Assembly: GCF_014218275.1 (NCBI RefSeq)
Contig: NZ_AP023213.1
Coordinates: 3,889,501 to 3,953,500, forward strand
Direction: 5' to 3'
Length of the DNA stretch: 64,000 nucleotides
Source of the DNA: Citrifermentans bremense
GTDB taxonomy: Bacteria > Desulfobacterota > Desulfuromonadia > Geobacterales > Geobacteraceae
Below the pieces are notes generated by a model, which had not been told where the DNA came from, did not search any database, and saw only the letters and a program-made list of their open reading frames with translations. Positions 1 to 64,000 of the stretch are shown in pieces (position 1 is the first letter of the stretch; each line of letters begins with the position of its first letter). Both the position numbers and the translations under genes were made by a program.

Positions 1-1012
1 GAGCGATGATCACTTCGACGAACTGGCGCTCGACGATGGCGCGGGCGGTGGACTCGTCCAGTTCGCGGTTGAAGGCGATGATGCCGCCGAAGGCGGACTC
101 GGGGTCGGTCTTGTACGCCTTGTCATAGGCTTCCATGATGTTCGCGCCGAGCGCCACGCCGCAGGGATTGGCATGCTTCACGATTACGCAGGCCGGCTCG
201 GTGAACTGCTTCACGCATTCCAGCGCCGCATCGGTGTCGCCGATGTTGTTGTAGGAGAGTTCCTTCCCCTGGATCTGGCGCGCCGTGGAGATGGAGGCTT
301 CTTTGGACCCCTTCTCGACGTAGAAGGCGCCGGACTGGTGCGGGTTCTCGCCGTAGCGCATCCCTTGGGCCAGCTTGTACTGCATGGTGAGGGTGTCCGG
401 GAAAGCAGCGACCCCCTCGCCGGTACGGGCGCCGAGCCAGTTGGAGATGGCGCCGTCGTAGGCTGCGGTGTGCTGGTATACCTTGACCGCCAGCCGGAAA
501 TTGGTCTCGCGCGACACGCTGCCGCCGGAGTTTTTCATCTCGTCCAGGACCACCTGGTAGTCGGCGTGGTCAACGACCACGGTGACGTCGCGGTTGTTCT
601 TGGCCGCGGAGCGGAGCATGGTCGGGCCGCCGATGTCGATGTTCTCGATGGCGTCCTCCATGGTGCAGTCCTCCTTGGCGACGGTCGCCTCGAAGGGGTA
701 GAGGTTCACTACCACCATGTCGATGGGCTCGATGCCGTGCTCCTGCATCTTGGCCACGTGGGCCGGATTCTCGCGCATGCCGAGGATGCCGCCGTGAACC
801 TTCGGGTGCAGGGTCTTCACCCGGCCGTCCAGCATCTCGGGGAAACCGGTGAACTCGGAGACGTCCTTGACGGCGATGCCCGCCTCACGCAGAAGCTTCG
901 CGGTACCGCCGGTGGAGAGGATCTCCACGCCGTAACCCGCCAGCGCCCGGGAAAATTCCACCACACCAGTCTTCTCCGACACGCTGATCAGCGCGCGCCC
1001 AATCTTTGCCAT
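1..1012 (-). CDS. purH: Bifunctional AICAR transformylase / IMP cyclohydrolase, 5' part
   Basis: Catalyses the last two steps of purine synthesis to IMP in the cytoplasm: formylation of AICAR and ring closure. The reading frame starts at ATG 1012, with AGGAG seven bases upstream, and runs off the left edge, so only about 337 N-terminal residues are visible. The N-terminus [20 protein letters not shown] and the later stretches [11 protein letters not shown] and NLYPFEATV are the conserved MGS-like IMP cyclohydrolase domain that opens PurH proteins. The start of the transformylase domain should follow near the window edge. No damage is visible. The assignment rests on recognised family sequence and is firm. 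Confidence 0.95.
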
Positions 1013-1061
1013 GTTTAACTCCTTTTGCGGCTTTTGATGTCGATTCTAGAAACTAAAAGCG

Positions 1062-1188
1062 AAAGCTCGCCACAGAGACACAGAGGTTCACCGGGGACAC
1101 GGAGGATAACCGGGTTACGGGTCAAAACTTCAGTTTCAACGCCTTTCCTCCGGGACCTCCGTGTACCGCTGCGTCCTCTGTGGTAAAG
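1062..1188. repeat. CACAGAG-type intergenic inverted repeat
   Basis: The left arm from 1062 carries GCCACAGAGACACAGAGG followed by CACGGAGG. The right arm, ending near 1188, carries CCTCCGTG and then CCTCTGTGG, the reverse complement in the same nested order. The arms flank about 40 bases and fill the gap between purH and the ATPase gene. This matches a palindromic intergenic repeat type (cacagag...cacgg) I recall as common in bacterial genomes. It may fold in RNA between the two minus-strand genes. Confidence 0.75.
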
Positions 1189-1190
1189 CT

Positions 1191-2444
1191 TTAGGTCTTT
1201 GGAAAGTCTACGTTCGCCAGGAAGTGTTTTTCGAAGAGCGGAGTGCCGGAAAGGGGTATCACCCGGACCTTTTGCGCCAGGTCCTCCATCTGGTCCCGGC
1301 CATCATTCAAGAGCAGCATCCGCTCCACTCCGGCCAGGGCCCCTTCCTTAATGAATCCGGTGATTCTTACCATCTTTTCGTTGAAAATTCCAACCTTTTT
1401 TAGCACCTCCGGCGACAGCACCGCTCCGAAGGAACCGGTCAGCACCACGCGGGAAAGATCGTCCGCAGAAAGCCCCGCCTTCCCCATAAGGATCTCCATC
1501 CCCCCCCGCAGCGCACCCTTGGCGAGCTGCAGCGCGCGAACATCCTCCTGGTCCAGAAAGACGGACCCCGAGGCGTCGCGGTGCAGTACGAAAGCCGGGA
1601 TGCCGTTCACCTCCTGAACCCGGTTCCCCAGGTTGGAATCGATCTCGGCGGCGGGACGGATCCTGCCGCTAGGCTCGATGATGCCGGCCTCTAAAAGCGC
1701 CGCCACCGTCTCCAGCACGCCGGACCCGCAGATGCCGCGGGGGGTGGCGCCGGCTATGGTGCTCAAGAGCAGACGGTCGCCGTCGATGCTGACTCCGCTG
1801 ACGGCGCCGGGAAGCGCAGACATGCCGCAGCGGAGGTTCCCCCCTTCGAAGGCGGGACCGGCGGCGGCCGAGGTGGCGAGGAAATGTTCGCCGTCGAAAA
1901 GAGCGATCTCGGCGTTGGTACCCATGTCAAGATAGAGCGTCCCCCTCGCCGGTTCTTCGGCAAGGCCGAAGAGGAAGGCCACCAGGTCGCCGCCGACGAA
2001 GCCGCCGGGAAGAGGGAGCAGATAAGCCGGGAGCTCCCGTTTCCAGCCGAGATCGAGGGTGGTGACGGTCTTGCCGGCAGTGAAGAGAGGGCGAAAGGGG
2101 GGATAGGCGAGCGAGGCGACCGGCAGGGCGAGGGCGATGTGTTCCATGGCAGGGTTCCCTGCCACCGCGACCTGGGCGAGCTCTGCGGGTGCGGCGCCGG
2201 CAAGCGCCAGGAGTTCATCGGTCAGGCGCTCCATCTCGAGCGCGAGGCATCCCTGCATGGCCCGCAGCCTTTCGCTGTCGGCCGCGGCGGTGAGGCGGGT
2301 GAGTACGTCGGCGCCGAAAGCGCGCTGCGGGTTGAGCGCTCCGGTGCGCGCCAGGCGCTCCCCAGAGGCGGGATCAACCAGGGACGCGGCGATGGTGGTG
2401 GTCCCCAGGTCGAAAGCCGCGGCGAGTCTTCTAGATGAAGACAA
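1191..2444 (-). CDS. RACo/RamA-like ASKHA ATPase without ferredoxin domain (DUF4445-like)
   Basis: The protein has 417 residues. The N-terminal phosphate-binding motif [14 protein letters not shown], then [53 protein letters not shown] and VVLTGSFG, follow the order of the ASKHA core of corrinoid-protein reductive activators (RACo, RamA). Those relatives normally start with a 2Fe-2S domain; here the protein begins directly at the ATPase core and shows no N-terminal cysteine cluster. The start is TTG 2444, with GGAGG eight bases upstream, inside the 3' end of selD (14-base overlap), so the two are probably translationally coupled. The family role would be ATP-dependent reactivation of a corrinoid or other redox protein; the target here is unknown. 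Confidence 0.75.
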
Positions 2445-3462
2445 TGGGGGTTCCTCCGGCGGGCTCGACCTCGCCGATGCAGGCGGCGAAAAGCCCCTGC
2501 GCAGCGGCGCGGGAGAGGAAGTCGCGGGCGTCGTCGGGGGCGAAGGTTATCAAAAGCCCCCCCGAGGTCTGGGGATCGAAGAGCGGCAGCAGAGGGTCGC
2601 CGCTGTTTCCTGAGACGTGTGTTTCGTAGTGCTGACGATTGCGGTAGCACCCCGCGGGGACGAGACCGTCATCGATGAGAGCCGCTACCCCCGGGATGAC
2701 CGGCACCCGCGCCAGCTCGACCTTGAAGCTCACCTTGGCGCCGAGAGCCATCTCGCAGGCGTGGCCGATGAAGCCGAACCCGGTCACGTCCGTTGCGGCC
2801 GTGGCGCGGCAAGCGACCATGAGCTCTGCGGCCTGCGCGTTCAAGGTGGTCATCCAGCGGGTTGCCTCCGCCGCCACTTCCGGCTCGATCATCTCCGCCT
2901 TGATCGCCGTGGAGACGATGCCGGTTCCCAGCGGCTTCGTGAGGACGATGAGGTCGCCGGGGCGGGCGGTGCAGTTTCTGACCACGCGCCCCGGGTCGAT
3001 GAGGCCGGTCACCGCGAGCCCGAACTTGAGCTCGTTGTCCTCCACCGTGTGTCCCCCGACGAGGCAGGCGCCGGCCTCCTTGAGCGCGTCCGAGCCACCG
3101 GCGAGGATTGCGGCCAGGACCGACGTGGGGAGCGAGCAGGCCGGGAAAAACGCGAGGTTCATCGCCGTCACCGGTCTTCCCCCCATGGCGTAGACGTCCG
3201 AGAGGGCGTTGGCCGCGGCGATGCGGCCGAAGGTGAAGGGATCGTCCACCAGCGGCGTTATGATGTCGGTGGTCTCCACCAGGGCGAGGCTCTCCCCAAT
3301 CCGGTAGATGCCGGCGTCCTCCGCCCCTTCCACCCCCACGATGAGGTTGGGGTCGTCCGAGCGCGTTATGTCATGAATGGCTTCTTCCAGGCCCGCCGGG
3401 CCCAGCTTGGCAGCTCAACCGGCCGCCTGCACCATCGTGGTGAGCCGTACTTTGTCAGTCAT
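2431..3462 (-). CDS. selD: Selenide, water dikinase with selenocysteine (UGA recoded)
   Basis: Makes selenophosphate from selenide and ATP, the selenium donor for Sec-tRNA and selenouridine. The uninterrupted frame starts only at 3339, but the family N-terminus lies upstream in the same frame: ATG 3462 gives [15 protein letters not shown], then TGA (3415-3417), then [13 protein letters not shown]. This is the normal SelD active-site region, where Cys or Sec is followed two residues later by an essential Lys; here U16 and K19. Recoding gives 343 residues, a normal length. Later motifs include [18 protein letters not shown] and [10 protein letters not shown]. The gene overlaps the downstream ATPase gene. 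A separate explanation, sequencing error or nonsense mutation, is unlikely because Sec at this exact position is well known in the family. Confidence 0.93.
3389..3403 (-). promoter_or_regulatory. Candidate bacterial SECIS hairpin in selD mRNA
   Basis: In the mRNA, 11 bases after the in-frame UGA, GGGCCC and GGGCCU can pair around a GGC loop. A hairpin close behind the UGA is what SelB needs for selenocysteine insertion in bacteria. The position fits; the fold was judged by eye and loop specificity differs between species. Confidence 0.5.
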
Positions 3463-3472
3463 GACCACTCCT

Positions 3473-3672
3473 TAAAATCTGGGGCTAGGGGCTAAAATCT
3501 GGGGCTAGGGGCTGGGGGCTAGAGGCTAGCAAACCCTTTTCTCGTCCCTGATCCGTAACACCTTTTTGCCTTTGCCAGCCGCTAACCCCTGCTCCCTAGT
3601 CCCTGTTTTGTCTACCAGTCCCTAGTCCCTGGTTCTTTACCAGTTCCTAGCCCCTAGTCCCTAGCCCCTGTT
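3473..3672. repeat. G-rich/C-rich paired repeat (GGGGCTAGGGGCT family), copy 1
   Basis: The left part (3474-3530) contains a perfect tandem of a 20-base unit, AAAATCTGGGGCTAGGGGCT, followed by further GGGGCTA-type units. The right part (about 3585-3672) contains CCCTAGTCCCTAG-type units, the complement. The two parts could pair into one long irregular hairpin of about 200 bases filling the selD-alr gap. A second copy with the same left/right design lies at 54699-54777. The G-runs could also form G-quadruplexes. Confidence 0.7.
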
Positions 3673-3673
3673 T

Positions 3674-4813
3674 TTACCCAAGATACACCCTGCGCACGCG
3701 GCGGGTGGCTATGCCGCAGAGTACCTCGTACGGTATGGTTCCGGCTTTCTCGGCCATCTCCTCGGCGCTGATGCAGTCCCCCATGGGATCGGGCCCGAGA
3801 AGCGTCACGTCGTCCCCTACCGCGACTCCCTCCACGTTGGTGACGTCCAGCATGATCCAGTCCATGCAGACTGTGCCGGCCACCCTTGCCCGCTGCCCCC
3901 GGATCAGCGCCTCGCCCTTGTTGGTGAGGCTGCGGCAATAGCCGTCGGCATAACCTACGGGCACGCTCGCGATCAGGGCGCGCTGACTGGCCACGTAGCG
4001 CCTGCCGTAGCTGATGCTGGTGCCGGGCTCCACCCATTTGAGCATCGCCACCCGGCTTTTCAGGCGCATCACCGGCTGCGACGGAACCTGCCCCTCGAAG
4101 TCGCCTGAGGGAAGCGCGCCGTAGAGGATGATGCCGGGGCGGGCCAGGTTGCAGTAAGGGAGATCCTGGGCAAGTATGGCGGCGCTGTTGGCGACGTGCA
4201 CGTAGGCAGGCGCGTACCCCTGACGGCGCGCCTCTTCGACGGCGGCGTTGAAACGCTCGGCCTGAAGCTTCGTGAAGGCGATCCCGTCCGGGTCGAGTTC
4301 GTCGGCGCTGGCGAAATGGGAGAAGATACCCTCAAGCTCCAGGTTCTTGAACTGTTTCAGCTGGGCCAGGAATTCCGGGACCTCGTGATACGGGACCCCG
4401 AGCCGCCCCATCCCGGTGTCCACCTTGAGATGGATGTGCGCCTTGCGGTAGCACTTGATCTCCAGCGCAGCCCGGTCCAAGGCCGCTGCCTGCTCCAGGG
4501 AGAAGAGCGCAGTGGAGATGTTCAGGCCGATGCAGCGCCTCTCCTCGCCGGGGTAGATCCCTCCCAGAATCAGCACCGGACGAGTGATGCCGCTCATGCG
4601 CAGCTGCACCCCTTCTGCAAGGAAGGCGACCGCGAAGGCGTCAACGCCGAGCTTTTCCAGCTCTTCCGAAACGTATTGAAAGCCGTGCCCGTAGGCGTCC
4701 GCCTTGACCACGGCCAGAAGGCCGCACCCTTCGGGGACCCGCTTTTGCACCAGGGAGAAATTGTGCCGCAGGGCGGCGAGATCTATCTCGACGACTGTAG
4801 GACGACTGTCCAT
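3674..4813 (-). CDS. alr: Alanine racemase
   Basis: PLP enzyme that interconverts L- and D-alanine for peptidoglycan. The chosen start, ATG 4813, gives [19 protein letters not shown] and 379 residues, the usual length; the frame is open further upstream to a TTG at 4906, but that extension has no family counterpart. The PLP lysine lies in [10 protein letters not shown] near residue 40, and the catalytic tyrosine region SISYGRRY near 270. VGYADGYCR and the C-terminal RRVRRVYL also fit. No strong ribosome-binding site precedes 4813, so the start is the weakest part of the call. It is divergent from the thiamine genes across about 110 bases. Confidence 0.93.
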
Positions 4814-4920
4814 AAAAGGCCCGTATCCATAGAGGTGAATGAAATCAGGCCGGGATGTCCCGGCCAGTGAATTTTCTACCACTTCTGCCGTTGGCTGTAA
4901 AGGCAAAAACCCGAAACCGA

Positions 4921-4949
4921 TTGACTTATCAAGAGGATTCCTTTATGTT
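4921..4949 (+). promoter_or_regulatory. Sigma-70 promoter for the thiamine operon
   Basis: TTGACT at 4921-4926 and TATGTT at 4944-4949 are separated by 17 bases. Transcription would begin near 4956, just ahead of the TPP aptamer, as expected for a riboswitch leader. Confidence 0.6.
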
Positions 4950-4965
4950 TACGCGCAGCCACTGA

Positions 4966-5053
4966 GCCAGCTAGGGGAGTTCGCAGGAACTGAGACAGGC
5001 GCGGCCTGAACCCTTTGAACCTGATCCGGTTGACACCGGCGTAGGGAAGCGGC
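4966..5053 (+). promoter_or_regulatory. TPP riboswitch (THI element) aptamer
   Basis: It contains the invariant parts of the thiamine pyrophosphate aptamer: GGGG, CTGAGA (4990-4995), ACCCTTTGAACCTGATC, a CCGGT-TGAC-ACCGG hairpin, and GCGTAGGGAAGC. P1 can form between GCCAGCT (4966-4972) and AGCGGC (5048-5053); AGTTC and GAACT form P3. A perfect complement, GGAGTTCGC (4976-4984) with GCGAACTCC (5054-5062), links the aptamer to the downstream platform as an alternative pairing. Binding of TPP should favour the terminator that follows and lower thiED-thiC expression. The nearest downstream genes are exactly thiamine genes. Confidence 0.97.
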
Positions 5054-5078
5054 GCGAACTCCGACCTGTTCATCTGCG

Positions 5079-5110
5079 GAGCCGTGACCTATTCCGTCAC
5101 GGCTCTTTTT
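5079..5110 (+). terminator. Intrinsic terminator of the TPP riboswitch
   Basis: GAGCCGTGAC (5079-5088) pairs perfectly with GTCACGGCTC (5096-5105) around a 7-base loop and is followed by TTTTT. CTCCG (5059-5063) can instead pair with CGGAG (5077-5081), which would open the base of the terminator and act as antiterminator. Confidence 0.92.
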
Positions 5111-5138
5111 GTTTCCAACCAGAAAACCCGAAACCGCC

Positions 5139-5216
5139 GGCAAGGAGAAAACTGGGGACGTCTGAGTAAAGATGCCCCCCCTGGGAGATGCGATTTTCTC
5201 AGATGTTCTCCTTGCC
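5139..5216 (+). repeat. Inverted repeat enclosing a folded leader segment
   Basis: GGCAAGGAGAA (5139-5149) is perfectly complementary to TTCTCCTTGCC (5206-5216). Inside, GGGG with CCCC and GGGAGA with TTCTC can form two smaller helices, giving a three-way-junction-like fold. It sits between the TPP terminator and the thiED start codon, so read-through transcripts would contain it. It matches no RNA class I know and may be a repeat-element relic. Confidence 0.5.
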
Positions 5217-5251
5217 AAAGGTTTGCTTTTCAGCTTTGCCCAGAGGTTAAC

Positions 5252-6709
5252 GTGTTAAGACTCGTGGTGGATCACAGCGGCAAGGAGCGGCGCATCGAGG
5301 GGCTCTACCTCATCACGGATCAAGCGGAGCGCCTGGTCCACCGCGTGCGCGAGGCGCTCTCCTCAGGATACGTCGCCGTCCTGCAGTACCGGGACAAGGT
5401 CCGCAGCTACGAGGAACGACTGGACCTGGGGCAGGAGCTGAAACACCTCTGTGCCGAGTTCGAGGCGAAGTTCATCGTCAACGACGACGTGCAACTGGCC
5501 CTGGAGCTCGACGCCGACGGCGTCCACCTGGGGCAGGATGACGGTGACCCGGCCGCGGCGCGCGAGGCGCTGGGTCCGAAAAAGATCATAGGGATCTCCA
5601 CCCACTCGCTTGCGGAAGCGCTCGAGGCGCAGGACGCGGGCGCCGACTACATAGGCTTCGGCGCCCTCTACCCCACCGCCAGCAAAGAGGTCGAGCATAT
5701 CCAGGGGCCGGAGCAGCTGGCGCTTTTAAAGGGGAAGCTGAGGATCCCGGTGGTCGCCATCGGCGGCATCGCCAGGGACAACGCCTGCGCGGTGATAGAC
5801 GCCGGAGCCGACGCCATCGCGGTTATCTCGGCGGTCCTTTCGGCCAGATCCCCCGCGCTCGCGGCGACCGAACTGGCGCTTTTGTTCAACAGGAAGGGGC
5901 TGCAGCCGCGCGGCGGCGTCCTCACCGTAGCGGGAAGCGACTCGGGAGGGGGCGCCGGCATCCAGGCGGACCTGAAGACGGTGACGCTTTTAGGAAGCTA
6001 CGGCGCCTCGGCCATCACCGCGCTTACCGCCCAGAACACCCGCGGCGTCACCGCGATACACCCGGTCCCCCCAGAATTCCTGGCGCAGCAGATCGACGCG
6101 GTCCTCTCGGACATCCCGATCGACGTGGTCAAGGTGGGGATGCTCTCCTCGGCAGCAAACGCCGCCACCCTCGCCGACAGGCTCAGCGCCCACGGCATGA
6201 GGATGGTTGTGCTCGACCCGGTGATGAGCGCCAAGGGGGGGGTCGCGCTCATGGAGAACGAGGCGCTCGGCGTGCTGAAACAGAGGCTGATCCCGCTTTG
6301 CTACCTGCTCACGCCCAACATCCCCGAGGCAGAGGCGCTCACCGGGCTCTCCATCACCGATGCCGCCGGGATGGAGCTCGCCGCACGCGCCCTGCACCTC
6401 ATGGGGGCGAGACACGTGCTGATCAAGGGGGGGCACCTGACCGAGGGGGTCGTCACCGACATCCTCTTCGACGGCACCGGCTTCACCCGCTTCACGGCCC
6501 CGCGCGTCCTCACCCGCAACACCCACGGCACCGGCTGCACGCTCGCTTCCGCCATCGCAAGCTACCTGGCCCAGGGGGAACCGCTCCCCGGAGCCGTATT
6601 GAGGGCGAAGCTGTTCGTGACCCGGGCCATCAAGTACGCGCAGCCGCTGGGAAAAGGACACGGCCCGGTGAACCATTTCCTGGCCGCAAGAGACCAAGCC
6701 GAAACTTGA
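5252..6709 (+). CDS. thiED: Fused thiamine-phosphate synthase / HMP(-P) kinase
   Basis: Single protein joining two thiamine steps. Residues about 1-210 are ThiE (GLYLITDQ, GVHLGQDD, GISTHS, YIGFGALYPTASK, AIGGI), which couples HMP-PP to the thiazole phosphate. Residues about 222-485 are ThiD (VLTVAGSDSGGGAGIQADLK, DPVMSAKGG, TPNIPEAEALTG, NTHGTGCTLASAIA), which phosphorylates HMP and HMP-P. The start chosen is GTG 5252 with GAGG eight bases upstream, giving 485 residues; an in-frame ATG at 5084 lies inside the terminator stem and is not credible. The gene is under the TPP riboswitch and precedes thiC, so the operon makes and activates the pyrimidine half and joins it to the thiazole. Confidence 0.95.
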   Translation: MLRLVVDHSGKERRIEGLYLITDQAERLVHRVREALSSGYVAVLQYRDKVRSYEERLDLGQELKHLCAEFEAKFIVNDDVQLALELDADGVHLGQDDGDPAAAREALGPKKIIGISTHSLAEALEAQDAGADYIGFGALYPTASKEVEHIQGPEQLALLKGKLRIPVVAIGGIARDNACAVIDAGADAIAVISAVLSARSPALAATELALLFNRKGLQPRGGVLTVAGSDSGGGAGIQADLKTVTLLGSYGASAITALTAQNTRGVTAIHPVPPEFLAQQIDAVLSDIPIDVVKVGMLSSAANAATLADRLSAHGMRMVVLDPVMSAKGGVALMENEALGVLKQRLIPLCYLLTPNIPEAEALTGLSITDAAGMELAARALHLMGARHVLIKGGHLTEGVVTDILFDGTGFTRFTAPRVLTRNTHGTGCTLASAIASYLAQGEPLPGAVLRAKLFVTRAIKYAQPLGKGHGPVNHFLAARDQAET

Positions 6710-6809
6710 CACCAGTTGTTCACCGCACTCTCCCCACTTTGCGAAGGTTCATCGGGGGATTCCGTGGAGCGAGGATGCTGTTTCCTCGAAGAGTAGACGA
6801 GGCTATTGC

Positions 6810-6898
6810 GTCCCCCCCTTTGCGAAGGGGGGACAGGGGGGATTTGCTTCTCCCCAACCAAAGCAAATCCCCCTAAATCCCCCTTCGCAAAGGGGGAC
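6810..6898. repeat. Palindromic intergenic repeat (CCCCCTTTGCGAAGGGGG family)
   Basis: The left arm, GTCCCCCCCTTTGCGAAGGGG then GGGATTTGCTT, is matched in reverse complement by AAGCAAATCCCCC, AAATCCCCCTTCGC and AAAGGGGGAC. The two arms of about 38 bases flank a 12-base centre, so the whole can fold into one long hairpin between thiED and thiC. I recall this as a widespread repeat type in deltaproteobacterial and other genomes. A short degenerate piece lies at 8304-8325. Confidence 0.8.
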
Positions 6899-6919
6899 TT
6901 TACCAATAAAGGAGCAGCC

Positions 6920-8233
6920 ATGACCCAGCTCGAATACGCCCGCAAGGGGATCATCACCGACAAGATGAAGACTGCGGCCCTCGCCGAAGGGGTGGACGCC
7001 GAGTTCATCCGCGCCGGGATCGCCGCGGGCAACATCATCATCTGCCACAACAACAAGCACACAAACGGCACCCCGCTCGCCGTCGGCAAGGGGCTGAGGA
7101 CAAAGGTCAACGCCAACATCGGCTCCTCCGCCGACGACCTCGACTTCCAGAAGGAGCTGGAGAAGGTGCGCGTGGCGGTCGCCAGCGGCGCCGACGCCAT
7201 CATGGACCTCTCCACCGGCGGCCCGGTGGACGAGATCCGCCGCGCCGTCATCGCCGAGACCAGCGCCTGCATCGGCACCGTGCCGCTGTACCAGGCTGCA
7301 CTCGACGCGGTCAGAAAGCACAAGAAGGCGATCGTGGAGATGACGGTCGAGGACATCTTCCAGGGGGTGATCAAGCACGCCGAGGACGGAGTCGACTTCA
7401 TCACCGTGCACTGCGGCGTGACCCGCTCCACGGTGGAGCGGATGCGCAAGGAAGGGCGCATCATGGACGTCGTCTCCCGCGGCGGCGCCTTCACCATCGA
7501 ATGGATGGCGCACAACAACGCGGAGAACCCGCTTTACGAGCACTTCGACCGCCTGCTGGAGATCACCAAGGCCTACGACATGACCCTGTCGCTTGGTGAC
7601 GGCTTCCGCCCCGGCTGCCTGGCCGACGCGACCGACCGGGCCCAGATCCACGAGTTGATCCTCCTGGGAGAGCTCACCCAGAGGGCGCAGGAGTACGGGG
7701 TGCAGGTGATGATCGAGGGTCCGGGGCACATGCCGCTGAACCAGATCGAGGCGAACATCCTGCTGCAGAAGAGGCTCTGCCACGGGGCACCCTTCTACGT
7801 GCTCGGGCCGCTGGTAACCGACATCGCGCCGGGCTACGACCACATCACCTCGGCCATCGGCGGCACCATAGCCGCTGCCGCCGGGGCCGATTTCCTCTGC
7901 TACGTCACCCCTTCGGAGCACCTGAAGCTCCCCAGCGTGGAAGACGTGCGCGAGGGTGTCATGGCGAGCCGGATCGCGGCCCACGCAGCCGACATCGTGA
8001 AGGGGGTCAAGGGGGCCATGGAGAAGGACAACGAGATGGCCCGCTGCCGCAAGAAGCTCGACTGGGAGGGGCAGTTCGCCCTCGCCATCGACCCGGTGAA
8101 AGCGCGCCGCCTGAGGGAGGAGTCCGGCGTCGCCGACCACGGCGCATGCACCATGTGCGGCGAGTTCTGCGCCTACAAGGTGATGGACGACGCCACCGAG
8201 CGCGAAAAGGCGAACGCGGCCAGCGCCGCCTGA
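6920..8233 (+). CDS. thiC: Phosphomethylpyrimidine synthase (radical SAM)
   Basis: Converts aminoimidazole ribotide to HMP-P, the pyrimidine precursor of thiamine. ATG 6920 is preceded by AAAGGAG and gives 437 residues, the shorter ThiC form without the long N-terminal extension; an upstream in-frame ATG lies in the palindromic repeat and is rejected. Family stretches include MDLSTGGPVDEIRRAV, GDGFRPGCLADATDRAQ, MIEGPGHMPLNQIEAN and YDHITSAIGG. The C-terminal cluster motif is CTMCGEFC, i.e. CX2CX3C, one residue shorter than the CX2CX4C of E. coli ThiC. The close paralogue BzaF (5-hydroxybenzimidazole synthase) is the main alternative, but riboswitch control and linkage to thiED favour ThiC. 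Confidence 0.92.
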   Translation: MTQLEYARKGIITDKMKTAALAEGVDAEFIRAGIAAGNIIICHNNKHTNGTPLAVGKGLRTKVNANIGSSADDLDFQKELEKVRVAVASGADAIMDLSTGGPVDEIRRAVIAETSACIGTVPLYQAALDAVRKHKKAIVEMTVEDIFQGVIKHAEDGVDFITVHCGVTRSTVERMRKEGRIMDVVSRGGAFTIEWMAHNNAENPLYEHFDRLLEITKAYDMTLSLGDGFRPGCLADATDRAQIHELILLGELTQRAQEYGVQVMIEGPGHMPLNQIEANILLQKRLCHGAPFYVLGPLVTDIAPGYDHITSAIGGTIAAAAGADFLCYVTPSEHLKLPSVEDVREGVMASRIAAHAADIVKGVKGAMEKDNEMARCRKKLDWEGQFALAIDPVKARRLREESGVADHGACTMCGEFCAYKVMDDATEREKANAASAA

Positions 8234-8266
8234 CCCAGGGCGCTACCCTGCGCTGAAATCAAAAAA

Positions 8267-8301
8267 GCCATGCCCGGCACACAGCCGGCATGGCTTTTTT
8301 T
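8267..8301 (+). terminator. Intrinsic terminator after thiC
   Basis: GCCATGCCCGGC and GCCGGCATGGC (8267-8294) form a strong hairpin flanked by A6 on the left and T7 on the right, so it could also serve the minus strand. Confidence 0.9.
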
Positions 8302-8303
8302 GT

Positions 8304-8325
8304 GTCCCCCTTCGCAAAGCGGGGA
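8304..8325. repeat. Degenerate piece of the CCCCCTTCGCAAAGGGGG repeat
   Basis: GTCCCCCTTCGCAAAGCGGGG is one half-palindrome of the element at 6810-6898 with a single substitution (GCGGGG for GGGGG). It lies directly behind the thiC terminator. Confidence 0.6.
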
Positions 8326-8381
8326 ACGTAACGGCGTCCGAAAATGGGGAAGGGCAATTCTGTTTGTCTCTTCCGCTCTTT

Positions 8382-9836
8382 TTAGGATTGCTGGCGTCGG
8401 CTGAAGCGCAGGGTGATGGTGGTCCCTTTCCCCAGCTTGCTCCACGCCAGCACCCGGCCGCGATGCATGGTCATGATCGCCTTGACGATGGCGAGCCCAA
8501 GCCCGTTCCCGACTCGGGGCTCCCCGCCCACCTCCTGGTCGACGCGGTAGAAACGGTCAAACAGCATCGGCAGATGCTTGGGCTCCACGCCGCATCCGGT
8601 ATCGCTTACGTCCACATCGACGCTGCCGTCGTTGCGGGGGCGGATGGAGACGGAAACTACCCCACCGCGGGGGGTATGGGAGATGGCGTTGGAGACCAGG
8701 TTGCTGAGCGCGCGGCGAAAGAGGGTCCGGTCGGCAGCGATGACGCCGGCGCCGCGGCACTCGAGGGTGATGCCGGCTTCTGCCGCTTCCTCTGAGAAGT
8801 AGTCGATCACCTCGGCGGCCTCCTGCTCCACGGACAGCCTCTGCGGCAAAAGGTCGTTGTTGTTGCTGTCGGCGCGGGCCAGAAAGAGCAGCCGGTCTAT
8901 GATCAGTGAGAGCTGTGTGTACTCTTCGACGGCCGAAGCCATCACCTCGCGGTAAGCCTCCGGCGTCCTTTCCTTGGACAGGGCGATTTCGGTCTGCAGC
9001 ATCAGGTTGTTTATCGGGGTGCGCAGCTCGTGGGCCAGGTTCCCCGAGTAGTGCGAAAGGCGCTGGAAGGAGCCCTCCAGGGTGTCCATCATGGTGTTGA
9101 AGGAGTTTACCAGGGACTGCATCTCGACGGGGAACTGGGCGGGGTTGAGCCTGGTGCCGAGTTCGTCGTCGGTGATCTGCGCGATGGTGTCCGACAGTTC
9201 GTTGAGCGGCTTCAGGCCGTGCCGCACCACGAGCAGCGACGTCGGTATGGCGAAGAGTAGCCCTCCGAAGCCGAAAAGGATCAGATAGGTGCGGTAGCTC
9301 GCGACGAGCCTTTCGTGCTCGGTGAGGTCGATGGCGATCTGCATGCGCCACCCGTTGGCCTGGGAGAAGGGGTCGTGCAGCGAGACGTTCCGCATCAGGT
9401 AAGGCTTGCCGTTATTGCCCTTTACTTTCCTGACCTGGCAGACTCCATCCCGCGGGAAGGACGACGCCGGGAGCGCCCTGATGTTCTTGCACTGAACGAC
9501 CGCGTTACCGCTTTTGTCGAGGATGCGGACCAGGATACAGTGGCGCCCGGGTTCCTCGCTCTCGGTCTCGTTCTCCATCGCCTCCCGGAGTACGTCCACG
9601 CCGTTCGGGGCGAAAAGAAGGGTCCTGATCGAGGCGATCTCCGACCTCAGCTCGTTGTTGGCGGACAGGTCCAGCTGTTCTACGATCTTGAAGTAGAGGA
9701 AAACGGCGCAGACTGAGAAGGCGGCCACGATGGTGATGATATGGACCATGGCCAGGTTGTGGGCGATGGAAAACGCCCCGGGGCGGTCAACCAGGATCCC
9801 CTTGCGCAAAAACCGCTTCAGTCTAGCGATCTTCAA
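8382..9836 (-). CDS. Sensor histidine kinase (CusS/heavy-metal-sensor type)
   Basis: The protein has 484 residues. A first membrane segment lies near residues 28-49, a periplasmic sensor region near 50-181, and a second membrane segment near 182-204. HAMP follows, then the H-box NLAHELRTPINN with phospho-acceptor H269, an N-box (LSNLVSNAISHTP), and ATP-lid motifs DTGCGV and GNGLGLAIV. The overall plan is that of CusS-like kinases, which often sense metals, but the periplasmic part is not diagnostic and carries three cysteines (C100, C116, C133) that could be functional. The 5' end overlaps the response regulator by 14 bases, so they are co-translated. The signal is unknown. Confidence 0.9.
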   Translation of the reverse strand: MKIARLKRFLRKGILVDRPGAFSIAHNLAMVHIITIVAAFSVCAVFLYFKIVEQLDLSANNELRSEIASIRTLLFAPNGVDVLREAMENETESEEPGRHCILVRILDKSGNAVVQCKNIRALPASSFPRDGVCQVRKVKGNNGKPYLMRNVSLHDPFSQANGWRMQIAIDLTEHERLVASYRTYLILFGFGGLLFAIPTSLLVVRHGLKPLNELSDTIAQITDDELGTRLNPAQFPVEMQSLVNSFNTMMDTLEGSFQRLSHYSGNLAHELRTPINNLMLQTEIALSKERTPEAYREVMASAVEEYTQLSLIIDRLLFLARADSNNNDLLPQRLSVEQEAAEVIDYFSEEAAEAGITLECRGAGVIAADRTLFRRALSNLVSNAISHTPRGGVVSVSIRPRNDGSVDVDVSDTGCGVEPKHLPMLFDRFYRVDQEVGGEPRVGNGLGLAIVKAIMTMHRGRVLAWSKLGKGTTITLRFSRRQQS

Positions 9837-10494
9837 GTATGTACCCCAGCCCCCGCACCGTGTGTATCAGCTTCTTCTCGAACGGCCCGTCCACCTTTGC
9901 CCTCAGGGCCGCCACCTTCACGTCGACGATCTTCAGGTTGGCCTCGAAGCCGAGGTTCCAGACCCTTTCGGCGATCCTCAGCCGGGACTGCACCTCGCCT
10001 GCCCGGCGGATCAGCAGGGAGAGCAGGGCGAACTCCTTCGGGGTCAGCTCCAGCGTCTTGCCGGCGCGGGTCGCCTTGTGGGCGAAGAAGTTGACGGTAA
10101 GATCGGCCACCCGTATCTCGTCCTGCTGCACTACCTGGCCGCGGCGCAAAAGCGCCTGGATCCGGGCGCAGAGTTCGGCGAAGGAGTAGGGCTTGACCAG
10201 GTAGTCGTCCGCCCCAAGCTGCAGCCCGGTGATGCGGTCGTGCACCTCGTCGCGGGCGGTGAGGATCATGACCGGAGTGGTGGATCCTCCCTCGCGGAGC
10301 CTCTTCACCACCTCGAAGCCGTCGATTCCCGGCAGCATCAGGTCCAGGACGATCAGGTCGTACTCCCTCTCCCGGGCCATCGCCAGCCCCTTGAGCCCGT
10401 CGGAGGCGACGTCCACCGTTATCGACATCTCCGACAACCCCTTGCGCAACTGCTCCGCGGTTTTTTCCGCGTCTTCCACGATCAAAAAATACAT
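9823..10494 (-). CDS. OmpR/PhoB-family response regulator (CusR-like)
   Basis: The protein has 223 residues. The receiver domain has acidic residues E7-D8, phospho-acceptor D51 in IVLDLMLPG, the T in ILTARD and the K in LVKPYSF. A winged-helix DNA-binding domain follows (LELTPKEFALLSLLIRRAGE, then KVAALRAKVD and TVRGLGYILE). It is translationally coupled to the kinase gene behind it and lies 34 bases after the small membrane-protein gene, so it may belong to one minus-strand transcript starting with the radical SAM gene at 12424. Its targets cannot be read from this window. Confidence 0.93.
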   Translation of the reverse strand: MYFLIVEDAEKTAEQLRKGLSEMSITVDVASDGLKGLAMAREREYDLIVLDLMLPGIDGFEVVKRLREGGSTTPVMILTARDEVHDRITGLQLGADDYLVKPYSFAELCARIQALLRRGQVVQQDEIRVADLTVNFFAHKATRAGKTLELTPKEFALLSLLIRRAGEVQSRLRIAERVWNLGFEANLKIVDVKVAALRAKVDGPFEKKLIHTVRGLGYILEDR

Positions 10495-10528
10495 AAGCTC
10501 AAAATCCCTCAGGGGGCGTTTGCCGGTT

Positions 10529-10882
10529 CTAGCTGAACGACAGCGAATAGCCCCAGTAGCTCCCGGCGCCGACCACCAATAGGAGCAGGACGTGCTTGAT
10601 CACCAGCATCCTGCGCCGCGTCCGTTCCGCTTCGGGGCCGTAAAAGTTGTTGACGTAGGTGAAGCTCCGCATCCCGCCGGTGGCAAAGATGGTGGCGGCG
10701 GCTCCCACCGTGTTCCAGAAGAAAAAGCGCTCGATCCCCGAGAGGATCGCGGTCACCTCGGGCAAGCCCCCCCGGAAGCCGTGCAGCAGGTAGATCGCTA
10801 TCAGAGCCGAGAGCCAGTAGCCCGTGGCGAAATCGTGGATGAAGCCGTTCAGCACGATGGCTGCCTTCTTGATGGAATCCAT
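10529..10882 (-). CDS. Small integral membrane protein of unknown function
   Basis: The protein has 117 residues and three probable membrane segments: about 10-35 (VLNGFIHDFATGYWLSALIA), 52-70 around FFWNTVGAAATIFATGGM, and 93-113 (VIKHVLLLLVVGAGSYWGY). A histidine in each of the first and last segments could bind heme, as in small cytochrome b-like or CopD-like proteins, but no family is recognised. It lies 21 bases behind the radical SAM gene and 34 bases before the response regulator, which suggests co-transcription. Confidence 0.75.
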   Translation of the reverse strand: MDSIKKAAIVLNGFIHDFATGYWLSALIAIYLLHGFRGGLPEVTAILSGIERFFFWNTVGAAATIFATGGMRSFTYVNNFYGPEAERTRRRMLVIKHVLLLLVVGAGSYWGYSLSFS

Positions 10883-10903
10883 GTTGCTCCTGTTTCCCGC
10901 CGC

Positions 10904-12424
10904 CTATGGGATGGGCGCGAAGGTGTGCGGGTGGACGCCGGCACCGGCATCGCCGCGGGCGGTCTTGATGCTTCTCAATAGCGCCTGCACCTCGGGCGGC
11001 ATCTCTTTTCCTTCCTTCATCATCGCCCTCATCTGTCCGGCGAGGTACGAGTTGTTGATGAGAATGTCCAGCACCGCGACCATGAAGGTCTGCTTCCAGG
11101 GGGAGAGGTCATGCAGCTTCTGGAACTTGTGCATGTAGAACTTCTGGCTGGCACGCCCAAGTTCCCGCTCCAGTTCCTCCACCGTCATCGCCTTGGGCTT
11201 TATCACCGGCTCCACGAGGTTGTACTTGCGGTAGTCCCTGGTCGCCACGTACGGCTCCAGCTCAGGGTAGAGCTCGGCGTAGGGCCAGGGGGCTATGGCG
11301 AGGAAGAACGCCATGTCCGGGTTGTAGTGCTTGGCGAGCTCGATGGTCGCCGCGATGCTCTCGGGCGTATCGTCCGGCATCCCCAGGACGAATGAGGTCT
11401 CCGACACGATGTCGGCGTTGTTGATGATGTCGATGGCGGCCTTGGACTGCTCCACCTTGGTGTTCTTGTTGAAGAGGTCGAGCGTCGCCTGGTCTCCCGC
11501 CTCCACCCCGACGTAGATGTGCTCGACGCCGGCCTCGCGGTACTTGCCCATGATGTCCGCGTCGCGCAGGATGTCGTCCACGCGGGTTTCCATCAGGAGC
11601 TTCACCCCGACCTTGCGCTCGATCATCAGGTCCAGGATGCGCACCCAGCGCTCGCGGTCGAAGGTGGGGATCTCGTCGGAGAGCATCGCCACCTCGACGC
11701 CGTAGCTGTCGCGCAGAAGCTCCAGCTCGGCCACGAAGTTCTCGGCGCTTCTGGCGCGCCAGGAGCGCTCCCAGAAGAGCTGCTGCGAGCAGAAGGAGCA
11801 TTTCTCCATGCAGCCGCGCGACGAGGAGACGATGGCCAGTCGGGCGTTGTTCTTCGCGCGGTAGGTGTAGATGGGCCACTCCACCAGGTCCCAGGCCATG
11901 GGGAGCGCGTCGAGGTCCTGGATGGCTGCGGCCTTCGGGGTCGAGACCACGGCGCCGTCGCGCCAGAAGGAAAGCCCCGGCACCTCTGCGGGATCGCCCC
12001 CCTGGTTCAGGCAGTCCAGAAGCTTCACAAGGGTAACCTCCCCCTCCCCCCTGACGATGAAGTCGACCGTGTCGTGCTCCGCCTCGAGGATCTCGTCATA
12101 GCAGAAGGTGGCGTGGACGTTGCCGTGCACCGTCACCACGTCCGGGTTGATCTTCTTGGCCAGCGCCGTCAACTCCAGCGCGTGCCCTATGGAAGCGGTG
12201 AACGAGGTCGTGGCGACCACGTCCGGCCTGAAGGCCCTGATGCGCGCCTCTATCTCGGGCCACTTGTGCCACAGGCTCATCGCGTCGTAGTAGTCAACCT
12301 CGTAACCTGCGGCGCGCAACGACCCGGCGATGTAGACGAACCCCACATTGAGCCAAGTCCCAGCGGACTCGACGACGCCGGAGTGGTACGGCGGCGTTAT
12401 CAGTGCGACCCTCTTTATAGTCAT
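10904..12424 (-). CDS. B12-binding-domain radical SAM protein
   Basis: The protein has 506 residues. The N-terminal ~140 residues form a Rossmann-like cobalamin-binding domain (VALITPPYHSG, NVGFVYIAGSLRAAGYEVDYYDA, VHGNVHATF, DFIVRGEGE). The radical SAM cluster is C205-X3-C209-X2-C212 in SRGCMEKCSFC. The barrel shows IYVGVEAGDQ and SFVLGMPDDTPES, typical of the BchE/HpnJ-like class; a C-terminal helical tail ends with an alanine/glycine-rich stretch. Such enzymes carry out methylations, cyclisations or other C-C chemistry on lipids and tetrapyrroles; the substrate is not evident. It is divergent from the LuxE-like gene and heads a possible operon with a membrane protein and a two-component system. 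Confidence 0.85.
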   Translation of the reverse strand: MTIKRVALITPPYHSGVVESAGTWLNVGFVYIAGSLRAAGYEVDYYDAMSLWHKWPEIEARIRAFRPDVVATTSFTASIGHALELTALAKKINPDVVTVHGNVHATFCYDEILEAEHDTVDFIVRGEGEVTLVKLLDCLNQGGDPAEVPGLSFWRDGAVVSTPKAAAIQDLDALPMAWDLVEWPIYTYRAKNNARLAIVSSSRGCMEKCSFCSQQLFWERSWRARSAENFVAELELLRDSYGVEVAMLSDEIPTFDRERWVRILDLMIERKVGVKLLMETRVDDILRDADIMGKYREAGVEHIYVGVEAGDQATLDLFNKNTKVEQSKAAIDIINNADIVSETSFVLGMPDDTPESIAATIELAKHYNPDMAFFLAIAPWPYAELYPELEPYVATRDYRKYNLVEPVIKPKAMTVEELERELGRASQKFYMHKFQKLHDLSPWKQTFMVAVLDILINNSYLAGQMRAMMKEGKEMPPEVQALLRSIKTARGDAGAGVHPHTFAPIP

Positions 12425-12531
12425 ATCCTACCCCTTCCAGGTCTTAAAACTGTAGTTATTGAAGTGCGTTGCAAAGCGGTATTGTCCATATCATCTCACA
12501 GACAGGATATAAAAGAAAAGTGAAAGCCTTG

Positions 12532-12560
12532 TTGACAGCTCATGGCCGAACTAATCTAAT
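12532..12560 (+). promoter_or_regulatory. Strong sigma-70 promoter ahead of the LuxE-like gene
   Basis: A perfect TTGACA (12532-12537) is followed after 17 bases by TCTAAT (12555-12560, five of six). The 320-base gap 12425-12744 is much more AT-rich than its surroundings and separates two divergent genes. The leader to ATG 12745 would be about 180 bases. Confidence 0.65.
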
Positions 12561-12668
12561 ACACTTTTCCCGCCGACAGAGCTTTTTTAACCATAATGTA
12601 ACCAAACAGTTACCTTAATGCGGAGATAGTTCAAACAACTTTAATACTCACACAGTTTTATTATAATC

Positions 12669-12697
12669 TTGACTGGCACAAAGCCTGTAAGTAGTAT
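12669..12697 (+). promoter_or_regulatory. Second candidate sigma-70 promoter ahead of the LuxE-like gene
   Basis: TTGACT (12669-12674), 17 bases, TAGTAT (12692-12697). It is weaker than the one at 12532 but closer to the start codon. Confidence 0.45.
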
Positions 12698-12744
12698 GTG
12701 CGCTAACGTGTTTTTATAGCCAGCCGTTGCAAAGGAGTTTCGCC

Positions 12745-14220
12745 ATGTCCGCACCGGGAAGCGTCAGTCACGCTCTGACCGAAGAGATCCTCGCCATCAT
12801 CGAAGCTGGCGTCGATGCCGATCTCTCCGATGAGAGGTTCAACGACTACTGCATGCAGCTCTTCAGCCTGCAGTACCAAACCAACGCCATCTTCCGCGAG
12901 TTCTGCGACGTGAAGAAGGTCCGCCCGGAGGACATCTCAAGGTGGCAGGACGTCCCCATGGTCTACAACGACGTCTTCAAGACCCACCTGGTCGCTTCCT
13001 TTCCGCTGGAGCAGTCGGTCATGGCCTGCCTGACCGGGGGGACCACCAGCCTGACCCAGCGCGGCCGCATCTTCCGCGACGAGGACGGCAAGAAGCTCGT
13101 CTTCGGCGCCAACAAGATGATGACCGGCTCCTACCTCTTCCCCGACTTCGAGGAAGGTAAGCGCTGCCGCATCCTGATCCTCGCCCCGAGCCCGGAGATG
13201 GCCCCCTCGATGGGGATGGCGATCGGCATGGACCAGACCCGCAAGGCCTTCGGCACCCCGGACAGCATGTTCCTTTTGGGCAAAAGCGGCATAGACATAA
13301 AGAACCTTCTGAAGGCGCTGCGCGAGTCGGAGGCAAGCGGGGTTCCCGTGGCCCTCATCGGCGCGACGGCCGCCTACGTATACTTCTTCCAGGCCTGCCG
13401 CCGCCGAAAGATCAGCTTCAAGCTTCCCGCCGGCAGCCGCGTCTGCGACGGCGGCGGCTACCGGGGGCGCTTCGGCGTCGTCACCCGGAACGACTACTAC
13501 GACATGGTCCAGGAGATCCTGGACGTCCCCCGCAACCACTGCGTCAACGTGCTGGGGGAGGCGGAGACCGCCACCAACCTCTTCGACGACGCTCTCAGGC
13601 GCCACGTGAAGGGGCTTCCCGAGAAGAAGCTCGCCCGCCCGGTCCCGCCGTGGTCCCGGGTCCTGGCCATGAACATCGACGACCTCTCGCCCCTTCCCGA
13701 CGGCGAGGTCGGGCTTCTGGCCCACTGGGACCTCGCCAACGTCCCGACCGTCCTGGCCGTCATCACCGACAACCTGGGCTACACCACCGACGACGGCAAG
13801 AGCTGCGAGATGGTGGGACGCGCGAAGATCGAGAACGGCAAGGTGTCGCCGCTTCCCGACGAGGAGCGGACCATGGGGCCGATGGGGGACTCCGCCATCT
13901 TCCGCATGCTGGAGACCTACACCAACTTCTCCATCGACCTTAAGATGCGGCTCGCCAAGGACCCGAAGGTGGCCCCGAGCCCCCGCGAGGAGATCGAGGC
14001 GAGGCCCGGTTCGGTCGCCTCCTGCCCGCAGGTGGTGGACGAGATCCTCACCTCGCAGGCGGACCAGGAAGCGGCGGAGCTTAGGGACCGGGCCCTCGGC
14101 ACCTTCAAGGACCAGACCGAGCGCCCGCTCGACTGGTTCGTGGCCGAGGCGGAGAAGCAAAAGCTCACGGACCACCCGGCGGGGCTGCAATCGGAACGCG
14201 CCAAAACTCAAAAGAAGTAG
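12745..14220 (+). CDS. LuxE-like acyl-protein synthetase
   Basis: Member of the ANL adenylating superfamily related to LuxE, which activates a fatty acid as acyl-AMP and passes it to a protein cysteine. ATG 12745 with AAAGGAG gives 491 residues, longer than LuxE itself (about 370). The nucleotide-binding motif TGGTTS lies in ACLTGGTTSLTQRGRIF near residue 102. Conserved LuxE-like stretches follow (CDGGGYRGR, NVLGEAETATNLFDD, DGEVGLLAHWDLANVPT, YTTDDGKSCEMVGRAK). The last 90 residues are charged and probably family-specific. No LuxC-type reductase is present, so this is not a bioluminescence locus. It has its own promoters and lies between two cobalamin-type radical SAM genes, which suggests acyl-chain or lipid chemistry. 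Confidence 0.82.
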   Translation: MSAPGSVSHALTEEILAIIEAGVDADLSDERFNDYCMQLFSLQYQTNAIFREFCDVKKVRPEDISRWQDVPMVYNDVFKTHLVASFPLEQSVMACLTGGTTSLTQRGRIFRDEDGKKLVFGANKMMTGSYLFPDFEEGKRCRILILAPSPEMAPSMGMAIGMDQTRKAFGTPDSMFLLGKSGIDIKNLLKALRESEASGVPVALIGATAAYVYFFQACRRRKISFKLPAGSRVCDGGGYRGRFGVVTRNDYYDMVQEILDVPRNHCVNVLGEAETATNLFDDALRRHVKGLPEKKLARPVPPWSRVLAMNIDDLSPLPDGEVGLLAHWDLANVPTVLAVITDNLGYTTDDGKSCEMVGRAKIENGKVSPLPDEERTMGPMGDSAIFRMLETYTNFSIDLKMRLAKDPKVAPSPREEIEARPGSVASCPQVVDEILTSQADQEAAELRDRALGTFKDQTERPLDWFVAEAEKQKLTDHPAGLQSERAKTQKK

Positions 14221-14228
14221 GCGAAGAC

Positions 14229-14258
14229 GGCCCGTGCAGGCTCCCTGCAGCACGGGCC
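14229..14258. terminator. Terminator hairpin between converging genes
   Basis: GGCCCGTGC (14229-14237) pairs with GCACGGGCC (14250-14258), followed by TTTCCTT. It lies 8 bases behind the LuxE-like stop and 16 before the end of the converging radical SAM gene. Confidence 0.7.
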
Positions 14259-14274
14259 TTTCCTTGCCTGCGCC

Positions 14275-15624
14275 CTACCCCCGCTCCAGCACCTGCTTAT
14301 CCCGCACCAGCCCCTTCTCTTCCCGCCACTTGCGGTAGGCGATCTTCATCCCCTTTCTGACCGGAAGCTGGTTCATGAGGGAAAGCACGTGGGCGTAGGG
14401 GAAGCCGCGCAGCGGCACCTTGAACATGTGGCGCAGCACGCGCGGCAGGCTCAGCAGTTCGAGCGAGCTTTCGTAGAACTGCTCCTCGCGGGCCTCCGGG
14501 GTCATGGCAGGATCCGGGTGCTCGAAAACGGCGTAGGAGCCGTTGTAGTACTCCCATCCCAGTTCCTTGAAGATGTAAGGCTCGTACTGGCGGGCGAGTT
14601 CGGTCCCGGGGTAGGGGACCACCAGCGAAGGGTGCATGGAGACCCCGAGCCGGTCCGCGAGTTCGATGGAGCGTTTGAAGTCGTCGAGGGAATCGTCCCT
14701 GCTGCCGAGCATGTAGAAAAGCGACACGTCGATGCCGTGGTCCCTGAGCGTGCGCACCGCCCGCTCCCGGTCCACGCCGATCTTGCCGTTGGCCGCGTAG
14801 GCCTTGAGCCCCTCGTCGGTCATGGCGTCCCACCCGACCCACACGGTGAGCATGCCGCAGTCACGCGCGGCGTTGAGCATCTTCGACCCCAGGGGGGCGA
14901 GAACGGGGCCCAGGCTGCCGAACCCCATCCACTTTTTCCCGGTCCCCCTGAGTGCGGTGAAGAGGTCGATGGCGCGCTGCATGTTCGCCGTGCCGGGCCA
15001 CCAGATGTTCTCGTCCCCGTTTATGTACATCTTCTCGGGTATCGCCGCCACGTCGCGCACCACGTGCTCGATCGGGCGGAAGCGGATCTTCCCTCCGAAG
15101 AACGGCTTCACCGAGCAGAAGGTGCAGTTGAAGGGGCAGCCGCGCGAGGTGTTCACGATACGGAACTGGTGCCCCCCCCCGAGGGTCCCGTAGAGAGGGG
15201 TCGGCAGATCGGAGAGCTCGACCTGTTCGCCGCGGTAGAAGGGCTGCAGGGTCCCGGCGCGGAAGTCCTTGAGCACCTGCGGCCAGGCGCTCTCGGCCTC
15301 GCCGATGACCACTGCGTCGCCGTGTTCCTTGGCCTCCTCGGGCATGGCCGAGGCGTGCATCCCCCCGAAAACGACCTTGATGCCGCGCGCCCTCAGGCTG
15401 TCCGCGATCCGGTACCCGGGGACCGAGGTCGGGGTGAGGATGCTGATCGCCGCCAGGTCGCAGTCGAGTTTGTCGAAGGCGTCCGGCGTCGCGCTCCCGC
15501 TTATGAGCTGGATCTCGATCGAGGGGTCGGCCTTCCTGGTCAGGGCGGCCAGGTACTCGAGGATCGGGGGGGCCACCGGGGTCCAGCCAAAGGGCAGGGG
15601 GGGGAAGATGATGCAAAGTTTCAT
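14275..15624 (-). CDS. B12-binding-domain radical SAM protein, second copy
   Basis: The protein has 449 residues. The N-terminal cobalamin-type domain runs to about residue 130 (CIIFPPLPFGWTPVAPPILEYLA, VVFGGMHASAMPEEA, VVIGEAE). The cluster motif is C163-X3-C167-X2-C170 in SRGCPFNCTFC. LFYMLGSRDDS and HPSLVVPYPGTEL belong to the barrel. It is only distantly like the enzyme at 10904, so the two are not a recent duplication. It lies 34 bases behind the small exported-protein gene on the same strand and converges on the LuxE-like gene. The substrate is unknown; the flanking acyl-activating enzyme hints at a lipid. Confidence 0.83.
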   Translation of the reverse strand: MKLCIIFPPLPFGWTPVAPPILEYLAALTRKADPSIEIQLISGSATPDAFDKLDCDLAAISILTPTSVPGYRIADSLRARGIKVVFGGMHASAMPEEAKEHGDAVVIGEAESAWPQVLKDFRAGTLQPFYRGEQVELSDLPTPLYGTLGGGHQFRIVNTSRGCPFNCTFCSVKPFFGGKIRFRPIEHVVRDVAAIPEKMYINGDENIWWPGTANMQRAIDLFTALRGTGKKWMGFGSLGPVLAPLGSKMLNAARDCGMLTVWVGWDAMTDEGLKAYAANGKIGVDRERAVRTLRDHGIDVSLFYMLGSRDDSLDDFKRSIELADRLGVSMHPSLVVPYPGTELARQYEPYIFKELGWEYYNGSYAVFEHPDPAMTPEAREEQFYESSLELLSLPRVLRHMFKVPLRGFPYAHVLSLMNQLPVRKGMKIAYRKWREEKGLVRDKQVLERG

Positions 15625-15658
15625 GTATCGGCTACCTTAGTGCGCGTTCCCCGCCGGG

Positions 15659-16174
15659 TCACAGGTCGATTTTCCTGTTGCTGTAGATGGCATCGAGCAC
15701 GCTTTTCACGTCAGGCAGCGGGTACCGGTTGGTCTTGCCGTCGCTCTTCACCACGGTGCGGGACACCATCACCACGCCGTACTCGCCGTTTGGGTAGACG
15801 GCGAACTTCACCTCGATGCCGCTGGCGGAGATCCCCTCGCGCTTGGCCTTGAAGTCGAGCCAGCGGGCGGGGGCCGAACCGGTAAAGTCTACGTAGACGG
15901 TACCGGCTGCGGTGCTGGTTTCGCGCCAACTCTTCTGCTTGAAGTGGCGGTAGTTCTCGAAGGCCTCTCCTATCTTCACCTTGGCATACCCGGGAAGGGT
16001 GGCGCCCTTGACGATGGCGACCATGCCCACGCCGGTGGCAGCCGAACCGGTGCCACCGGGGGCGCCGTGCGGGTTGATCCTGGACGGCTTCTTCATCGCT
16101 TCCGGAGCAGGCAACGCATGGGCCACCTGCAGCGACAGCGCCGCAAAAAGAACTAGGCAAAACATGATGCGCAT
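15659..16174 (-). CDS. Small exported protein of unknown function
   Basis: The protein has 171 residues. A signal peptide (MRIMFCLVLFAALSLQVAHA) is probably cut before LPAPEAMKK. The rest is soluble, with VKIGEAFENYRHFKQKSWRE, VYVDFTGSAPARWLDFKAKR and a conserved-looking C-terminal half resembling a small alpha/beta domain. It has no cysteines in the mature part. It sits 21 bases behind ccsA on the same strand, so it may be part of the cytochrome maturation transcript. No family recognised. Confidence 0.75.
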   Translation of the reverse strand: MRIMFCLVLFAALSLQVAHALPAPEAMKKPSRINPHGAPGGTGSAATGVGMVAIVKGATLPGYAKVKIGEAFENYRHFKQKSWRETSTAAGTVYVDFTGSAPARWLDFKAKREGISASGIEVKFAVYPNGEYGVVMVSRTVVKSDGKTNRYPLPDVKSVLDAIYSNRKIDL

Positions 16175-16195
16175 TTGACATCTCCTGCTGAAAAA

Positions 16196-17020
16196 TCAGT
16201 GCTCTATCCTGAACCCGGAGTGGAATGTCTCCACGCCGAAGGGGATGCCCCAGTAACTCACGATCATAACCACCAAGGCGATCAGCGAGTACCACGCGAG
16301 CCTGCTGCCACGCCAACCGAAGGTGACCCTCAGGTGCAGGTAGATCCCGTACATCAGCCAGGAGATAAGGGACCAGACCTCGACCGGATCCCAGGCCCAG
16401 TAGTTACCTTTCACCGAGTTGGACCAGTAGGCGCCCGAGATGATCATGAGCCCGTACATGATGAAGCCGGCGGCGACGAAGCGATAGGAGAGCCTGTCCA
16501 CGGCGCCCAGTTCCGGGAGCCTGTCGTAGATGCCGCCGGAGTTCCTCTCCTTGAGCAGGTACATGAGCCCGAGCGCCGCGGCGATCAGCACCGAGGCGAA
16601 ACCTACCGCGGCGCCGACGATGTGGACCCAGAGCCAGTAGCTTTGCAGCGCGGGTGCAATGGAGCTTGCCACCTCCTTCATCAGTGTGCCGGCCCAGCCC
16701 AGGAGGACAAAGGATATCGGCATGACGAGCACGCCCAGCAGTTGCACCCTTTTCACGGTGAACTGAACGATCAGGAAGATCAGGATCGTCACGAAGATCC
16801 CGAAGGTGAGCGACTCCGAGATGGTGATGAAAGGCTCTACCCCGCCAGCCATCCAGCGCAGGGCGATGCTGGCGGTATGCGGGATGAACCCGACAAGGGC
16901 GCTGAGCAGGCCGACAAGGAAGAGCTTGTCGTACTTCGCTATGAGACCGAAGATGTAACTGAATGTGCTCACGCCGTACAGGCCGACGGCAATCCAAAAG
17001 CAGACAAGTTCGGGTTTCAT
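16196..17020 (-). CDS. ccsA: System II cytochrome c assembly protein CcsA/ResC
   Basis: Integral membrane heme-handling protein that, with ResB, exports heme and attaches it to apocytochrome c outside the membrane. The 274 residues contain about eight hydrophobic segments and the WWD-type heme motif WAWDPVEVWSLISW near residues 210-223. Candidate heme-ligand histidines are in VGFIPHTASIALRW (about 48), LWVHIVGAAVGFAS (about 147) and the C-terminal VETFHSG. Start ATG 17020 follows GAGGTGACCTA. The gene lies 91 bases behind resB and in the same direction as the giant cytochrome genes upstream. Confidence 0.95.
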   Translation of the reverse strand: MKPELVCFWIAVGLYGVSTFSYIFGLIAKYDKLFLVGLLSALVGFIPHTASIALRWMAGGVEPFITISESLTFGIFVTILIFLIVQFTVKRVQLLGVLVMPISFVLLGWAGTLMKEVASSIAPALQSYWLWVHIVGAAVGFASVLIAAALGLMYLLKERNSGGIYDRLPELGAVDRLSYRFVAAGFIMYGLMIISGAYWSNSVKGNYWAWDPVEVWSLISWLMYGIYLHLRVTFGWRGSRLAWYSLIALVVMIVSYWGIPFGVETFHSGFRIEH

Positions 17021-17111
17021 TAGGTCACCTCAAATTTAATTTTAATAACGGGGGCGTATGTTACACCAAGTGAAGCCCGTTGCAAAGAAGAAGCCTGCGT
17101 CCTGCCAGGAT

Positions 17112-18260
17112 TCAGGCGCCCTTTCCGGCGCGCCCCCCCTGCTTCATCCTGCCGAAGGTGGTGATGATCATGCCGGCCAACCCCACCCAGAGGCTCCCGA
17201 GGATCACCGGCTTGGCCGGGTTATGTCGGATGTTCATGCCGACCCAGTAGCGAATTTCATTAACGGATAGGGAATAATCTCCTGCTGCGACTTTCTCGCC
17301 AATCGCGCCCTTCCCGGACGCCAGCGGCTTGTCGCCCGGCATGGTGTCTGCCTTGCCGTACGGCCACACCTGGAAGTAAGCCTCCCCTCCCCTTTCCGTC
17401 ACAGGTGACGGACGGTAGACGACCTGGAGGTAGAAAAGTGGATCGGCCGCGCCCTGGGGAAAGGGGAAGACGCCTGGAGATTCCTTCTCGCCGGTGGAGT
17501 ACATGAAGGACTTGTCTTTCTGCCTGTAGCTCTGCAGCGGCACGTGGGCTCCGTAAAGGTTAGCCCCCCCTTTGTCGTAGAGGTACACCGCCGTCGAGTA
17601 CCCTTCCTTTTCAGGTAGATACTTGAAGCCGTTGTAGTCCAGGTTGTGTCCGATGTAGACGATCGACTTCTTCTTGGCGCCAGGCTCTCCCACCTCCACT
17701 TCGTAGGCAGCCCTTTTGTCGTCGCCATCGACGCGGTACCCGGTGTGCATCTTGACCAGGGTCGTCTCCCCCTTCAGCTGGGAGAACTTGAAGAAGCGCC
17801 CTTGCCTCACCGTGTCGTAGCTTTCCAGAGAGCTGTTGACCAGCGTTTCCCCTTCCGTGAGCCGCATGGAGCCTTCAAAGAAGAACAGGCTGTCATAGAC
17901 TATGGCGCCGAACATGGCCACGAAACTCAGGTGAAAAAGGATCATGCCGAAGGAGATGGTGGTCAGTTTTCGGTGCCAGATCCTCCCGAAAAAGCAGCAG
18001 GCGACGTTGATCACCAGCAGCACCAGCAAGCCGTTGAACCAGAGCGTGCTGAAGATCAGGTCCCAGGCGCGCTTCTCGCGAAAAACGGTAACACCAGTTA
18101 CGCAGCAGGCCAGGATGGCGACAAGCAGGAACATGGCCAGCTTCGCGGAGGCCAGAAAGTCGTAGATTTTCCGCGGGATCTTGTGTACGGGATGGTATCG
18201 GGGCTCAAGAGGAAAGTGTTCGTTTTCTGAATCGGCAATGCGGTCAAGCTCACTCATCAT
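17112..18260 (-). CDS. resB: System II cytochrome c assembly protein ResB
   Basis: Partner of CcsA in the cytochrome c synthetase. In 382 residues there are three membrane segments near the N-terminus (about 38-58, 70-92, 103-125), a large periplasmic domain of about 220 residues, and a last membrane segment near 350-370 (PVILGSLWVGLAGMIITTFG). This is the ResB plan. Two neighbouring ATGs (18260, 18257) could start it. It is 16 bases behind the beta-propeller gene. Geobacters tend to carry several ResB-CcsA pairs, so this one may serve the local cytochromes. Confidence 0.93.
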   Translation of the reverse strand: MMSELDRIADSENEHFPLEPRYHPVHKIPRKIYDFLASAKLAMFLLVAILACCVTGVTVFREKRAWDLIFSTLWFNGLLVLLVINVACCFFGRIWHRKLTTISFGMILFHLSFVAMFGAIVYDSLFFFEGSMRLTEGETLVNSSLESYDTVRQGRFFKFSQLKGETTLVKMHTGYRVDGDDKRAAYEVEVGEPGAKKKSIVYIGHNLDYNGFKYLPEKEGYSTAVYLYDKGGANLYGAHVPLQSYRQKDKSFMYSTGEKESPGVFPFPQGAADPLFYLQVVYRPSPVTERGGEAYFQVWPYGKADTMPGDKPLASGKGAIGEKVAAGDYSLSVNEIRYWVGMNIRHNPAKPVILGSLWVGLAGMIITTFGRMKQGGRAGKGA

Positions 18261-18276
18261 GCAGTCCTAAATAAAG

Positions 18277-19581
18277 TCACAGTTTCTCAACCTTCCACCA
18301 AAATTCCTGGCCTATCTTGACCCCGTAGCCGACCGATTTGCCGTCGGGTGAGAAGGCAAGATCCCAAACCGCCTCGTAATGCGGATGTTCCTTGATGGTC
18401 TGCCCTTTTGGGTCTGCGGTGACAGCGAAACGCTCCCCGGCCTTGCGGGCGCGGTAGACAAGCCGGCTGCCGTCGGGGGTAAACCGCGGCGAGACGACCT
18501 TGTCGTACTTCGGCCCCTCCACTCCATTGACAACTACGAATGCATTCTGGCCGCTCGTGGCAGCATAAGCATGGAGGGTTCCGTCCGGGCTGAAGCTAAC
18601 CCCGCTGATCTCGTCATAGACTTTTTCGGCCTGCTTGCCGTCGACAAAGGCCGCGACCTTCTCCTTCAGCATGGCTGTGTAGAGGGTACGGCCGTTCTTT
18701 GCGACTACCAGATCGAATACCGTTTCGACAGGGCTTACCGGCATTTCCGCGCCGTCCTTGACCAATACGGTGCTTTTGCCTCTCCGCGCCAGGTAGGCCA
18801 GGTGCTCCCCCCCTTCCGAGAGTTTGGCCGCCAGTATCTCGTCGTACCACCCCCCCGGTTTCTCAGTCAGGCCAGGCTGCTTCAAGTCAACGGTGACCAC
18901 CGCATTTTTGCCGTCCTTGGTGACGGTGTAGCAAAGACGCGTACGGGAGGCATCAGCGGCCAGTTCGCCGACAGCGTCATAGTCTCCCCTGCTGGCGCAG
19001 CCAGAAAGATCGCTAGAGCAAAGCCGCAGAAAGATTTTCCTGGTGGCGCCGTTTTGTTCGGTGTATGCGAGCCTCTTGCCGTCGTCGCTGAGAATCGGGG
19101 TCGGATTGGCGGAGTCAAAGGGAGCGCTCTCCCGGTCTCCGGCCACGATCAACCATTTCCCTCCCGCCTTCGCATCGTAGATGATCCGCCCGTCAGGGGT
19201 GAAAAAAGGCCTTCCTATGCCGTCAAAGGCCTTGCCGGCCTTCCCGTTGGCGATCACGCGCTGCTTATTACCCTCGGTAGCGACGAAAGCGAAATCGCCC
19301 CGGTACTTGCTGAACAACTGATCGTTTATTGCTGCATAGCCGCCGTTTATCTCGGAATCCAGGATGACGAAGGATTGGCCGGCCTTGCTCGCCAGCATGG
19401 CAACGTGCCGGCCGTCCGGGCTGAAGTACTTTTCGCCCAGTTCATAACCTTCCGGCGCCACAGCCAGCTTTGCCGATTTGTCGTTGAATGCTGATTGTGA
19501 GGAGTTGGCAGGGGTCTTGTCGCAGGCGGTTCCAGAAACCAGCAGGAAGAATAGGGAGCCGTAAACTGCAATGTATTTCAT
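18277..19581 (-). CDS. Exported WD40-like beta-propeller (PD40) protein, probable lipoprotein
   Basis: The protein has 434 residues. The N-terminus MKYIAVYGSLFFLLVSGTAC is a signal with a cysteine at 20 that could be lipidated, though GTAC is not an ideal lipobox. The rest contains repeated TolB-like blades with F(S/T)PDG motifs: YFSPDGRHVAML, FFTPDGRIIYDA, ILSDDGKRLAYT, SFSPDGTLHAYA, RFTPDGSRLVYR and AFSPDGKSVGYG, enough for a propeller of about seven blades. It immediately precedes resB and ccsA, so a role in envelope assembly or as a partner in cytochrome maturation is inferred, not shown. Confidence 0.8.
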   Translation of the reverse strand: MKYIAVYGSLFFLLVSGTACDKTPANSSQSAFNDKSAKLAVAPEGYELGEKYFSPDGRHVAMLASKAGQSFVILDSEINGGYAAINDQLFSKYRGDFAFVATEGNKQRVIANGKAGKAFDGIGRPFFTPDGRIIYDAKAGGKWLIVAGDRESAPFDSANPTPILSDDGKRLAYTEQNGATRKIFLRLCSSDLSGCASRGDYDAVGELAADASRTRLCYTVTKDGKNAVVTVDLKQPGLTEKPGGWYDEILAAKLSEGGEHLAYLARRGKSTVLVKDGAEMPVSPVETVFDLVVAKNGRTLYTAMLKEKVAAFVDGKQAEKVYDEISGVSFSPDGTLHAYAATSGQNAFVVVNGVEGPKYDKVVSPRFTPDGSRLVYRARKAGERFAVTADPKGQTIKEHPHYEAVWDLAFSPDGKSVGYGVKIGQEFWWKVEKL

Positions 19582-19719
19582 TGAGACCTCATCGAGTACT
19601 GCTTTGTTGCGGTATCTGCTTTAGCTGGCCGTCGACTGTCACAAGACGGCCCCGATTATAACAGTTTGAAACGCTGAGACAAAGTCCAATCTGACAGCAG
19701 TTCTTTTAATCCTGGCCTC

Positions 19720-19751
19720 AAAAAGCCCCGCCAATTCTGACGGGGCTTTTT
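19720..19751. terminator. Bidirectional terminator behind the cytochrome cluster
   Basis: AAAAAGCCCCG and CGGGGCTTTTT flank a 10-base loop. On the minus strand it lies 25 bases behind the last cytochrome gene, separating the cluster from the propeller/resB/ccsA genes. Confidence 0.88.
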
Positions 19752-19775
19752 GAGGTTTTACTGATCCATCAAGTC

Positions 19776-22700
19776 CTAATAGGTACCGCCAGGTGCGTAG
19801 GTTTCGTTACTACTACGGTTACATGTGCTGAATGAACCGCTGCCGCCACCCATGCACTGAGGAGTGTAGGTAGTAGCCCCGATCTTCTTGGGGTTGTGGT
19901 TACTGAACTGGTTGCTGTTGCGGATGAAGGCGATCGGCCCGTTATTGACGGTTCCTGCCCATCTGCTTCCGGAGAGCTTCGTCACTACGCCGGTAGGCAC
20001 CACGTTGGAACCGTGGACGTCGGCAGCCCTGACCGGGCGCACAGCGCCGGCCGCGACAGTGGAAGCGTACTTGCTGCTGTGGCAGAGGTTGCAGCCGTAG
20101 CGGATGTAGGGCAGCTTCTCAGTCTTGTCAAAGGTAGCGCTGGTCCCGGCTGCGGAGCCTGCGCCATGGTCGGCAGTGGTGTTCGTGTCATACCCTGCAT
20201 GGCAGACTTTGCAAAGGGTCGATTCGTTTGTGCCGGCGGCTGCAGTCCCGCTGACGGCAGGGACGCCGCGCAGGGTGTTGTTGTTGCCGTGTGCGGTCAC
20301 AGTACGCAGTGTCAGAGGCGTTACCGGGGTGTTGTGGCAATCGAAGCAGTTGATGACCACGCCCTGGGACAGCGTTCCCGAGGTCCCCCTGGTGCCGGTA
20401 GGCTTGTAGGGGACGTTCATCCTGGTGGCTGCCGGGAAGTCGCGGTTAAGCGGTCCGAGGACGGGGTGCTTGGAAGAGTTGGCCAGCGCGAACTGTGCAG
20501 CTACGTTGACGAGCCCCCCTTGCGCGGCCGCGCCGTTGGCCGTGCTGTAATCGGTGCCGAGGTTCACGCCGCCAAAGGGCATGAATGCGTTGCCGCCAGC
20601 GGTCCACGCCGTGGTGTTCTTGGCGCCGTCGGCATCGTGGCATTTCAGGCAGAACTTCTGGGTGATGACGTTGGCGATGGTGTCCACGCTTGCGCTGGAG
20701 GTCCTGCTCCCGGAAACGAAAGAGGTACTGAAGCGCTGGAAGGTGAAGGAAGCGGTCCCAGCGATGTTGGTGATCAGGCTCTCCCCTTGCACGTCAGGGT
20801 CGCGCAGGTCGATGTTGCCGTTTTGGTGGTAGGTGGCGCTCGATTTGCCGGTAGCGGATTCACCTTCGAGGTGGCAGACGATGCAGTCGGCGTCGGTCAC
20901 TGCGCCGCGCCCGCTCTTCTTATGCCCCCAGGTAAGGCCGAACTCTGTCTTTACTGCCGACAACTGGACTCCCGGGCGCCCGTATTTGCGCGTGATGGGG
21001 GAGGAGTGGCAATCGATGCAGCCGAGAGTTCCGTTCCAGGCTACGCTGCCGTGGCAGCCGGAGGTGGCGCAGGTGCCGCCGGTGGCGGCGTAGGTGTAGC
21101 CGAAGGAAGGCTGGATGTCGTAAGCGCCGTTTGCGTGCTGAGCGTTGGTGGTGTACACGCCGCCGCTGTAGGTCACGCTGGTATGGCAGTAGTCGCAGGT
21201 CTTGGAGGCATGCGTTGCTCCGCCATGGGCGTTGGCCTTGGCCGTACCCCAGGTAGTAGTTCCTGCTGCGTAGTTCGGGGGCGAGGCATGGCACGAAGTG
21301 CAGGTGCTGGTCCCGGTTCCCCAGACCAGGTTGGTCGCGGGCGCGGAGAGCGTGGTGCGGCTCTCGCCCGACTGTGAGGTTTTGCTGGTCCCCTGGCTGT
21401 GGCAGTAGGTGGTGCAGGAGGCGAAGGTCGGGGTCTCGGAGACGGCGTGTGACGCCTGGCCGTAGCTTTCACCCGCTATCTGGCGCAGCGGGCTCGCGAT
21501 GTCTATGATGCCGTCGGAGTGCTTGTTGCCGGCAGGCGCAACGCCGTTGTCCTTGTGGCAGGCGGCGCAGGTGGCGATCCCCGTGTGTTTCGCGTGCGAG
21601 CCCTTGAACTGCCCGGCGGGAACGTTGCGGCCGGTACCGTCCGCGGGAGGATTGCCGTGGCAACCGCCGCAGTTGGTGATGGCCGAGGAGAGCGCGATCT
21701 TCGGCGTGACGGTGGAACTAGGGCCGAACCCGGTTTCCACGAGGGCGCCGTTGCGTGCCTTGACGTCGAAGGTATAGGGGGTGCCGCTGGTCAGGCCGGA
21801 AATGGTCTTGATGCCCCAGCCGGATTTGGTAAGCCAGGCGGCGGTCGCACCGATGGTGCCGCCGGACTGGATGTACTGGTTGGTGTAGGCCCCACCGTTG
21901 ATCCTGATGGCGTACTGGGCGGCTGCGGAGTTGGCGTCGGAGTTGACCGCCACGCTCAGCTGGGTTCCGGTCCCGATGTTGCTCACTGCGGGTGCCACCG
22001 GAGCCTGTGCCAGGGTGACGGCCGTGGTCGCCGTGGAAGGCGCGCTCTGGCAGCTCCCGGCCGTGTTGTAGCCGGTGACGGTGTAGTTGTAGGAGGTTCC
22101 AGGCTGCGCCGTGTTGTCCGTGTAGGAGCCGGTCAGGATGTTCGTCGCTATCTGCACTCCGTCGCGGAAGACGATGGAGTAGTTGGTATTGGCGCCCGGG
22201 GTCCAGGTAAGGGGAACCGAGGTCGTGGTCTCGGTGCCGTGGGCAAGAGCCGTGGGCTGGCCGGCCGCGCAGGGCGAGTTGACGGTGAACAGGGCGCTTC
22301 CGCTGCCGCTCACCCCGCCCGGCAGGGTTACCGTCACGTCGCGCCCGCCGAGGGTTGCTCCGACGGCAACGGTTACCGGAACGGTAAGCGTGGTGGAGTC
22401 CACGTAGGTGACCGCGCCGAGCGTTATGCCGGTGCCGCTGAAGGCGACCGTCGAGCCGCTTTGGAAGTTGGAACCGGTGATGGTGACCATGGCAGGTCCC
22501 GCCCCCTGGATCATGAAGGCCGGGGCCGTAGAGACGACGGTCGGGGCCGGGGCGTTGTTCACCGTGAACGTGGTCGTCGCAAACCCTGTGTCGGGGTTGG
22601 TGACTGTCAGAGTCCTCGCCCCTGCGGCGGCGTCGGCCGCGACGGTCACAGGGACGGTAAGGGTGGTGGCGTTTACGTAGGAGACTGTCCCCGCGGTGAC

Positions 22701-23606
22701 CCCCGTGCCGCTGACATCGACGGTCGCGCCGTTTTGGAAGCCGGTACCGGTGATGGTGACCGTGCTAGGTCCGCTCCCTTGGGCCATGCTGGTGGTCGAG
22801 AGGCCGGTGACCGTCGGGTTTACGATGGAGATGGGCCTCAGTGCGATCAGGACGCCGCCGTTTATGTAGCTGGTGCTGAGCGTAGCCGTTCCCGCGCCCA
22901 CCGCTCCCGCAGTGGCCTTCACCGCATATGCGGCGCCGTTCGAGCCGCTGGTCGTGCCGGTGTTGTCGATGGCAGTCCAGTTGGCGGCGGCGATATTGGC
23001 GGTCGCCCAATTGCTGAAATTGACCGAGGTAGTTTCGGAAACCTGCCCAAGGAAGACGATGGTGTCGTTGTCCGACGTGGTGGTGATGGTATTGGCCGAC
23101 AAAGTCGTAGATGCCGTGGTGTTGGCCTTGCCGCTGCTTGCGTCTATCGGGTTCGCCGGGTCCACGCCGCGGAAGGCGTAGATGTTGGCCGCGACGGTGC
23201 CCGTGCCGCAGTTGACGGTGAAGTTGGCGCCGATGTCACCCGAGGTGGCGACCTTGTAGGCGCTGGTGCTGTACCTGTAGGTCGAGGTGGTCCTGAGAGT
23301 CAGCGGGTAAAGCGTGGTCCACCCGGTGCTTCCCATGGTGGGAAGCGTCGTGGCAGTGGTCCGGCTGGTGACGCTGATAACCATAAGGTCGCCGACTTGC
23401 AGACCGGCCGGCGCCGCGACCGAAAGGGTCGTGGAGGTTCCGGTGGCGGACGACATGCCGAGATAGGAAACACCAGCAGCAGCCTGGATCGGCTTATACC
23501 ACCCCTGGTACATGAAGACCGATGTCACCAAGGTGAAGAGGAGAACAAGGCTGGTCTTCGTCCACCAGCTCATCCCATGGATTTTATTCCTGATTATCTT
23601 TCCCAT
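19776..23606 (-). CDS. Multiheme c-type cytochrome with IPT/TIG and Fn3 domains (about 12 hemes)
   Basis: The protein has 1276 residues. After a long signal or anchor region (first 44 residues, ending QAAAG) comes a ~200-residue beta-rich domain. Two IPT/TIG Ig-like repeats of about 85 residues follow (each with GSGPSTVTITGTGFQ-type and TTLTVPVTV strands), then Fn3-like domains to about residue 640. The remainder carries about 12 heme sites: ten CXXCH (CGGCH, CAACH, CTSCH, CDYCH, CIDCH, CIVCH, CLKCH, CFDCH, CKVCH, CNLCH), one CX3CH (CTTYCH) and one CX4CH (CATSGCH) paired with CIDCH. The design, adhesin-like half plus cytochrome half, suggests a cell-surface or extracellular electron-transfer protein. 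The N-terminus resembles that of the next gene upstream. Confidence 0.9.
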   Translation of the reverse strand: MGKIIRNKIHGMSWWTKTSLVLLFTLVTSVFMYQGWYKPIQAAAGVSYLGMSSATGTSTTLSVAAPAGLQVGDLMVISVTSRTTATTLPTMGSTGWTTLYPLTLRTTSTYRYSTSAYKVATSGDIGANFTVNCGTGTVAANIYAFRGVDPANPIDASSGKANTTASTTLSANTITTTSDNDTIVFLGQVSETTSVNFSNWATANIAAANWTAIDNTGTTSGSNGAAYAVKATAGAVGAGTATLSTSYINGGVLIALRPISIVNPTVTGLSTTSMAQGSGPSTVTITGTGFQNGATVDVSGTGVTAGTVSYVNATTLTVPVTVAADAAAGARTLTVTNPDTGFATTTFTVNNAPAPTVVSTAPAFMIQGAGPAMVTITGSNFQSGSTVAFSGTGITLGAVTYVDSTTLTVPVTVAVGATLGGRDVTVTLPGGVSGSGSALFTVNSPCAAGQPTALAHGTETTTSVPLTWTPGANTNYSIVFRDGVQIATNILTGSYTDNTAQPGTSYNYTVTGYNTAGSCQSAPSTATTAVTLAQAPVAPAVSNIGTGTQLSVAVNSDANSAAAQYAIRINGGAYTNQYIQSGGTIGATAAWLTKSGWGIKTISGLTSGTPYTFDVKARNGALVETGFGPSSTVTPKIALSSAITNCGGCHGNPPADGTGRNVPAGQFKGSHAKHTGIATCAACHKDNGVAPAGNKHSDGIIDIASPLRQIAGESYGQASHAVSETPTFASCTTYCHSQGTSKTSQSGESRTTLSAPATNLVWGTGTSTCTSCHASPPNYAAGTTTWGTAKANAHGGATHASKTCDYCHTSVTYSGGVYTTNAQHANGAYDIQPSFGYTYAATGGTCATSGCHGSVAWNGTLGCIDCHSSPITRKYGRPGVQLSAVKTEFGLTWGHKKSGRGAVTDADCIVCHLEGESATGKSSATYHQNGNIDLRDPDVQGESLITNIAGTASFTFQRFSTSFVSGSRTSSASVDTIANVITQKFCLKCHDADGAKNTTAWTAGGNAFMPFGGVNLGTDYSTANGAAAQGGLVNVAAQFALANSSKHPVLGPLNRDFPAATRMNVPYKPTGTRGTSGTLSQGVVINCFDCHNTPVTPLTLRTVTAHGNNNTLRGVPAVSGTAAAGTNESTLCKVCHAGYDTNTTADHGAGSAAGTSATFDKTEKLPYIRYGCNLCHSSKYASTVAAGAVRPVRAADVHGSNVVPTGVVTKLSGSRWAGTVNNGPIAFIRNSNQFSNHNPKKIGATTYTPQCMGGGSGSFSTCNRSSNETYAPGGTY

Positions 23607-23624
23607 TAACTATCTCTCCCCGGT

Positions 23625-26600
23625 TTAGTACGACGACCAGACTGGCGTTTCTTTATAGTGGCAATCGACGTTGGAGCAGGTCTTGGCCTTGAACTGCGAA
23701 GACTGGCCCACGATGCCGTTGTACACGGCGGTCCCGCCGAAGTTGCGGGCAGGCGTGATGGAGATGGTGCGCCCGGTGCCGGGGATGGCCTCGCCCATGT
23801 CGTGAGCGGCGCCATTATGGCACACACCGCACACCGCCGTCCACGAAGTACCTGAACCGAAAGCATCGCTGGTAGCGGTCAGGGTGGCGTTGTTACGCTG
23901 CACCAGGTAGGCGATGTGCTTCTCGTGCGCCCCCTTCCCCTCTGCTACGCCGGAGCGCTCCAGCTTGTCCGCCCAGGTTCCAGGGCCGTAGCCGTGGCAG
24001 CTGTCGCAGTTGCCGACGCCCCACTTGACGCCGTCCATGTGCCTGCGTCCGGCCAAGGTGCCGGTTGCATCGCCGTTATGGCCGTGGCACCCGGAGCAGT
24101 CGGTGACGTTGGTGTTCATACCCGCGTGGGTACCGGCAGGCTGGAAGCCGGTGTCGCCCGGGACCTTGTGGCAGACGTTGCAGTTGGCGACCGACTTGGA
24201 GCCGCCGGCGACGTAGCTTGCGCTGGTCCAGGATGGGAACACCGCGGTCCCGACGTTGGCCGCTAAAAGCGTGCCGCCGGTCCCTGCCGGGTTGTGGCAA
24301 TAGGTGTTGTTGCACTTGGTGCCGCTGTAGCTCGCGCTCATGGCGCCGTTTTTGGTTGCCAGCCCCTGGAACGCCGGGGTGGAGCTGGAGTTTATGTGTG
24401 CGAAGTTGGTCGGGATCGGACCATGGCAGGCCTCGCAGCGGTAATCGACCGTCGAGTAGTTGCTGAAGCCGATGGTTCCCCTCAAGTGGGTCTGGTGCGC
24501 GCCGACCTTCGGATCGTTGCTCACGTTACCCGCGCCGGAAACGGTTCCGGTAAGGCCCGAGGCGTTTCTCGGCGGAGCCACCACGTAGCGGTTATCGGGG
24601 GTGATGGTCTCGGTCTCGGTGCCGTGGCACCCGGTGCACCCCATGCCGTTCACGCTGAAGCCCTTGCCGTGCTTGTGGCAGTCGATGCAGTCGCGGCCGT
24701 CGGTGCCGAAGTGGTTCCCCAAGGTCGCCGTGGTGGCGAAGGGGTGCGCCTTGGTGCCGTTGGCGCCGGTGGCGTCATAGGTGTGGCAGACCTCGCAGAT
24801 CTTTTGCGAGGAGGCCCTGGGGGTTGCCCCGGAATCCCATCCCGGTACCGGCTGCGTCGCGCTGGTGCCCGTCGTCCTTCTGTAGTTGATCGGCTGCCCT
24901 GCGCCGGGGAGCTCCCCTTTGCTGGCGTCGGGGGCGGCGACCGTTTCGCGGATGCGGTTCACGTTCCTCGTGGCCGCGCCACCCTGCACGTGGCAGGTGG
25001 AGCAGTCGAACTCGCCGTAGCGGGCGTTCGGGATCCCCCATCCGCCGTTGGCGCTCCACTTGGCGGAGCTGGTGCTGTCGGAGTTGTGCAGCATCGGGTT
25101 GTTCACGGTCGAGGAGACCGCGACGTTCGCCGGCGAGCCGTGGAGCGACGCCGAGGCGGCCACGGTCGTCTTGTTGACCACGTTCTTCGCCGCCGTCGCC
25201 TTGGCGGAGACGGTGAGGGTCACCGAGCCGATCTGGCCGGAGTTGAGGACGATGCTCGGGGCGCTGAACGACGAGGCGTTGAAGTCCGTGCTGTTGGTCT
25301 CCGACGGGATCGCCAGGTTGTAGGTGACCGGGGTGCAGCCGGTCCCCGAGTCGGTGTTCTTGATGGAGACCGTGTACTTCATGCTCCCGCCGCGGTTCAG
25401 GTATCCGGAATCCGGCCCCACGATGAGGAGCGGGGTCTTCTTGGTGCAGCTCACCACGTTGAGGGTGGTCTGCACGTCGCCCGTGGTGACCACCGCGTGA
25501 CTCGCGTCGGCCGCGGTGAAGGCGCGAGTTTTGCCGGCGCCGCCCAGGTGGTCCACGGTGGCCTTCACGGTCACGGTGGTGGTGGTCTGCGCGCCCGGGG
25601 CGAGGGTGACCGAGGGAACCGCGAGGGTCGGCGGGTCGAAGACGTCACCGACGTCGGTGTCGGACACGCCGAGGTTGAAGGTGGTGGAGCCGCACCCGCC
25701 GTAGTCGTTGTTGACCACCTTGAGGTTGTAGACCGAAGTCCCGCCGTCGACGGTGATGGTGGAGGCTACGCCGCCGGTCGGTGTCAGCAGGGTCAGGGTC
25801 GGGTCGTTGCGCACGCAGGCCGCGGCGGTGGTGAAGGTCCTCGGTGTCGCGGAGCTCTGGTTCCCCACGCCGTCGCGCGCCTTGACGGTCCAGGTGTAGG
25901 TGGTCCCGGCGATCAGTCCGGCGGGGGCCCAGGAGGTGGATGCGATCCAGCCGCTGTTGGTGCTGTACGAGGCGCCGTCGTTGATCTCGAAGTAGTAGCT
26001 GACGTTGCCGACACCGGCGTCGGTCGCGGCGCTCGACTGCAGCGTCGTGTTCATCGCCTGGTCGGTGGAGGCGTCGGCGGGGAAAACAGCCGTAAGGCCA
26101 GTCGGGGCGACGGTATCGACCTGCACGGAGCGTGTGAGCCCGGAGAGCGCGGAGACGTTCCCCGCGGCATCTTTGACCCACGGGTAGAGGGTGTAGCTGC
26201 CGTCAGCGGCGACCAGGAAGGTGGCAGGCGCCGTGGCACTCCAGCCGGCAGCGTTGGCGGCGGGCTGGGTGCTGCTGCTGGTGATGAGGTAGGCCGCGAC
26301 CGTGGTGCCGACGTCGGTGCCGGTGATCCCGCCGATGGGGATGTTGCGGCTGTTGGTCTGGGTGTTGACGGTGAAGCTTCCTACCGTCGGCGCGGTCATG
26401 TCGACCACGACGGTTACGGGGGTGGCGTAAACGGTCGAGACGTTCCCGCCGCCGTCCTTGACCCAGGGGTAGAGGGTGTAGCTCCCCGCCGCTGCGACGG
26501 TGAAGGTCGCAGGCGCGGAGGTGGTCCACCCCGCGTCGCCGGCGGCAGGCTGGGTGGCGCTCGTGGTGATCAGGTAGCCGGAGATGCCGCTTCCCCCCAC

Positions 26601-28241
26601 GTTGTCGGTGCCGGCGAAGGAACCTGCGGTGATCGGGACGGCGAGCGTGTTCCCCGGTGTTTTGGCTGCGAAGCCGGCGTTCACGGTCGGCGCGATGGCG
26701 TCGGGGCTGATCGGGGTGAGAGGTCCGGTCCAGACGTCGCTCGCGTTGTAGTAGTTAACGTAGCTGTCGTATTCGAAGATCTTGTAGTAGTAGGCGGTCC
26801 CGTTCACGAGCCCGACGCTGTCGGTGAAGGTGGAGAGGTTCCCCACGTAGCGCACGGTGCCGCTGCCCAGGGGGTTACCCGTGGCGTAGGTGGTGCCGTC
26901 GACAGGCTTCGTCGTGTCGCTGCTCGCGGTGTAGCGGACGATGATCACGCTCTGCCCTGCGGTGCCGTAGCTCCAGTTCAGGGTGACGCTCGCGTTGCCG
27001 ACGCTGTTGCTTCCCCAGGTGGAGGGCGCATGCACGTTGGAGAGGGTGAGCGTGGTGTCGGCCGTGTCGCTTCCGGCAAAGACGTTGCCGCTGGTGATGG
27101 TGGTCACCCTGGCAGTGGTGGCGGTAAGCCCGGCAGGCGCGCCAGCGGCGCGGCTCTTGTAGGTCGCGACGATCTTGTAGTTCGCGGAGGTGTTGGTCAC
27201 CGGGATCGGTGTGCCGCCGCTGAAGTTCCAGGTGTCGGAGCCGGGGTTGTTGACCGCGGTGAAGTAGGTGGTGGTTCCCGCCTCGTTCTGGATCGAGAGG
27301 CTGGCGATGGCCGAACCGTTGGTGGTGGTGACGGTGAGGCCCGTCACCGAGTCGGTGGTCGCGGCCGAGCCGGTCACCAGCGAGAAGCCGTCCAGCTTCT
27401 GCGCCGCCGCCCCGGGAGCGACGTTGGCGGAACTCCCTGCGGTGCCGTTGCCAAGGGTCGTGGTGGCGGGGTTAAGCCCGATCACCGCGAAGCCGTAGCG
27501 TGCGGAGGTCCAGGTGGGGCGCGGGTTTTCCGTGCCGCTCGCAGTGATCGGCTTGGAGCCGACCGCGTCTTGGTACAGGCTGCCGTTGGGCGTGTCGAAG
27601 TGCTCGGTGTAGCCGGTCGGCAGGCTCGCTGCCAGGGCGCCGTTCAGGTTGGAGCCGTAGATGGCCGTGCCCCCTGCGGTGACGTTTATGGTGCCGCTGG
27701 TCGGGGTGGTCGCGGAGGTATCCGAGGCCACGGCGCGGGAACCGGTGGTTGGCGTCGCCTGGTTCACGTTTGAGTAGAAGGCCGCGGAAAGGCCTACGCC
27801 AGCCGACGGGGTCGAGTTCCAGGTGACCGTGATGCTCGGGGTGGTTCCCGTAGCCGCCGCGATCTTCGCCTCGTTCAGGTACCCGAACCAGACCTTCATG
27901 CGGCTCGAGGTGTCGGTCGCCACGATCTTGGTCAGGGCCTGCCCGCCATAGCTGACCGTCGGGGTGAAGGTGGTGATGGCCGAGCCGTATTCGGCAACCA
28001 CCTTCACCACCAGCAGGCGGTTATTCCCCGCCCCCTTGGGGAGCGTCATGGTCGGCAGGGTGGAGGTGGTCCCGGTCCCCAGGATCGCCCACTGGGTCTG
28101 GACCGCGACCGCAGCCTGGGCGTCTTTGGCTTCCCGCATCTGCAGGCAGAGCACGGTCGCCAAGATGGTGAACAACGCGACCAGGCAGGCTCTCGCGCCC
28201 CACCCCATGCCCTTGATATTTTTAACGATCACTTTTCCCAT
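23625..28241 (-). CDS. Giant multiheme cytochrome with Ig-like repeats (about 11 hemes)
   Basis: The protein has 1538 residues. The N-terminus MGKVIVKNIKGMGWGARACL is similar in plan to that of the gene 18 bases downstream (MGKIIRNKIHGMSWWTKTSL). Residues to about 1080 are beta-rich, Thr/Ala/Gly-rich domains without hemes. They include two near-identical Big-like repeats, each with YLITTSATQPAA and SYTLYPWVKDGGGNVS type strands, and two later domains built around LTLLTPTGG and LLIVGPDSG. The last ~450 residues hold about 11 heme sites: nine CXXCH and two CX4CH (CNNTYCH, CSNVDCH). It is probably a large surface cytochrome whose heme part is displayed on, or anchored by, an Ig-like stalk. Confidence 0.9.
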   Translation of the reverse strand: MGKVIVKNIKGMGWGARACLVALFTILATVLCLQMREAKDAQAAVAVQTQWAILGTGTTSTLPTMTLPKGAGNNRLLVVKVVAEYGSAITTFTPTVSYGGQALTKIVATDTSSRMKVWFGYLNEAKIAAATGTTPSITVTWNSTPSAGVGLSAAFYSNVNQATPTTGSRAVASDTSATTPTSGTINVTAGGTAIYGSNLNGALAASLPTGYTEHFDTPNGSLYQDAVGSKPITASGTENPRPTWTSARYGFAVIGLNPATTTLGNGTAGSSANVAPGAAAQKLDGFSLVTGSAATTDSVTGLTVTTTNGSAIASLSIQNEAGTTTYFTAVNNPGSDTWNFSGGTPIPVTNTSANYKIVATYKSRAAGAPAGLTATTARVTTITSGNVFAGSDTADTTLTLSNVHAPSTWGSNSVGNASVTLNWSYGTAGQSVIIVRYTASSDTTKPVDGTTYATGNPLGSGTVRYVGNLSTFTDSVGLVNGTAYYYKIFEYDSYVNYYNASDVWTGPLTPISPDAIAPTVNAGFAAKTPGNTLAVPITAGSFAGTDNVGGSGISGYLITTSATQPAAGDAGWTTSAPATFTVAAAGSYTLYPWVKDGGGNVSTVYATPVTVVVDMTAPTVGSFTVNTQTNSRNIPIGGITGTDVGTTVAAYLITSSSTQPAANAAGWSATAPATFLVAADGSYTLYPWVKDAAGNVSALSGLTRSVQVDTVAPTGLTAVFPADASTDQAMNTTLQSSAATDAGVGNVSYYFEINDGASYSTNSGWIASTSWAPAGLIAGTTYTWTVKARDGVGNQSSATPRTFTTAAACVRNDPTLTLLTPTGGVASTITVDGGTSVYNLKVVNNDYGGCGSTTFNLGVSDTDVGDVFDPPTLAVPSVTLAPGAQTTTTVTVKATVDHLGGAGKTRAFTAADASHAVVTTGDVQTTLNVVSCTKKTPLLIVGPDSGYLNRGGSMKYTVSIKNTDSGTGCTPVTYNLAIPSETNSTDFNASSFSAPSIVLNSGQIGSVTLTVSAKATAAKNVVNKTTVAASASLHGSPANVAVSSTVNNPMLHNSDSTSSAKWSANGGWGIPNARYGEFDCSTCHVQGGAATRNVNRIRETVAAPDASKGELPGAGQPINYRRTTGTSATQPVPGWDSGATPRASSQKICEVCHTYDATGANGTKAHPFATTATLGNHFGTDGRDCIDCHKHGKGFSVNGMGCTGCHGTETETITPDNRYVVAPPRNASGLTGTVSGAGNVSNDPKVGAHQTHLRGTIGFSNYSTVDYRCEACHGPIPTNFAHINSSSTPAFQGLATKNGAMSASYSGTKCNNTYCHNPAGTGGTLLAANVGTAVFPSWTSASYVAGGSKSVANCNVCHKVPGDTGFQPAGTHAGMNTNVTDCSGCHGHNGDATGTLAGRRHMDGVKWGVGNCDSCHGYGPGTWADKLERSGVAEGKGAHEKHIAYLVQRNNATLTATSDAFGSGTSWTAVCGVCHNGAAHDMGEAIPGTGRTISITPARNFGGTAVYNGIVGQSSQFKAKTCSNVDCHYKETPVWSSY

Positions 28242-28312
28242 GCTGATTCACCTGCCTTTGCACTCGATGTGTCATGGTTTATCGCTTCGTTTCGGTACAC
28301 AGTCATGCCCCC

Positions 28313-31300
28313 CTATTGCGGCAGCCCGGTGTGGCAGGCTGCACAGGCCAGCGGTCCCTTGGTGCGCCACTCCATCTGCGTGCCGTTGTGGCAGGCGACG
28401 GTGGAGCAGGTACCGCCGACGTAGCTCGGAGTGCTCCGGGCCAGGTCGTAGGAAGTGGCGGTCTTGTAACCGTTCACGCGGGTCCAGCTGGTGTACACCG
28501 ACTGGACGGCCTCGACGCCCATCCTGAGCTGCGCCTTGGACTTCACGTTGAACGGACTCATGAATACCACGTCGACGTCGCCGTTTATGTGGCTCTGGCT
28601 GGTGGCCAGGACCTGCATGTTCCCCTTTAGCGGAGCCGAGCCCGCGGTCACGTGGCAGCTGGAGCAGACGCTCCCCTTGTCGTTGTAGGAGACCGCGACG
28701 GTCGCGTTGTGGCACAGGTTGCAGTTGAAGGTGGTCGAGGTTGCCGGGTCGCCGTGGGCGGCGCCTGAGCCCGGGGCGCCTGCGACCGCTATCCTGGCGC
28801 TGTAGCCGTCGAAGATGTCGTTGTAGTGGTTGCCCACCACGTGCCGCGCGTGGGCGGCCGAGCCTTCCTTGCCGCCGGTGTTGGGCGAGTTGCCGTGGCA
28901 CTGGGCGCACTTGTCTACGCCGGCCCACGGGTCGACCGCGTACCAGTCGGGGGTGGTCTGGAACTGGTACTGCTGCGTCGTCTCGGAGACGAAGCCGTTG
29001 GAGTGGCAGTAGACGTTGGAACAGACCACGCTGCTTCCCATGGTGTAGCTCGTCACCCACGGGCCGCCCGCCTTGTTCTTGGTCTTGACGGTGCCGGCGA
29101 GGCTGTGGCTCGGGTCGAGGTCGAGCTCGACGGTGGCGTTTTTGTGGGTGCCGGAATCCATCGGGTGGCAGAAGCCGCAGCCGTATTTAGGGAAGCCGTC
29201 CTTGTACTCGATCCCGTAGATCCACGAGGTGTCGATGAAGTCGCCGGCGGAGAGCTTCTTGCCCGCGAGGAACAGTTCGGCGTCGGTGTGGAACTTGTGC
29301 GCCCCGATCAGCTCCTTGTTGATGCAGGTCGGGTCGCTCGGGTTGCAGGCGGTGACCGAGGAGTGGCAGCCGAGGCAGTCGTCGACGGTAACCTCTACCT
29401 TGCCGTTGAGGTGCTTGCTCTTGTCGACGAAGGCGACGTTGGACTGAGCCACGTGGTTGTGGCAGGCGGAGCAGTTCGTGCTGGCCGAGTGCGGGTATGC
29501 CGGCGGGTTCATGTGGCACTTGGCGCAGCCGGTGCCGCCTAAGTAGGCAGGGTCGTTCCAGGAGGGGCTGGAGCCGGTCCCCTGGGCCGTGCCGTCGGAG
29601 GTTTTCCTGATCCCGGCGTGGCAGTAGGTGTTGTTGCAGGTGCGGGTCGCCGGCACGTACTCGGGGACCATGGCAGCGCCTTCCACCCCGCCTGCATAGC
29701 TCGGGTGGGTGGCGGTGGAGCCCCAGGTAAGCGTGGCGGGGAGGCCGTCCATGTGCCCTGCCGCATCGACCGTGGCCGGAACCGCATGGCACTGGTCGCA
29801 GGTGATCGGGTTGGAGTAGTTGTGCGTCCCCGCGAGGTGCGAGACGTGGGTCCCGACGTAGGGGCTTGCCGGGCTACCCGCTGTGTCCTTGAAGGTAGCG
29901 CTGGTCAGCGCGCTGTTGGCCGAGCCGTGGCACTTCTCGCAGGTGGGGAGCGTGGTGGAGACCCCCCAGTTGCGCGTCGCGCGCCCGTGGCAGGCGCTGG
30001 TGGAGCAGGTGCCGTACCCTTCGCCCGGGGCGTTCTCCAGGGGCTGTGAGTAGGTGGTGCCGGCCCCCTTTTCGGTGAAGGCCAGGTTGATGGTCCCGTT
30101 GGCGTGGGAGGTGCCGGTGCTGCTTGCCGTGTTGCCGGCGCCGTGGCAGACCGAGCAGCTGTAGACGCTGTCGACCGTGTGCCGCTTGTGGCTTCCCAGG
30201 TTCAGGTCGGCCTCGGTCTCCTGCAGGGCTGCCATGTTGCTGTGGCAGCTGCCGCAGCTAAGCGTGCCGTTGGCGCCCCAGGCGGGATTTCCGAACACGG
30301 TGGCCTGGCCGTTGCCGCTTGCCCCCTGGACGTTGCTGTGGCAGTAGGTGGCGCAGCTTTTGTCCGCCTCGCTGTAGCTGCCACCGACCTTGAACTCGAC
30401 CTCGCGGACGCGGTTCAGGTGGTTCGAGGAGTAGTCGCGCATCTTGGCTGCAACACCGCTGTCGACGGTCGAGTTGTGGCAGTTGGCGCAACCGGTCGAG
30501 TCGGTCATAGAGGCGGTGTGCTTCTCGTGGCTGTTGGCAGTCTTCAGGGTGCCGTCGTACTTGTTGGCGTAGTTAGGCGCCCCTGCGGCGCTCGTCCAGG
30601 TAGCATCGGCGGTTCTGCCGTGGCAGCCGTTGCAGGAGAGCTTGGCGTCGCCGCGCCAGTTCTTCGAGCCGGTCATGCTGGCGAAGACCGGTGTGGCCTG
30701 GCCGGAGCTGTGGCAGTAGACGTTGGAGCAGATGCCGGAAGAGGTCACGTAGTTGGCGCTTCCCCCAGCCTTCACGCCGGAGTAGTCCTTGAAGCTGTTG
30801 GAGTGGACGGTGCCGGTGATCGCGGTGTTGCTGGCAAGCGAAACGGTCTTCGCGTGGCACTCGGCGCACATGAGGTTGTTGCCGCGTCCCATGGTCGTGT
30901 CGTTGTCCATGTGGGCTGAGTGTTTCCCGGTCGAGATGGCGACCGTGCCGAGCCCTGCCGGGCCGCCGTGGCAGCCGCTGCAGTTTTCCGGCATGCTCCC
31001 GCCCCACACCGGGGTCGCGGTCTGCTGGCCGTTTCCGTTGCTATGGCAGGAGTTGGAGCAGGTGCCGCCGTAGGTCCCGATCGGGTGCTTCTCCAGCGGA
31101 GAGAGCGAATAGTTGGAAACGTCCACCTTGGTGTTGGCGTGGGAGAGGCCGCCGGAAACGCCGCTGACCGCGCCGGCGTGGCACGCGTCGCAGCCGGTCC
31201 CGGGGAGGCCCAGGTGCTTGTCGTGGCTGCCGGTCGCGGGGGCGCCGGTGGCGGTGAAGGCGCCGGCGCCGCGGTGGCAGGAGGCGCAGCCGGAGTTGTT

Positions 31301-32677
31301 GCCCCAAACCGGCGACTGGATCGGCAGCGGACCGTAGGGGTCGGCGTGGCAGGAGGCGGAGGAGCATGTCCCGGTGTAGGTTCCCGGCGCGTGCTTTTGC
31401 ACCGGCGAGCCGGAGTAGTCGTTGGCGACCTCTACGGTCCCGTTGGCGTGGGTGAGCCCGCCGCTTGCGTTTTTCACCGCACCGTCGTGGCACTGGTTGC
31501 AGGCCGAGCCGGCCAGCGCCATGTGCTTGCCGTGGCTCCCCGTGTCGGGCGCGCCGCTGGCCAGGAAGGTGCCGGCGTTGTTGTGGCAGGCGCCGCAGCC
31601 GGCGCTTTGCCCCCACTGCGGGGACGGAGTGGACTGCGTGCCGTAGGGGCTCGCGTGGCAGGAGGCGTTGGAGCAACTGCCGTAGCCGTTGCCCGGGGTG
31701 CCGGCCTTGTCGTAGCCCCCAAGGGCCACGTCGATGCTGCCGTCCACGTGGGTGCTAGCACTGTAGCTCGTCGCCGAGGCGCTCGCGTGGCAGGCGCCGC
31801 AGTCGCTGTTGGAAGCGAGGTGGCGGGCGTGGCTGCCGGAGGAAAGCGCGCTCGTCTTGTGGCAGGTGTTGCATGCGCCGCTGGCCTGGTCGCTCCAGGC
31901 CGGCGAGGTGTAGTCGCCGGCTGTAAGCGGGCCGCCCGTGGTGCTTTGCCCGGAGCTGTGGCAGTACAGGTTGGAGCAGCTCCCCACGACCCTCGTGGCG
32001 GACTGGCTGGGGAGGTAGGCGAAGTTGGACCCGGCATAGGAGCCGACGGTCACCATGATGTTCCGCCCTGCGCTGGTGGCGTGCTGGAACGGCTTCGCTT
32101 CCTGGGTGTGGTCGGTATGGCACTTGGCGCAGACGGAGAGCTCGCTGCCGTACAGCTCCAGGTGCTTAGTATGTGCGTAACTGTCGGGAACGGCCTTGTG
32201 GCAGGTCCCGCAGGAGGTGCCGGAAGGCTGATCCAGAACCGGCGAGGCCCATTCCGGGGTCGCCGTCTCGAAGTGGCAGTTGACGTTGGAGCAGGTCCCG
32301 AGGGTTGCCGGGGGAACGGAGGTCTGATTGAAGAACCCCCTGCTGTAGCTCGCGCCGGGGTGGCCGTTCAGGTTCTGCTGCACCTGGATGACGCCGTCGC
32401 GATGCCCGGTGCTGGTCACCTGCGCCCCGTGACACTTGGCGCAACTGTCGGCCGTGCCCCCTGCATGGGTCTGGTGGTTGCCCCGAAACGCGCCGCTCTC
32501 CGGATCGCGCTGCCCCGTCAGAGAGTCGAGCGGAGGCATGGTATGGCAATCGTCGCATTTAAGATCGTATTGCGGCGCGGCCAGCGCCAGCGATGCAGTG
32601 AACATCACAACACCGAACAGCACCAAAGCAAGGATCGTTCGGAGGTTGCCATATCCATGTCTGCGGTAGCTCTTCAT
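28313..32677 (-). CDS. Giant multiheme c-type cytochrome (about 37 heme sites)
   Basis: The protein has 1454 residues. A signal peptide ending SLALAA is followed at once by hemes (YDLKCDDCHTMPPLDS). I count about 37 sites: 26 CXXCH, 9 CX4CH (e.g. CSNVNCH, CSNLYCH, CSTSACH, CSTVACH) and 2 CX3CH (CSNSCH, CATYCH). The arrangement is periodic: a CX4CH, then P.W......C..CH, then a GSHxKH or AHxxH segment about 20 residues on, probably supplying distal histidine ligands. The first ~230 residues closely resemble the start of the neighbouring 952-residue cytochrome. No non-heme domain is visible. Likely periplasmic to extracellular electron transport; partners unknown. Confidence 0.93.
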   Translation of the reverse strand: MKSYRRHGYGNLRTILALVLFGVVMFTASLALAAPQYDLKCDDCHTMPPLDSLTGQRDPESGAFRGNHQTHAGGTADSCAKCHGAQVTSTGHRDGVIQVQQNLNGHPGASYSRGFFNQTSVPPATLGTCSNVNCHFETATPEWASPVLDQPSGTSCGTCHKAVPDSYAHTKHLELYGSELSVCAKCHTDHTQEAKPFQHATSAGRNIMVTVGSYAGSNFAYLPSQSATRVVGSCSNLYCHSSGQSTTGGPLTAGDYTSPAWSDQASGACNTCHKTSALSSGSHARHLASNSDCGACHASASATSYSASTHVDGSIDVALGGYDKAGTPGNGYGSCSNASCHASPYGTQSTPSPQWGQSAGCGACHNNAGTFLASGAPDTGSHGKHMALAGSACNQCHDGAVKNASGGLTHANGTVEVANDYSGSPVQKHAPGTYTGTCSSASCHADPYGPLPIQSPVWGNNSGCASCHRGAGAFTATGAPATGSHDKHLGLPGTGCDACHAGAVSGVSGGLSHANTKVDVSNYSLSPLEKHPIGTYGGTCSNSCHSNGNGQQTATPVWGGSMPENCSGCHGGPAGLGTVAISTGKHSAHMDNDTTMGRGNNLMCAECHAKTVSLASNTAITGTVHSNSFKDYSGVKAGGSANYVTSSGICSNVYCHSSGQATPVFASMTGSKNWRGDAKLSCNGCHGRTADATWTSAAGAPNYANKYDGTLKTANSHEKHTASMTDSTGCANCHNSTVDSGVAAKMRDYSSNHLNRVREVEFKVGGSYSEADKSCATYCHSNVQGASGNGQATVFGNPAWGANGTLSCGSCHSNMAALQETEADLNLGSHKRHTVDSVYSCSVCHGAGNTASSTGTSHANGTINLAFTEKGAGTTYSQPLENAPGEGYGTCSTSACHGRATRNWGVSTTLPTCEKCHGSANSALTSATFKDTAGSPASPYVGTHVSHLAGTHNYSNPITCDQCHAVPATVDAAGHMDGLPATLTWGSTATHPSYAGGVEGAAMVPEYVPATRTCNNTYCHAGIRKTSDGTAQGTGSSPSWNDPAYLGGTGCAKCHMNPPAYPHSASTNCSACHNHVAQSNVAFVDKSKHLNGKVEVTVDDCLGCHSSVTACNPSDPTCINKELIGAHKFHTDAELFLAGKKLSAGDFIDTSWIYGIEYKDGFPKYGCGFCHPMDSGTHKNATVELDLDPSHSLAGTVKTKNKAGGPWVTSYTMGSSVVCSNVYCHSNGFVSETTQQYQFQTTPDWYAVDPWAGVDKCAQCHGNSPNTGGKEGSAAHARHVVGNHYNDIFDGYSARIAVAGAPGSGAAHGDPATSTTFNCNLCHNATVAVSYNDKGSVCSSCHVTAGSAPLKGNMQVLATSQSHINGDVDVVFMSPFNVKSKAQLRMGVEAVQSVYTSWTRVNGYKTATSYDLARSTPSYVGGTCSTVACHNGTQMEWRTKGPLACAACHTGLPQ

Positions 32678-32724
32678 TTTAAGCTCCTTCTCTAACCCTC
32701 GGATCTATAACTGAACCAGCTTAT

Positions 32725-32756
32725 TTCCGGCGGGGGGGGAAATCCCCCCGCCGGAA
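32725..32756 (-). terminator. Strong GC hairpin between two cytochrome genes
   Basis: On the minus strand TTCCGGCGGGGGG and the complementary CCCCCCCGCCGGAA surround a short ATTT loop. It lies in the 141-base gap between the 27- and 37-site cytochrome genes and has no long T-run, so it may be an attenuator or mRNA processing/stability structure rather than a full terminator. Confidence 0.6.
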
Positions 32757-32818
32757 GCCTGTAACATGTTTCGTTCTGCTGGGTAAAGCGTCTTCTTACC
32801 GCCTGATGCAGGCAGTTA

Positions 32819-35677
32819 CTACCTTTCGATGCTCCACTGCGGGCTCGGCCTGAAGTGGCAGCTCACGTTGAAGCAGCTGCCGGACTTGTTCACCCCGCCG
32901 GAAACAAGCTGGGCGGAGGTGTAGCTTACCAGGGCCTCGTCGCTGAAGCGGTACTGCGGGTCGACCTTCACGGTCACGTTCTGGACGAAATCCCTGACCG
33001 GAAGCGCCCTGTTGTGGCCGGCCTGTCCCTCGAAGTGGCAGGGGAGGCAGTTGGCCCAACCCTCGGAGGGGTTGGCGTCCTTCTTGATGTGCGCCGCAAC
33101 CACGTGCGCACCGCCGCCGCCGGAGTAGTCTTCGAACTTGGCGGAAGACCAGTTACCCTGTACCGCGAAGGAGACCGCGAAGTTGGTCTTCCTCGGAGCC
33201 GGCGGGTAGCCGTGGCAGGCGTCGCAAGCGCCGTTGGCCATAAACGCGAGGCCGGTGGACGGGTTGTGGGCGTGGCAGTCGAGGCAGTTTTTGGTGGATT
33301 CGACGTGGGTTGCGCCGGTGCCGTCCTTCTTGAAGTACTGGGTCGCGGTGTGGCAGACCTGGCAGACGCCGGTGTTGGCGCCGTTGGCGAAGGTGTTGTT
33401 GCCGGTGAAGCTCACTGCGGTGCCGTTGATCGTGCCGTTCACCATCATGTTGTTGGCGGTACCGTGCGCGTTGTGGCAGTCGGCGCACTTGGAACCCAGG
33501 CCGGAAGCCTGGTGCACTTTAACGCCGAGCTTGAAGCCGGTGACCTTCCCTGCGTCGGTGTGGCAGTAGTTACATTCCTGGTTCTCGGAACCGGTCAGGG
33601 TGGCAAGCAGGCGCTTGTCGCCGGCTACGCCGTTGATGTGGCCGGAGTTGGCGTCGTGGCAAGAGGAGCAGGAGACGCCGGCCTTGCCGTGACCCTTGGT
33701 CGCTGCCAGGGTCTTGTCAGGAGCGGTGAGCGTGCCGATGACGGAGAGCTCGCCGCCTGCGGTGCTGTGGCAGCTTTCGCAGGAAACGCGCCCTGCGGTC
33801 CAGTTGGTGCTCTGCTTGTGGCAGCTGGAGCAGGTGCCGACCTTGTTGTAGCCGATGGCGAGGTTGACCAGGCCGTCGGCGTGGCTTGCCGCGGTGTTAG
33901 GCGTATGGCAGCCGGAGCAGGAGGTGGCCGCGGCGCCGTTCATCCCCGGGCCGTAGCTAGCCGTGAAGTGGGCGGAGTGGGCGTTGCTGGAAACCAGGCC
34001 GTTCACCGTGGTGGAAAGGGCCTTGTGGCAGGTACCGCAGGCGCCGGAAGCGGCGTCGGTCCATTTCGGGGTCCCGGTAAGGTGGCAGGAGGTGGCGCAG
34101 TTCTTGGTGTCGGTCGCGAAGCTGTTCACCTTCACGCCGGCAACCTCGACGATTGCGTCGCCGTGCAGGGCCTTGTTGGCTAAGGTGCTGCTCCCGGTGA
34201 CGGTCTGCGCGTGGCAGGTGTCGCAGGAGTAACCCTTGCTGGCGACGTGAGCCGCGTGGGCGTTGGTGGTAAGGGTTGCGGCGTCGCCGTGGCAGCCGGC
34301 GCAGCCAAGAGACTGACCCCATTTTGCGGCGCCTACGCCGGCGATTTTGCCGCCGCCGTCGTGGCAGGATACCGCGGAGCAGCTGTTCCCTACGATGCTG
34401 AAGCTCTTGCCGTTGCCGGCCGCTACGCTGCGGGTGCCGTCGGTGTGCGGAGCCCCGGCCTTGATGCTCAGGCCGTCGGTGGTGGTGTCGACGTGGCAGT
34501 TCTGGCAGCTTTCCGCCCCGAAGACGTGGTTTGCGTGGCTGTTCGCGCGCGGCTGGTCCGCCCCGGCGTTCGCGTAGTTAGGCTCGCCCGCGATAGAAGC
34601 GAAGGCAGGCGCCGCGTCGGAACCGTGGCAGCTTTTGCAGCTGAGCGCCTCGGTCTGGGTCCAGGTCACGCTCTTCTGGGTCCCCTTGCCGTCGCTGTGG
34701 CAGTAGGAGGTGGAGCAGGTCCCCGCAACCGGGGTACCCACGTGGGCGCCCGCCACGTCCTTGTTCCTGTTGGCGTGGTTTGCGAAGGTGCCGATGGTGC
34801 TGTTGTCGGTCACGGTGGCGGAGTGGCACTCCACGCAGCCGTAGTTGGTCCCGAGGAAGCCGGCGTTGTTCACGTGCTTCGCGTGCTTGCCGGAGAGGGT
34901 GTTGCTGGTCGCGTCGCCGTGGCAGCCGGCGCAGTCAAGGGCAGCGCCCCAGGTCGGCGGGGTGTAGCTACCCTGGCCGTTGCTGTGGCAGTAGACGTTG
35001 GAGCACTTGTTGCCGGCGAAGGAGCCGCCGTCGGTGAAGCTGACTTCGATCGCGCGGCCGGCGCTGGTTGCGTGGCTGAACGGCTTGGCCTGCGCGGTGT
35101 GGTCGGTATGGCAGTTGACGCAGGAGCCGGTGCCGGTGCCGAAGTAGGCGGCGTGCTTGCTCCCCAGCGTCGGGTGGTTGCCGGAGGCGGGAGCGACGTC
35201 GTGGCAGGCGGAGCAGTCGCCCGGGGCCTGGAACGGTGCGGAACCCCAGGCCGGGGTCGCCTTCAGGTTGCCCTTGCCGTCACTGTGGCAGGCCACGGTG
35301 GAGCAGGTACCCATCGGGTTCGGCGGCACCGAGGTCTGGTTCACGAAACCGGCCGCGATCTTCCTGGAATAGCCGATGCCGTCGGCAAGCTCGATGGTCT
35401 TGTTCCTGTGACCCATGGCGTAGCCACTCGCGTCGCCGTGGCACTTGGCGCAGGAATTGACCGCTGCCGAAGCGTGCCCCTGGTGGTTGCCGGGGATGGC
35501 GCCCGTGTAGGGGTTCTTCTTGGCGGTGCCGGAATCAAGCGGCGGCATCTGGTGGCAGAAGGTACAGTCATAGCTGTACTGCGAGGCAGCCTGTGCCTGT
35601 CCGGCACCAAGCGCCATCAGTGTCAGCACCAGAAGTGCCAGCACCGATAAACATCGTCCTCCATACTTAGATAACAT
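32819..35677 (-). CDS. Multiheme c-type cytochrome (about 27 heme sites)
   Basis: The protein has 952 residues with a signal peptide ending AGQAQAA. About 27 sites: 21 CXXCH, 5 CX4CH (CSTVACH, CSNVYCH, CSTSYCH, CSAVSCH, CFNVSCH) and one CX3CH (CATSCH). The first ~230 residues (YDCTFCHQMPPLDSGT, GNHQGHAS, TSVPPNPMGTCSTVACH) match the start of the 37-site protein. The last ~450 (SGACGTCHKAL, CDACHGYPPAP, FEDYSGGGGAHVVAAHI, CFNVSCHFRPSPQWS) match the end of the 29-site protein, so it is a mosaic of its two neighbours. Exported, probably an envelope or extracellular electron carrier. Confidence 0.93.
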   Translation of the reverse strand: MLSKYGGRCLSVLALLVLTLMALGAGQAQAASQYSYDCTFCHQMPPLDSGTAKKNPYTGAIPGNHQGHASAAVNSCAKCHGDASGYAMGHRNKTIELADGIGYSRKIAAGFVNQTSVPPNPMGTCSTVACHSDGKGNLKATPAWGSAPFQAPGDCSACHDVAPASGNHPTLGSKHAAYFGTGTGSCVNCHTDHTAQAKPFSHATSAGRAIEVSFTDGGSFAGNKCSNVYCHSNGQGSYTPPTWGAALDCAGCHGDATSNTLSGKHAKHVNNAGFLGTNYGCVECHSATVTDNSTIGTFANHANRNKDVAGAHVGTPVAGTCSTSYCHSDGKGTQKSVTWTQTEALSCKSCHGSDAAPAFASIAGEPNYANAGADQPRANSHANHVFGAESCQNCHVDTTTDGLSIKAGAPHTDGTRSVAAGNGKSFSIVGNSCSAVSCHDGGGKIAGVGAAKWGQSLGCAGCHGDAATLTTNAHAAHVASKGYSCDTCHAQTVTGSSTLANKALHGDAIVEVAGVKVNSFATDTKNCATSCHLTGTPKWTDAASGACGTCHKALSTTVNGLVSSNAHSAHFTASYGPGMNGAAATSCSGCHTPNTAASHADGLVNLAIGYNKVGTCSSCHKQSTNWTAGRVSCESCHSTAGGELSVIGTLTAPDKTLAATKGHGKAGVSCSSCHDANSGHINGVAGDKRLLATLTGSENQECNYCHTDAGKVTGFKLGVKVHQASGLGSKCADCHNAHGTANNMMVNGTINGTAVSFTGNNTFANGANTGVCQVCHTATQYFKKDGTGATHVESTKNCLDCHAHNPSTGLAFMANGACDACHGYPPAPRKTNFAVSFAVQGNWSSAKFEDYSGGGGAHVVAAHIKKDANPSEGWANCLPCHFEGQAGHNRALPVRDFVQNVTVKVDPQYRFSDEALVSYTSAQLVSGGVNKSGSCFNVSCHFRPSPQWSIER

Positions 35678-35760
35678 CTTTTCCTCCTCTGTAAGGATGC
35701 GTTCCTTTGTTGCTAGTTTTATTGTTCAAGCTGAATCGGCATCAGATCCAGAAACTTGAC

Positions 35761-38700
35761 CTATCTTTCGCTGCTCCACCTGACCGACGGGCTCATGTGG
35801 CAGGCGATGTTGAAGCAGCTTCCGGTGGCGTTCGGCTCGGCGTTGGTGAGCTTCGCGCCGGTGTACACCGTGAAGCTGTCGGCAAAGCGCAGGCTGTTGT
35901 CCACCAGCACGGTGACGTTGTCGATGTGGTCTTTAACCGGTGTGGTCATCTTATGGTACGGCGTGGAGCCGGTGGCACCCGCGTTGTGGCACACCGTACA
36001 GTTGGTCCACCCTTCCGACGCCTTGGCGAACGGCGAGATGTGCGCAGCCACCAAGTGGGCCCCGCCGCCGCCGGAGTAGTCCTCGAAACGAGCGCTGGAC
36101 CAGTTGTTCATCCTGCCAAAGAGCACGGCGCTAGCGGTGCGCTTCGGTGCCGGCGGGTAGCCGTGGCAGGCGTCGCAGGTGCCAAGCGGCACGAAGGCGG
36201 CACGGGTGGCATCATGCTTGTGACACGTGAGGCAGCCGGTGGTGGGGTGCCCCCCACTTTCCGGTACTCCTGCCTGGTAGTGCGCGGTCTTGGTGTGGCA
36301 CACCTGACAAAGACCCATGTTGGTGGTCAGGTCGACGAAACCGGTGCCGGCGTCGGTATAGGTGATGCTCTTGCCGTTGATCACGGTCCTGATCTGGGAG
36401 AGGTTGCTGGTGCCGTGCGGATCGTGGCAGGTGGTACACGCCATGGTGGCATCTCCGCCCTTAACGGTCACGTGGCTGGCCATGTTGAGGTGGTTTTCCT
36501 GCACCACCGCGGCGTCGTTGTGGCAATAGCTGCACTGAGCGTTGGGGCTGACGGTGAGCGGAGCTATCAGCCTGCCGGCGCCGCCGATGTGGCGCTGGTT
36601 CCTATCGTGGCAGGAGAGACATCCCTTCCCTGCAGCGCCGTGGCCGCTGGTGGCGGCGAGCCCCTTGTCCTGGGCGGTTTTGCCATTGATCACCGAGAGG
36701 GCGCCTGTATGGCAGCTCTCGCATGTCACCGCGCCGGAGGTCCAGCTTACCCGCTGCTGATGGCATGGGGTGCAGCTGCCGGTCCCGGAGCTCAAGTAAC
36801 CAAGACCGGTATTGATATCGACGAGGCCGTTTGCGTGGGCCGCACTGAGGTCCCCGCTGTAGCTATGGCAGGCCTGGCAGCTCGTCACGGAGGTCTGCGT
36901 TAGCATCGGCCCGTAGGAGGTGGCCGAACTTGAGAAGTGTGCAAAGTGGGCGCCGCTGGCAATAAGGGCGCTCCCCGAAGACGGCAAGGTGGCGTGGCAG
37001 GTACCGCAGGCGCCGGTGCTGGCTACGCCCCACTGCGGAGTGGCTGCGAGGTGGCAGGCGGTGGTGCAGGTCTTGTTGCTGCTCATCACGGCAAGCCTTG
37101 AGCCGCTCACTTCCACGGCGCTGTCCATGTGCGCCCCGTTTGCAACCAAAGTTGTATTGCTTTGTGCCGTGGCGGAGTGGCAATCGGCGCAGCCTGCTCC
37201 TTTTTGAAGGTGCTTGGCATGCGACCCGGAGGCGAGGGTGGAGGAGTCGCCGTGGCACCCGATGCAGCCGAGGGCGGTCCCCCAACTGACCGGCGCCGCG
37301 TTGCTGAGGATACCGCTGCCGCTGTGGCAGTTGATGTTAGAGCAGGTCCCGCCGGTGGAGAGGTACTGGTAGGTGAAGGATGCACCCGGCCCGGCGGTGA
37401 CGTCATACACCCCATTCTCGTGGTTGGCCGTGTTGGTAACGGTGGTTCCGGTCGAGGTCGTCCCGAAGTGGCATTTGTCACAACTGAAATTATGGCTGCC
37501 GTGGCTGTTCGCCTTGGGGCTGCCGTTGGGGTAGTTCGGGGGGAAACCATGACAACCGTCGCACCGTAGATCAAGAACGTTGTTCATGTGCACCGAGGGG
37601 CTCGTGTTGTGGCACTTACTGCAGTCGGTGCTGCTGCTGTGTGTATTACCGGGATTGAACCACTGAGTAACAGTCGGCGGGTACCCGTGACAGCTATCGC
37701 AGGACGCCGTAAAGGAAGCTCTGGGGCTATTGTGGGCATGGCATTTGTTGCAAACCTTGGGATCTGTGCTTGCGTGCTCCGGAACGGAAGCAGGCGGGGT
37801 GTGGCAACCCTCACAGACACCGTTACCGGAACCGTTCTTGTACTCCAGGCGGCTGCCGGTATAGCGGAAGAATACTTGGCTAGTGCTCCCGGGCATATAG
37901 CGACGGATAAGTTTGATGTTGCGACCCTGCGCAGCAGTCGGGTCCTTGGGATCGTACTCAACGTGGGCGCCATGGCAGTCGAGGCACTGGATGTCCTGGC
38001 CCTTCCCGTTGTGATTCATCTTGCCTGTGTGACAGTTAGTGCAGATGTTTATGGAATCAGGGGCTCCGGGGTCAACTTTTGCTCCGCGCGGGTTGGTGCG
38101 CAGGAGATTGCCGTCCCCGGAACTGAGGTTCTTGAAGCCGTTCACGTAGTTGGAGCTGCGTGAATCCGCGGAGTGCACTCCGTGACAGGTCGAACAAAGG
38201 ATTTTGCCGTCGGCGCTGAACCTGCTTCCGAGGTCAGAGGTCGGATTGGCGGGATTCGCGTTCACCGGGGTCATGCCGACAAAGTTCGCAGGGGAAGCTT
38301 TCACTGCGGCGCTATATCCGATGAAAACAGGGTGGGTGCCTGTTGCGGCGGTTGTTGCAGCACGTGACCGGTGGCAATCCAGACACATCTGGTCAGCGTA
38401 ATTGGCGATACGGAGGAACCTCTTGTTGGTATTCAGATGCGGGTTGTGACAGTTCGCACAGGAGAGCTGGGTCCCGGTGTAGCCCTGTACCTGAACCATA
38501 GCCCCTGCAGATGGCGGTTGGGCGCCGGCACCGGGATTCACGATACTCCCCCCCCACCGGTGCGAGGTGTTGGCCTGGTCGGCATCGCTGAACTTGTAAA
38601 CAGAGGAACCGGTCGCACTGTGACAGTTCAGACAGGTGCCGTTGAACAGGTTACTGTCCGGAGGCGCCGTCGAGTTATGACACGTTATGCAGGAGCTGAC

Positions 38701-38787
38701 ATGAGGAGCATCAACTGCTCCGGCATTATTGCTTATAATGCCCAGCATACCAATGTACAGTGCTATAAGTATCAGTCTTTTCATCAT
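35761..38787 (-). CDS. Multiheme c-type cytochrome (about 29 heme sites)
   Basis: The protein has 1008 residues with a signal peptide ending NNAGA. About 29 sites: 26 CXXCH, 2 CX4CH (CSNINCH, CFNIACH) and 1 CX3CH (CTTACH). The N-terminal third (CITCHNSTAPPDSNLFNGTCLNCH, CANCHNPH, CLDCHRS, CSTCHGVHSA) is of the doubled CXXCH/NrfB-DmsE-like kind and differs from its neighbours. The C-terminal ~450 residues are clearly homologous to the end of the 27-site cytochrome. Adjacent ATGs (38787, 38784) could start it. Its gene is 39 bases behind the 5-site cytochrome gene. Confidence 0.93.
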   Translation of the reverse strand: MMKRLILIALYIGMLGIISNNAGAVDAPHVSSCITCHNSTAPPDSNLFNGTCLNCHSATGSSVYKFSDADQANTSHRWGGSIVNPGAGAQPPSAGAMVQVQGYTGTQLSCANCHNPHLNTNKRFLRIANYADQMCLDCHRSRAATTAATGTHPVFIGYSAAVKASPANFVGMTPVNANPANPTSDLGSRFSADGKILCSTCHGVHSADSRSSNYVNGFKNLSSGDGNLLRTNPRGAKVDPGAPDSINICTNCHTGKMNHNGKGQDIQCLDCHGAHVEYDPKDPTAAQGRNIKLIRRYMPGSTSQVFFRYTGSRLEYKNGSGNGVCEGCHTPPASVPEHASTDPKVCNKCHAHNSPRASFTASCDSCHGYPPTVTQWFNPGNTHSSSTDCSKCHNTSPSVHMNNVLDLRCDGCHGFPPNYPNGSPKANSHGSHNFSCDKCHFGTTSTGTTVTNTANHENGVYDVTAGPGASFTYQYLSTGGTCSNINCHSGSGILSNAAPVSWGTALGCIGCHGDSSTLASGSHAKHLQKGAGCADCHSATAQSNTTLVANGAHMDSAVEVSGSRLAVMSSNKTCTTACHLAATPQWGVASTGACGTCHATLPSSGSALIASGAHFAHFSSSATSYGPMLTQTSVTSCQACHSYSGDLSAAHANGLVDINTGLGYLSSGTGSCTPCHQQRVSWTSGAVTCESCHTGALSVINGKTAQDKGLAATSGHGAAGKGCLSCHDRNQRHIGGAGRLIAPLTVSPNAQCSYCHNDAAVVQENHLNMASHVTVKGGDATMACTTCHDPHGTSNLSQIRTVINGKSITYTDAGTGFVDLTTNMGLCQVCHTKTAHYQAGVPESGGHPTTGCLTCHKHDATRAAFVPLGTCDACHGYPPAPKRTASAVLFGRMNNWSSARFEDYSGGGGAHLVAAHISPFAKASEGWTNCTVCHNAGATGSTPYHKMTTPVKDHIDNVTVLVDNSLRFADSFTVYTGAKLTNAEPNATGSCFNIACHMSPSVRWSSER

Positions 38788-38826
38788 AGGGTCACCGGTA
38801 TATCCAGTTAGTAGTGCAAATCCGCA

Positions 38827-39522
38827 TCAGTGACAGCCGAAACACGCTGAAGTGTAGTTCGCAACCACGTCCACAGTTCCATTCTGGTGTTGACTTGGCG
38901 CGGTGATGTAATTGGAAACTATATAGCTCCCATCAGGTGACGGATTCGATTTTGCATCGGGGTGACATGTCTCACAATTGTTCGCCCCCGGTATGCCGTT
39001 GCCATGCATGCCGCTATGCCATTCATGCCCCGCCTGGGGCGGGTTGCCGTGGCAACTGCTGCAGTTGGTTGCAGGGTCATCCTGCCATAGGGCAGTCGCA
39101 TTGCTCATGCCGCCGTAAGTGACTGTTACAGGCACTGACGCATCAATGCCCCAGTCCCATATGTAGTATGTGAAAGTACCTGCCGGTATGTTGTGACACG
39201 CTATGTTTGAGCAAGTCGCCGCGTTACTTGTCTGAGGCGAACTCCACGCACCGGACGGGACATAAACCGGGGCAGGACCTCCGGGCTGATAAGCTGGTTT
39301 GGAACTATCCTTGAAGAATGTGTCCGACGCGACAAATGAGCTGCCAAGATCATGGCACCCCTTGCAGTCATTCATAAATGCCTGGTGCTTTGTATGAATG
39401 CTGTTAGGGCACAGATCGTTGTTATTCGCGTCAAGACAATAGTTCGCTGCGTGGCCCGCAGAATTAAGCCCAGCCAGGAAAAGGGCCGCTGAACAAAGCG
39501 ATATTGTAATTAGTCCTTTCAT
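38827..39522 (-). CDS. Small exported cytochrome (about 5 heme sites) ending in CXXCH
   Basis: The protein has 231 residues. The signal peptide ends AGHAA. Heme sites: CKGCH, CSNIACH (CX4CH), CSSCH, CETCH and CFGCH. The last motif is the very C-terminus: the histidine codon is directly followed by TGA, so the final heme is bound with no residues beyond it. This may be the native end, or the protein may have been shortened; no heme motif is visible in frame beyond the stop. It is the smallest cytochrome of the cluster and, by position, one of the first transcribed. Confidence 0.88.
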   Translation of the reverse strand: MKGLITISLCSAALFLAGLNSAGHAANYCLDANNNDLCPNSIHTKHQAFMNDCKGCHDLGSSFVASDTFFKDSSKPAYQPGGPAPVYVPSGAWSSPQTSNAATCSNIACHNIPAGTFTYYIWDWGIDASVPVTVTYGGMSNATALWQDDPATNCSSCHGNPPQAGHEWHSGMHGNGIPGANNCETCHPDAKSNPSPDGSYIVSNYITAPSQHQNGTVDVVANYTSACFGCH

Positions 39523-39570
39523 GTAATACTCCCTGCTAATTTATGGACTGAATTGCCGGCTGCCGTCGGA

Positions 39571-39876
39571 TTATTTTTGAGGGGGATTGGGCTTCTTATA
39601 CTTTTTTAAAACATAGCCATTGATAGAAGCATCATGCGGGACCCATTCCTGCCCATTGTAAATGTACTCGCGTTTAACAGTGGTGTTATAGTAGACCTGA
39701 TGTATTGTTGGATTACCTGGAGCGCTTGGCAGATACTGTTTTTCTGCAGCCAAAGCGGCTAGTGGTGTAACCAAGGCTATTGAACCGAGCAGCAAAAACA
39801 TGGCCGAAGCAGTCAAAGCAACGGCAGTGACCTTTTTCAATGTGGTTCGTAGATCCCGCTGTCTATTCAATTTCAT
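39571..39876 (-). CDS. Small exported protein leading the cytochrome cluster
   Basis: The protein has 101 residues from ATG 39876, preceded by a GAGGGGGG ribosome-binding site; a TTG five codons upstream is less likely. A long signal sequence (hydrophobic from about residue 14 to 41) ends ALAAEK. The mature part is about 60 residues, basic and tyrosine-rich (HQVYYNTTVKREYIYNGQEW, INGYVLKKYKKP), with no cysteine. No family recognised. It is first in the minus-strand run, about 105 bases behind the sigma-54-like promoter, and 48 bases before the 5-heme gene, so it may be an accessory or structural partner of the cytochromes. Confidence 0.72.
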   Translation of the reverse strand: MKLNRQRDLRTTLKKVTAVALTASAMFLLLGSIALVTPLAALAAEKQYLPSAPGNPTIHQVYYNTTVKREYIYNGQEWVPHDASINGYVLKKYKKPNPPQK

Positions 39877-39990
39877 GCCATCCCCCCTCAATAACTCGGT
39901 TGAACCTATTTACAAGAAGACAGACTCCCATCTGGACATCGAAGTCGCATGCCTCTTCGTTTCTCATCCTCAATGCAGGTGCACGCAAGC

Positions 39991-40006
39991 AGCAAAAAAC
40001 ATACCA
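39991..40006 (-). promoter_or_regulatory. Sigma-54-like (-24/-12) promoter for the cytochrome cluster
   Basis: On the minus strand TGGTATG-TTTT-TTGCT carries GG and GC exactly 10 bases apart, as in the consensus TGGCACG-N4-TTGCW. Transcription would start near 39980 and run into the small exported-protein gene and the cytochromes. An enhancer-binding site was not identified. Confidence 0.5.
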
Positions 40007-40639
40007 CATCAACAACAGACGCAACCACGGATATCGTGACTAACTCAGCCACCTGCCGGAGTTCTCAGCCTGATCAGGAAGTCGCACTAAATTTCTTCAG
40101 GACCCCTCACAAGCAACAATCATCCATCCGAAGGTGAACTGGCCTGTCAAGGGAACCGCGCGGAGGGATAAGTCTGAATAGCTAAAGAAAAAAACGGCAG
40201 GAGTAGCTGGCAAAAACTCGGTTGAGAGAAGAGCCGTCCAGGCGACAGCAGGCATGAAAGGTAACGCAAAAGCAACGGCAAAATTAAAAACAGAAAGGGG
40301 CCTCGAAGTGAAGAAACCCAGAGGAAAAGTGTAAGCGGGAGGGGTTGACTAGGCGCGGGAAGCGTTTTTGCCGGTTCCGCGCCCTGCACCGGTCCGTGTG
40401 TTCACGGGGAAATGCGGGCATATCGCCGCACCACAGTAACGCAATGACAACAAATATATTAGAGGAAACCAACCACAAGACTCTCTCCGCACCCAAGCTT
40501 GGGCTCCGCATTGAGGCTTAGAAAGCATGCAATCCAGCCGCCCGGCAGTGAGGTTTCGGGACACCCAAAATGGTAATGTCGTGGTAACGATAGCATTAAC
40601 CATACCCACCGATACCTGCACCCCCGGAATTACAATTTC
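40007..40639. other. Non-coding gap between cytochrome cluster and decayed ABC operon
   Basis: About 630 bases without a supportable gene. Only short frames of low-complexity composition occur. A hairpin with arms GGCGCGGGAA and TTCCGCGCC lies at about 40351-40384. On the minus strand this region lies upstream of the sigma-54-like promoter and could hold activator sites. The right end merges into the 3' remnants of pseudogenes. Confidence 0.5.
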
Positions 40640-40881
40640 ACCCTCAGCATCCCCTGCGAGCGAAGCGGTGCCTGCGATGTTGTGCCACTCGGGCACCTTG
40701 CCGAAAAACTGGGCGTAATGGCTCATCTCGCGGATTCCCAGGTAGTCACAGAACAGCCCTATGCCGAAGATGGCCAGGTGCTTGGCGCGCAGCCCTTTTT
40801 GCGGCCGCTGACGGCCCAGGTATAAAAGATGAGCGCCAGCATCATCCAGAAGAGCAGGGGAGCGAGCTTCGAAGCCGTCAT
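40640..40881 (-). pseudogene. Remnant of a small HsmA-like membrane protein
   Basis: ATG 40881 overlaps the stop of the ABC ATPase gene (TGATG). The first frame reads MTASKLAPLLFWMMLALIFY then TWAVSGRKKG and hits a stop. In another frame the expected continuation appears, LRAKHLAIFGIGLFCDYLG then REMSHYAQFFGKVPEWHNIAG, so a frameshift lies near 40805 in the A-run. Sequence beyond about 40640 no longer looks like the family and the end is lost. The match to HsmA-type membrane proteins is from memory of their LIFYTWAV and GLxxDxxG patterns and is tentative. Confidence 0.5.
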
Positions 40882-41555
40882 CAAGAGCGCTTCCTCTCTT
40901 CGCGCACCACGCAGCCGTCGTCCATGTGGATGGTGCGGTCCCCCCAGGAGGCCACCTCCTGGTTGTGCGTCACCATGACGATGGAAAAGCGCTCCTCGTC
41001 GCGCAGCTCCTGCAAAAGCTCCAGCACCATGGCGGTGCTCTTGTGGTCCAGGTTCCCGGTCGGCTCGTCTCCCAAGAGGAGCTTCGGGCTGTTGATGATG
41101 GCGCGCGCAATGCAGACGCGCTGCTGCTCTCCCCCCGAGAGCTCCGAGGGGCGGTTTTTGAGACGGTGCCCGAGCCCAACCCGCTCCAGGGCGAGCCTTG
41201 CCTCCGCCTCGTCGGAAACGCTGTGGAAGAACTGCGACATCATCACGTTTTCCAGCGCAGTGGGGTAGGGGATCAGGTGGTGCTGCTGGAAAATGATGCC
41301 GACGAAATCGCGGCGAAAGCGCGCAAGGCCATCCTCCGAGAGCGCGAGGAGGTCCGTCCCCCCGACGCTCAGCGCTCCGCCGCTGGGGCGGTCCAGCCCC
41401 CCCACGAGGTTCAAAAGCGTGCTCTTGCCGGAGCCGGAATGTCCCATCGCGGTGAGCCATTCCCCTTCGGCAACCACGAGGACCGGGGGGGTTCAGTGCG
41501 CAGATTTCGCCGTAGCTCCGGGTGAGTCCGCGGTTTCTACGATTGCAGCAGCCAT
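40881..41555 (-). pseudogene. ABC transporter ATPase (MacB/LolD type), frameshifted N-terminus
   Basis: The bulk is intact from 41477: GHSGSGKST (Walker A), IIFQQHHL, LSGGEQQRV (signature), LLLGDEPTGNLD (Walker B) and VMVTHN (H-loop). Upstream, the expected N-terminus is split over three frames. ATG 41555 gives MAAAIVETA; then LTRSYGEICALN appears one frame over; then after a C7 run VLVVAEGEW returns to the main frame. So there are two frameshifts, near 41533 and 41492. A shortened protein starting at 41477 would lack the first beta-strands. Neighbours are also broken, which supports loss of function. Confidence 0.75.
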
Positions 41556-41644
41556 TTCAGATGCCTTTCTGTTCCACGATTTCTTTCAGAGCCTTTCGAC
41601 CTGGAAGCGCCTTTCAAGTCCCCGCCCCCGGAGTGGGAGGGGCT

Positions 41645-42079
41645 AAAGATGTCGCTCCCCAACAGGTAGCCGCTCACCCCTGCGGCCAGCACCAGAAGAA
41701 GGGCCTCGGCGCTGAAGACGCGCAGGAGATGCCAGCGGGTCCCCCCCATCGCCTTCACAAGCCCGATCTCCTTGCCACGCTCCAGTACGGTGGTGCTCAT
41801 GGTCCCGGCGACGCTGCTCCCGGCGCAGATCACCACCACCGCCGTCACCAGCAGCACCAGAAGTTGCACCTTGGCAAGGAGTTCCTCGCTGGTCCGCCCC
41901 ACCTGGCGCAGTTCCTTCACCACCGCGCCGGGGAGCAGGCGTTGCAGCGACTGGGCCCCGGCCTTGACGCTCCACCGGCTCGGGTCGACCAGCAATCGCG
42001 CGAGGCTCACCTCTCCCGGATGTCCCGCCGCCCCCTGCAGCTCATTCAGGTCGACAAAGAGTTCGACCGGGTGCGGCGG
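41645..42079 (-). pseudogene. FtsX-type ABC permease fragment (second permease)
   Basis: The frame contains the late part of a MacB-like permease: ELFVDLNELQG, then LAKVQLLVLLVTAVVVICAG, TMSTTVLERGKEIGLVKAMGG and TRWHLLRVFSAEALLLVLAA. It has no start of its own, because its first part is missing and it is fused near 42080 to the tail of the preceding permease. The end is also cut: after GYLLGSDIF the sequence becomes unrelated, without the usual last membrane segment. Confidence 0.72.
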
Positions 42080-43299
42080 CTTTCCCCGAGCGCCCTTTTC
42101 AGCGGCGCGAGGCCGCCGATGAGCGCCACCAGGAAGGAGGAGCCGAGGGCGGTAGGGAAAAGCCAAGCGGGGGAGCTACGGCGGAATCGAAGACGGCACT
42201 GCTGACGACGACGGCGAGCCGGTCGCCCGCCAGGTACCCGATCACCCCGCCCAAGAGCGCTATGGCCAGGGTCTCGCCCAGGAAGACGGCGGCGATCTGG
42301 AAGCGGTCGGCGCCCATCGCCTTCATCAGGGCGATCTCGCCGCTTCTCTCGGCCATGGTTGCCATGAGGCTCGACGAGGCGGCGATGGCGGCGGAAGAAA
42401 GCGCCAGCAGAGGTGAGGAGCAGCATCAGGCTGTTCAGCTTCTTAAGAAGCGGGCCTTCGGCGCTGGCGATCTGCCAGATCGGCTTGGCCCGGCTCCCCG
42501 CCATCACCTCTTCCACCCCCTTGGCCACCGAGGTGACATAGGCTGTGCAGTACCACTTCTCGTACGCCTCCTTGCTCATGGAGGCGGGATCCTTGCGGCC
42601 GAAGTCATCCATGGGGACGGTGAGCGCGCTCACCAGGACGCGCGAGAGCTTCCCCGGCTTCCCCGGCTTCCCCGGCTTTCCCGTCAGCGCCTGCACCTCG
42701 GCCAGCGGGGCGAAGGGCTCTTCCTCCTCGAAGCCGCCGGTGGCTGCGATCCCCACAACCTTGAAGCTGCGGGTTCTGCCGGCAGCGGCGGCGACGATGT
42801 CCGAGCCTTCGGAAAGCTTCAGTCTCTTGGCGAGCTACGCCCCCACCACGGCCTCGTCCGGGGTCTCCGGCCAGCGGCCGGAAAGCTCCCACCAGGGAGC
42901 GGTCACCTTGACCCCCTGGATGCTCTCCGGCTCCCCCTCGACCTGCAGCGGCCTGCCGAACCAGGTGCCGGCGATGATGCCGCGCTCCCGGCCGCCGGGG
43001 GCGGAAAACTCCGCCTGCGCGAAGAGGAAGGGGGCGAACCCCACGATGTTGTGCTTCCAGAAGATGGTCTTGATCTTGGGGAGGTCTTCGGAGTTGAGGG
43101 ATCCCGCCTCTCCCGCCGCCGGTTCCAGGACGATGTTGGCGCCGTAGCTTCGCAGCTCCAGCGCCATCTTGTGCGAGAGCTCCGCGGAAATTCCCAGGAA
43201 GGAGGTGGCGACGGCGGATCCCATCACGATGGAGAGGCGCACCAGCAGCACCGGCTTGGGGCGCTTCAGGATGGAATTTTTCAGGATGCGCAGGTGCAT
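42080..43299 (-). pseudogene. FtsX-type ABC permease with nonsense and frameshift damage (first permease)
   Basis: Starts at ATG 43299 with MHLRILKNSILKRPKPVLLV and a first membrane segment. A TAG at 42835-42837 interrupts the frame; the same frame then continues coherently (LAKRLKLSEGSDIVAAAAGR ... VVGIAATGGFEEEEPFAPLA). Near 42405 a frameshift precedes ALSSAAIAASSSLMATMAER then SGEIALMKAMGADRFQ. Another near 42180 precedes PAWLFPTALGSSFLVALIGG then LAPLKRAL, where the gene is fused to the next fragment. The start MHLRILKNS and paired permeases plus ATPase recall the ABC exporter beside P19/FTR1 iron-uptake genes (Campylobacter Cj1661-1663), but no iron genes remain here. Confidence 0.75.
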
Positions 43300-43338
43300 T
43301 GGAGGAGCCCCGGGGTCGTGGCTTGGAGAATGGGAATA

Positions 43339-44550
43339 TCAATCCTTGCCGTGACGGGCAAGGAGGTCCGAGATGTCCCGGTCCTTGAAAGAGATGGACG
43401 GCTTCACCGGGATGTCGTACCCCGGCCTGCTGCCGGCCATGCCAATCGCCAGCACATAGACGTCGGCATCCCCCGGCGCCAGCTGCCTGGGCCCCCACTG
43501 CATGAAAAGGAACCTGCTGGTGGGGCTTTGCAGCGGCACCCTCTCCTTTTCGCTGGCGAAAGAGCCGCGCCGGTTCGAGAAGTAAATCAGGTCCGGGCGC
43601 ACGCCCAGCGACTCGATGAAGTTAGCCAGGTTGGTGTACCCCTTGGTCTCGCCGGCGGCGCTGTTGCCGTGGTCGTACATGCCGAAATAGGAGTCGCGCG
43701 CGGGGTCGAGCCCCGTCTCGTACTGGAAGAGCCGCCCGTCGCCCCACCCCACGTTCCCCGTGGAGCCGCCGTACTCCCCGACCGAGGGCTCGTCACCGTA
43801 GACGTAGAAGTAGAGCGCCGGGGCCTTCCCCTCGTTGCGGACCCTGTTCACCAGGACGAAATACGGCTCCCCCGCCTTGAACACGGCGAAGCGGTCAATG
43901 TGCAGCACCATCCCCTGGCCTGCGACGCGGTGGGAGCTTGAGAGCACCATCTTCTCCCGGCTGGAGACCAGCACCCGGCTCCCCAGGAACTCCCACTTGG
44001 AAGGGGAGAGCTGACGCGAGCTCTCTCCAAGGGCGATCGCCTCGCTGGCGTTGCCCCAAAGATGGCGCCACTTCTTGCCGTCGAAAAACGCCATCCCCGA
44101 CTCGCCCTCCTGCGGCGAGGCGTTTCCTGACTCGTACGGCACGTTCCCCCCCACGAAGAGCCCCCGCGGGATGGCGTTGCCGGCGTCCACGAACCGGCTG
44201 AAGCAGGTGAGAAGCATGGTCCCGTCGGGAAGGACGTTCCTGACGAAGCCGCTGCCGTCGGACTTGAACCAGTCGTACTGGAGATGGGCATCCCTCGCGG
44301 CGTGCGACTTCCGAAAGCGCAGGGTTTTAGCGACCTTGTCCCAGTGCAGGGCGAACAGGAGCCGGTCCTCCTGCCCCAGCAGGATCTCGTCTGTCAGCAC
44401 CAGGCGGTAAGGCCCCTGGCGCAGCAGGTAGACTCCCTGGTAATGGCGGGTGACCTCCACCCGCACCAGCCAAAAGAGCGCCAATAGAAGTGCCAGCGCC
44501 GCGCCCCCGACGCAGCACCAAACCTTCCGCTTGAACTTCGGGTCGAGCAT
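43339..44550 (-). CDS. Membrane-anchored protein of unknown function
   Basis: The protein has 403 residues from ATG 44550, which has AGGTGG eight bases upstream; the frame extends 11 codons further to a TTG without a good site. One membrane segment near residues 10-28 (VWCCVGGAALALLLALFWLV) is followed by a large outer domain with no cysteines after the segment except one near 115. Stretches such as VYLLRQGPYRLVLTDEIL, NVGWGDGRLFQYETGLDPAR and LANFIESLGVRPDLIYFSNR suggest a beta-rich fold. It is intact, unlike the permease genes 40 bases downstream, so it may have an independent function. No family recognised. Confidence 0.75.
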   Translation of the reverse strand: MLDPKFKRKVWCCVGGAALALLLALFWLVRVEVTRHYQGVYLLRQGPYRLVLTDEILLGQEDRLLFALHWDKVAKTLRFRKSHAARDAHLQYDWFKSDGSGFVRNVLPDGTMLLTCFSRFVDAGNAIPRGLFVGGNVPYESGNASPQEGESGMAFFDGKKWRHLWGNASEAIALGESSRQLSPSKWEFLGSRVLVSSREKMVLSSSHRVAGQGMVLHIDRFAVFKAGEPYFVLVNRVRNEGKAPALYFYVYGDEPSVGEYGGSTGNVGWGDGRLFQYETGLDPARDSYFGMYDHGNSAAGETKGYTNLANFIESLGVRPDLIYFSNRRGSFASEKERVPLQSPTSRFLFMQWGPRQLAPGDADVYVLAIGMAGSRPGYDIPVKPSISFKDRDISDLLARHGKD

Positions 44551-44926
44551 CAGCCACCTGTTAGCTTTCAGAGAATCTACCAAGGAATCAGCGAAGTAGA
44601 TTCACTCTAATGAAGATAGCAATCAGCAGCAACCCAAATTATTCTCATGACAACATGCATAGTTTCGGCCTGTGGAAGCCCCCCCCGCCCCTGCTGCCAC
44701 CTGCGAACCAGGGCCTGCGAACCGCAGTCTTCGGCAGCCATCCTCATGTTTTACCAAACCCTGCCTCTTGTTTGCCTGTAAGCTCATTTAGCGCCTGCCA
44801 GAATGTAATTGACGGATAGAGGATTTTACGGTAAAAGGTAGCTCTGCAAACCACCGGCTTCACCCCCGGTTGTGGCAAGGATACCAGCAGGTTAGCTCGC
44901 CCGGTGGGCGCAGGACCAGATAAAAG
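44551..44926. other. Gap upstream of tRNA-Thr
   Basis: No gene is supported. A candidate promoter, TTGACG (44809-44814), 17 bases, TAAAAG (44832-44837), points toward the tRNA. A small hairpin with arms CGCCC and GGGCG lies at about 44898-44910, in what would be the 5' leader of the precursor. Confidence 0.45.
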
Positions 44927-45002
44927 GCCGGAGTAACTCAGTTGGTAGAGTAGCTGATTCGTAATCAGCAAGTCGGCGGTTCGAGTCCGCTCTTCGGCTC
45001 CA
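44927..45002 (+). tRNA. tRNA-Thr (CGU)
   Basis: 76 bases with encoded CCA. Acceptor GCCGGAG pairs with CTTCGGC (one G-T pair). The D arm reads GTAACTCAGTTGGTAGAGTA. The anticodon stem is CTGAT/ATCAG around loop TCGTA, giving anticodon CGT (reads ACG). The T arm is GGCGG-TTCGAGT-CCGCT-like. The anticodon identifies threonine. Confidence 0.96.
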
Positions 45003-45009
45003 CAAAAAA

Positions 45010-45034
45010 GCCCCCTCAACCCGAGGGGGCTTTT
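45010..45034 (+). terminator. Terminator of tRNA-Thr
   Basis: GCCCCCTC and CGAGGGGGC pair around AACC and are followed by TTTTCCTTTT, eight bases behind the CCA end. A6 precedes it, so it could also work on the minus strand. Confidence 0.88.
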
Positions 45035-45056
45035 CCTTTTCCTGCAAGGGGGGGCT

Positions 45057-45256
45057 AAAAAATTGAAAGGCCCGCCGGGTTCGGCGGGCCTCTGGTTGTA
45101 GCGTCTACATTTGGGAACCCTTTTCAAGGGTGGATGCCGGTGCCTATACGGACCGGACAGCTACAGCTTTCAAGTTTTGAGAATCCTGATCGGTGGAGTT
45201 TCCTCTATGGTCGGTTGCCTCCTTCTTCGAGATTTCTCTTAGCTAGCTAGCTGAGT
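45057..45256 (-). ncRNA. Candidate small RNA A (AGCTAGCTAGCT family)
   Basis: About 200 bases. A possible -10 (GATACT, 45267-45262) precedes a start near 45256. The RNA then has AGCTAGCTAGCT, ATCTCGAAGAAGGAGG, GAGGAAACTCCACCGA, a CCGGT...ACCGG hairpin, a CCCTTGAAAAGGG hairpin and a terminator GGCCCGCC-GAACCC-GGCGGGCC followed by a T-rich tail. All these elements recur in the same order in candidate B at 46157-46343, although much of the sequence between them differs. This is the pattern of a conserved structured RNA. No gene follows within reach on this strand, so it is unlikely to be a leader. Confidence 0.6.
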
Positions 45257-45461
45257 GTTACAGTATCATCGGGCGCACCAAAGAAACAGTCTGTTTAAAT
45301 TTTTTTTTTGCCTGTATACTGCTCCAGTTGCCCCCTCCAAAAGCCCTGCCTTTGTCTATGAGCAAACGCTAACCTGCCCATGCAGTACCTGAACCACCTG
45401 CGGACTCTCTGTGGCTGTCCAGCTGCACTCACAGCTCGGCCACGACGTTCCAGAGTCTCAA

Positions 45462-45995
45462 TCAATTGTACAGTGCAGCCGTTCTGGAAGTGTTGTTCAT
45501 GGCCCCGACGCCCGTGCTGGTTACCTCGACGCCACCTTTGCTCCGCTGTGCCTGGTACTGTGTCACGTTGCCGTGATCGTTGAATGAGGCAACCGAGTTG
45601 CCGCTCTTGACGTTCCAGTCGATGGAGAGCGTATCGAGATGGGTGTCGCCCCGGTAATGGTTGAAGGTATAGGTGACCGTGTCCCCGTTTTTGCGGGCGT
45701 TCACCTGGAAGCGTTCCCCGTTTTCCGCGTACTGGAAATTCTTCTCTCCCTGCGCCACGGGGTTGTTGCCGCTCCAGAACTCGATGGTGTTGAAGAGGAC
45801 GAAGTCGACGAGCGCGGCTATGCCGTACACCGGCACGATTATGAAGACCCAGGTGACAAGACTGCGCAGGAACTTGTCGTGCACCTCGCCGTTGACCCGG
45901 TACACCTTTTTGGTCAAGGCCATCTTCCCGTAGCACCCCTGGAGCGAAGCCATGGCGATTACCATGGCAAGTACCGTTGCTGTTACTCTTTTCAT
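45462..45995 (-). CDS. DUF3332-like lipoprotein
   Basis: The protein has 177 residues from ATG 45995, with AAGGAGG seven bases upstream. The signal MKRVTATVLAMVIAMASLQG ends in lipobox LQGC, giving a mature lipoprotein starting CYGKMALTKKVYRVNGEV. A membrane or hydrophobic stretch follows (LVTWVFIIVPVYGIAALVDF), then NTIEFWSGNNP and a beta-rich C-terminus. This sequence plan is that of the DUF3332 family, whose function is not known to me. The gene stands alone on the minus strand between two related RNA elements; candidate RNA B ends about 160 bases upstream of it. Confidence 0.82.
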   Translation of the reverse strand: MKRVTATVLAMVIAMASLQGCYGKMALTKKVYRVNGEVHDKFLRSLVTWVFIIVPVYGIAALVDFVLFNTIEFWSGNNPVAQGEKNFQYAENGERFQVNARKNGDTVTYTFNHYRGDTHLDTLSIDWNVKSGNSVASFNDHGNVTQYQAQRSKGGVEVTSTGVGAMNNTSRTAALYN

Positions 45996-46104
45996 GATTC
46001 CCTCCTTTTGCATTTAATTGTTCCCATGCCATCCTCCTCTTTAGAAGAAGAGCAGACGGGTGAAGGTTACCCCCACTGCGGGGAAAACCTCTCTATGAAA
46101 ACCG

Positions 46105-46121
46105 TTACCGATTTCCGGTAA
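46105..46121. promoter_or_regulatory. Palindromic operator-like site upstream of the DUF3332 gene
   Basis: TTACCG-ATTTC-CGGTAA is a perfect 6-base inverted repeat lying about 110 bases upstream of the lipoprotein start codon and 36 bases behind RNA B. It has the size of a dimeric regulator site; no regulator is identified. Confidence 0.35.
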
Positions 46122-46156
46122 TAGTCACTGCTATCACATTTGTGCGGCGAGGTACA

Positions 46157-46343
46157 AAGAAAAGAGGCCTGCTCTTATGCGCGGGCCTCCTTTTGTTTGT
46201 TCGATCCCTCGTTGCAGGGGTCACTCCAGTGCTTCTCGCACCGGATTGGTTACTTCTGTCTTGTAATGGGAATTCTCTTCGGTGGAGTCTCCTTCGATAT
46301 TGCTACCTCCTTTTTCCGAGATCCTGTTACAGCTAGCTAGCTG
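46157..46343 (-). ncRNA. Candidate small RNA B (AGCTAGCTAGCT family)
   Basis: About 187 bases. An extended -10 (TGGTATAGT, with TATAGT at 46355-46350) precedes a start near 46343. The RNA has AGCTAGCTAGCT, GATCTCGGAAAAAGGAGG, GAAGGAGACTCCACCGA, a CCGGTGC...GCACTGG hairpin, a CCCT...AGGG hairpin, and a terminator GAGGCC...GGCCTC followed by TTTTCTTT. Element order is the same as in candidate A. Six GGA triplets, several in likely single strands, resemble CsrA-binding RNAs. Since it ends 160 bases before the DUF3332 start it could alternatively be a terminator-controlled leader of that gene. Confidence 0.62.
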
Positions 46344-46614
46344 TGCTTAACTATACCACCTATCGAGGGTTTTCACAGAGAGTGTCAATTTTTTTCTTGA
46401 GCATGTGCATCATCGCTATGACTCAAAACTACCCTCCCTGCTTGAGAAGACATCGCCCAACTGCGGCGTGGAGACTGGACTTTGAAGATGTGGATGCTAA
46501 AATCCGTTGGTGCATTAGCCGGGACTTATACTCCGGCAGTGATCCCGGAAAAGCTGCCACAGCAAGGGCGGATGCACCGGGGTGGCAACTACAGCGTTGA
46601 GAGCGGGAGCCCAA

Positions 46615-47961
46615 ATGAGAACCTCGGCAATCCTCGGGATATTTATCCTCTTAGTAGCAATCGCAGCGGGAATCGGGATCTACTACTTCGTCGACACCTC
46701 AGGCCCCGCCCTGGCGCTCTCCCGTCGCCCGGGTCCCATCGCCTCCAGGGCGGACCTCGTTCTGACCCTGCGGGACAGCGCTTCGGGCCTCAAATCCTTG
46801 AATGTCGCGGCGGTGCAGGGAGAAAAGAGCTTTCCGCTTCTGAATAAGGAATACCCGGCGGGGACCACGGACGCGAAAGAGGTCTTCCGGCTCCCGCCGC
46901 CGCCCGGGCTCAAGGAGGGGCCGGTGACACTGCAGATAGCTGCCGTTGACCGGTCCCTGGTCAGGTTCGGCTCGGGCAACAGCACCGCGGTCGCGCTTCA
47001 GTTCGTGGTGCAGAACAAGCCACCTGTCGTCACCGTAATCAGCACAGCGCATAACGTCTCTCCGGGAGGCTCCGCTCTCGCCGTCTATGCGCTGAACCGG
47101 GACGTCGTGAAAACCGGCGTCACCTTCGCGGACCGTTTCTATCCCGGCTATAAGCAGCCCGAGGGTTTTTACGCCTCCCTGTTCCCGTTCCCCTACGACG
47201 TCCCCCCGGAGCGTTTCATACCAAAAATCACCGCGGTGGACCAGGCGGGGAACGAGCGGCTGACGGGGATCTATTACCGGGTCCTGGCCAAGGCCTTCCC
47301 CAGGGACCGCATAGAGTTGAGCGACGCCTTCCTGGAGAAGATCTTCTCGGAATTCAAGGACCGCTTCCCCCAGGTGACGAACCCGCTGGAGCTGTACCTG
47401 AAGGTGAACCGCGAGGTGCGGCAAAGCGATGCGAAGATCCTGCAGCAGTGCGGCCTGAAAACCTCCCCCACCCCTCTTTGGGAAGGGGACTTCCTGCGCC
47501 TGCCCAATTCGGCCCCGCGCGGCACCTTCAACCAGTTGCGCAGCTACTACTACAAGGGGAAAGAGGTCGACCAGCAACACCACCTGGGGATCGACCTGGC
47601 GTCCCTGTCCCACGCCAGGGTCCCCGCGGCCAACCGCGGCAAGGTGGTGTATGCCGACGACCTGGGGATCTACGGTCAGTGCGTCATCATCGAACATGGG
47701 ATGGGGCTGCAGACCCTTTACGGCCACCTGAGCCGGATCGGCGTGAAGGAAGGGGACGAGGTGAAAAAGGGGGACACCATCGGCGACACCGGGGACACCG
47801 GGCTTGCCGGAGGAGACCACTTGCATTTCGGCGTGGTGGTGTCGGGGCAGGAGGTGAACCCGATCGAGTGGTGGGACCCGTCCTGGATCAAGAACAACGT
47901 GACGGACAAGCTGCAGGAGGCAAGGGACGCCGCGGCTGCGGCTGCCGGAACCGGGAAGTAG
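46615..47961 (+). CDS. Membrane-anchored M23 (LytM-type) peptidase
   Basis: Putative peptidoglycan endopeptidase or regulator. ATG 46615 (GGGAG upstream) gives 448 residues. An N-terminal membrane anchor or signal lies near residues 6-25 (ILGIFILLVAIAAGIGIYYF). The middle ~280 residues include two beta-rich domains. The C-terminal peptidase domain has zinc ligands in HHLGIDLAS (HxxxD) and DHLHFGVVV (HxH), plus YADDLGIYGQCVIIEHGMGL and LYGHL. With all ligands present it should be active. The domain order matches large M23 proteins of Deltaproteobacteria. gpmA starts 37 bases downstream. Confidence 0.9.
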   Translation: MRTSAILGIFILLVAIAAGIGIYYFVDTSGPALALSRRPGPIASRADLVLTLRDSASGLKSLNVAAVQGEKSFPLLNKEYPAGTTDAKEVFRLPPPPGLKEGPVTLQIAAVDRSLVRFGSGNSTAVALQFVVQNKPPVVTVISTAHNVSPGGSALAVYALNRDVVKTGVTFADRFYPGYKQPEGFYASLFPFPYDVPPERFIPKITAVDQAGNERLTGIYYRVLAKAFPRDRIELSDAFLEKIFSEFKDRFPQVTNPLELYLKVNREVRQSDAKILQQCGLKTSPTPLWEGDFLRLPNSAPRGTFNQLRSYYYKGKEVDQQHHLGIDLASLSHARVPAANRGKVVYADDLGIYGQCVIIEHGMGLQTLYGHLSRIGVKEGDEVKKGDTIGDTGDTGLAGGDHLHFGVVVSGQEVNPIEWWDPSWIKNNVTDKLQEARDAAAAAAGTGK

Positions 47962-47998
47962 GGCGAAGTAGCGACGATCAGGATAGGTGGAGGTAAAG

Positions 47999-48706
47999 AT
48001 GCATCAACTGGTGCTGGTGCGGCATGGCGAGAGCGCCTGGAACAAGGAGAACCTCTTCACCGGCTGGACCGACGTGGAGCTCTCCGAGCGGGGCGAAGAG
48101 GAGAGCCGCGACGCGGGGCGGCTCATGAAGGAGCACGGCTTCGTCTTCGACGTCGCCTTCACCTCGCTTCTCAAGCGTGCGGTAAAGACCCTCTGGATCA
48201 TGCTGGAACAGATGGACCAGATGTGGATTCCGGAGCACAAGGAGTGGCGCCTGAACGAGAGACACTACGGCGCTCTGCAGGGGTTGAACAAGGCCCAGAC
48301 GGCTGAAAAGTACGGGGACGAGCAGGTAAAACTTTGGAGGCGCAGCTACGAGGTGCGGCCGCCGGCGCTTCCCGAGGGAGATCCGCGGCACCCGTCGTTC
48401 GATCCGCGTTACCGGTCCCTCCACAAAGAGCTCCTACCCGACACGGAGTGCCTAAAGGACACGGTGGAGCGCGTGCTTCCCTTCTGGGAGCAGCAGGCGG
48501 TCCCGGCGCTTCGGCAAGGAGAGCGCATCCTGATCGTGGCGCACGGCAACAGCCTGCGGGGGCTGATCAAGTACCTGGACCAGGTGTCCGACGACGGCAT
48601 CGTGGGGCTGGAGATCCCGACGGGAAGCCCGCTGGTGTACCAACTGGACCACGATCTGAAACCTATCCGCCATTACTACCTGAAAGACCTGGCACAGGAT
48701 GGGTAG
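47999..48706 (+). CDS. gpmA: 2,3-bisphosphoglycerate-dependent phosphoglycerate mutase
   Basis: Interconverts 3- and 2-phosphoglycerate in glycolysis and gluconeogenesis. ATG 47999 with GGAGGT upstream gives 235 residues. The catalytic RHGESAWN (phospho-histidine), [23 protein letters not shown], the [12 protein letters not shown] region with the proton-donor glutamate, and [10 protein letters not shown] with the second histidine are all present, as expected for dPGM. It may be transcribed with the M23 gene and is followed by a clear terminator. Confidence 0.96.
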
Positions 48707-48728
48707 CTCCACCCATCGGTCAAAAAAA

Positions 48729-48763
48729 GGGGATAAGTCCCAATGGGCTTATCCCCTTTTCTT
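48729..48763. terminator. Bidirectional terminator between gpmA and the PBP gene
   Basis: GGGGATAAG (48729-48737) and CTTATCCCC (48748-48756) pair, flanked by A7 before and TTTTCTTTT after. It can serve both converging genes. Confidence 0.9.
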
Positions 48764-48814
48764 TTGCTTGTAACAGCATCTTTCGCCCCTAAAGAGACCG
48801 ACCCCGAACCGAAG

Positions 48815-50896
48815 TTACTCCTGGGGCGCGGTCTCCCCGGGCTCCAGCGGCGGTGTCGCGGGCTCCTCGGTCGGCGCCTCGGGTTCCGTGGCTGCAGGCT
48901 CAGGCTGCTCCGGCGGGGTCACTTGCTCCGGTTGGGGCTGCGGCTCCGGCGCCACATGCTCCAGGGTACCTCCGCCGTGCTTGGAGCAGTACTTGGTCGG
49001 CTCGGTCCCGACGATGTAGAACTCGTCCCTGGTGGCCGGGCAGTCGGGGGTGGCAAGCTCCCCGGTCGTCGGGTCGATGGTGGCAGTCACCACGCCATCG
49101 GGCTTGGGGAAATCAACCGCTGGCTTGCCGGCCGTGGCGACGCGCATGAACTTCTCCCAGATCGGCGCCGAAACGGCGCCGCCGGTGAACCCTCTCCCCA
49201 CTGGCTTCGGCTTGTCGTAACCGACCCAGACGCCGGTGATGATCTGCGGGGTGTAGCCGACGAACCAGGCGTCGCGATAGTCGTCGGTGGTACCGGTCTT
49301 CCCGGCAGAGGGGCGCTGCCTTGCGAACTTCTTCAACCCCTTCGCGGTCCCGTAATCCAGCACGTCCTTCATCATCTCGGTGGTGACAAACGCCGTGACC
49401 GGCGGGAGCACCGGCTCCACAACAGGCGGGTTCTCGGTCCAGGCACGGCGGCTGCGGTCGAAGATGCGGATGATGGTCCGGGCCTCGGAGCGGAAACCTC
49501 CGTTGGCAAACGGGGTGTAGGCGGAAACGAGATCTTTCAGTGTAACCTCGTCCGTCCCAAGCCCAAGCGAGAGGTCGTTGGGCGAACGGAGGGTCAGCCC
49601 TAGGCTTCCAGCGAAGCCGACGAAGTTGTTGACTCCGATGGCGTCGAGGAGCTTCACGGTGATGACGTTGTTGGAGTGCGCCAGCGCCTGCCGAAGCGAC
49701 AGCTCGCCGTATGACTTCCGCTCGTAGTTCTGCGGTTTCCAGAGCTGCCCGTTGCCGCGGTTGTAGGCGACCGGGTGATCGTCCAGGATGCTACCGGCGG
49801 TGAAGCCGTTTTCCAGTGCATCGGCGAAGATAAGCGGCTTGATCGCGGAACCCGGCTGCCGCTTCGCCGAGAAGGCGCGGTTGAACCCTCCCTTGCCGTC
49901 GGTTCCACCCACGGCGGCCAGGACGTCGCCCGTTTTGAGGTCGAGGCTCAAAAGGGCCCCCTGCAGGCCTGGGTTCACCTTCTTCACCCCCTCGCGCAGC
50001 ATCTGCTCGGCTTGCTTTTGCAGGTCGAGGTCGAGCGCGGCGATGACGTCCAGCCCCCCCTGTTCTACCACCTTCGCGCCGTAGCGCTCCATCAGCTGCC
50101 GGCGCACCAGGTCGAGGTACCCCTGGGCCTGCCCTGCCCTGATCACCGTCGCAGGGTGCGCCTCGATGGCGCGTTTCTGCGCGGCGGTGATCATCTTGAC
50201 GTCCAGCATCCTCTTCAAAACCGTGCTGCGGCGCGCGCTCACCTTGGCCGTGTCCCCCAGGGGGTTGTAGCGCCCCGGATTCTTCGGGACCCCAGCCAGA
50301 AGCGAGCACTCCGCCTCGGTCAGCTCCTCCGGGTTCTTGTCGAAATAAAGGCGCGCCGCCTGCGCTATCCCCCAGGCGCCGTTGCCGAAATAGATCTCGT
50401 TGAAGTACATCTCCAGGATCTGGTCCTTGGTGTACTTCTTCTCGAAATCCATGGCGAGCTGCACCTCCTTGACCTTGCGGTCAATCGATTTCTCGCCGGA
50501 GAGGAACTTGTTCTTGATCAGCTGCTGGGTGATGGTCGAGCCACCCTCGGCGAGCCTTCCCTTTACCACGTCCTTCACCAGGGCACGCGCGATGCCGCGC
50601 ACGTCGATCCCCTGGTGCTGGTAGAAGCGGGCGTCCTCGGTGGCGATGAGCGCGTTACGGAGAAAGACCGGGATGCGGTCGATACCCACCCAGTAGCGCT
50701 GGGTCGGCATGATCCGCCCAACGAAACGCTGCTGGTTGTCGAAGACCCGTATCGAGCTGTAGCCCCGCGGCAGCTGCGGGTAGGTGGCGATCTGTGCCCG
50801 GGCGGGCGCGGCTAGAGAAAGGCTTATGGCCAGGAGGATGACGCAGGGGATGAGGTGCCTGAAGGTCCTGAGGAAAGAGTGCCTGTCGGAAAGCAC
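48815..50896 (-). CDS. Class A penicillin-binding protein (PBP1A-type)
   Basis: Bifunctional peptidoglycan glycosyltransferase/transpeptidase of 693 residues. The hydrophobic N-terminus (about 14-34) is a signal or anchor. The glycosyltransferase domain shows TEDARFYQHQGID, EGGSTITQQLIKN, EKKYTKDQILEMYFNEIYFG and ARLYF. The transpeptidase domain has SAIKP (SxxK, in KRQPGSAIKP), SNN and GKTGTT. The tail after about 630 is a Pro/Glu/Thr-rich linker-like region. The start ATG 50896 lies 15 bases behind the PLD-family gene on the same strand, so it may be read from the heat-shock genes upstream. Confidence 0.94.
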   Translation of the reverse strand: MLSDRHSFLRTFRHLIPCVILLAISLSLAAPARAQIATYPQLPRGYSSIRVFDNQQRFVGRIMPTQRYWVGIDRIPVFLRNALIATEDARFYQHQGIDVRGIARALVKDVVKGRLAEGGSTITQQLIKNKFLSGEKSIDRKVKEVQLAMDFEKKYTKDQILEMYFNEIYFGNGAWGIAQAARLYFDKNPEELTEAECSLLAGVPKNPGRYNPLGDTAKVSARRSTVLKRMLDVKMITAAQKRAIEAHPATVIRAGQAQGYLDLVRRQLMERYGAKVVEQGGLDVIAALDLDLQKQAEQMLREGVKKVNPGLQGALLSLDLKTGDVLAAVGGTDGKGGFNRAFSAKRQPGSAIKPLIFADALENGFTAGSILDDHPVAYNRGNGQLWKPQNYERKSYGELSLRQALAHSNNVITVKLLDAIGVNNFVGFAGSLGLTLRSPNDLSLGLGTDEVTLKDLVSAYTPFANGGFRSEARTIIRIFDRSRRAWTENPPVVEPVLPPVTAFVTTEMMKDVLDYGTAKGLKKFARQRPSAGKTGTTDDYRDAWFVGYTPQIITGVWVGYDKPKPVGRGFTGGAVSAPIWEKFMRVATAGKPAVDFPKPDGVVTATIDPTTGELATPDCPATRDEFYIVGTEPTKYCSKHGGGTLEHVAPEPQPQPEQVTPPEQPEPAATEPEAPTEEPATPPLEPGETAPQE

Positions 50897-50911
50897 GTTG
50901 TTTGCTCCTTA

Positions 50912-51454
50912 TTACCGTATCTGTTCCAGGTATTTCACGGTCTGCACGGCGAGTTCCGGCGAGTCCACCAGGAGCGAGAGCTCGCGGTTGCCGGCAAGTG
51001 CCGCGTGGCTCAGGTTGTGGCTCCCGATCATGACGTAGCGCCCGTCGACAACCACCGCCTTCACATGGGTGACGCGCCTGCCGTCGGGGATGACCACGCG
51101 GACCCCGCCCCGGGCAAGCGCCCTCGCCGCAGCCAGGTTCTCGCGGCCGACCGGCTTCCCCCCTTCCAGGATCACCGTCACCTCCACCCCGCGCCTTCTG
51201 GCCTCTACCAGTTCGGTCGCCAGAGCCTTCGGGAGGTTGCCCCGGCGCTCCCCCAGCTTAAAAAGGTAAAAGGCGCAGATGATGCGCCTTTTCGCCTCGC
51301 GGACCCGCTTGATGAGCGCCCCGTCGTAAGCTGCGTCAGCCAGAAGAGCTGCCTTTACCCCCTCAGGCTCCAAGGGTGCTGCAGTGACGGGATGGGCGGC
51401 AAAGAGAAGCGCCGAAAGCACCCACGCCGATCCCGTATGCAGGGCCTTTCTCAA
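50912..51454 (-). CDS. Exported phospholipase D-family nuclease (single HKD motif)
   Basis: The protein has 180 residues. A signal peptide ends VTAAP. One HKD motif occurs: [20 protein letters not shown] near residues 129-148. A lone HKD in a protein of this size is typical of the Nuc/bacterial endonuclease subgroup, which works as a homodimer on DNA, though phospholipid hydrolysis is also possible. Its ATG overlaps the stop of dnaJ by four bases (ATGA-type), so translation is coupled to dnaJ, an unexpected partner. Confidence 0.85.
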
Positions 51455-52575
51455 GTGAAGATGTCCATGACCTTGGAGAAGAAGTTCTTGCGCATGGGGT
51501 TCACGTCCTCGCCGCTGATGCGGGCGAACTCCTCCAGGAGCTCACGCTGCTGTCGGTTCAGGTTGGTAGGGGTCTCCACCTTGGCGATCACCAGGTGGTC
51601 GCCGCGCCCGTACCCCTGCAGCGCCGGGACACCCTTGTTGCGCATCCTGAAGACCGCGCCGGACTGGGTCCCTTCCGGTATCTTCATGGCTACCTTGCCG
51701 TCGAGAGTCGGCACATCGATCTCGCAGCCAAGCGCCGCCTGGGTGAAGCTGATCGGGATCTCGCAGATTACGTCGTTGTCCTCGCGCCTGAAAAGCGGGT
51801 GCTCGCGCACGGTCAGCGCCACGTACAGGTCGCCGTTGCCCCCCCCCTTGGCCCCCTGCCCCCCCTCTCCGGAGAGCTTCAGCCTGATGCCGGTCTCAAC
51901 GCCCGCCGGGACCTTGACCGAGATGGTCTTCTTGTCCCGCACGGTCCCCGCGCCCCGGCAGGTGGGACAGGGATGCTCGACCACACGCCCCTCGCCGTTG
52001 CAATGGGAGCAGGTCTTGCTCACGCTGAAGAACCCCTGCTGGAAACGCATCTGCCCGGCGCCCTGGCAGGTGGGGCAGGTCTTGGGAGTGGTGCCCGGCT
52101 TCGCGCCGGAGCCGCCGCAGGCGTCGCAACGCTTGGAGTAGGGAATGTCGATCTTCTTCTCGGCCCCGAAGGCGGCCTCCTCGAAAGTCACCTCCAGGTT
52201 GTACTGCAGGTCGTCGCCCCTTCTGCCGCGCGCCCCTTTCTGTCTCCCGCCGCCGAAAACCTCGCCGAAGATGTCCCCGAAGATGTCGCCGAAGGGGGAA
52301 GCGCCGAAACCGCCGAAGCCCCCCGAAGAGAAGCCGCCACCGTTAACGCCGGCATGCCCGAACTGGTCGTAGCGCGCCCTCTTCTCGCCGTCGGAGAGGA
52401 CCTCGTAGGCCTCGGAGATCTCCTTGAATTTGTCCTCGCTCGCCTTGTCCCCCGGGTTCTTGTCCGGGTGGTACTTGATGGCCAGTCGACGGTACGCCTT
52501 CTTGATCTCGGTCTCGGAGGCGTTCCTGTTGACTTCGAGGAGTTCGTAGTAATCCTGTTTTTCACCGTTTGCCAA
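51451..52575 (-). CDS. dnaJ: Chaperone DnaJ
   Basis: Hsp40 co-chaperone that stimulates DnaK ATPase. TTG 52575, with GAGGG upstream, gives [20 protein letters not shown] and 374 residues; the frame continues six codons to a GTG with no good site. The J domain has HPD in [10 protein letters not shown] Gly/Phe-rich linker follows ([20 protein letters not shown]), then four zinc repeats ([32 protein letters not shown]) and the C-terminal substrate domains. It lies 117 bases behind dnaK. Confidence 0.97.
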
Positions 52576-52692
52576 TGTATACCCTCGTAACACAAAGAGC
52601 AGCGTCCCCTAATGAGACGCTGCCCGTTGCGCGCTTTTATTTTCATGCAGGCGCCATCTTCTACCAAAGCGCCCAGGGTTTGCAACCTTTTC

Positions 52693-54615
52693 TTACTTCT
52701 TGTCGTCCTTCACTTCCTCGAAGTCGGCGTCGACGACCTTCTCTCCCTTGGCCGCGCCGCCTGCCTCCTGCTCGGCGTGCGGCTGCTCGCCGCCTTCGGC
52801 GCCTGCCGCCTGGGTCTTCGCGTAAACCGCCTCGGCCAGCTTGTGGGAAGCCTGCATCAGGGAGTCGCTCGCCTTCTTGATCTCGTCGGCGTCGCTTCCT
52901 TCCAGGGCCTTCTTGAGGGCGGCGACCCCTTCCTCGATCTTCTGCTTCTCGGAGGCGTCGATCTTGTCGCCGAACTCGGTCAGGGACTTCTCGGTCTGAT
53001 AGATCAGGTTGTCCCCCTGGTTCTTCGCCTCGATCAGCTCGCGCTTTTTCTTGTCGTCGGCCGCGTGCGCCTCGGCCTCGCGCACCATCTTCTCGACCTC
53101 CTCCTTGGAAAGGCCCGAGGAGGCGGTGATGCGGATGGACTGCTCCTTGCCGGTGCCGAGATCCTTGGCGGAGACGTGGACGATGCCGTTGGCGTCGATG
53201 TCGAAGGTCACCTCGATCTGCGGGACGCCGCGGGGAGCCGCCGGGATGCCGGAGAGCTCGAAGTTCCCCAGCGTCTTGTTGTCGGTCGCCATCTCGCGCT
53301 CGCCCTGCAGCACGTGGATGCTGACGGCGGGCTGGTTGTCGGCTGCGGTGGAGAACACCTGGCTCTTCCTGCAGGGGATGGTGGAGTTCTTGTCGATCAG
53401 CTTGGTCATCACGCCGCCCAGGGTCTCGATGCCGAGGGAAAGCGGGGTGACGTCGAGCAGGAGCACGTCCTTCACGTCGCCGCGCAGAACGCCACCCTGA
53501 ATGGCTGCACCGATGGCGACCACCTCGTCCGGGTTGACGCCGCGGTTGGGGACCTTGCCGAAGATGTCCTGCACCTTCTTCTGCACGATCGGCATGCGGG
53601 TCATGCCGCCGACGAGGATCACCTCGTCGATGTCGGAGGCAGAGAGACCTGCGTCTTTCAGCGCGGTGCGGCAGGGGCCTTCCAGCTTAGCGATCAGCTC
53701 GGCGCAGATGGACTCGAGCTTCGCGCGGGTGAGCTTCATGGTCAGGTGCTTCGGACCCGAGGCGTCGGCGGTGATAAACGGGAGGTTGATGTCGGTCTCA
53801 AGCGAGGTGGAGAGCTCGCACTTCGCCTTCTCGCCCGCCTCTTTCAGCCTCTGCAGGGCCATCTTGTCGCCCCTCAGGTCGATCCCCTGGTCCTTCTTGA
53901 ACTCGTCGGCTATGTAGTCGATGATCTTCTGGTCGAAGTCCTCGCCGCCCAGGAAGGTGTCGCCGTTGGTGGACTTGACCTCGAAGACCCCCTCGCCGAG
54001 CTCCAGGATGGAGACGTCGAAGGTGCCGCCGCCCAGGTCGAATACGGCGATCTTCTCGTCCTTCTTCTTGTCCAGGCCGTAGGCAAGCGCTGCCGCGGTC
54101 GGCTCGTTGATGATGCGGAGCACGTTCAAGCCGGCGATCTTACCGGCGTCCTTGGTCGCCTGGCGCTGGGAGTCGTCGAAGTACGCGGGGACGGTGATGA
54201 CGGCGTCGGTGACGGTCTCGCCCAGGTAGTCCTCGGCGGTCTTCTTCATCTTCTGCAGCACCATTGCAGAGATCTCGGGGGGAGAGTACTTCTGCCCCCG
54301 CACCTCGACCCAGGCGTCGGAGTTGTCGGCCTTCACGATCTTGAACGGGGAGATGGCGATGTCCTTCTTCACCGCGTCGGTGTCGAACTTGCGCCCGATC
54401 AGGCGCTTGATCGCGTAAAGGGTATTCTCCGGGTTGGTGACCGCCTGGCGCTTGGCCTGCTGCCCCACCAGACGCTCGCCGCTTTCGGCGAAGGCGATCA
54501 TGGAAGGAGTGGTGCGGCTACCTTCTGCGTTCGCTATGACAACCGGTTCCCCACCTTCCATCACTGCCACGCAGGAGTTGGTGGTCCCGAGGTCTATTCC
54601 GATTACTCTGCTCAT
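52693..54615 (-). CDS. dnaK: Chaperone DnaK (Hsp70)
   Basis: ATP-dependent folding chaperone of 640 residues. [20 protein letters not shown] opens the nucleotide-binding domain. [34 protein letters not shown] and the linker [17 protein letters not shown] are canonical. The Gly-rich tail ends FEEVKDDKK, close to the EEVKD terminus of bacterial DnaK. RBS AGGAGG precedes ATG 54615. It works with GrpE and DnaJ from the same strand. Confidence 0.98.
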
Positions 54616-54698
54616 GTGTATGCCTCCTAGTTTTTTAACTGTACCTGCAAGCTAGTCATCGCCCGTTGGAAAAACAAGGGGCGGGTGTAAAAAAAATC

Positions 54699-54777
54699 GG
54701 GGCTGGGGACTGGGGACTGGGGGCTGGCAAAACCTCTCGGTCTTCACTAGCCCCTAGTCCCTAGCACCTAGTCCCTG
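54699..54777. repeat. G-rich/C-rich paired repeat, copy 2
   Basis: The left part (54699-54728) has GGGGCTGGGGACTGGGGACTG units and the right part (54746-54777) has CTAGCCCCTAGTCCCTAGCACC units. They are complementary and separated by about 17 bases. Same family and design as 3473-3672. It fills most of the gap between grpE and dnaK and would form a hairpin in the dnaK leader or grpE 3' end. Confidence 0.7.
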
Positions 54778-54779
54778 CC

Positions 54780-55346
54780 TTAAGCCGCAGGCTTGACGGC
54801 AACGGTGACCATGGCCGGGCGGAGCAGGCGCTCGTTCAAGAGGTACCCCTTCTGGAACACGGCGACTACGGTGTTGGGCTCCTGGTCCGCGCTCGCCACC
54901 TGCCCCATGGCCTGGTGGAACTCGGGGTTGAAGGGGGTACCCTGCGGTGTCTCTACCGGGGTCACCCCGAACTTCTTCAGCGCGGAGAGGAGCATGGTGA
55001 GGGTGAGCTTCACCCCCTCGACGATGGCCGATTCCTCGTTGGCATGGTCGATGGCGCGCTCCAGGTTGTCCAGCGCCGGGAGGATCTCCACGATGAGTTC
55101 CTCTTTGCCGTACTTGAGGATCTCTTCCTTCTCCTTTTGCACCCGCTTCCTGTAGTTCTCCAGGTCGGCCCGCTCGCGCAGGTACTTGTCCCAGTTGGCT
55201 ACGGATTCAAGGCCCTTGGCGGCCAGCGCCTCTTCGAGTTCCTTGATGCGATCCGCATCCGAAAGCGGCTGCGTCACTTCCACTTTATCCTGCGGAGCGT
55301 CCGGCGTCTTATCGTGCTGGTGCGAATCGTGTTTTTTCTTGTCCAT
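54780..55346 (-). CDS. grpE: Nucleotide exchange factor GrpE
   Basis: Releases ADP from DnaK. The protein has 188 residues. An acidic, disordered start is followed by a long helix ([20 protein letters not shown], then [20 protein letters not shown]) and a C-terminal beta domain ([41 protein letters not shown]). Length and motifs are standard. It is 24 bases behind hrcA in one heat-shock transcript. Confidence 0.96.
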
Positions 55347-55370
55347 CCCTTTCTTATCTCCTTTATTCCG

Positions 55371-56402
55371 CTACTCCGCTTCGAGCAGACGGCTGATCAG
55401 CTTGGCTGTGTAATCGACGATCGGAATAACCCTGCCGTACCCCATCCTTGTGGGGCCGATCACCCCGAGGACGCCTACCGTGTCCTTCCCGGTCATGTAG
55501 GTGGAGGTTACCAGGCTCATCCCCTCCATCTTGAGGAGGTTCGACTCCGAGCCTATGAAGATCTGCACCCCCTCCGCCGACAGCGAGCGGTCCAAAAGGT
55601 CCAGGAGCATGCTCTTTTTCTCGAAGGTCCGGAAGATCTCCCGCATCTTGGCGGCATCGGCGAACTCGGGCTGTTCCAGGATGTTCGCCTGCCCTTCCAG
55701 GAAGATCTCGGCGCCGTCGGCCTGTATCGTCTGCTGTGAAAGGGCGAGCGCCCGTGCCATCATCAAGTCGTAACGCACCTTCTCGTTTTGCATCTCGCTC
55801 AACAACCGTTCGCGAACCTGGGCTATGGTGAGCCCCTGCAGCATCCCGTTCAGGTAGTTGGCCATCCGGACCAGGTCTTCCTGCGGGATCTCCTCGTCGG
55901 TCTCCAAAAGCCGGTTCTGCACCGTCCCGTTTTGCGAGACCAGTATGGCGAGCACCCTGCGGCTGGAGAGCTTCACGAATTCCATCTGGTGGAAGACGTT
56001 CGCCGACAGGTGGGGCGCCATCACCACCCCCATGTAGCTAGAGGTCGAGGACAAAAGGCGGCTCGTTTCCCTGAGCACCTCGGCCGGGTCCCTTCCCGCC
56101 ATCCGGCAGCGCCTGCGGATCTCCTCCCGGTTGTCGCGGGCGAGGTTCTTCACCTCGAGGATCGAGTTGACGTACAGGCGGTAGGCCTTGTCGGTCGGGA
56201 TGCGCCCGGCGGAGGTATGCGGGGAGGTCAAAAGCCCCATCTCCTCCAGGTCCGACATGACGTTTCTCACCGTAGCCGGGGAAAGAGCCAGCGCATGGCT
56301 GCGCGTGATGGTCCTGCTCCCCACCGGTTCGGCTGTTGCGATGTAATCCTCGATCACCGCCTCGAGGATCCTTTTGCCGCGCTCGGAAAGTTGTTCTTCC
56401 AT
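55371..56402 (-). CDS. hrcA: Heat-inducible transcription repressor HrcA
   Basis: Represses class I heat-shock genes by binding CIRCE. ATG 56402 with GAGG upstream gives MEEQLSERGKRILEAVIEDY and 343 residues; the frame extends nine codons but those lie in the CIRCE leader. The winged helix contains EPVGSRTITRSHALALSPAT and VRNVMSDLEEMGLLTSPHTS, then AGRIPTDKAYR. The end, GVLGVIGPTRMGYGRVIPIV, is the family C-terminus. First gene of hrcA-grpE-dnaK-dnaJ, autoregulated by the operator just upstream. Confidence 0.97.
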   Translation of the reverse strand: MEEQLSERGKRILEAVIEDYIATAEPVGSRTITRSHALALSPATVRNVMSDLEEMGLLTSPHTSAGRIPTDKAYRLYVNSILEVKNLARDNREEIRRRCRMAGRDPAEVLRETSRLLSSTSSYMGVVMAPHLSANVFHQMEFVKLSSRRVLAILVSQNGTVQNRLLETDEEIPQEDLVRMANYLNGMLQGLTIAQVRERLLSEMQNEKVRYDLMMARALALSQQTIQADGAEIFLEGQANILEQPEFADAAKMREIFRTFEKKSMLLDLLDRSLSAEGVQIFIGSESNLLKMEGMSLVTSTYMTGKDTVGVLGVIGPTRMGYGRVIPIVDYTAKLISRLLEAE

Positions 56403-56422
56403 GTCTCTTACCTCAAAAGCGA

Positions 56423-56449
56423 TTAGCACTCAAAAAGTTCGAGTGCTAA
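56423..56449. promoter_or_regulatory. CIRCE operator (HrcA binding site)
   Basis: A perfect match to consensus: TTAGCACTC-N9-GAGTGCTAA. It lies 21 bases upstream of the hrcA start and overlaps the predicted transcription start. Confidence 0.97.
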
Positions 56450-56457
56450 CGCGCTTC

Positions 56458-56486
56458 AAGTTAGCAACGCCCCTCTGCTTTGTCAA
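56458..56486 (-). promoter_or_regulatory. Sigma-70 promoter of the heat-shock operon
   Basis: On the minus strand a perfect TTGACA (56486-56481), 17 bases, then TAACTT (56463-56458). The CIRCE element directly follows, which is the usual arrangement for repression. Confidence 0.65.
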
Positions 56487-56512
56487 GGGGGCAGTGGGAA
56501 ATGAAGGGGAAT

Positions 56513-57658
56513 TTAGACGAAGCTGGAGAAGATGCCGTTGGCGAGGATGACGGCGCCAGGGGAGACGCGGATGAGGCTTCCCTCCCGGATGAGGGCGCCC
56601 CTTTTTTCCCATGCCGCGGCCTGCTCGAGGTAAGGCGCGAGGGCAGCTTCGCCGTAGCGCTGCAAAAGCGGCGCGAGGTCGAGCCCATCGAGCATCCTAA
56701 GCCCCAGGAAGAAGGACTCGGAGAGGGCGTCTTTGAGCGTCAGCTGCTCCGGCTCCTCATCCACGGGAAGACCTGCTTCGATTCCCCCGGCATACGCCGC
56801 GACGTCGCCGGGGTTCTTCCAGCGGCGCCCGAGCCCGTCGGGGTTCCAGAAGGAGTGCGCGCCGGCGCCAAAGCCTAAGTAGCTAAGCCTGTTCCAGTAG
56901 GCGGAGTTGTGGCGGGAATGGCGGCCGGGAAGCGCGTAGTTGGAGATCTCGTAGTGACGGTAGCCGGCCTTGGAGAGAACGGCAGTGGTCGCCTCGAACA
57001 TGGCCGCGGCCTCCTCTTCGGCGGGAAGCGGGAGCGCCCCCTCGTCGTGGAGCCGCTCGAAGGGGGTCCCCTCCTCGATGGAGAGCGCGTAGGCGGAGAC
57101 GTGCTCGGGCACAAGCGAGACGGCAAGCTCCAGCGCCTCGCGCCACTGGGAAAGCGACTGCCCCGGCAGGGAGTGCATCAGGTCGATGCTGATGTTGTCG
57201 AAGCCGGCGCGGCGCGCATCCTGGAAGGCTGAGAGCGCTTCAGCCGAGCTGTGCACGCGCCCCAGCCGTTTGAGCAGGCGGTCCTCGAAGGACTGGACCC
57301 CCAGCGACAGGCGGTTCACCCCCGCCGCCAGGTACCCGTCCAGGCGCTCCCGAGTGAGCGTACCCGGATTTGCCTCTAGCGTAACCTCCGCGTCCGGCTC
57401 CAGGGAAAACCTCTCCCGCGCCGATGCGACGACGAGCCCCACCAGTTCCGGCCCCATCAGGGACGGCGTGCCCCCCCCGAAGTACAGGGTCGGGGCGCTG
57501 ACCGGTTCGGGGAGTGCCGCCTGTCTTAGCTCCACCTCCTTCAGCAGCAGCTCCACGTACCCCCGGTGGTCGGAGCCTGTAGCGGGAGTCGAGTTGAAGT
57601 CGCAGTAGAGGCACTTTTTCAGGCAGAAGGGAAAATGTATATAAATGCCGGCACGCAT
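56513..57658 (-). CDS. hemW: HemW, radical SAM heme chaperone
   Basis: Often annotated as oxygen-independent coproporphyrinogen oxidase, but HemW-type proteins bind and deliver heme. The protein has 381 residues. The motif C12-X3-C16-X2-C19 in FCLKKCLYCDF is that of HemW; true HemN has an extra cysteine and a longer N-terminus. YFGGGTPSLM, EANPGTL, RLSLGVQSF, IDLMHSLPGQ and YEISNYALPGRHSRHNSAYW (with HNxxYW) confirm the family. The start is ATG 57658 with AAGGAG. It is just upstream of the heat-shock operon on the same strand. Confidence 0.93.
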   Translation of the reverse strand: MRAGIYIHFPFCLKKCLYCDFNSTPATGSDHRGYVELLLKEVELRQAALPEPVSAPTLYFGGGTPSLMGPELVGLVVASARERFSLEPDAEVTLEANPGTLTRERLDGYLAAGVNRLSLGVQSFEDRLLKRLGRVHSSAEALSAFQDARRAGFDNISIDLMHSLPGQSLSQWREALELAVSLVPEHVSAYALSIEEGTPFERLHDEGALPLPAEEEAAAMFEATTAVLSKAGYRHYEISNYALPGRHSRHNSAYWNRLSYLGFGAGAHSFWNPDGLGRRWKNPGDVAAYAGGIEAGLPVDEEPEQLTLKDALSESFFLGLRMLDGLDLAPLLQRYGEAALAPYLEQAAAWEKRGALIREGSLIRVSPGAVILANGIFSSFV

Positions 57659-57851
57659 CGGGGGCTCCTTTTGGTTCTAGGTCAACATCTAGCAGATCGC
57701 CACCCTTTTTGTCACGCAAAACAGGCGCCAACTGCAGGAACTTGCTTGAAATCCGCTTGGAGTCGGATTAAACTCCGGAATTCGCTGGCGCGGGTTCCGC
57801 TGTCCGGAGGACGACGGTGTCAGTTCAATTCTTTTCTCGATGGGGGGGAAC

Positions 57852-58631
57852 ATGCAAAAAACCATCAAGGCGGCAGCGGTCCAGTTCAACATAGAGCTCG
57901 GCGACGTGGACTCAAACGTGGCCTATGCCGAAAACGCACTGCGCCGGCTGGCCGCCCAGGGGGTCGAGCTGGCCGTATTGCCCGAGATGTGGAGCTGCGG
58001 CTTCGCCTACCGGGAGCTGAACCAGCTGGCCACGCGCACCCCTGCGATCGTGGAGCGACTCGAGGCCCTTTCTGCAGAGCTCTCGATGACCATCGTCGGG
58101 AGCCTCCCCGAGCCTCACGGGGAGAAGGTCTTCAACACCGCCTACGTCGTCGACCGCGGGAAGGTCGCGGGGAGCTACCGCAAGATGCACCTCTTCTCGC
58201 TGATGGGGGAGGACCGCCACCTGGACCGCGGGGATTCGGCCCTCGTCGCCCAGACCAGCGTGGGAAGGATCGGCGTCATGATCTGCTACGACCTCCGCTT
58301 CCCGGAGCTGGCGCGCAGGCTTGCTCTCGACGGCGCCGACGTAATCGTGGTCCCCGGGGAATGGCCCAAGCCGCGCGAGGAACACTGGCGCGGCCTCTTG
58401 AAGGGGCGCGCCATCGAGAACCAGCTCTTCGTGATCGCGGCCAACGCCTGCGGCGTCATCGGCAAGCTCGACTTCTTCGGCTCCAGCATGATCCTCGGGC
58501 CGAAGGGAGAACTGCTCGCGGAGGCGGGGTACGAGAACGCGGAGCCGACCGCTCTCCTTGACCCCGCAGAGATGGAAAAGTGGCGCCAGAGCATCACCTG
58601 CTTCAAGGACCGGCGCCCCGAGTGCTATTGA
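57852..58631 (+). CDS. Nitrilase-superfamily omega-amidase-like hydrolase
   Basis: Hydrolyses a C-N bond of an amide. ATG 57852 (poly-G ribosome-binding site) gives 259 residues; an ATG four codons upstream is possible. The Glu-Lys-Cys triad is E45 (LPEMW), K111 (YRKMHLF) and C145 (MICYDLRFPE). The sequence closely follows the NIT2/YafV-like group, whose substrates are alpha-ketoglutaramate or related omega-amides. It stands alone, divergent from hemW and ahead of the tol genes. Confidence 0.88.
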   Translation: MQKTIKAAAVQFNIELGDVDSNVAYAENALRRLAAQGVELAVLPEMWSCGFAYRELNQLATRTPAIVERLEALSAELSMTIVGSLPEPHGEKVFNTAYVVDRGKVAGSYRKMHLFSLMGEDRHLDRGDSALVAQTSVGRIGVMICYDLRFPELARRLALDGADVIVVPGEWPKPREEHWRGLLKGRAIENQLFVIAANACGVIGKLDFFGSSMILGPKGELLAEAGYENAEPTALLDPAEMEKWRQSITCFKDRRPECY

Positions 58632-58689
58632 ATGCTAAATCCCGGGCTTGGGGCCCGCTTCCCCGACCCGGCGCGCGGTTTCTTTACTG

Positions 58690-58718
58690 TTGACTTAGTT
58701 TTGCGTAAAGCATATTTT
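58690..58718 (+). promoter_or_regulatory. Sigma-70 promoter of the tol operon
   Basis: TTGACT (58690-58695), 17 bases, TATTTT (58713-58718). A start near 58725 leaves a 29-base leader with GGAGGT before tolQ. Confidence 0.65.
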
Positions 58719-58753
58719 TCCTGTCTGATCACATCTAACCGGAGGTACCTTCC

Positions 58754-59428
58754 GTGGGCATGTTTGCTTCGACCGGCCTGGTCGTAAAACTGGTTCTTTT
58801 CCTCTTGCTCTATTTCTCCGTCGTTTCCTGGGGCATCATCTTCTACAAGCTGCTGCAGGTCTCGCGCGCCAACGGCGCCTCAGAGCGCTTCCTCGAGTTC
58901 TTCTGGAAGGCAAAGCGCTTCGACGCCATCAGCGGCCAGCTGGACCGCTTCACGAATTCGCCGCTCACGGTGCTTTTCCAGGAAGGGTACGGGGAGCTTA
59001 AGAAGCTCCAGGAGAAGGTGGAGGAGAAGGCGGATCCCAACAGCATCAGCACCGACCTGGGGGGGATCGACAACATCGCCCGCGCCCTGCGCCGCGCCAC
59101 CACCTCGGAGATCACCCGCCTGGAGAAGTACCTGACCTTCCTCGCCACGACCGGCGCCACCGCCCCCTTCATCGGCCTCTTCGGCACCGTCTGGGGGATC
59201 ATGACCGCGTTCGAGAAGATAGGCCAGACCGGCTCGGCCTCGCTCGCCGTCGTCGCCCCGGGGATCGCGGAGGCGCTCATCGCCACCGCCATCGGCCTGG
59301 TGGCCGCGATTCCCGCCGTCATGGGGTACAACCACTTCCAGCACAAGATCAAGGTGCTCATCTCGGAGATGGACAGCTTCTCCACCGAGTTCCTCAACAT
59401 CGTGCAGCGCAACTTCGCGGGGAGATAA
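58754..59428 (+). CDS. tolQ: TolQ proton channel subunit
   Basis: Inner-membrane MotA/ExbB-type subunit that, with TolR, uses the proton gradient to drive TolA and envelope constriction. The GTG start at 58754 is seven bases behind GGAGGT and is preferred over ATG 58760. In 224 residues there are membrane segments near 9-27, 137-160 and 170-192. The conserved region TGATAPFIGLFGTVWGIM and the last segment GIAEALIATAIGLVAAIPAV are typical of the family. First gene of tolQRAB. Confidence 0.95.
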   Translation: MGMFASTGLVVKLVLFLLLYFSVVSWGIIFYKLLQVSRANGASERFLEFFWKAKRFDAISGQLDRFTNSPLTVLFQEGYGELKKLQEKVEEKADPNSISTDLGGIDNIARALRRATTSEITRLEKYLTFLATTGATAPFIGLFGTVWGIMTAFEKIGQTGSASLAVVAPGIAEALIATAIGLVAAIPAVMGYNHFQHKIKVLISEMDSFSTEFLNIVQRNFAGR

Positions 59429-59431
59429 GCC

Positions 59432-59851
59432 ATGGAGTTCGGCAACAGGGACAACGGCAACCGCGGCACAATGTCGCAGATCAACGTGACGCCGTTGGTC
59501 GACGTCATGCTGGTGCTCTTGATCATCTTCATGGTCACCGCACCGATGATGCAGCAGGGGGTCCAGGTGAACCTCCCCAAGGCGGACACGAAGGCGCTTG
59601 CGCCCAAGGAGGACACGCTGGTGGTCTCTTTGGAGCAGTCGGGCAGGACCTTCATCAATTCCTCGGAGATCTCCCAGGACCAGCTCAAAGAGAAGCTCAC
59701 CTCGATGCTGGCCGGCAGGGAGAAGCGCGAGGTCTTCCTCAAGGCTGACCAGTCGGTACCCTATGGCGAGGTCGTCAAGGTGATGGCCCAGATCAAGGGG
59801 GCGGGAGTCGAGCGGCTGGGCATGGTAACGGAGTCCCCGCAGCGGCGATGA
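59432..59851 (+). CDS. tolR: TolR (ExbD family) proton channel subunit
   Basis: The protein has 139 residues. One membrane segment (about 24-41, MLVLLIIFMVTAPMM) carries the essential aspartate in TPLVDVMLVLL. A periplasmic domain follows (VFLKADQSVPYGEVVKVMAQ). It begins three bases behind tolQ and overlaps tolA by four bases. Confidence 0.95.
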   Translation: MEFGNRDNGNRGTMSQINVTPLVDVMLVLLIIFMVTAPMMQQGVQVNLPKADTKALAPKEDTLVVSLEQSGRTFINSSEISQDQLKEKLTSMLAGREKREVFLKADQSVPYGEVVKVMAQIKGAGVERLGMVTESPQRR

Positions 59852-60618
59852 GAAAGCAGCCGACACGTCGATACCCGGGGCCGGAGGGGATGTTCGCCCT
59901 CTCCTTCGTCTGCCACCTGGTCGTGTTCCTGATCATAGCAAAGTGGCAGTTCTACCCGGAGTTCCATCCGGACGAAACCCCCGTCACCTACGTGGACATG
60001 GTCACCCTCCCCGTCGCCTCGCCGCAGGCCGGCACGCCGGCAGCCGAGGCCGAAAAGGAGGCGGTCCCTCCCCCGCCCGCCACACCTGCCGCGCCGGCCA
60101 TGGTGCAGCCGGCCGCGCCCGTCAAACCGGCCAAGCCGGCAGCCAAAGCACCTGCACCCTCCCCCACGGCCAAGAACAATCCTGCGAGCACCGCGGCCCA
60201 GGAGCAGGCCTTCAACGAACGACTGGCGAAACTGGAGCGCGTCGCCCAGGAGAAACGGCAGTCCGAGGTCCTGGAAAGGCTTCGGAAAAGGGGGAGCCAG
60301 CCAACGGGGATGCCAGGTGGGAAGGGGAGCGAGGCGGGAAGCGACTACCCCTCCTACCTCCAGTCCCGCCTGAAAGACGCACTCAAGGAAGTCATGGTAT
60401 CGCAGAGCAAGTCGCCGCAGGTGATCGCAACCATCACCGTTTCGGGCGACGGCAGGATCGCCGATTACCATGTGGAAAAGGGTTCAGGTGACCCGCTTTT
60501 TGACGACGCGGTCCACCGGGCCGTGACGCTCGCCGGCAAGTCTCTGGTTCCACCGCCCGGCGGCGCTACCTTCAAGCGCTTGTTCCGCTTCAGACCGGAA
60601 GGGGTCGGTATAAGATGA
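59848..60618 (+). CDS. tolA: TolA/TonB-like periplasm-spanning protein
   Basis: The protein has 256 residues. One membrane anchor (about 19-31), a long Ala/Pro/Lys-rich linker (about 55-105), a charged helix (about 114-155), and a C-terminal TolA/TonB-type domain (SPQVIATITVSGDGRIADYH, DDAVHRAVTLAG) make up the protein. In the Tol system it links the TolQR motor to TolB/Pal at the outer membrane. The name is by position and plan; sequence in this group is poorly conserved. Overlaps tolR and tolB by four bases each. Confidence 0.85.
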   Translation: MRKQPTRRYPGPEGMFALSFVCHLVVFLIIAKWQFYPEFHPDETPVTYVDMVTLPVASPQAGTPAAEAEKEAVPPPPATPAAPAMVQPAAPVKPAKPAAKAPAPSPTAKNNPASTAAQEQAFNERLAKLERVAQEKRQSEVLERLRKRGSQPTGMPGGKGSEAGSDYPSYLQSRLKDALKEVMVSQSKSPQVIATITVSGDGRIADYHVEKGSGDPLFDDAVHRAVTLAGKSLVPPPGGATFKRLFRFRPEGVGIR

Positions 60619-61838
60619 GAATAATCATACTGTTGGCCTTGCTGCTCCTGGCGCCTCAAATGGCACAGGCGGCAGAGGGATACATAGACGTAACGGCCCC
60701 GGTGAGCCGCAAGCTGAAACTTTATCCTGCGCCCACCACCGGCCTCGTCGGACAGGTGACCCCGGAGGTGTCCAGGGAGCTCTCCGAGCTGTTCGGGATG
60801 GACCTGGGGCTCGCCGGCCCGTTCGAAATCTCCGGCAACGGCGCCGACGCCGACCTGATCCTGAAAAGCTCCTACAGCACGCAGGGGGGTAACATCACCC
60901 TGGAGTGCCGGCTGGTGGACCGGGTGCTGAACCGCGAGGTGACCGCCAAGCGCTACAGCGGCTCAGCAAAGGAGCTGCGCCGCATGGGGCATGCCTTCTC
61001 CGACGAGGTGCTGCGCGCCTTGACCGGTGAGAAAGGTCCCTTCACCGGCAAGATCGCCTACGTGACCAAGATCTCCGGCAACAAGGAGATCTTCGTCATG
61101 GACTACGACGGGCACAACCCGCAGCGGCTCACCAACAACGGCTCCATCAACCTCAAGCCCGACTTCGCCCCCTCCGGCAAGGAGATCATCTACACCTCCT
61201 ACAAGAAGGGGAACCCGGACCTGTACCGCCGCGAACTCTTCACCGGTCTCGAAGCGCGCATCTCCTCCAGGAGCGGCCTGAACGCCATGGGTGCCTACTC
61301 CCCCGACGGCAGCAGGATCGCCATGGTGATGAGTAAGGACGGCAACTCCGAGATCTACCTGGTCTCGCGGGAAGGAAAGGAACTGGCGCGGCTCACCAAC
61401 AACCACGCCATCGACGTTTCCCCGGCCTGGTCGCCCGACGGCTCCCGCATCGTCTTCGTTTCCGACCGCCTCGGCAAGCCCCAGATCTTCGTTATGGACG
61501 CCGATGGCGGCAACCAGCGCCGGCTCACCACCAACGGCGGCTACAACGTCACGCCGCGCTGGTCACCCAAGGGGGACCGGATCGTCTACGCGCGCCAGGA
61601 AGGAGGCGGGTTCCAGATTCACGCCATCAACACCGACGGCACCCAGGACACCCAGCTCACCAGCGCCGGGAGCAACGAGCACCCCCGCTTCTCCCCGGAC
61701 GGCCGCTTCGTCGTCTTCAGCTCCACCCGCGACGGCGCCGAGGCGATCTACCTGATGCGCGTCGACGGGAGCAGCCAGACCAGGATCTCGCCCAACAAGG
61801 CCCAGAATTCCAGTCCCACCTGGTCGGTAAATTGGTAA
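60615..61838 (+). CDS. tolB: TolB periplasmic beta-propeller
   Basis: The protein has 407 residues. The signal peptide ends QMAQA. The N-terminal alpha/beta domain (to about residue 130) precedes a six-blade propeller with repeated motifs: IFVMDYDGHNPQRLTNNGS, IYLVSREGKELARLTN, PAWSPDGSRIVFVSDRLG, IFVMDADGGNQRRLTTNGG, RFSPDGRFVVFSSTRDG. TolB binds Pal and signals to TolA during division. Confidence 0.96.
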   Translation: MRIIILLALLLLAPQMAQAAEGYIDVTAPVSRKLKLYPAPTTGLVGQVTPEVSRELSELFGMDLGLAGPFEISGNGADADLILKSSYSTQGGNITLECRLVDRVLNREVTAKRYSGSAKELRRMGHAFSDEVLRALTGEKGPFTGKIAYVTKISGNKEIFVMDYDGHNPQRLTNNGSINLKPDFAPSGKEIIYTSYKKGNPDLYRRELFTGLEARISSRSGLNAMGAYSPDGSRIAMVMSKDGNSEIYLVSREGKELARLTNNHAIDVSPAWSPDGSRIVFVSDRLGKPQIFVMDADGGNQRRLTTNGGYNVTPRWSPKGDRIVYARQEGGGFQIHAINTDGTQDTQLTSAGSNEHPRFSPDGRFVVFSSTRDGAEAIYLMRVDGSSQTRISPNKAQNSSPTWSVNW

Positions 61839-61858
61839 AGCTATCGGCATTTGAATCG

Positions 61859-61887
61859 TTGATTAACTTGTAAAAGGTGGGTATACT
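61859..61887 (+). promoter_or_regulatory. Sigma-70 promoter for pal
   Basis: TTGATT (61859-61864), exactly 17 bases, TATACT (61882-61887). It lies in the 120-base gap behind tolB and could give pal extra transcription. Confidence 0.65.
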
Positions 61888-61958
61888 TCCATTCGTTTTT
61901 TAAAGACGGCACGCTCATGAGGCGCTGCACGTATTCTATCGATAAAAGGAGTGGGATA

Positions 61959-62579
61959 ATGCGCAAGATGATTCTCGGTTCCCTGGTTGTTCTGTCTTTC
62001 GGAGCACTTCTTTCGGCCGGCTGCGCCAAAAAAGACGTCGTGAGAACAGAGGAGCCGATTTCGGCTGCCCAGCCCGCCCCAGCCCAAACGCCTTCCACCC
62101 AGACTGCGCCGATGCAGCAGGCACGGCCGGAGGCCGAATCGGGCGCAGCACAGCAGCCGATAACGGAAACCACCCCAAGCCGCGAGCCGGCGGTCGCCCA
62201 GGAAACCGCCAAAGAAGCGGGCCAGGGCACAGCGCAGGAAGTCCAGGCCGAGCTCCAGAAGGTCTACTTCAACTTCGACTCCTCCGATCTTTCGGAAGAG
62301 GCCCGCGCGAGCCTCTCGAAGAACGCCGAGTACCTGAGCCGCCAGGCCGGGGTCAAGGTGCGCATCGAGGGTAACTGCGACGAGCGCGGCTCCGACGACT
62401 ACAACATGGCGCTGGGCGAAAGAAGGGCCAAATCGGCCAAGGACTACCTGGTCAACCTGGGAATCGCCTCCGACCGCCTCTCCACCATCAGCTACGGCGA
62501 AGAGAAGCCGGCCGTTCAGGGTCACGACGAGGCGGCCTGGGCCAAGAACAGAAGGGATGAATTCGTCATCGTCAAGTAA
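61959..62579 (+). CDS. pal: Peptidoglycan-associated lipoprotein Pal
   Basis: Outer-membrane lipoprotein that binds peptidoglycan and TolB. ATG 61959 with AAAGGAG gives 206 residues; upstream in-frame ATG 61917 is rejected because it would displace the signal peptide. The lipobox is LSAGC. A long Ala/Pro/Thr/Gln-rich linker (to about 95) precedes the OmpA-like domain (VYFNFDSSDLSEEARASL, IEGNCDERGSDDYNMALGER, RAKSAKDYLVNLGI). Confidence 0.96.
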   Translation: MRKMILGSLVVLSFGALLSAGCAKKDVVRTEEPISAAQPAPAQTPSTQTAPMQQARPEAESGAAQQPITETTPSREPAVAQETAKEAGQGTAQEVQAELQKVYFNFDSSDLSEEARASLSKNAEYLSRQAGVKVRIEGNCDERGSDDYNMALGERRAKSAKDYLVNLGIASDRLSTISYGEEKPAVQGHDEAAWAKNRRDEFVIVK

Positions 62580-62601
62580 CTCAAGCAGTTCCTGCCCAAA
62601 A

Positions 62602-62624
62602 GGAGCCTCAGGGCTCCTTTTTTT
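62602..62624 (+). terminator. Intrinsic terminator after pal
   Basis: GGAGCC-TCAG-GGCTCC followed by T7. It would cut or reduce transcription into cpoB, giving uneven subunit levels. Confidence 0.85.
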
Positions 62625-62653
62625 ATAGCAGAGCGGGATCACAGGAGGTTTCC

Positions 62654-63505
62654 ATGCAGGCAAAGAGAGTGGCACTGGGCTCACTGCTACTGCTCGCCTT
62701 ATTCGGCTGCGCCAGCCAGGGTGAACTCGAATCGGTGCGCCGCGACTCGGACGAGATGAAGAACCGCCTCTTCACCATGGAGAAGGGGTTGAACGAGGTG
62801 CGCGCCGAGGTGAGGGAAGGGGTGGAGAAATCGCTCGCCGGTTACCGCCAGAGCCTCGAGTCGCTGCAGGCGGACATGTCGGGGTTCCAGAAGGAGATGG
62901 CGTCGATCAGGAAGGGAGGCGCCGACCTTCAGGCGACCCTGGAGAGCGCCCGGGTCGACATGCAGCTTCTGACCGGGAAGGTCGACGACGTGCGCATCCT
63001 GGCCCAGAAGCCGGCGGACGACATCGCCCTCTTGAAGGAAGACCTGACCAAGCGCCTGGCCTCCCTCGAAGAGCGGATGGCCAAGCTGGAGAAGGGGGTC
63101 GATGAGCAGGCGAAAAAGGCGGCCCAACTGCAGCAGGCGCCCGAGTACCTGTACCAGAAGGGTTACGAGGCGATGAAGGAGGGAAACCTCCCCAAGGCGC
63201 GCGAGCTCTTCTCCAGCTTCCTGGAGCATCACCCGAAGCACAACCTCGCCGCCAACGCGCAATACTGGATCGGCGAGAGCTACTACTCCGAGAAGAGGTT
63301 CGAGGACGCGGTGCTCGAGTTCGAGAACGTGATCAAGAACTACCCGGACAAGGACAAGGCACCCGCCGCCATGCTCAAGCAGGGGATGGCCTTCAGGGAA
63401 CTGGGCGACACCAAGAGCGCCAACTACATAATGAAGAAGTTGGTGGAAGAGCATCCCAAGTCGGAAGAGGCGAAGATCGCCAGAGAGAAGTACAAGATAA
63501 AGTGA
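62654..63505 (+). CDS. cpoB: CpoB/YbgF-like Tol-Pal coordinator, lipoprotein form
   Basis: The protein has 283 residues. Unlike E. coli CpoB it starts as a lipoprotein (lipobox LFGC in LLLLALFGCASQGE). A coiled-coil region (about 25-160) precedes tetratricopeptide repeats (YLYQKGYEAMKEGNLPKARE, NAQYWIGESYYSEKRFEDAV, AAMLKQGMAFRELGDTKSAN). CpoB links peptidoglycan synthesis with outer-membrane constriction in enterobacteria; a similar role here is inferred from position behind pal. RBS AGGAGG. Confidence 0.9.
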   Translation: MQAKRVALGSLLLLALFGCASQGELESVRRDSDEMKNRLFTMEKGLNEVRAEVREGVEKSLAGYRQSLESLQADMSGFQKEMASIRKGGADLQATLESARVDMQLLTGKVDDVRILAQKPADDIALLKEDLTKRLASLEERMAKLEKGVDEQAKKAAQLQQAPEYLYQKGYEAMKEGNLPKARELFSSFLEHHPKHNLAANAQYWIGESYYSEKRFEDAVLEFENVIKNYPDKDKAPAAMLKQGMAFRELGDTKSANYIMKKLVEEHPKSEEAKIAREKYKIK

Positions 63506-63528
63506 CGCCCGCAGCAGCCTGACGGTAA

Positions 63529-63560
63529 CACGGCCCTCCTGCCGCAGCAGGGGGGCCGTG
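63529..63560 (+). terminator. Terminator hairpin after cpoB
   Basis: CACGGCCC and GGGCCGTG enclose a second stem TCCTGC-CGCA-GCAGGG. The following CCGTTTCTC is only weakly T-rich. Confidence 0.65.
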
Positions 63561-63610
63561 CCGTTTCTCAAGTCATCCCATACCATTTTCCCATAGAGAA
63601 GGAGTCGCTC

Positions 63611-63799
63611 ATGTTCCTCGCCCGAGACAAAAATAACGATCTCTACCTGTTCGACAAGCTTCCCATCAAGGGTTCAGAGTGCTGGTGGGCCGAGACCGGC
63701 GTGGACGGGACCTACCTGCGCCTCGACAAGTCTCTGTACCCTGAAATCACCTGGGAGAGCGAACCTGTAGCGGCGGAACTGGTGCTGTCGAAGGGGTAG
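63611..63799 (+). CDS. Small conserved-looking protein, unknown
   Basis: The protein has 62 residues, with a good ribosome-binding site (AAGGAG) before ATG. Soluble and acidic, without signal or membrane segment; FLARDKNNDLYLFDKLPIKG and SECWWAETGVDGTYLRLDKS suggest a compact beta domain. Codon use matches neighbours. No family recognised. Confidence 0.7.
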   Translation: MFLARDKNNDLYLFDKLPIKGSECWWAETGVDGTYLRLDKSLYPEITWESEPVAAELVLSKG

Positions 63800-63831
63800 T
63801 ACGATAGGAGCTGAGGCTGGCTGCCTGAAGC

Positions 63832-64000
63832 TCAACCGAGCCGGATGGCGGGCTTGATGTTGTCGGGGGTGTAGCTCACAGCCATCGCCCACCCCTTCCC
63901 CGGTACCAGCACGGGCTGCAGCCGGCAGGCTATGTACCCGATCAGGTTGCTGGGCTCGGGTACGTCCGGGGCGATGGTGACGATGCGAAAGCCGACGAAG
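63832..64000 (-). CDS. 3' end of an unidentified gene
   Basis: A minus-strand frame enters from the right edge and ends at TGA (63834-63832). The 55 visible residues (FVGFRIVTIAPDVPEPSNLI ... PDNIKPAIRLG) are open throughout with codon use like neighbouring genes. Too little is visible to name it. Confidence 0.5.
   Translation of the reverse strand, partial: FVGFRIVTIAPDVPEPSNLIGYIACRLQPVLVPGKGWAMAVSYTPDNIKPAIRLG

Follow-up and report, generated by a model that had tools for sequence, protein, structure and literature searches.

Several described systems resemble the RNA family analysed here in part. Dual-function sRNAs of the SgrS/SgrT type are small structured transcripts with a terminator and a short ORF, while attenuator leader peptides are encoded by a short ORF with a Shine-Dalgarno site ahead of an intrinsic terminator. 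The gene infC starts with AUU, a start that IF3 discriminates against, and the CsrB/RsmZ sponges are small structured RNAs with GGA motifs. With SgrS/SgrT the RNA family shares a small, structured, terminator-ended transcript and an apparent short ORF, but its peptide would be shorter, its start codons and their spacing are weak, there are several copies per genome and no base-pairing target is known. With leader peptides it shares the short ORF and Shine-Dalgarno site ahead of an intrinsic terminator, yet it stands alone, without a conserved downstream gene. Like infC, it combines a near-cognate AUN start with a strong Shine-Dalgarno site; here, however, these belong to putative stand-alone micro-ORFs across an order, in which they alternate with AUG at other spacings. 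The likeness to CsrB/RsmZ lies in the GGA motifs of a small structured RNA, but CsrA is absent from most of the genomes of the genus that have the RNA family. A general survey of dual-function sRNAs is available (Friedman et al. 2017, PMC5521070).

A preliminary description of the window (the whole stretch of 64,000 nucleotides of Citrifermentans bremense DNA that was analysed) proposed that two homologous minus-strand units of about 190 nt, with the same elements in the same order, flank a DUF3332 gene and represent an unnamed conserved structured RNA. Both proposals were borne out. The units and their surroundings are as follows.

45057-45253, minus strand: RNA copy A; start placed by the -10 spacing, end at the terminator end
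45057-45092, minus strand: intrinsic terminator of A, from the fold and the terminator scan
45260-45309, minus strand: promoter-like region of A, by motif only (A-tract 45294-45309; ACAGACTGT 45286-45294; weak extended -10 TGATACTGT 45260-45268)
45462-46013, minus strand: DUF3332 (PF11810) gene, E 1.1e-43, between the copies and not tied to the RNA family elsewhere
46156-46343, minus strand: RNA copy B; start placed by the -10 spacing, end at the terminator end
46156-46190, minus strand: intrinsic terminator of B, from the fold
46350-46398, minus strand: promoter-like region of B, by motif only (A-tract 46383-46398; CTCTCTGTGA 46373-46382; extended -10 TGGTATAGT 46350-46358)

Mean column identity between A and B was 75% over an alignment of 292 columns, flanks included, and the folds of A (z -4.00) and B (z -3.86) were each better than those of 200 out of 200 dinucleotide shuffles. 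This likeness is not due to chance, because a blastn search with copy B matched 20 of the 48 genomes of the bacterial family, including all 19 of the genus. Both copies end in intrinsic terminators, as had been claimed; that of A was returned on the minus strand by the terminator scan and that of B is a hairpin of the minus-strand fold, the scan giving its stem in plus-strand orientation only. The claim of a -10 element near each start stood for B, where the element is good, but less so for A, where it is weak, and a sigma-70 consensus scan detected neither. Among 103 distant copies, the extended -10 TGNTANANT was present in 42, against 1.35 in shuffles. As a separate gene with a promoter (by motif only) and a terminator of its own, the RNA family is in this respect laid out like a dual-function sRNA.

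A covariance model of the core (R1) was searched over the order, giving matches in 34 of 141 genomes at E<=0.1. A second model (R2), which took in the new members, matched 116 of 277 genomes of the class at E<=0.01; 112 of these were among the 141 genomes of the order and four among the 136 outside it, with one to six matches per positive genome. A pattern run over species genomes returned 15 records; these carry the names Geomonas, Citrifermentans and Geomesophilobacter or, in the case of MAGs, Geobacter. At the gathering thresholds of Rfam 15 no family was found on window copies A and B, and at 17 loci with relatives the RNA family was likewise unmatched, the two matches there (tmRNA, c-di-GMP riboswitch) lying elsewhere. 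We found no description of the RNA family in the literature. Earlier detection under another name is possible, for instance among the G. soli sRNAs tabulated in PMC6013743, whose coordinates could not be placed, or the three predicted CsrB-like sRNAs of G. sulfurreducens (PMC11934962). The RNA family is real and broader than the preliminary description claimed, and that it is a structured RNA we regard as close to certain.

The predicted fold comprises a 5' hairpin (H1), a core stem (P1) and two further hairpins (H2 and H3) ahead of the terminator.

45241-45253, minus strand: hairpin H1 of A (CAGCTAGCTAGCT), stem covarying in relatives
46329-46344, minus strand: hairpin H1 of B (ACAGCTAGCTAGCTGT), from fold and covariation
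45179-45238, minus strand: core stem P1 of A (arms 45231-45238 and 45179-45185), enclosing the ribosome-binding site
46269-46324, minus strand: core stem P1 of B (arms 46316-46324 and within 46269-46282), by inspection less well paired than that of A
45137-45156, minus strand: hairpin H2 of A (CCGG...CCGG), from fold and covariation
46226-46244, minus strand: hairpin H2 of B, from the fold
45117-45131, minus strand: hairpin H3 of A (ACCCTTGAAAAGGGT), from fold and covariation
46204-46221, minus strand: hairpin H3 of B, from sequence position

It had been claimed that pairing is kept where the sequence between the elements differs. Two copies cannot decide this, and the 5' domain of 15 relatives, mostly of the genus, was conserved without covariation; with distant relatives, however, the claim found support. 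Across 17 diverse sequences, 32 cells were changed on both sides against 13.1 when shuffled, and the covariation score was 0.214 against 0.105; in neither case was any of 500 shuffles as high, and slid controls reached at most 0.094. The number of pairs changed on both sides was 11, which 16 of the 500 shuffles equalled. P1 was paired in only 61.8% of the cells of this alignment because its register slides, and P3, the pairing of the Shine-Dalgarno site with CUCC, showed no double change among the 17 sequences. Using 16 sequences, P1 pairing with its own arm had a mean energy of -8.2 kcal/mol, compared with -4.9 kcal/mol with the arms of other genera, the margin being small in some (seven of 15 foreign arms were as good for g12 and four of 15 for g5). 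RNAalifold on 34 copies from the genus returned only 15 pairs, which we attribute to misalignment of hairpin 2 between A and B by MAFFT.

The palindrome near the start, earlier proposed as a dimerisation site, is the stem CAGCU/AGCUG of the 5' hairpin, which elsewhere reads CAGGU/ACCUG or CAGAU/AUCUG. In relatives this stem changes on both sides and the loop need not be palindromic (CAGGU-AGCU-ACCUG and CAGAU-AGAC-AUCUG). Both a DNA operator and a dimerisation site were rejected as roles for the palindrome, the conserved feature in relatives being the covarying hairpin instead.

The surroundings of the RNA vary from locus to locus. At 17 loci, 30 neighbouring proteins comprised seven without a Pfam match and others from unrelated families, including DEAD helicase, histidine kinase, GlnD, acetate kinase, topoisomerase I, lipid A acyltransferase, HemE, NadA, Dus and transposases, and simple ORF calls placed the next gene in convergent orientation in about eight of 23 copies. 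A regulated same-strand gene directly downstream, as expected of a leader-attenuator, was not found. The RNA and DUF3332 lie on different contigs in four genomes (G006, G019, G024 and G026), and two more (G025 and G027) have the RNA with no DUF3332 match. The suggestion that B could be a leader of DUF3332 does not hold up, since elsewhere the RNA family adjoins unrelated genes. As the neighbours differ between loci, the copies look like stand-alone transcripts, and stand-alone genes make the trans action suggested earlier plausible for both A and B. A genome of another genus (G035) likewise has two matches beside DUF3332 (L159 214-1777), of which that at 870 is weak, and this neighbourhood may therefore be older than the window's genus.

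The preliminary description spoke of small RNAs and missed the ribosome-binding site and ORF formed by AAGGAGG and the triplets after it. That these RNAs are non-coding is probably wrong, as the core reads as a short ORF: AAGGAGG...CTCCACC appears to be a Shine-Dalgarno site followed by [M/I]-[E/D/A]-[D/E]-T-P-P. In the window, the parts concerned are these.

45218-45224, minus strand: Shine-Dalgarno sequence AAGGAGG of A
45170-45208, minus strand: putative micro-ORF of A, ATA...TGA (IEETPPIRILKT), 12 codons from a near-cognate start that lies 9 nt after GGAGG
45195-45198, minus strand: CTCC of A (P3), part of the Thr-Pro codons and a potential pairing partner for GGAG in the Shine-Dalgarno sequence
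46306-46312, minus strand: Shine-Dalgarno sequence AAGGAGG of B
46221-46298, minus strand: putative micro-ORF of B, ATC...TGA (IEGDSTEENSHYKTEVTNPVREALE), 25 codons from a near-cognate start that lies 7 nt after GGAGG
46284-46289, minus strand: GACTCC of B, a possible P3 partner that is absent from B's own minimum-energy fold

Coding signals were assessed in 104 copies from 100 regions among the matches listed by R2, a sample that leaves out the window's genus, unlisted matches and some of the listed ones. Counts of 103 drop one copy with a gap at the anchor and include a few badly anchored frames (L173, L196 and L202; L173 was entered as UUG at 18 despite an AUA at 8), the recount of pairing and start classes used 101 copies, and pN/pS was calculated from 87 distinct cores.

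Where the window copies read AUA and AUC, some distant members have AUG; the codons that come next specify E/D, D/E, Thr, Pro and Pro. The entropies at the three codon positions in the 104 copies were 0.42/0.79/1.73, 0.32/0.82/1.61 and 0.53/0.62/1.90 for codons 1-3, 0.69/0.43/0.46 for Thr, and 0.73/0.16/1.26 and 0.23/0.08/1.85 for the two Pro codons. This three-base rhythm extends no further than about codon eight, and an exception to it is the conserved third base of the Thr codon, which is ACU in 78 of 82 ACN codons, though any third base would serve. The second Pro codon was CCA in 33, CCG in 26, CCT in 20 and CCC in 13 of 103 copies. In the 87 cores, the ORF frame had a pN/pS of 0.58, and the two others had 1.18 and 1.26; stops occurred in one, 19 and 19 cores, respectively. 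The frame signal was strong for copies with AUG, UUG or GUG (0.38 vs 2.93 and 1.80) and weak for those with AUC, AUA or AUU alone (0.71 vs 0.88 and 1.02). At the second Pro codon of the AUC/AUA copies, third-base entropy was 1.97, against 0.61 and 0.53 at the first two bases.

Within the window's genus the frame signal was modest, with a pN/pS of 0.51 for A-type ORFs and 0.64 for B-type ORFs; summed entropies showed the rhythm in A-type (3.1/5.8/8.7) and no clear rhythm in B-type (11.3/9.5/11.8), so that the coding basis of B is weak. B-type ORFs are shifted by one base relative to the TPP frame and would give a different peptide, alike in 13 copies and without TPP; in the window's B, the TPP frame is also open from an AUA 5 nt after GGAGG. 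In some copies of the genus the start position is occupied by UUA or ACG. Beyond about six or seven conserved residues the predicted peptide varies, with a length of 8 to more than 30 codons and a variable C-terminus. The coding statistics describe the RNA family as a whole, being strongest in AUG copies, weaker in AUC/AUA copies and weakest in B. Judging from these substitution patterns, translation of the micro-ORF is highly probable for the RNA family; for window copy A the balance tips towards it, and for B our confidence is lower.

The start triplets fall into distinct groups. Of the 103 copies, 47 have NUG in frame (AUG, UUG or GUG), 54 have AUC, AUA or AUU only, as do both window copies, and two have neither; when more than one AUH or AUG triplet was in frame, the count used the triplet closest to the Thr codon. 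In 37 of 40 cases AUG lies either 5 nt (12 copies) or 10-15 nt (25 copies) downstream of GGAGG, and in the other three at 6-9 nt, whereas AUC, AUA and AUU lie at 6-10 nt in 54/54 copies and at 6-9 nt in 50 of them (p 4e-18 by copy). When each combination of genus, class and spacing was counted once, 3/23 AUG and 24/27 AUH starts fell at 6-9 nt (p 7e-8); both p-values overstate the difference because the copies are related. UUG, in copies without AUG, has a spacing of 8 in five of six cases. The classes are mixed, with nine genera containing AUG as well as AUH copies and more than one class occurring in each of 16 genomes, and in 34 copies of the window's genus no AUG, GUG or UUG was found at 5-13 nt. 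IF3 discriminates against AUU, AUC and AUA as start triplets (PMC4611024). Weak initiation may be a conserved trait of the RNA family, a suggestion that is not firm because a spacing of 5 nt may be adequate.

The Thr-Pro codons are predicted to mask the Shine-Dalgarno site in part. Predicted pairing of the site with codons 4-6 exceeded 0.5 in 56/103 full-length folds and 66/103 local folds, with a median predicted accessibility of the site of 0.20. The exact register GGAG:CUCC exceeded 0.5 in only 29 of 101 copies (median 0.02). A second register, GGAGG with CCNCC, is also present, and part of the Pro-Pro conservation may consequently reflect RNA pairing.

Our preferred reading, to which we assign a probability of roughly 0.6, is that these are stand-alone micro-ORF RNAs with low, tuned translation that is partly masked by their own Thr-Pro codons. 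Each transcript of about 190 nt would be expressed from its promoter-like region, stop at its terminator and fold, as family covariation suggests, into the 5' hairpin, a core stem around the Shine-Dalgarno site, two further hairpins and the terminator. The strong Shine-Dalgarno site would be coupled to a start kept weak on purpose: AUG with an unusual spacing, or else AUC, AUA or AUU (or UUG) 6-10 nt away. Ribosomes would initiate on the micro-ORF rarely and under regulation, perhaps slowing at Pro-Pro, and this may then open or close the core, after which the RNA, its peptide or both would act in trans. For the window, the predicted products are a TPP peptide of 12 residues begun at AUA for A and a diverged peptide of 25 residues begun at AUC for B. 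That the effect runs through ribosome gating, the mechanism we favour, rather than through a free peptide or plain antisense pairing is a tentative view that we put somewhat short of an even chance.

Among the alternatives, the CsrA/RsmA sponge suggested by the preliminary description is the least credible. The copies carry a median of five GGA triplets (range 2-10, 104 copies) and the window's own genome has CsrA, but the GGA count is only slightly above the 4.0 of shuffles, and CsrA was found in just 3/19 genomes of the genus (3/18 examined with a second model) and 11/47 of the bacterial family, against 19/19 of the genus for the RNA. As CsrA is missing from 16/19 genomes of the genus, a sponge was rejected as the shared function, and we consider it most improbable. 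The gene csrA is itself patchy within this one genus, the three genomes that have it being G000, G024 and G027. Scarcely better placed, and very unlikely in our view, is a transcription attenuator in which leader peptide and terminator control the next gene: the leader-like ORF, the intrinsic terminator and the position of B upstream of DUF3332 would suit it, but the downstream genes are unrelated and partly convergent, and A is followed by a tRNA gene on the other strand.

A purely non-coding, trans-acting sRNA, perhaps bound by Hfq, deserves more weight. CUCCACC would then be the seed for the ribosome-binding sites of target mRNAs, and the ORF-like pattern would be ancestral and disused in the window's genus. 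This would fit the stand-alone genes, the Hfq gene in 46/47 genomes of the bacterial family, the strong nucleotide conservation of ACTCCACC in the genus, the lack of AUG, GUG and UUG at 5-13 nt in the genus copies examined, and the weak frame signal in AUH copies and B-type ORFs. It sits poorly with wobble bases that are free among AUC/AUA copies too, with the AUN triplet at 6-10 nt in every AUC, AUA or AUU copy, and with synonymous changes that turn CUCCACC into CUCCGCC; we judge it unlikely. To the same degree we doubt that a free micropeptide is the active product, with the RNA structure only regulating its synthesis. The N-terminal residues are conserved across the order, which speaks for such a peptide, but the conserved stretch is short, length and C-terminus vary widely, and 13 B-type ORFs of the genus are without TPP.

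Tuned, weak initiation on stand-alone micro-ORF RNAs, which we continue to favour, would replace the earlier picture of non-coding CsrA-binding RNAs. The RNA family amounts to a widespread set of genes for an RNA and a putative micropeptide, present in metal-reducing bacteria and organisms related to them, that Rfam 15 lacks. The copies offer a natural test both of AUC and AUA as start codons and of a trade-off between start codon and spacing. If the micro-ORFs are translated, they would offer a way into how initiation fidelity is controlled in bacteria other than the usual models. A more speculative extension, against which the odds lean clearly, is that these RNAs form a conserved, order-wide class of stand-alone sensors for the state of translation initiation, each gating a masked micro-ORF that begins [M/I]-E-D-T-P-P. 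The Shine-Dalgarno site would be strong and the start poor in two interchangeable ways, as AUC, AUA or AUU at normal spacing or as AUG at abnormal spacing. We know of no other family with AUC and AUA as regular start codons.

Several minor observations concern individual genomes and the rest of the window. G015 and G014 have three R2 matches each, the third copy of G015 lying between DUF3332 and copy A (L002 2547-2725) with UUA at the start position. In G025 (85% complete), which has no DUF3332 match, two copies stand in tandem (L005 1556-2099), one of them with an insertion that resembles an internal duplication. One copy in G033 lies between two transposase genes (L156 2572-5409), and on L158 a member of the RNA family follows the tmRNA gene at a distance of about 315 nt, both being on the plus strand (3333-3686 and 4001-4132). 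In the window itself, the tRNA gene just downstream of copy A occupies 44927-44999 on the plus strand and is followed by a strong terminator-like hairpin (45006-45034), and a TPP riboswitch (RF00059, 72 bits) lies at 4963-5064 on the plus strand.
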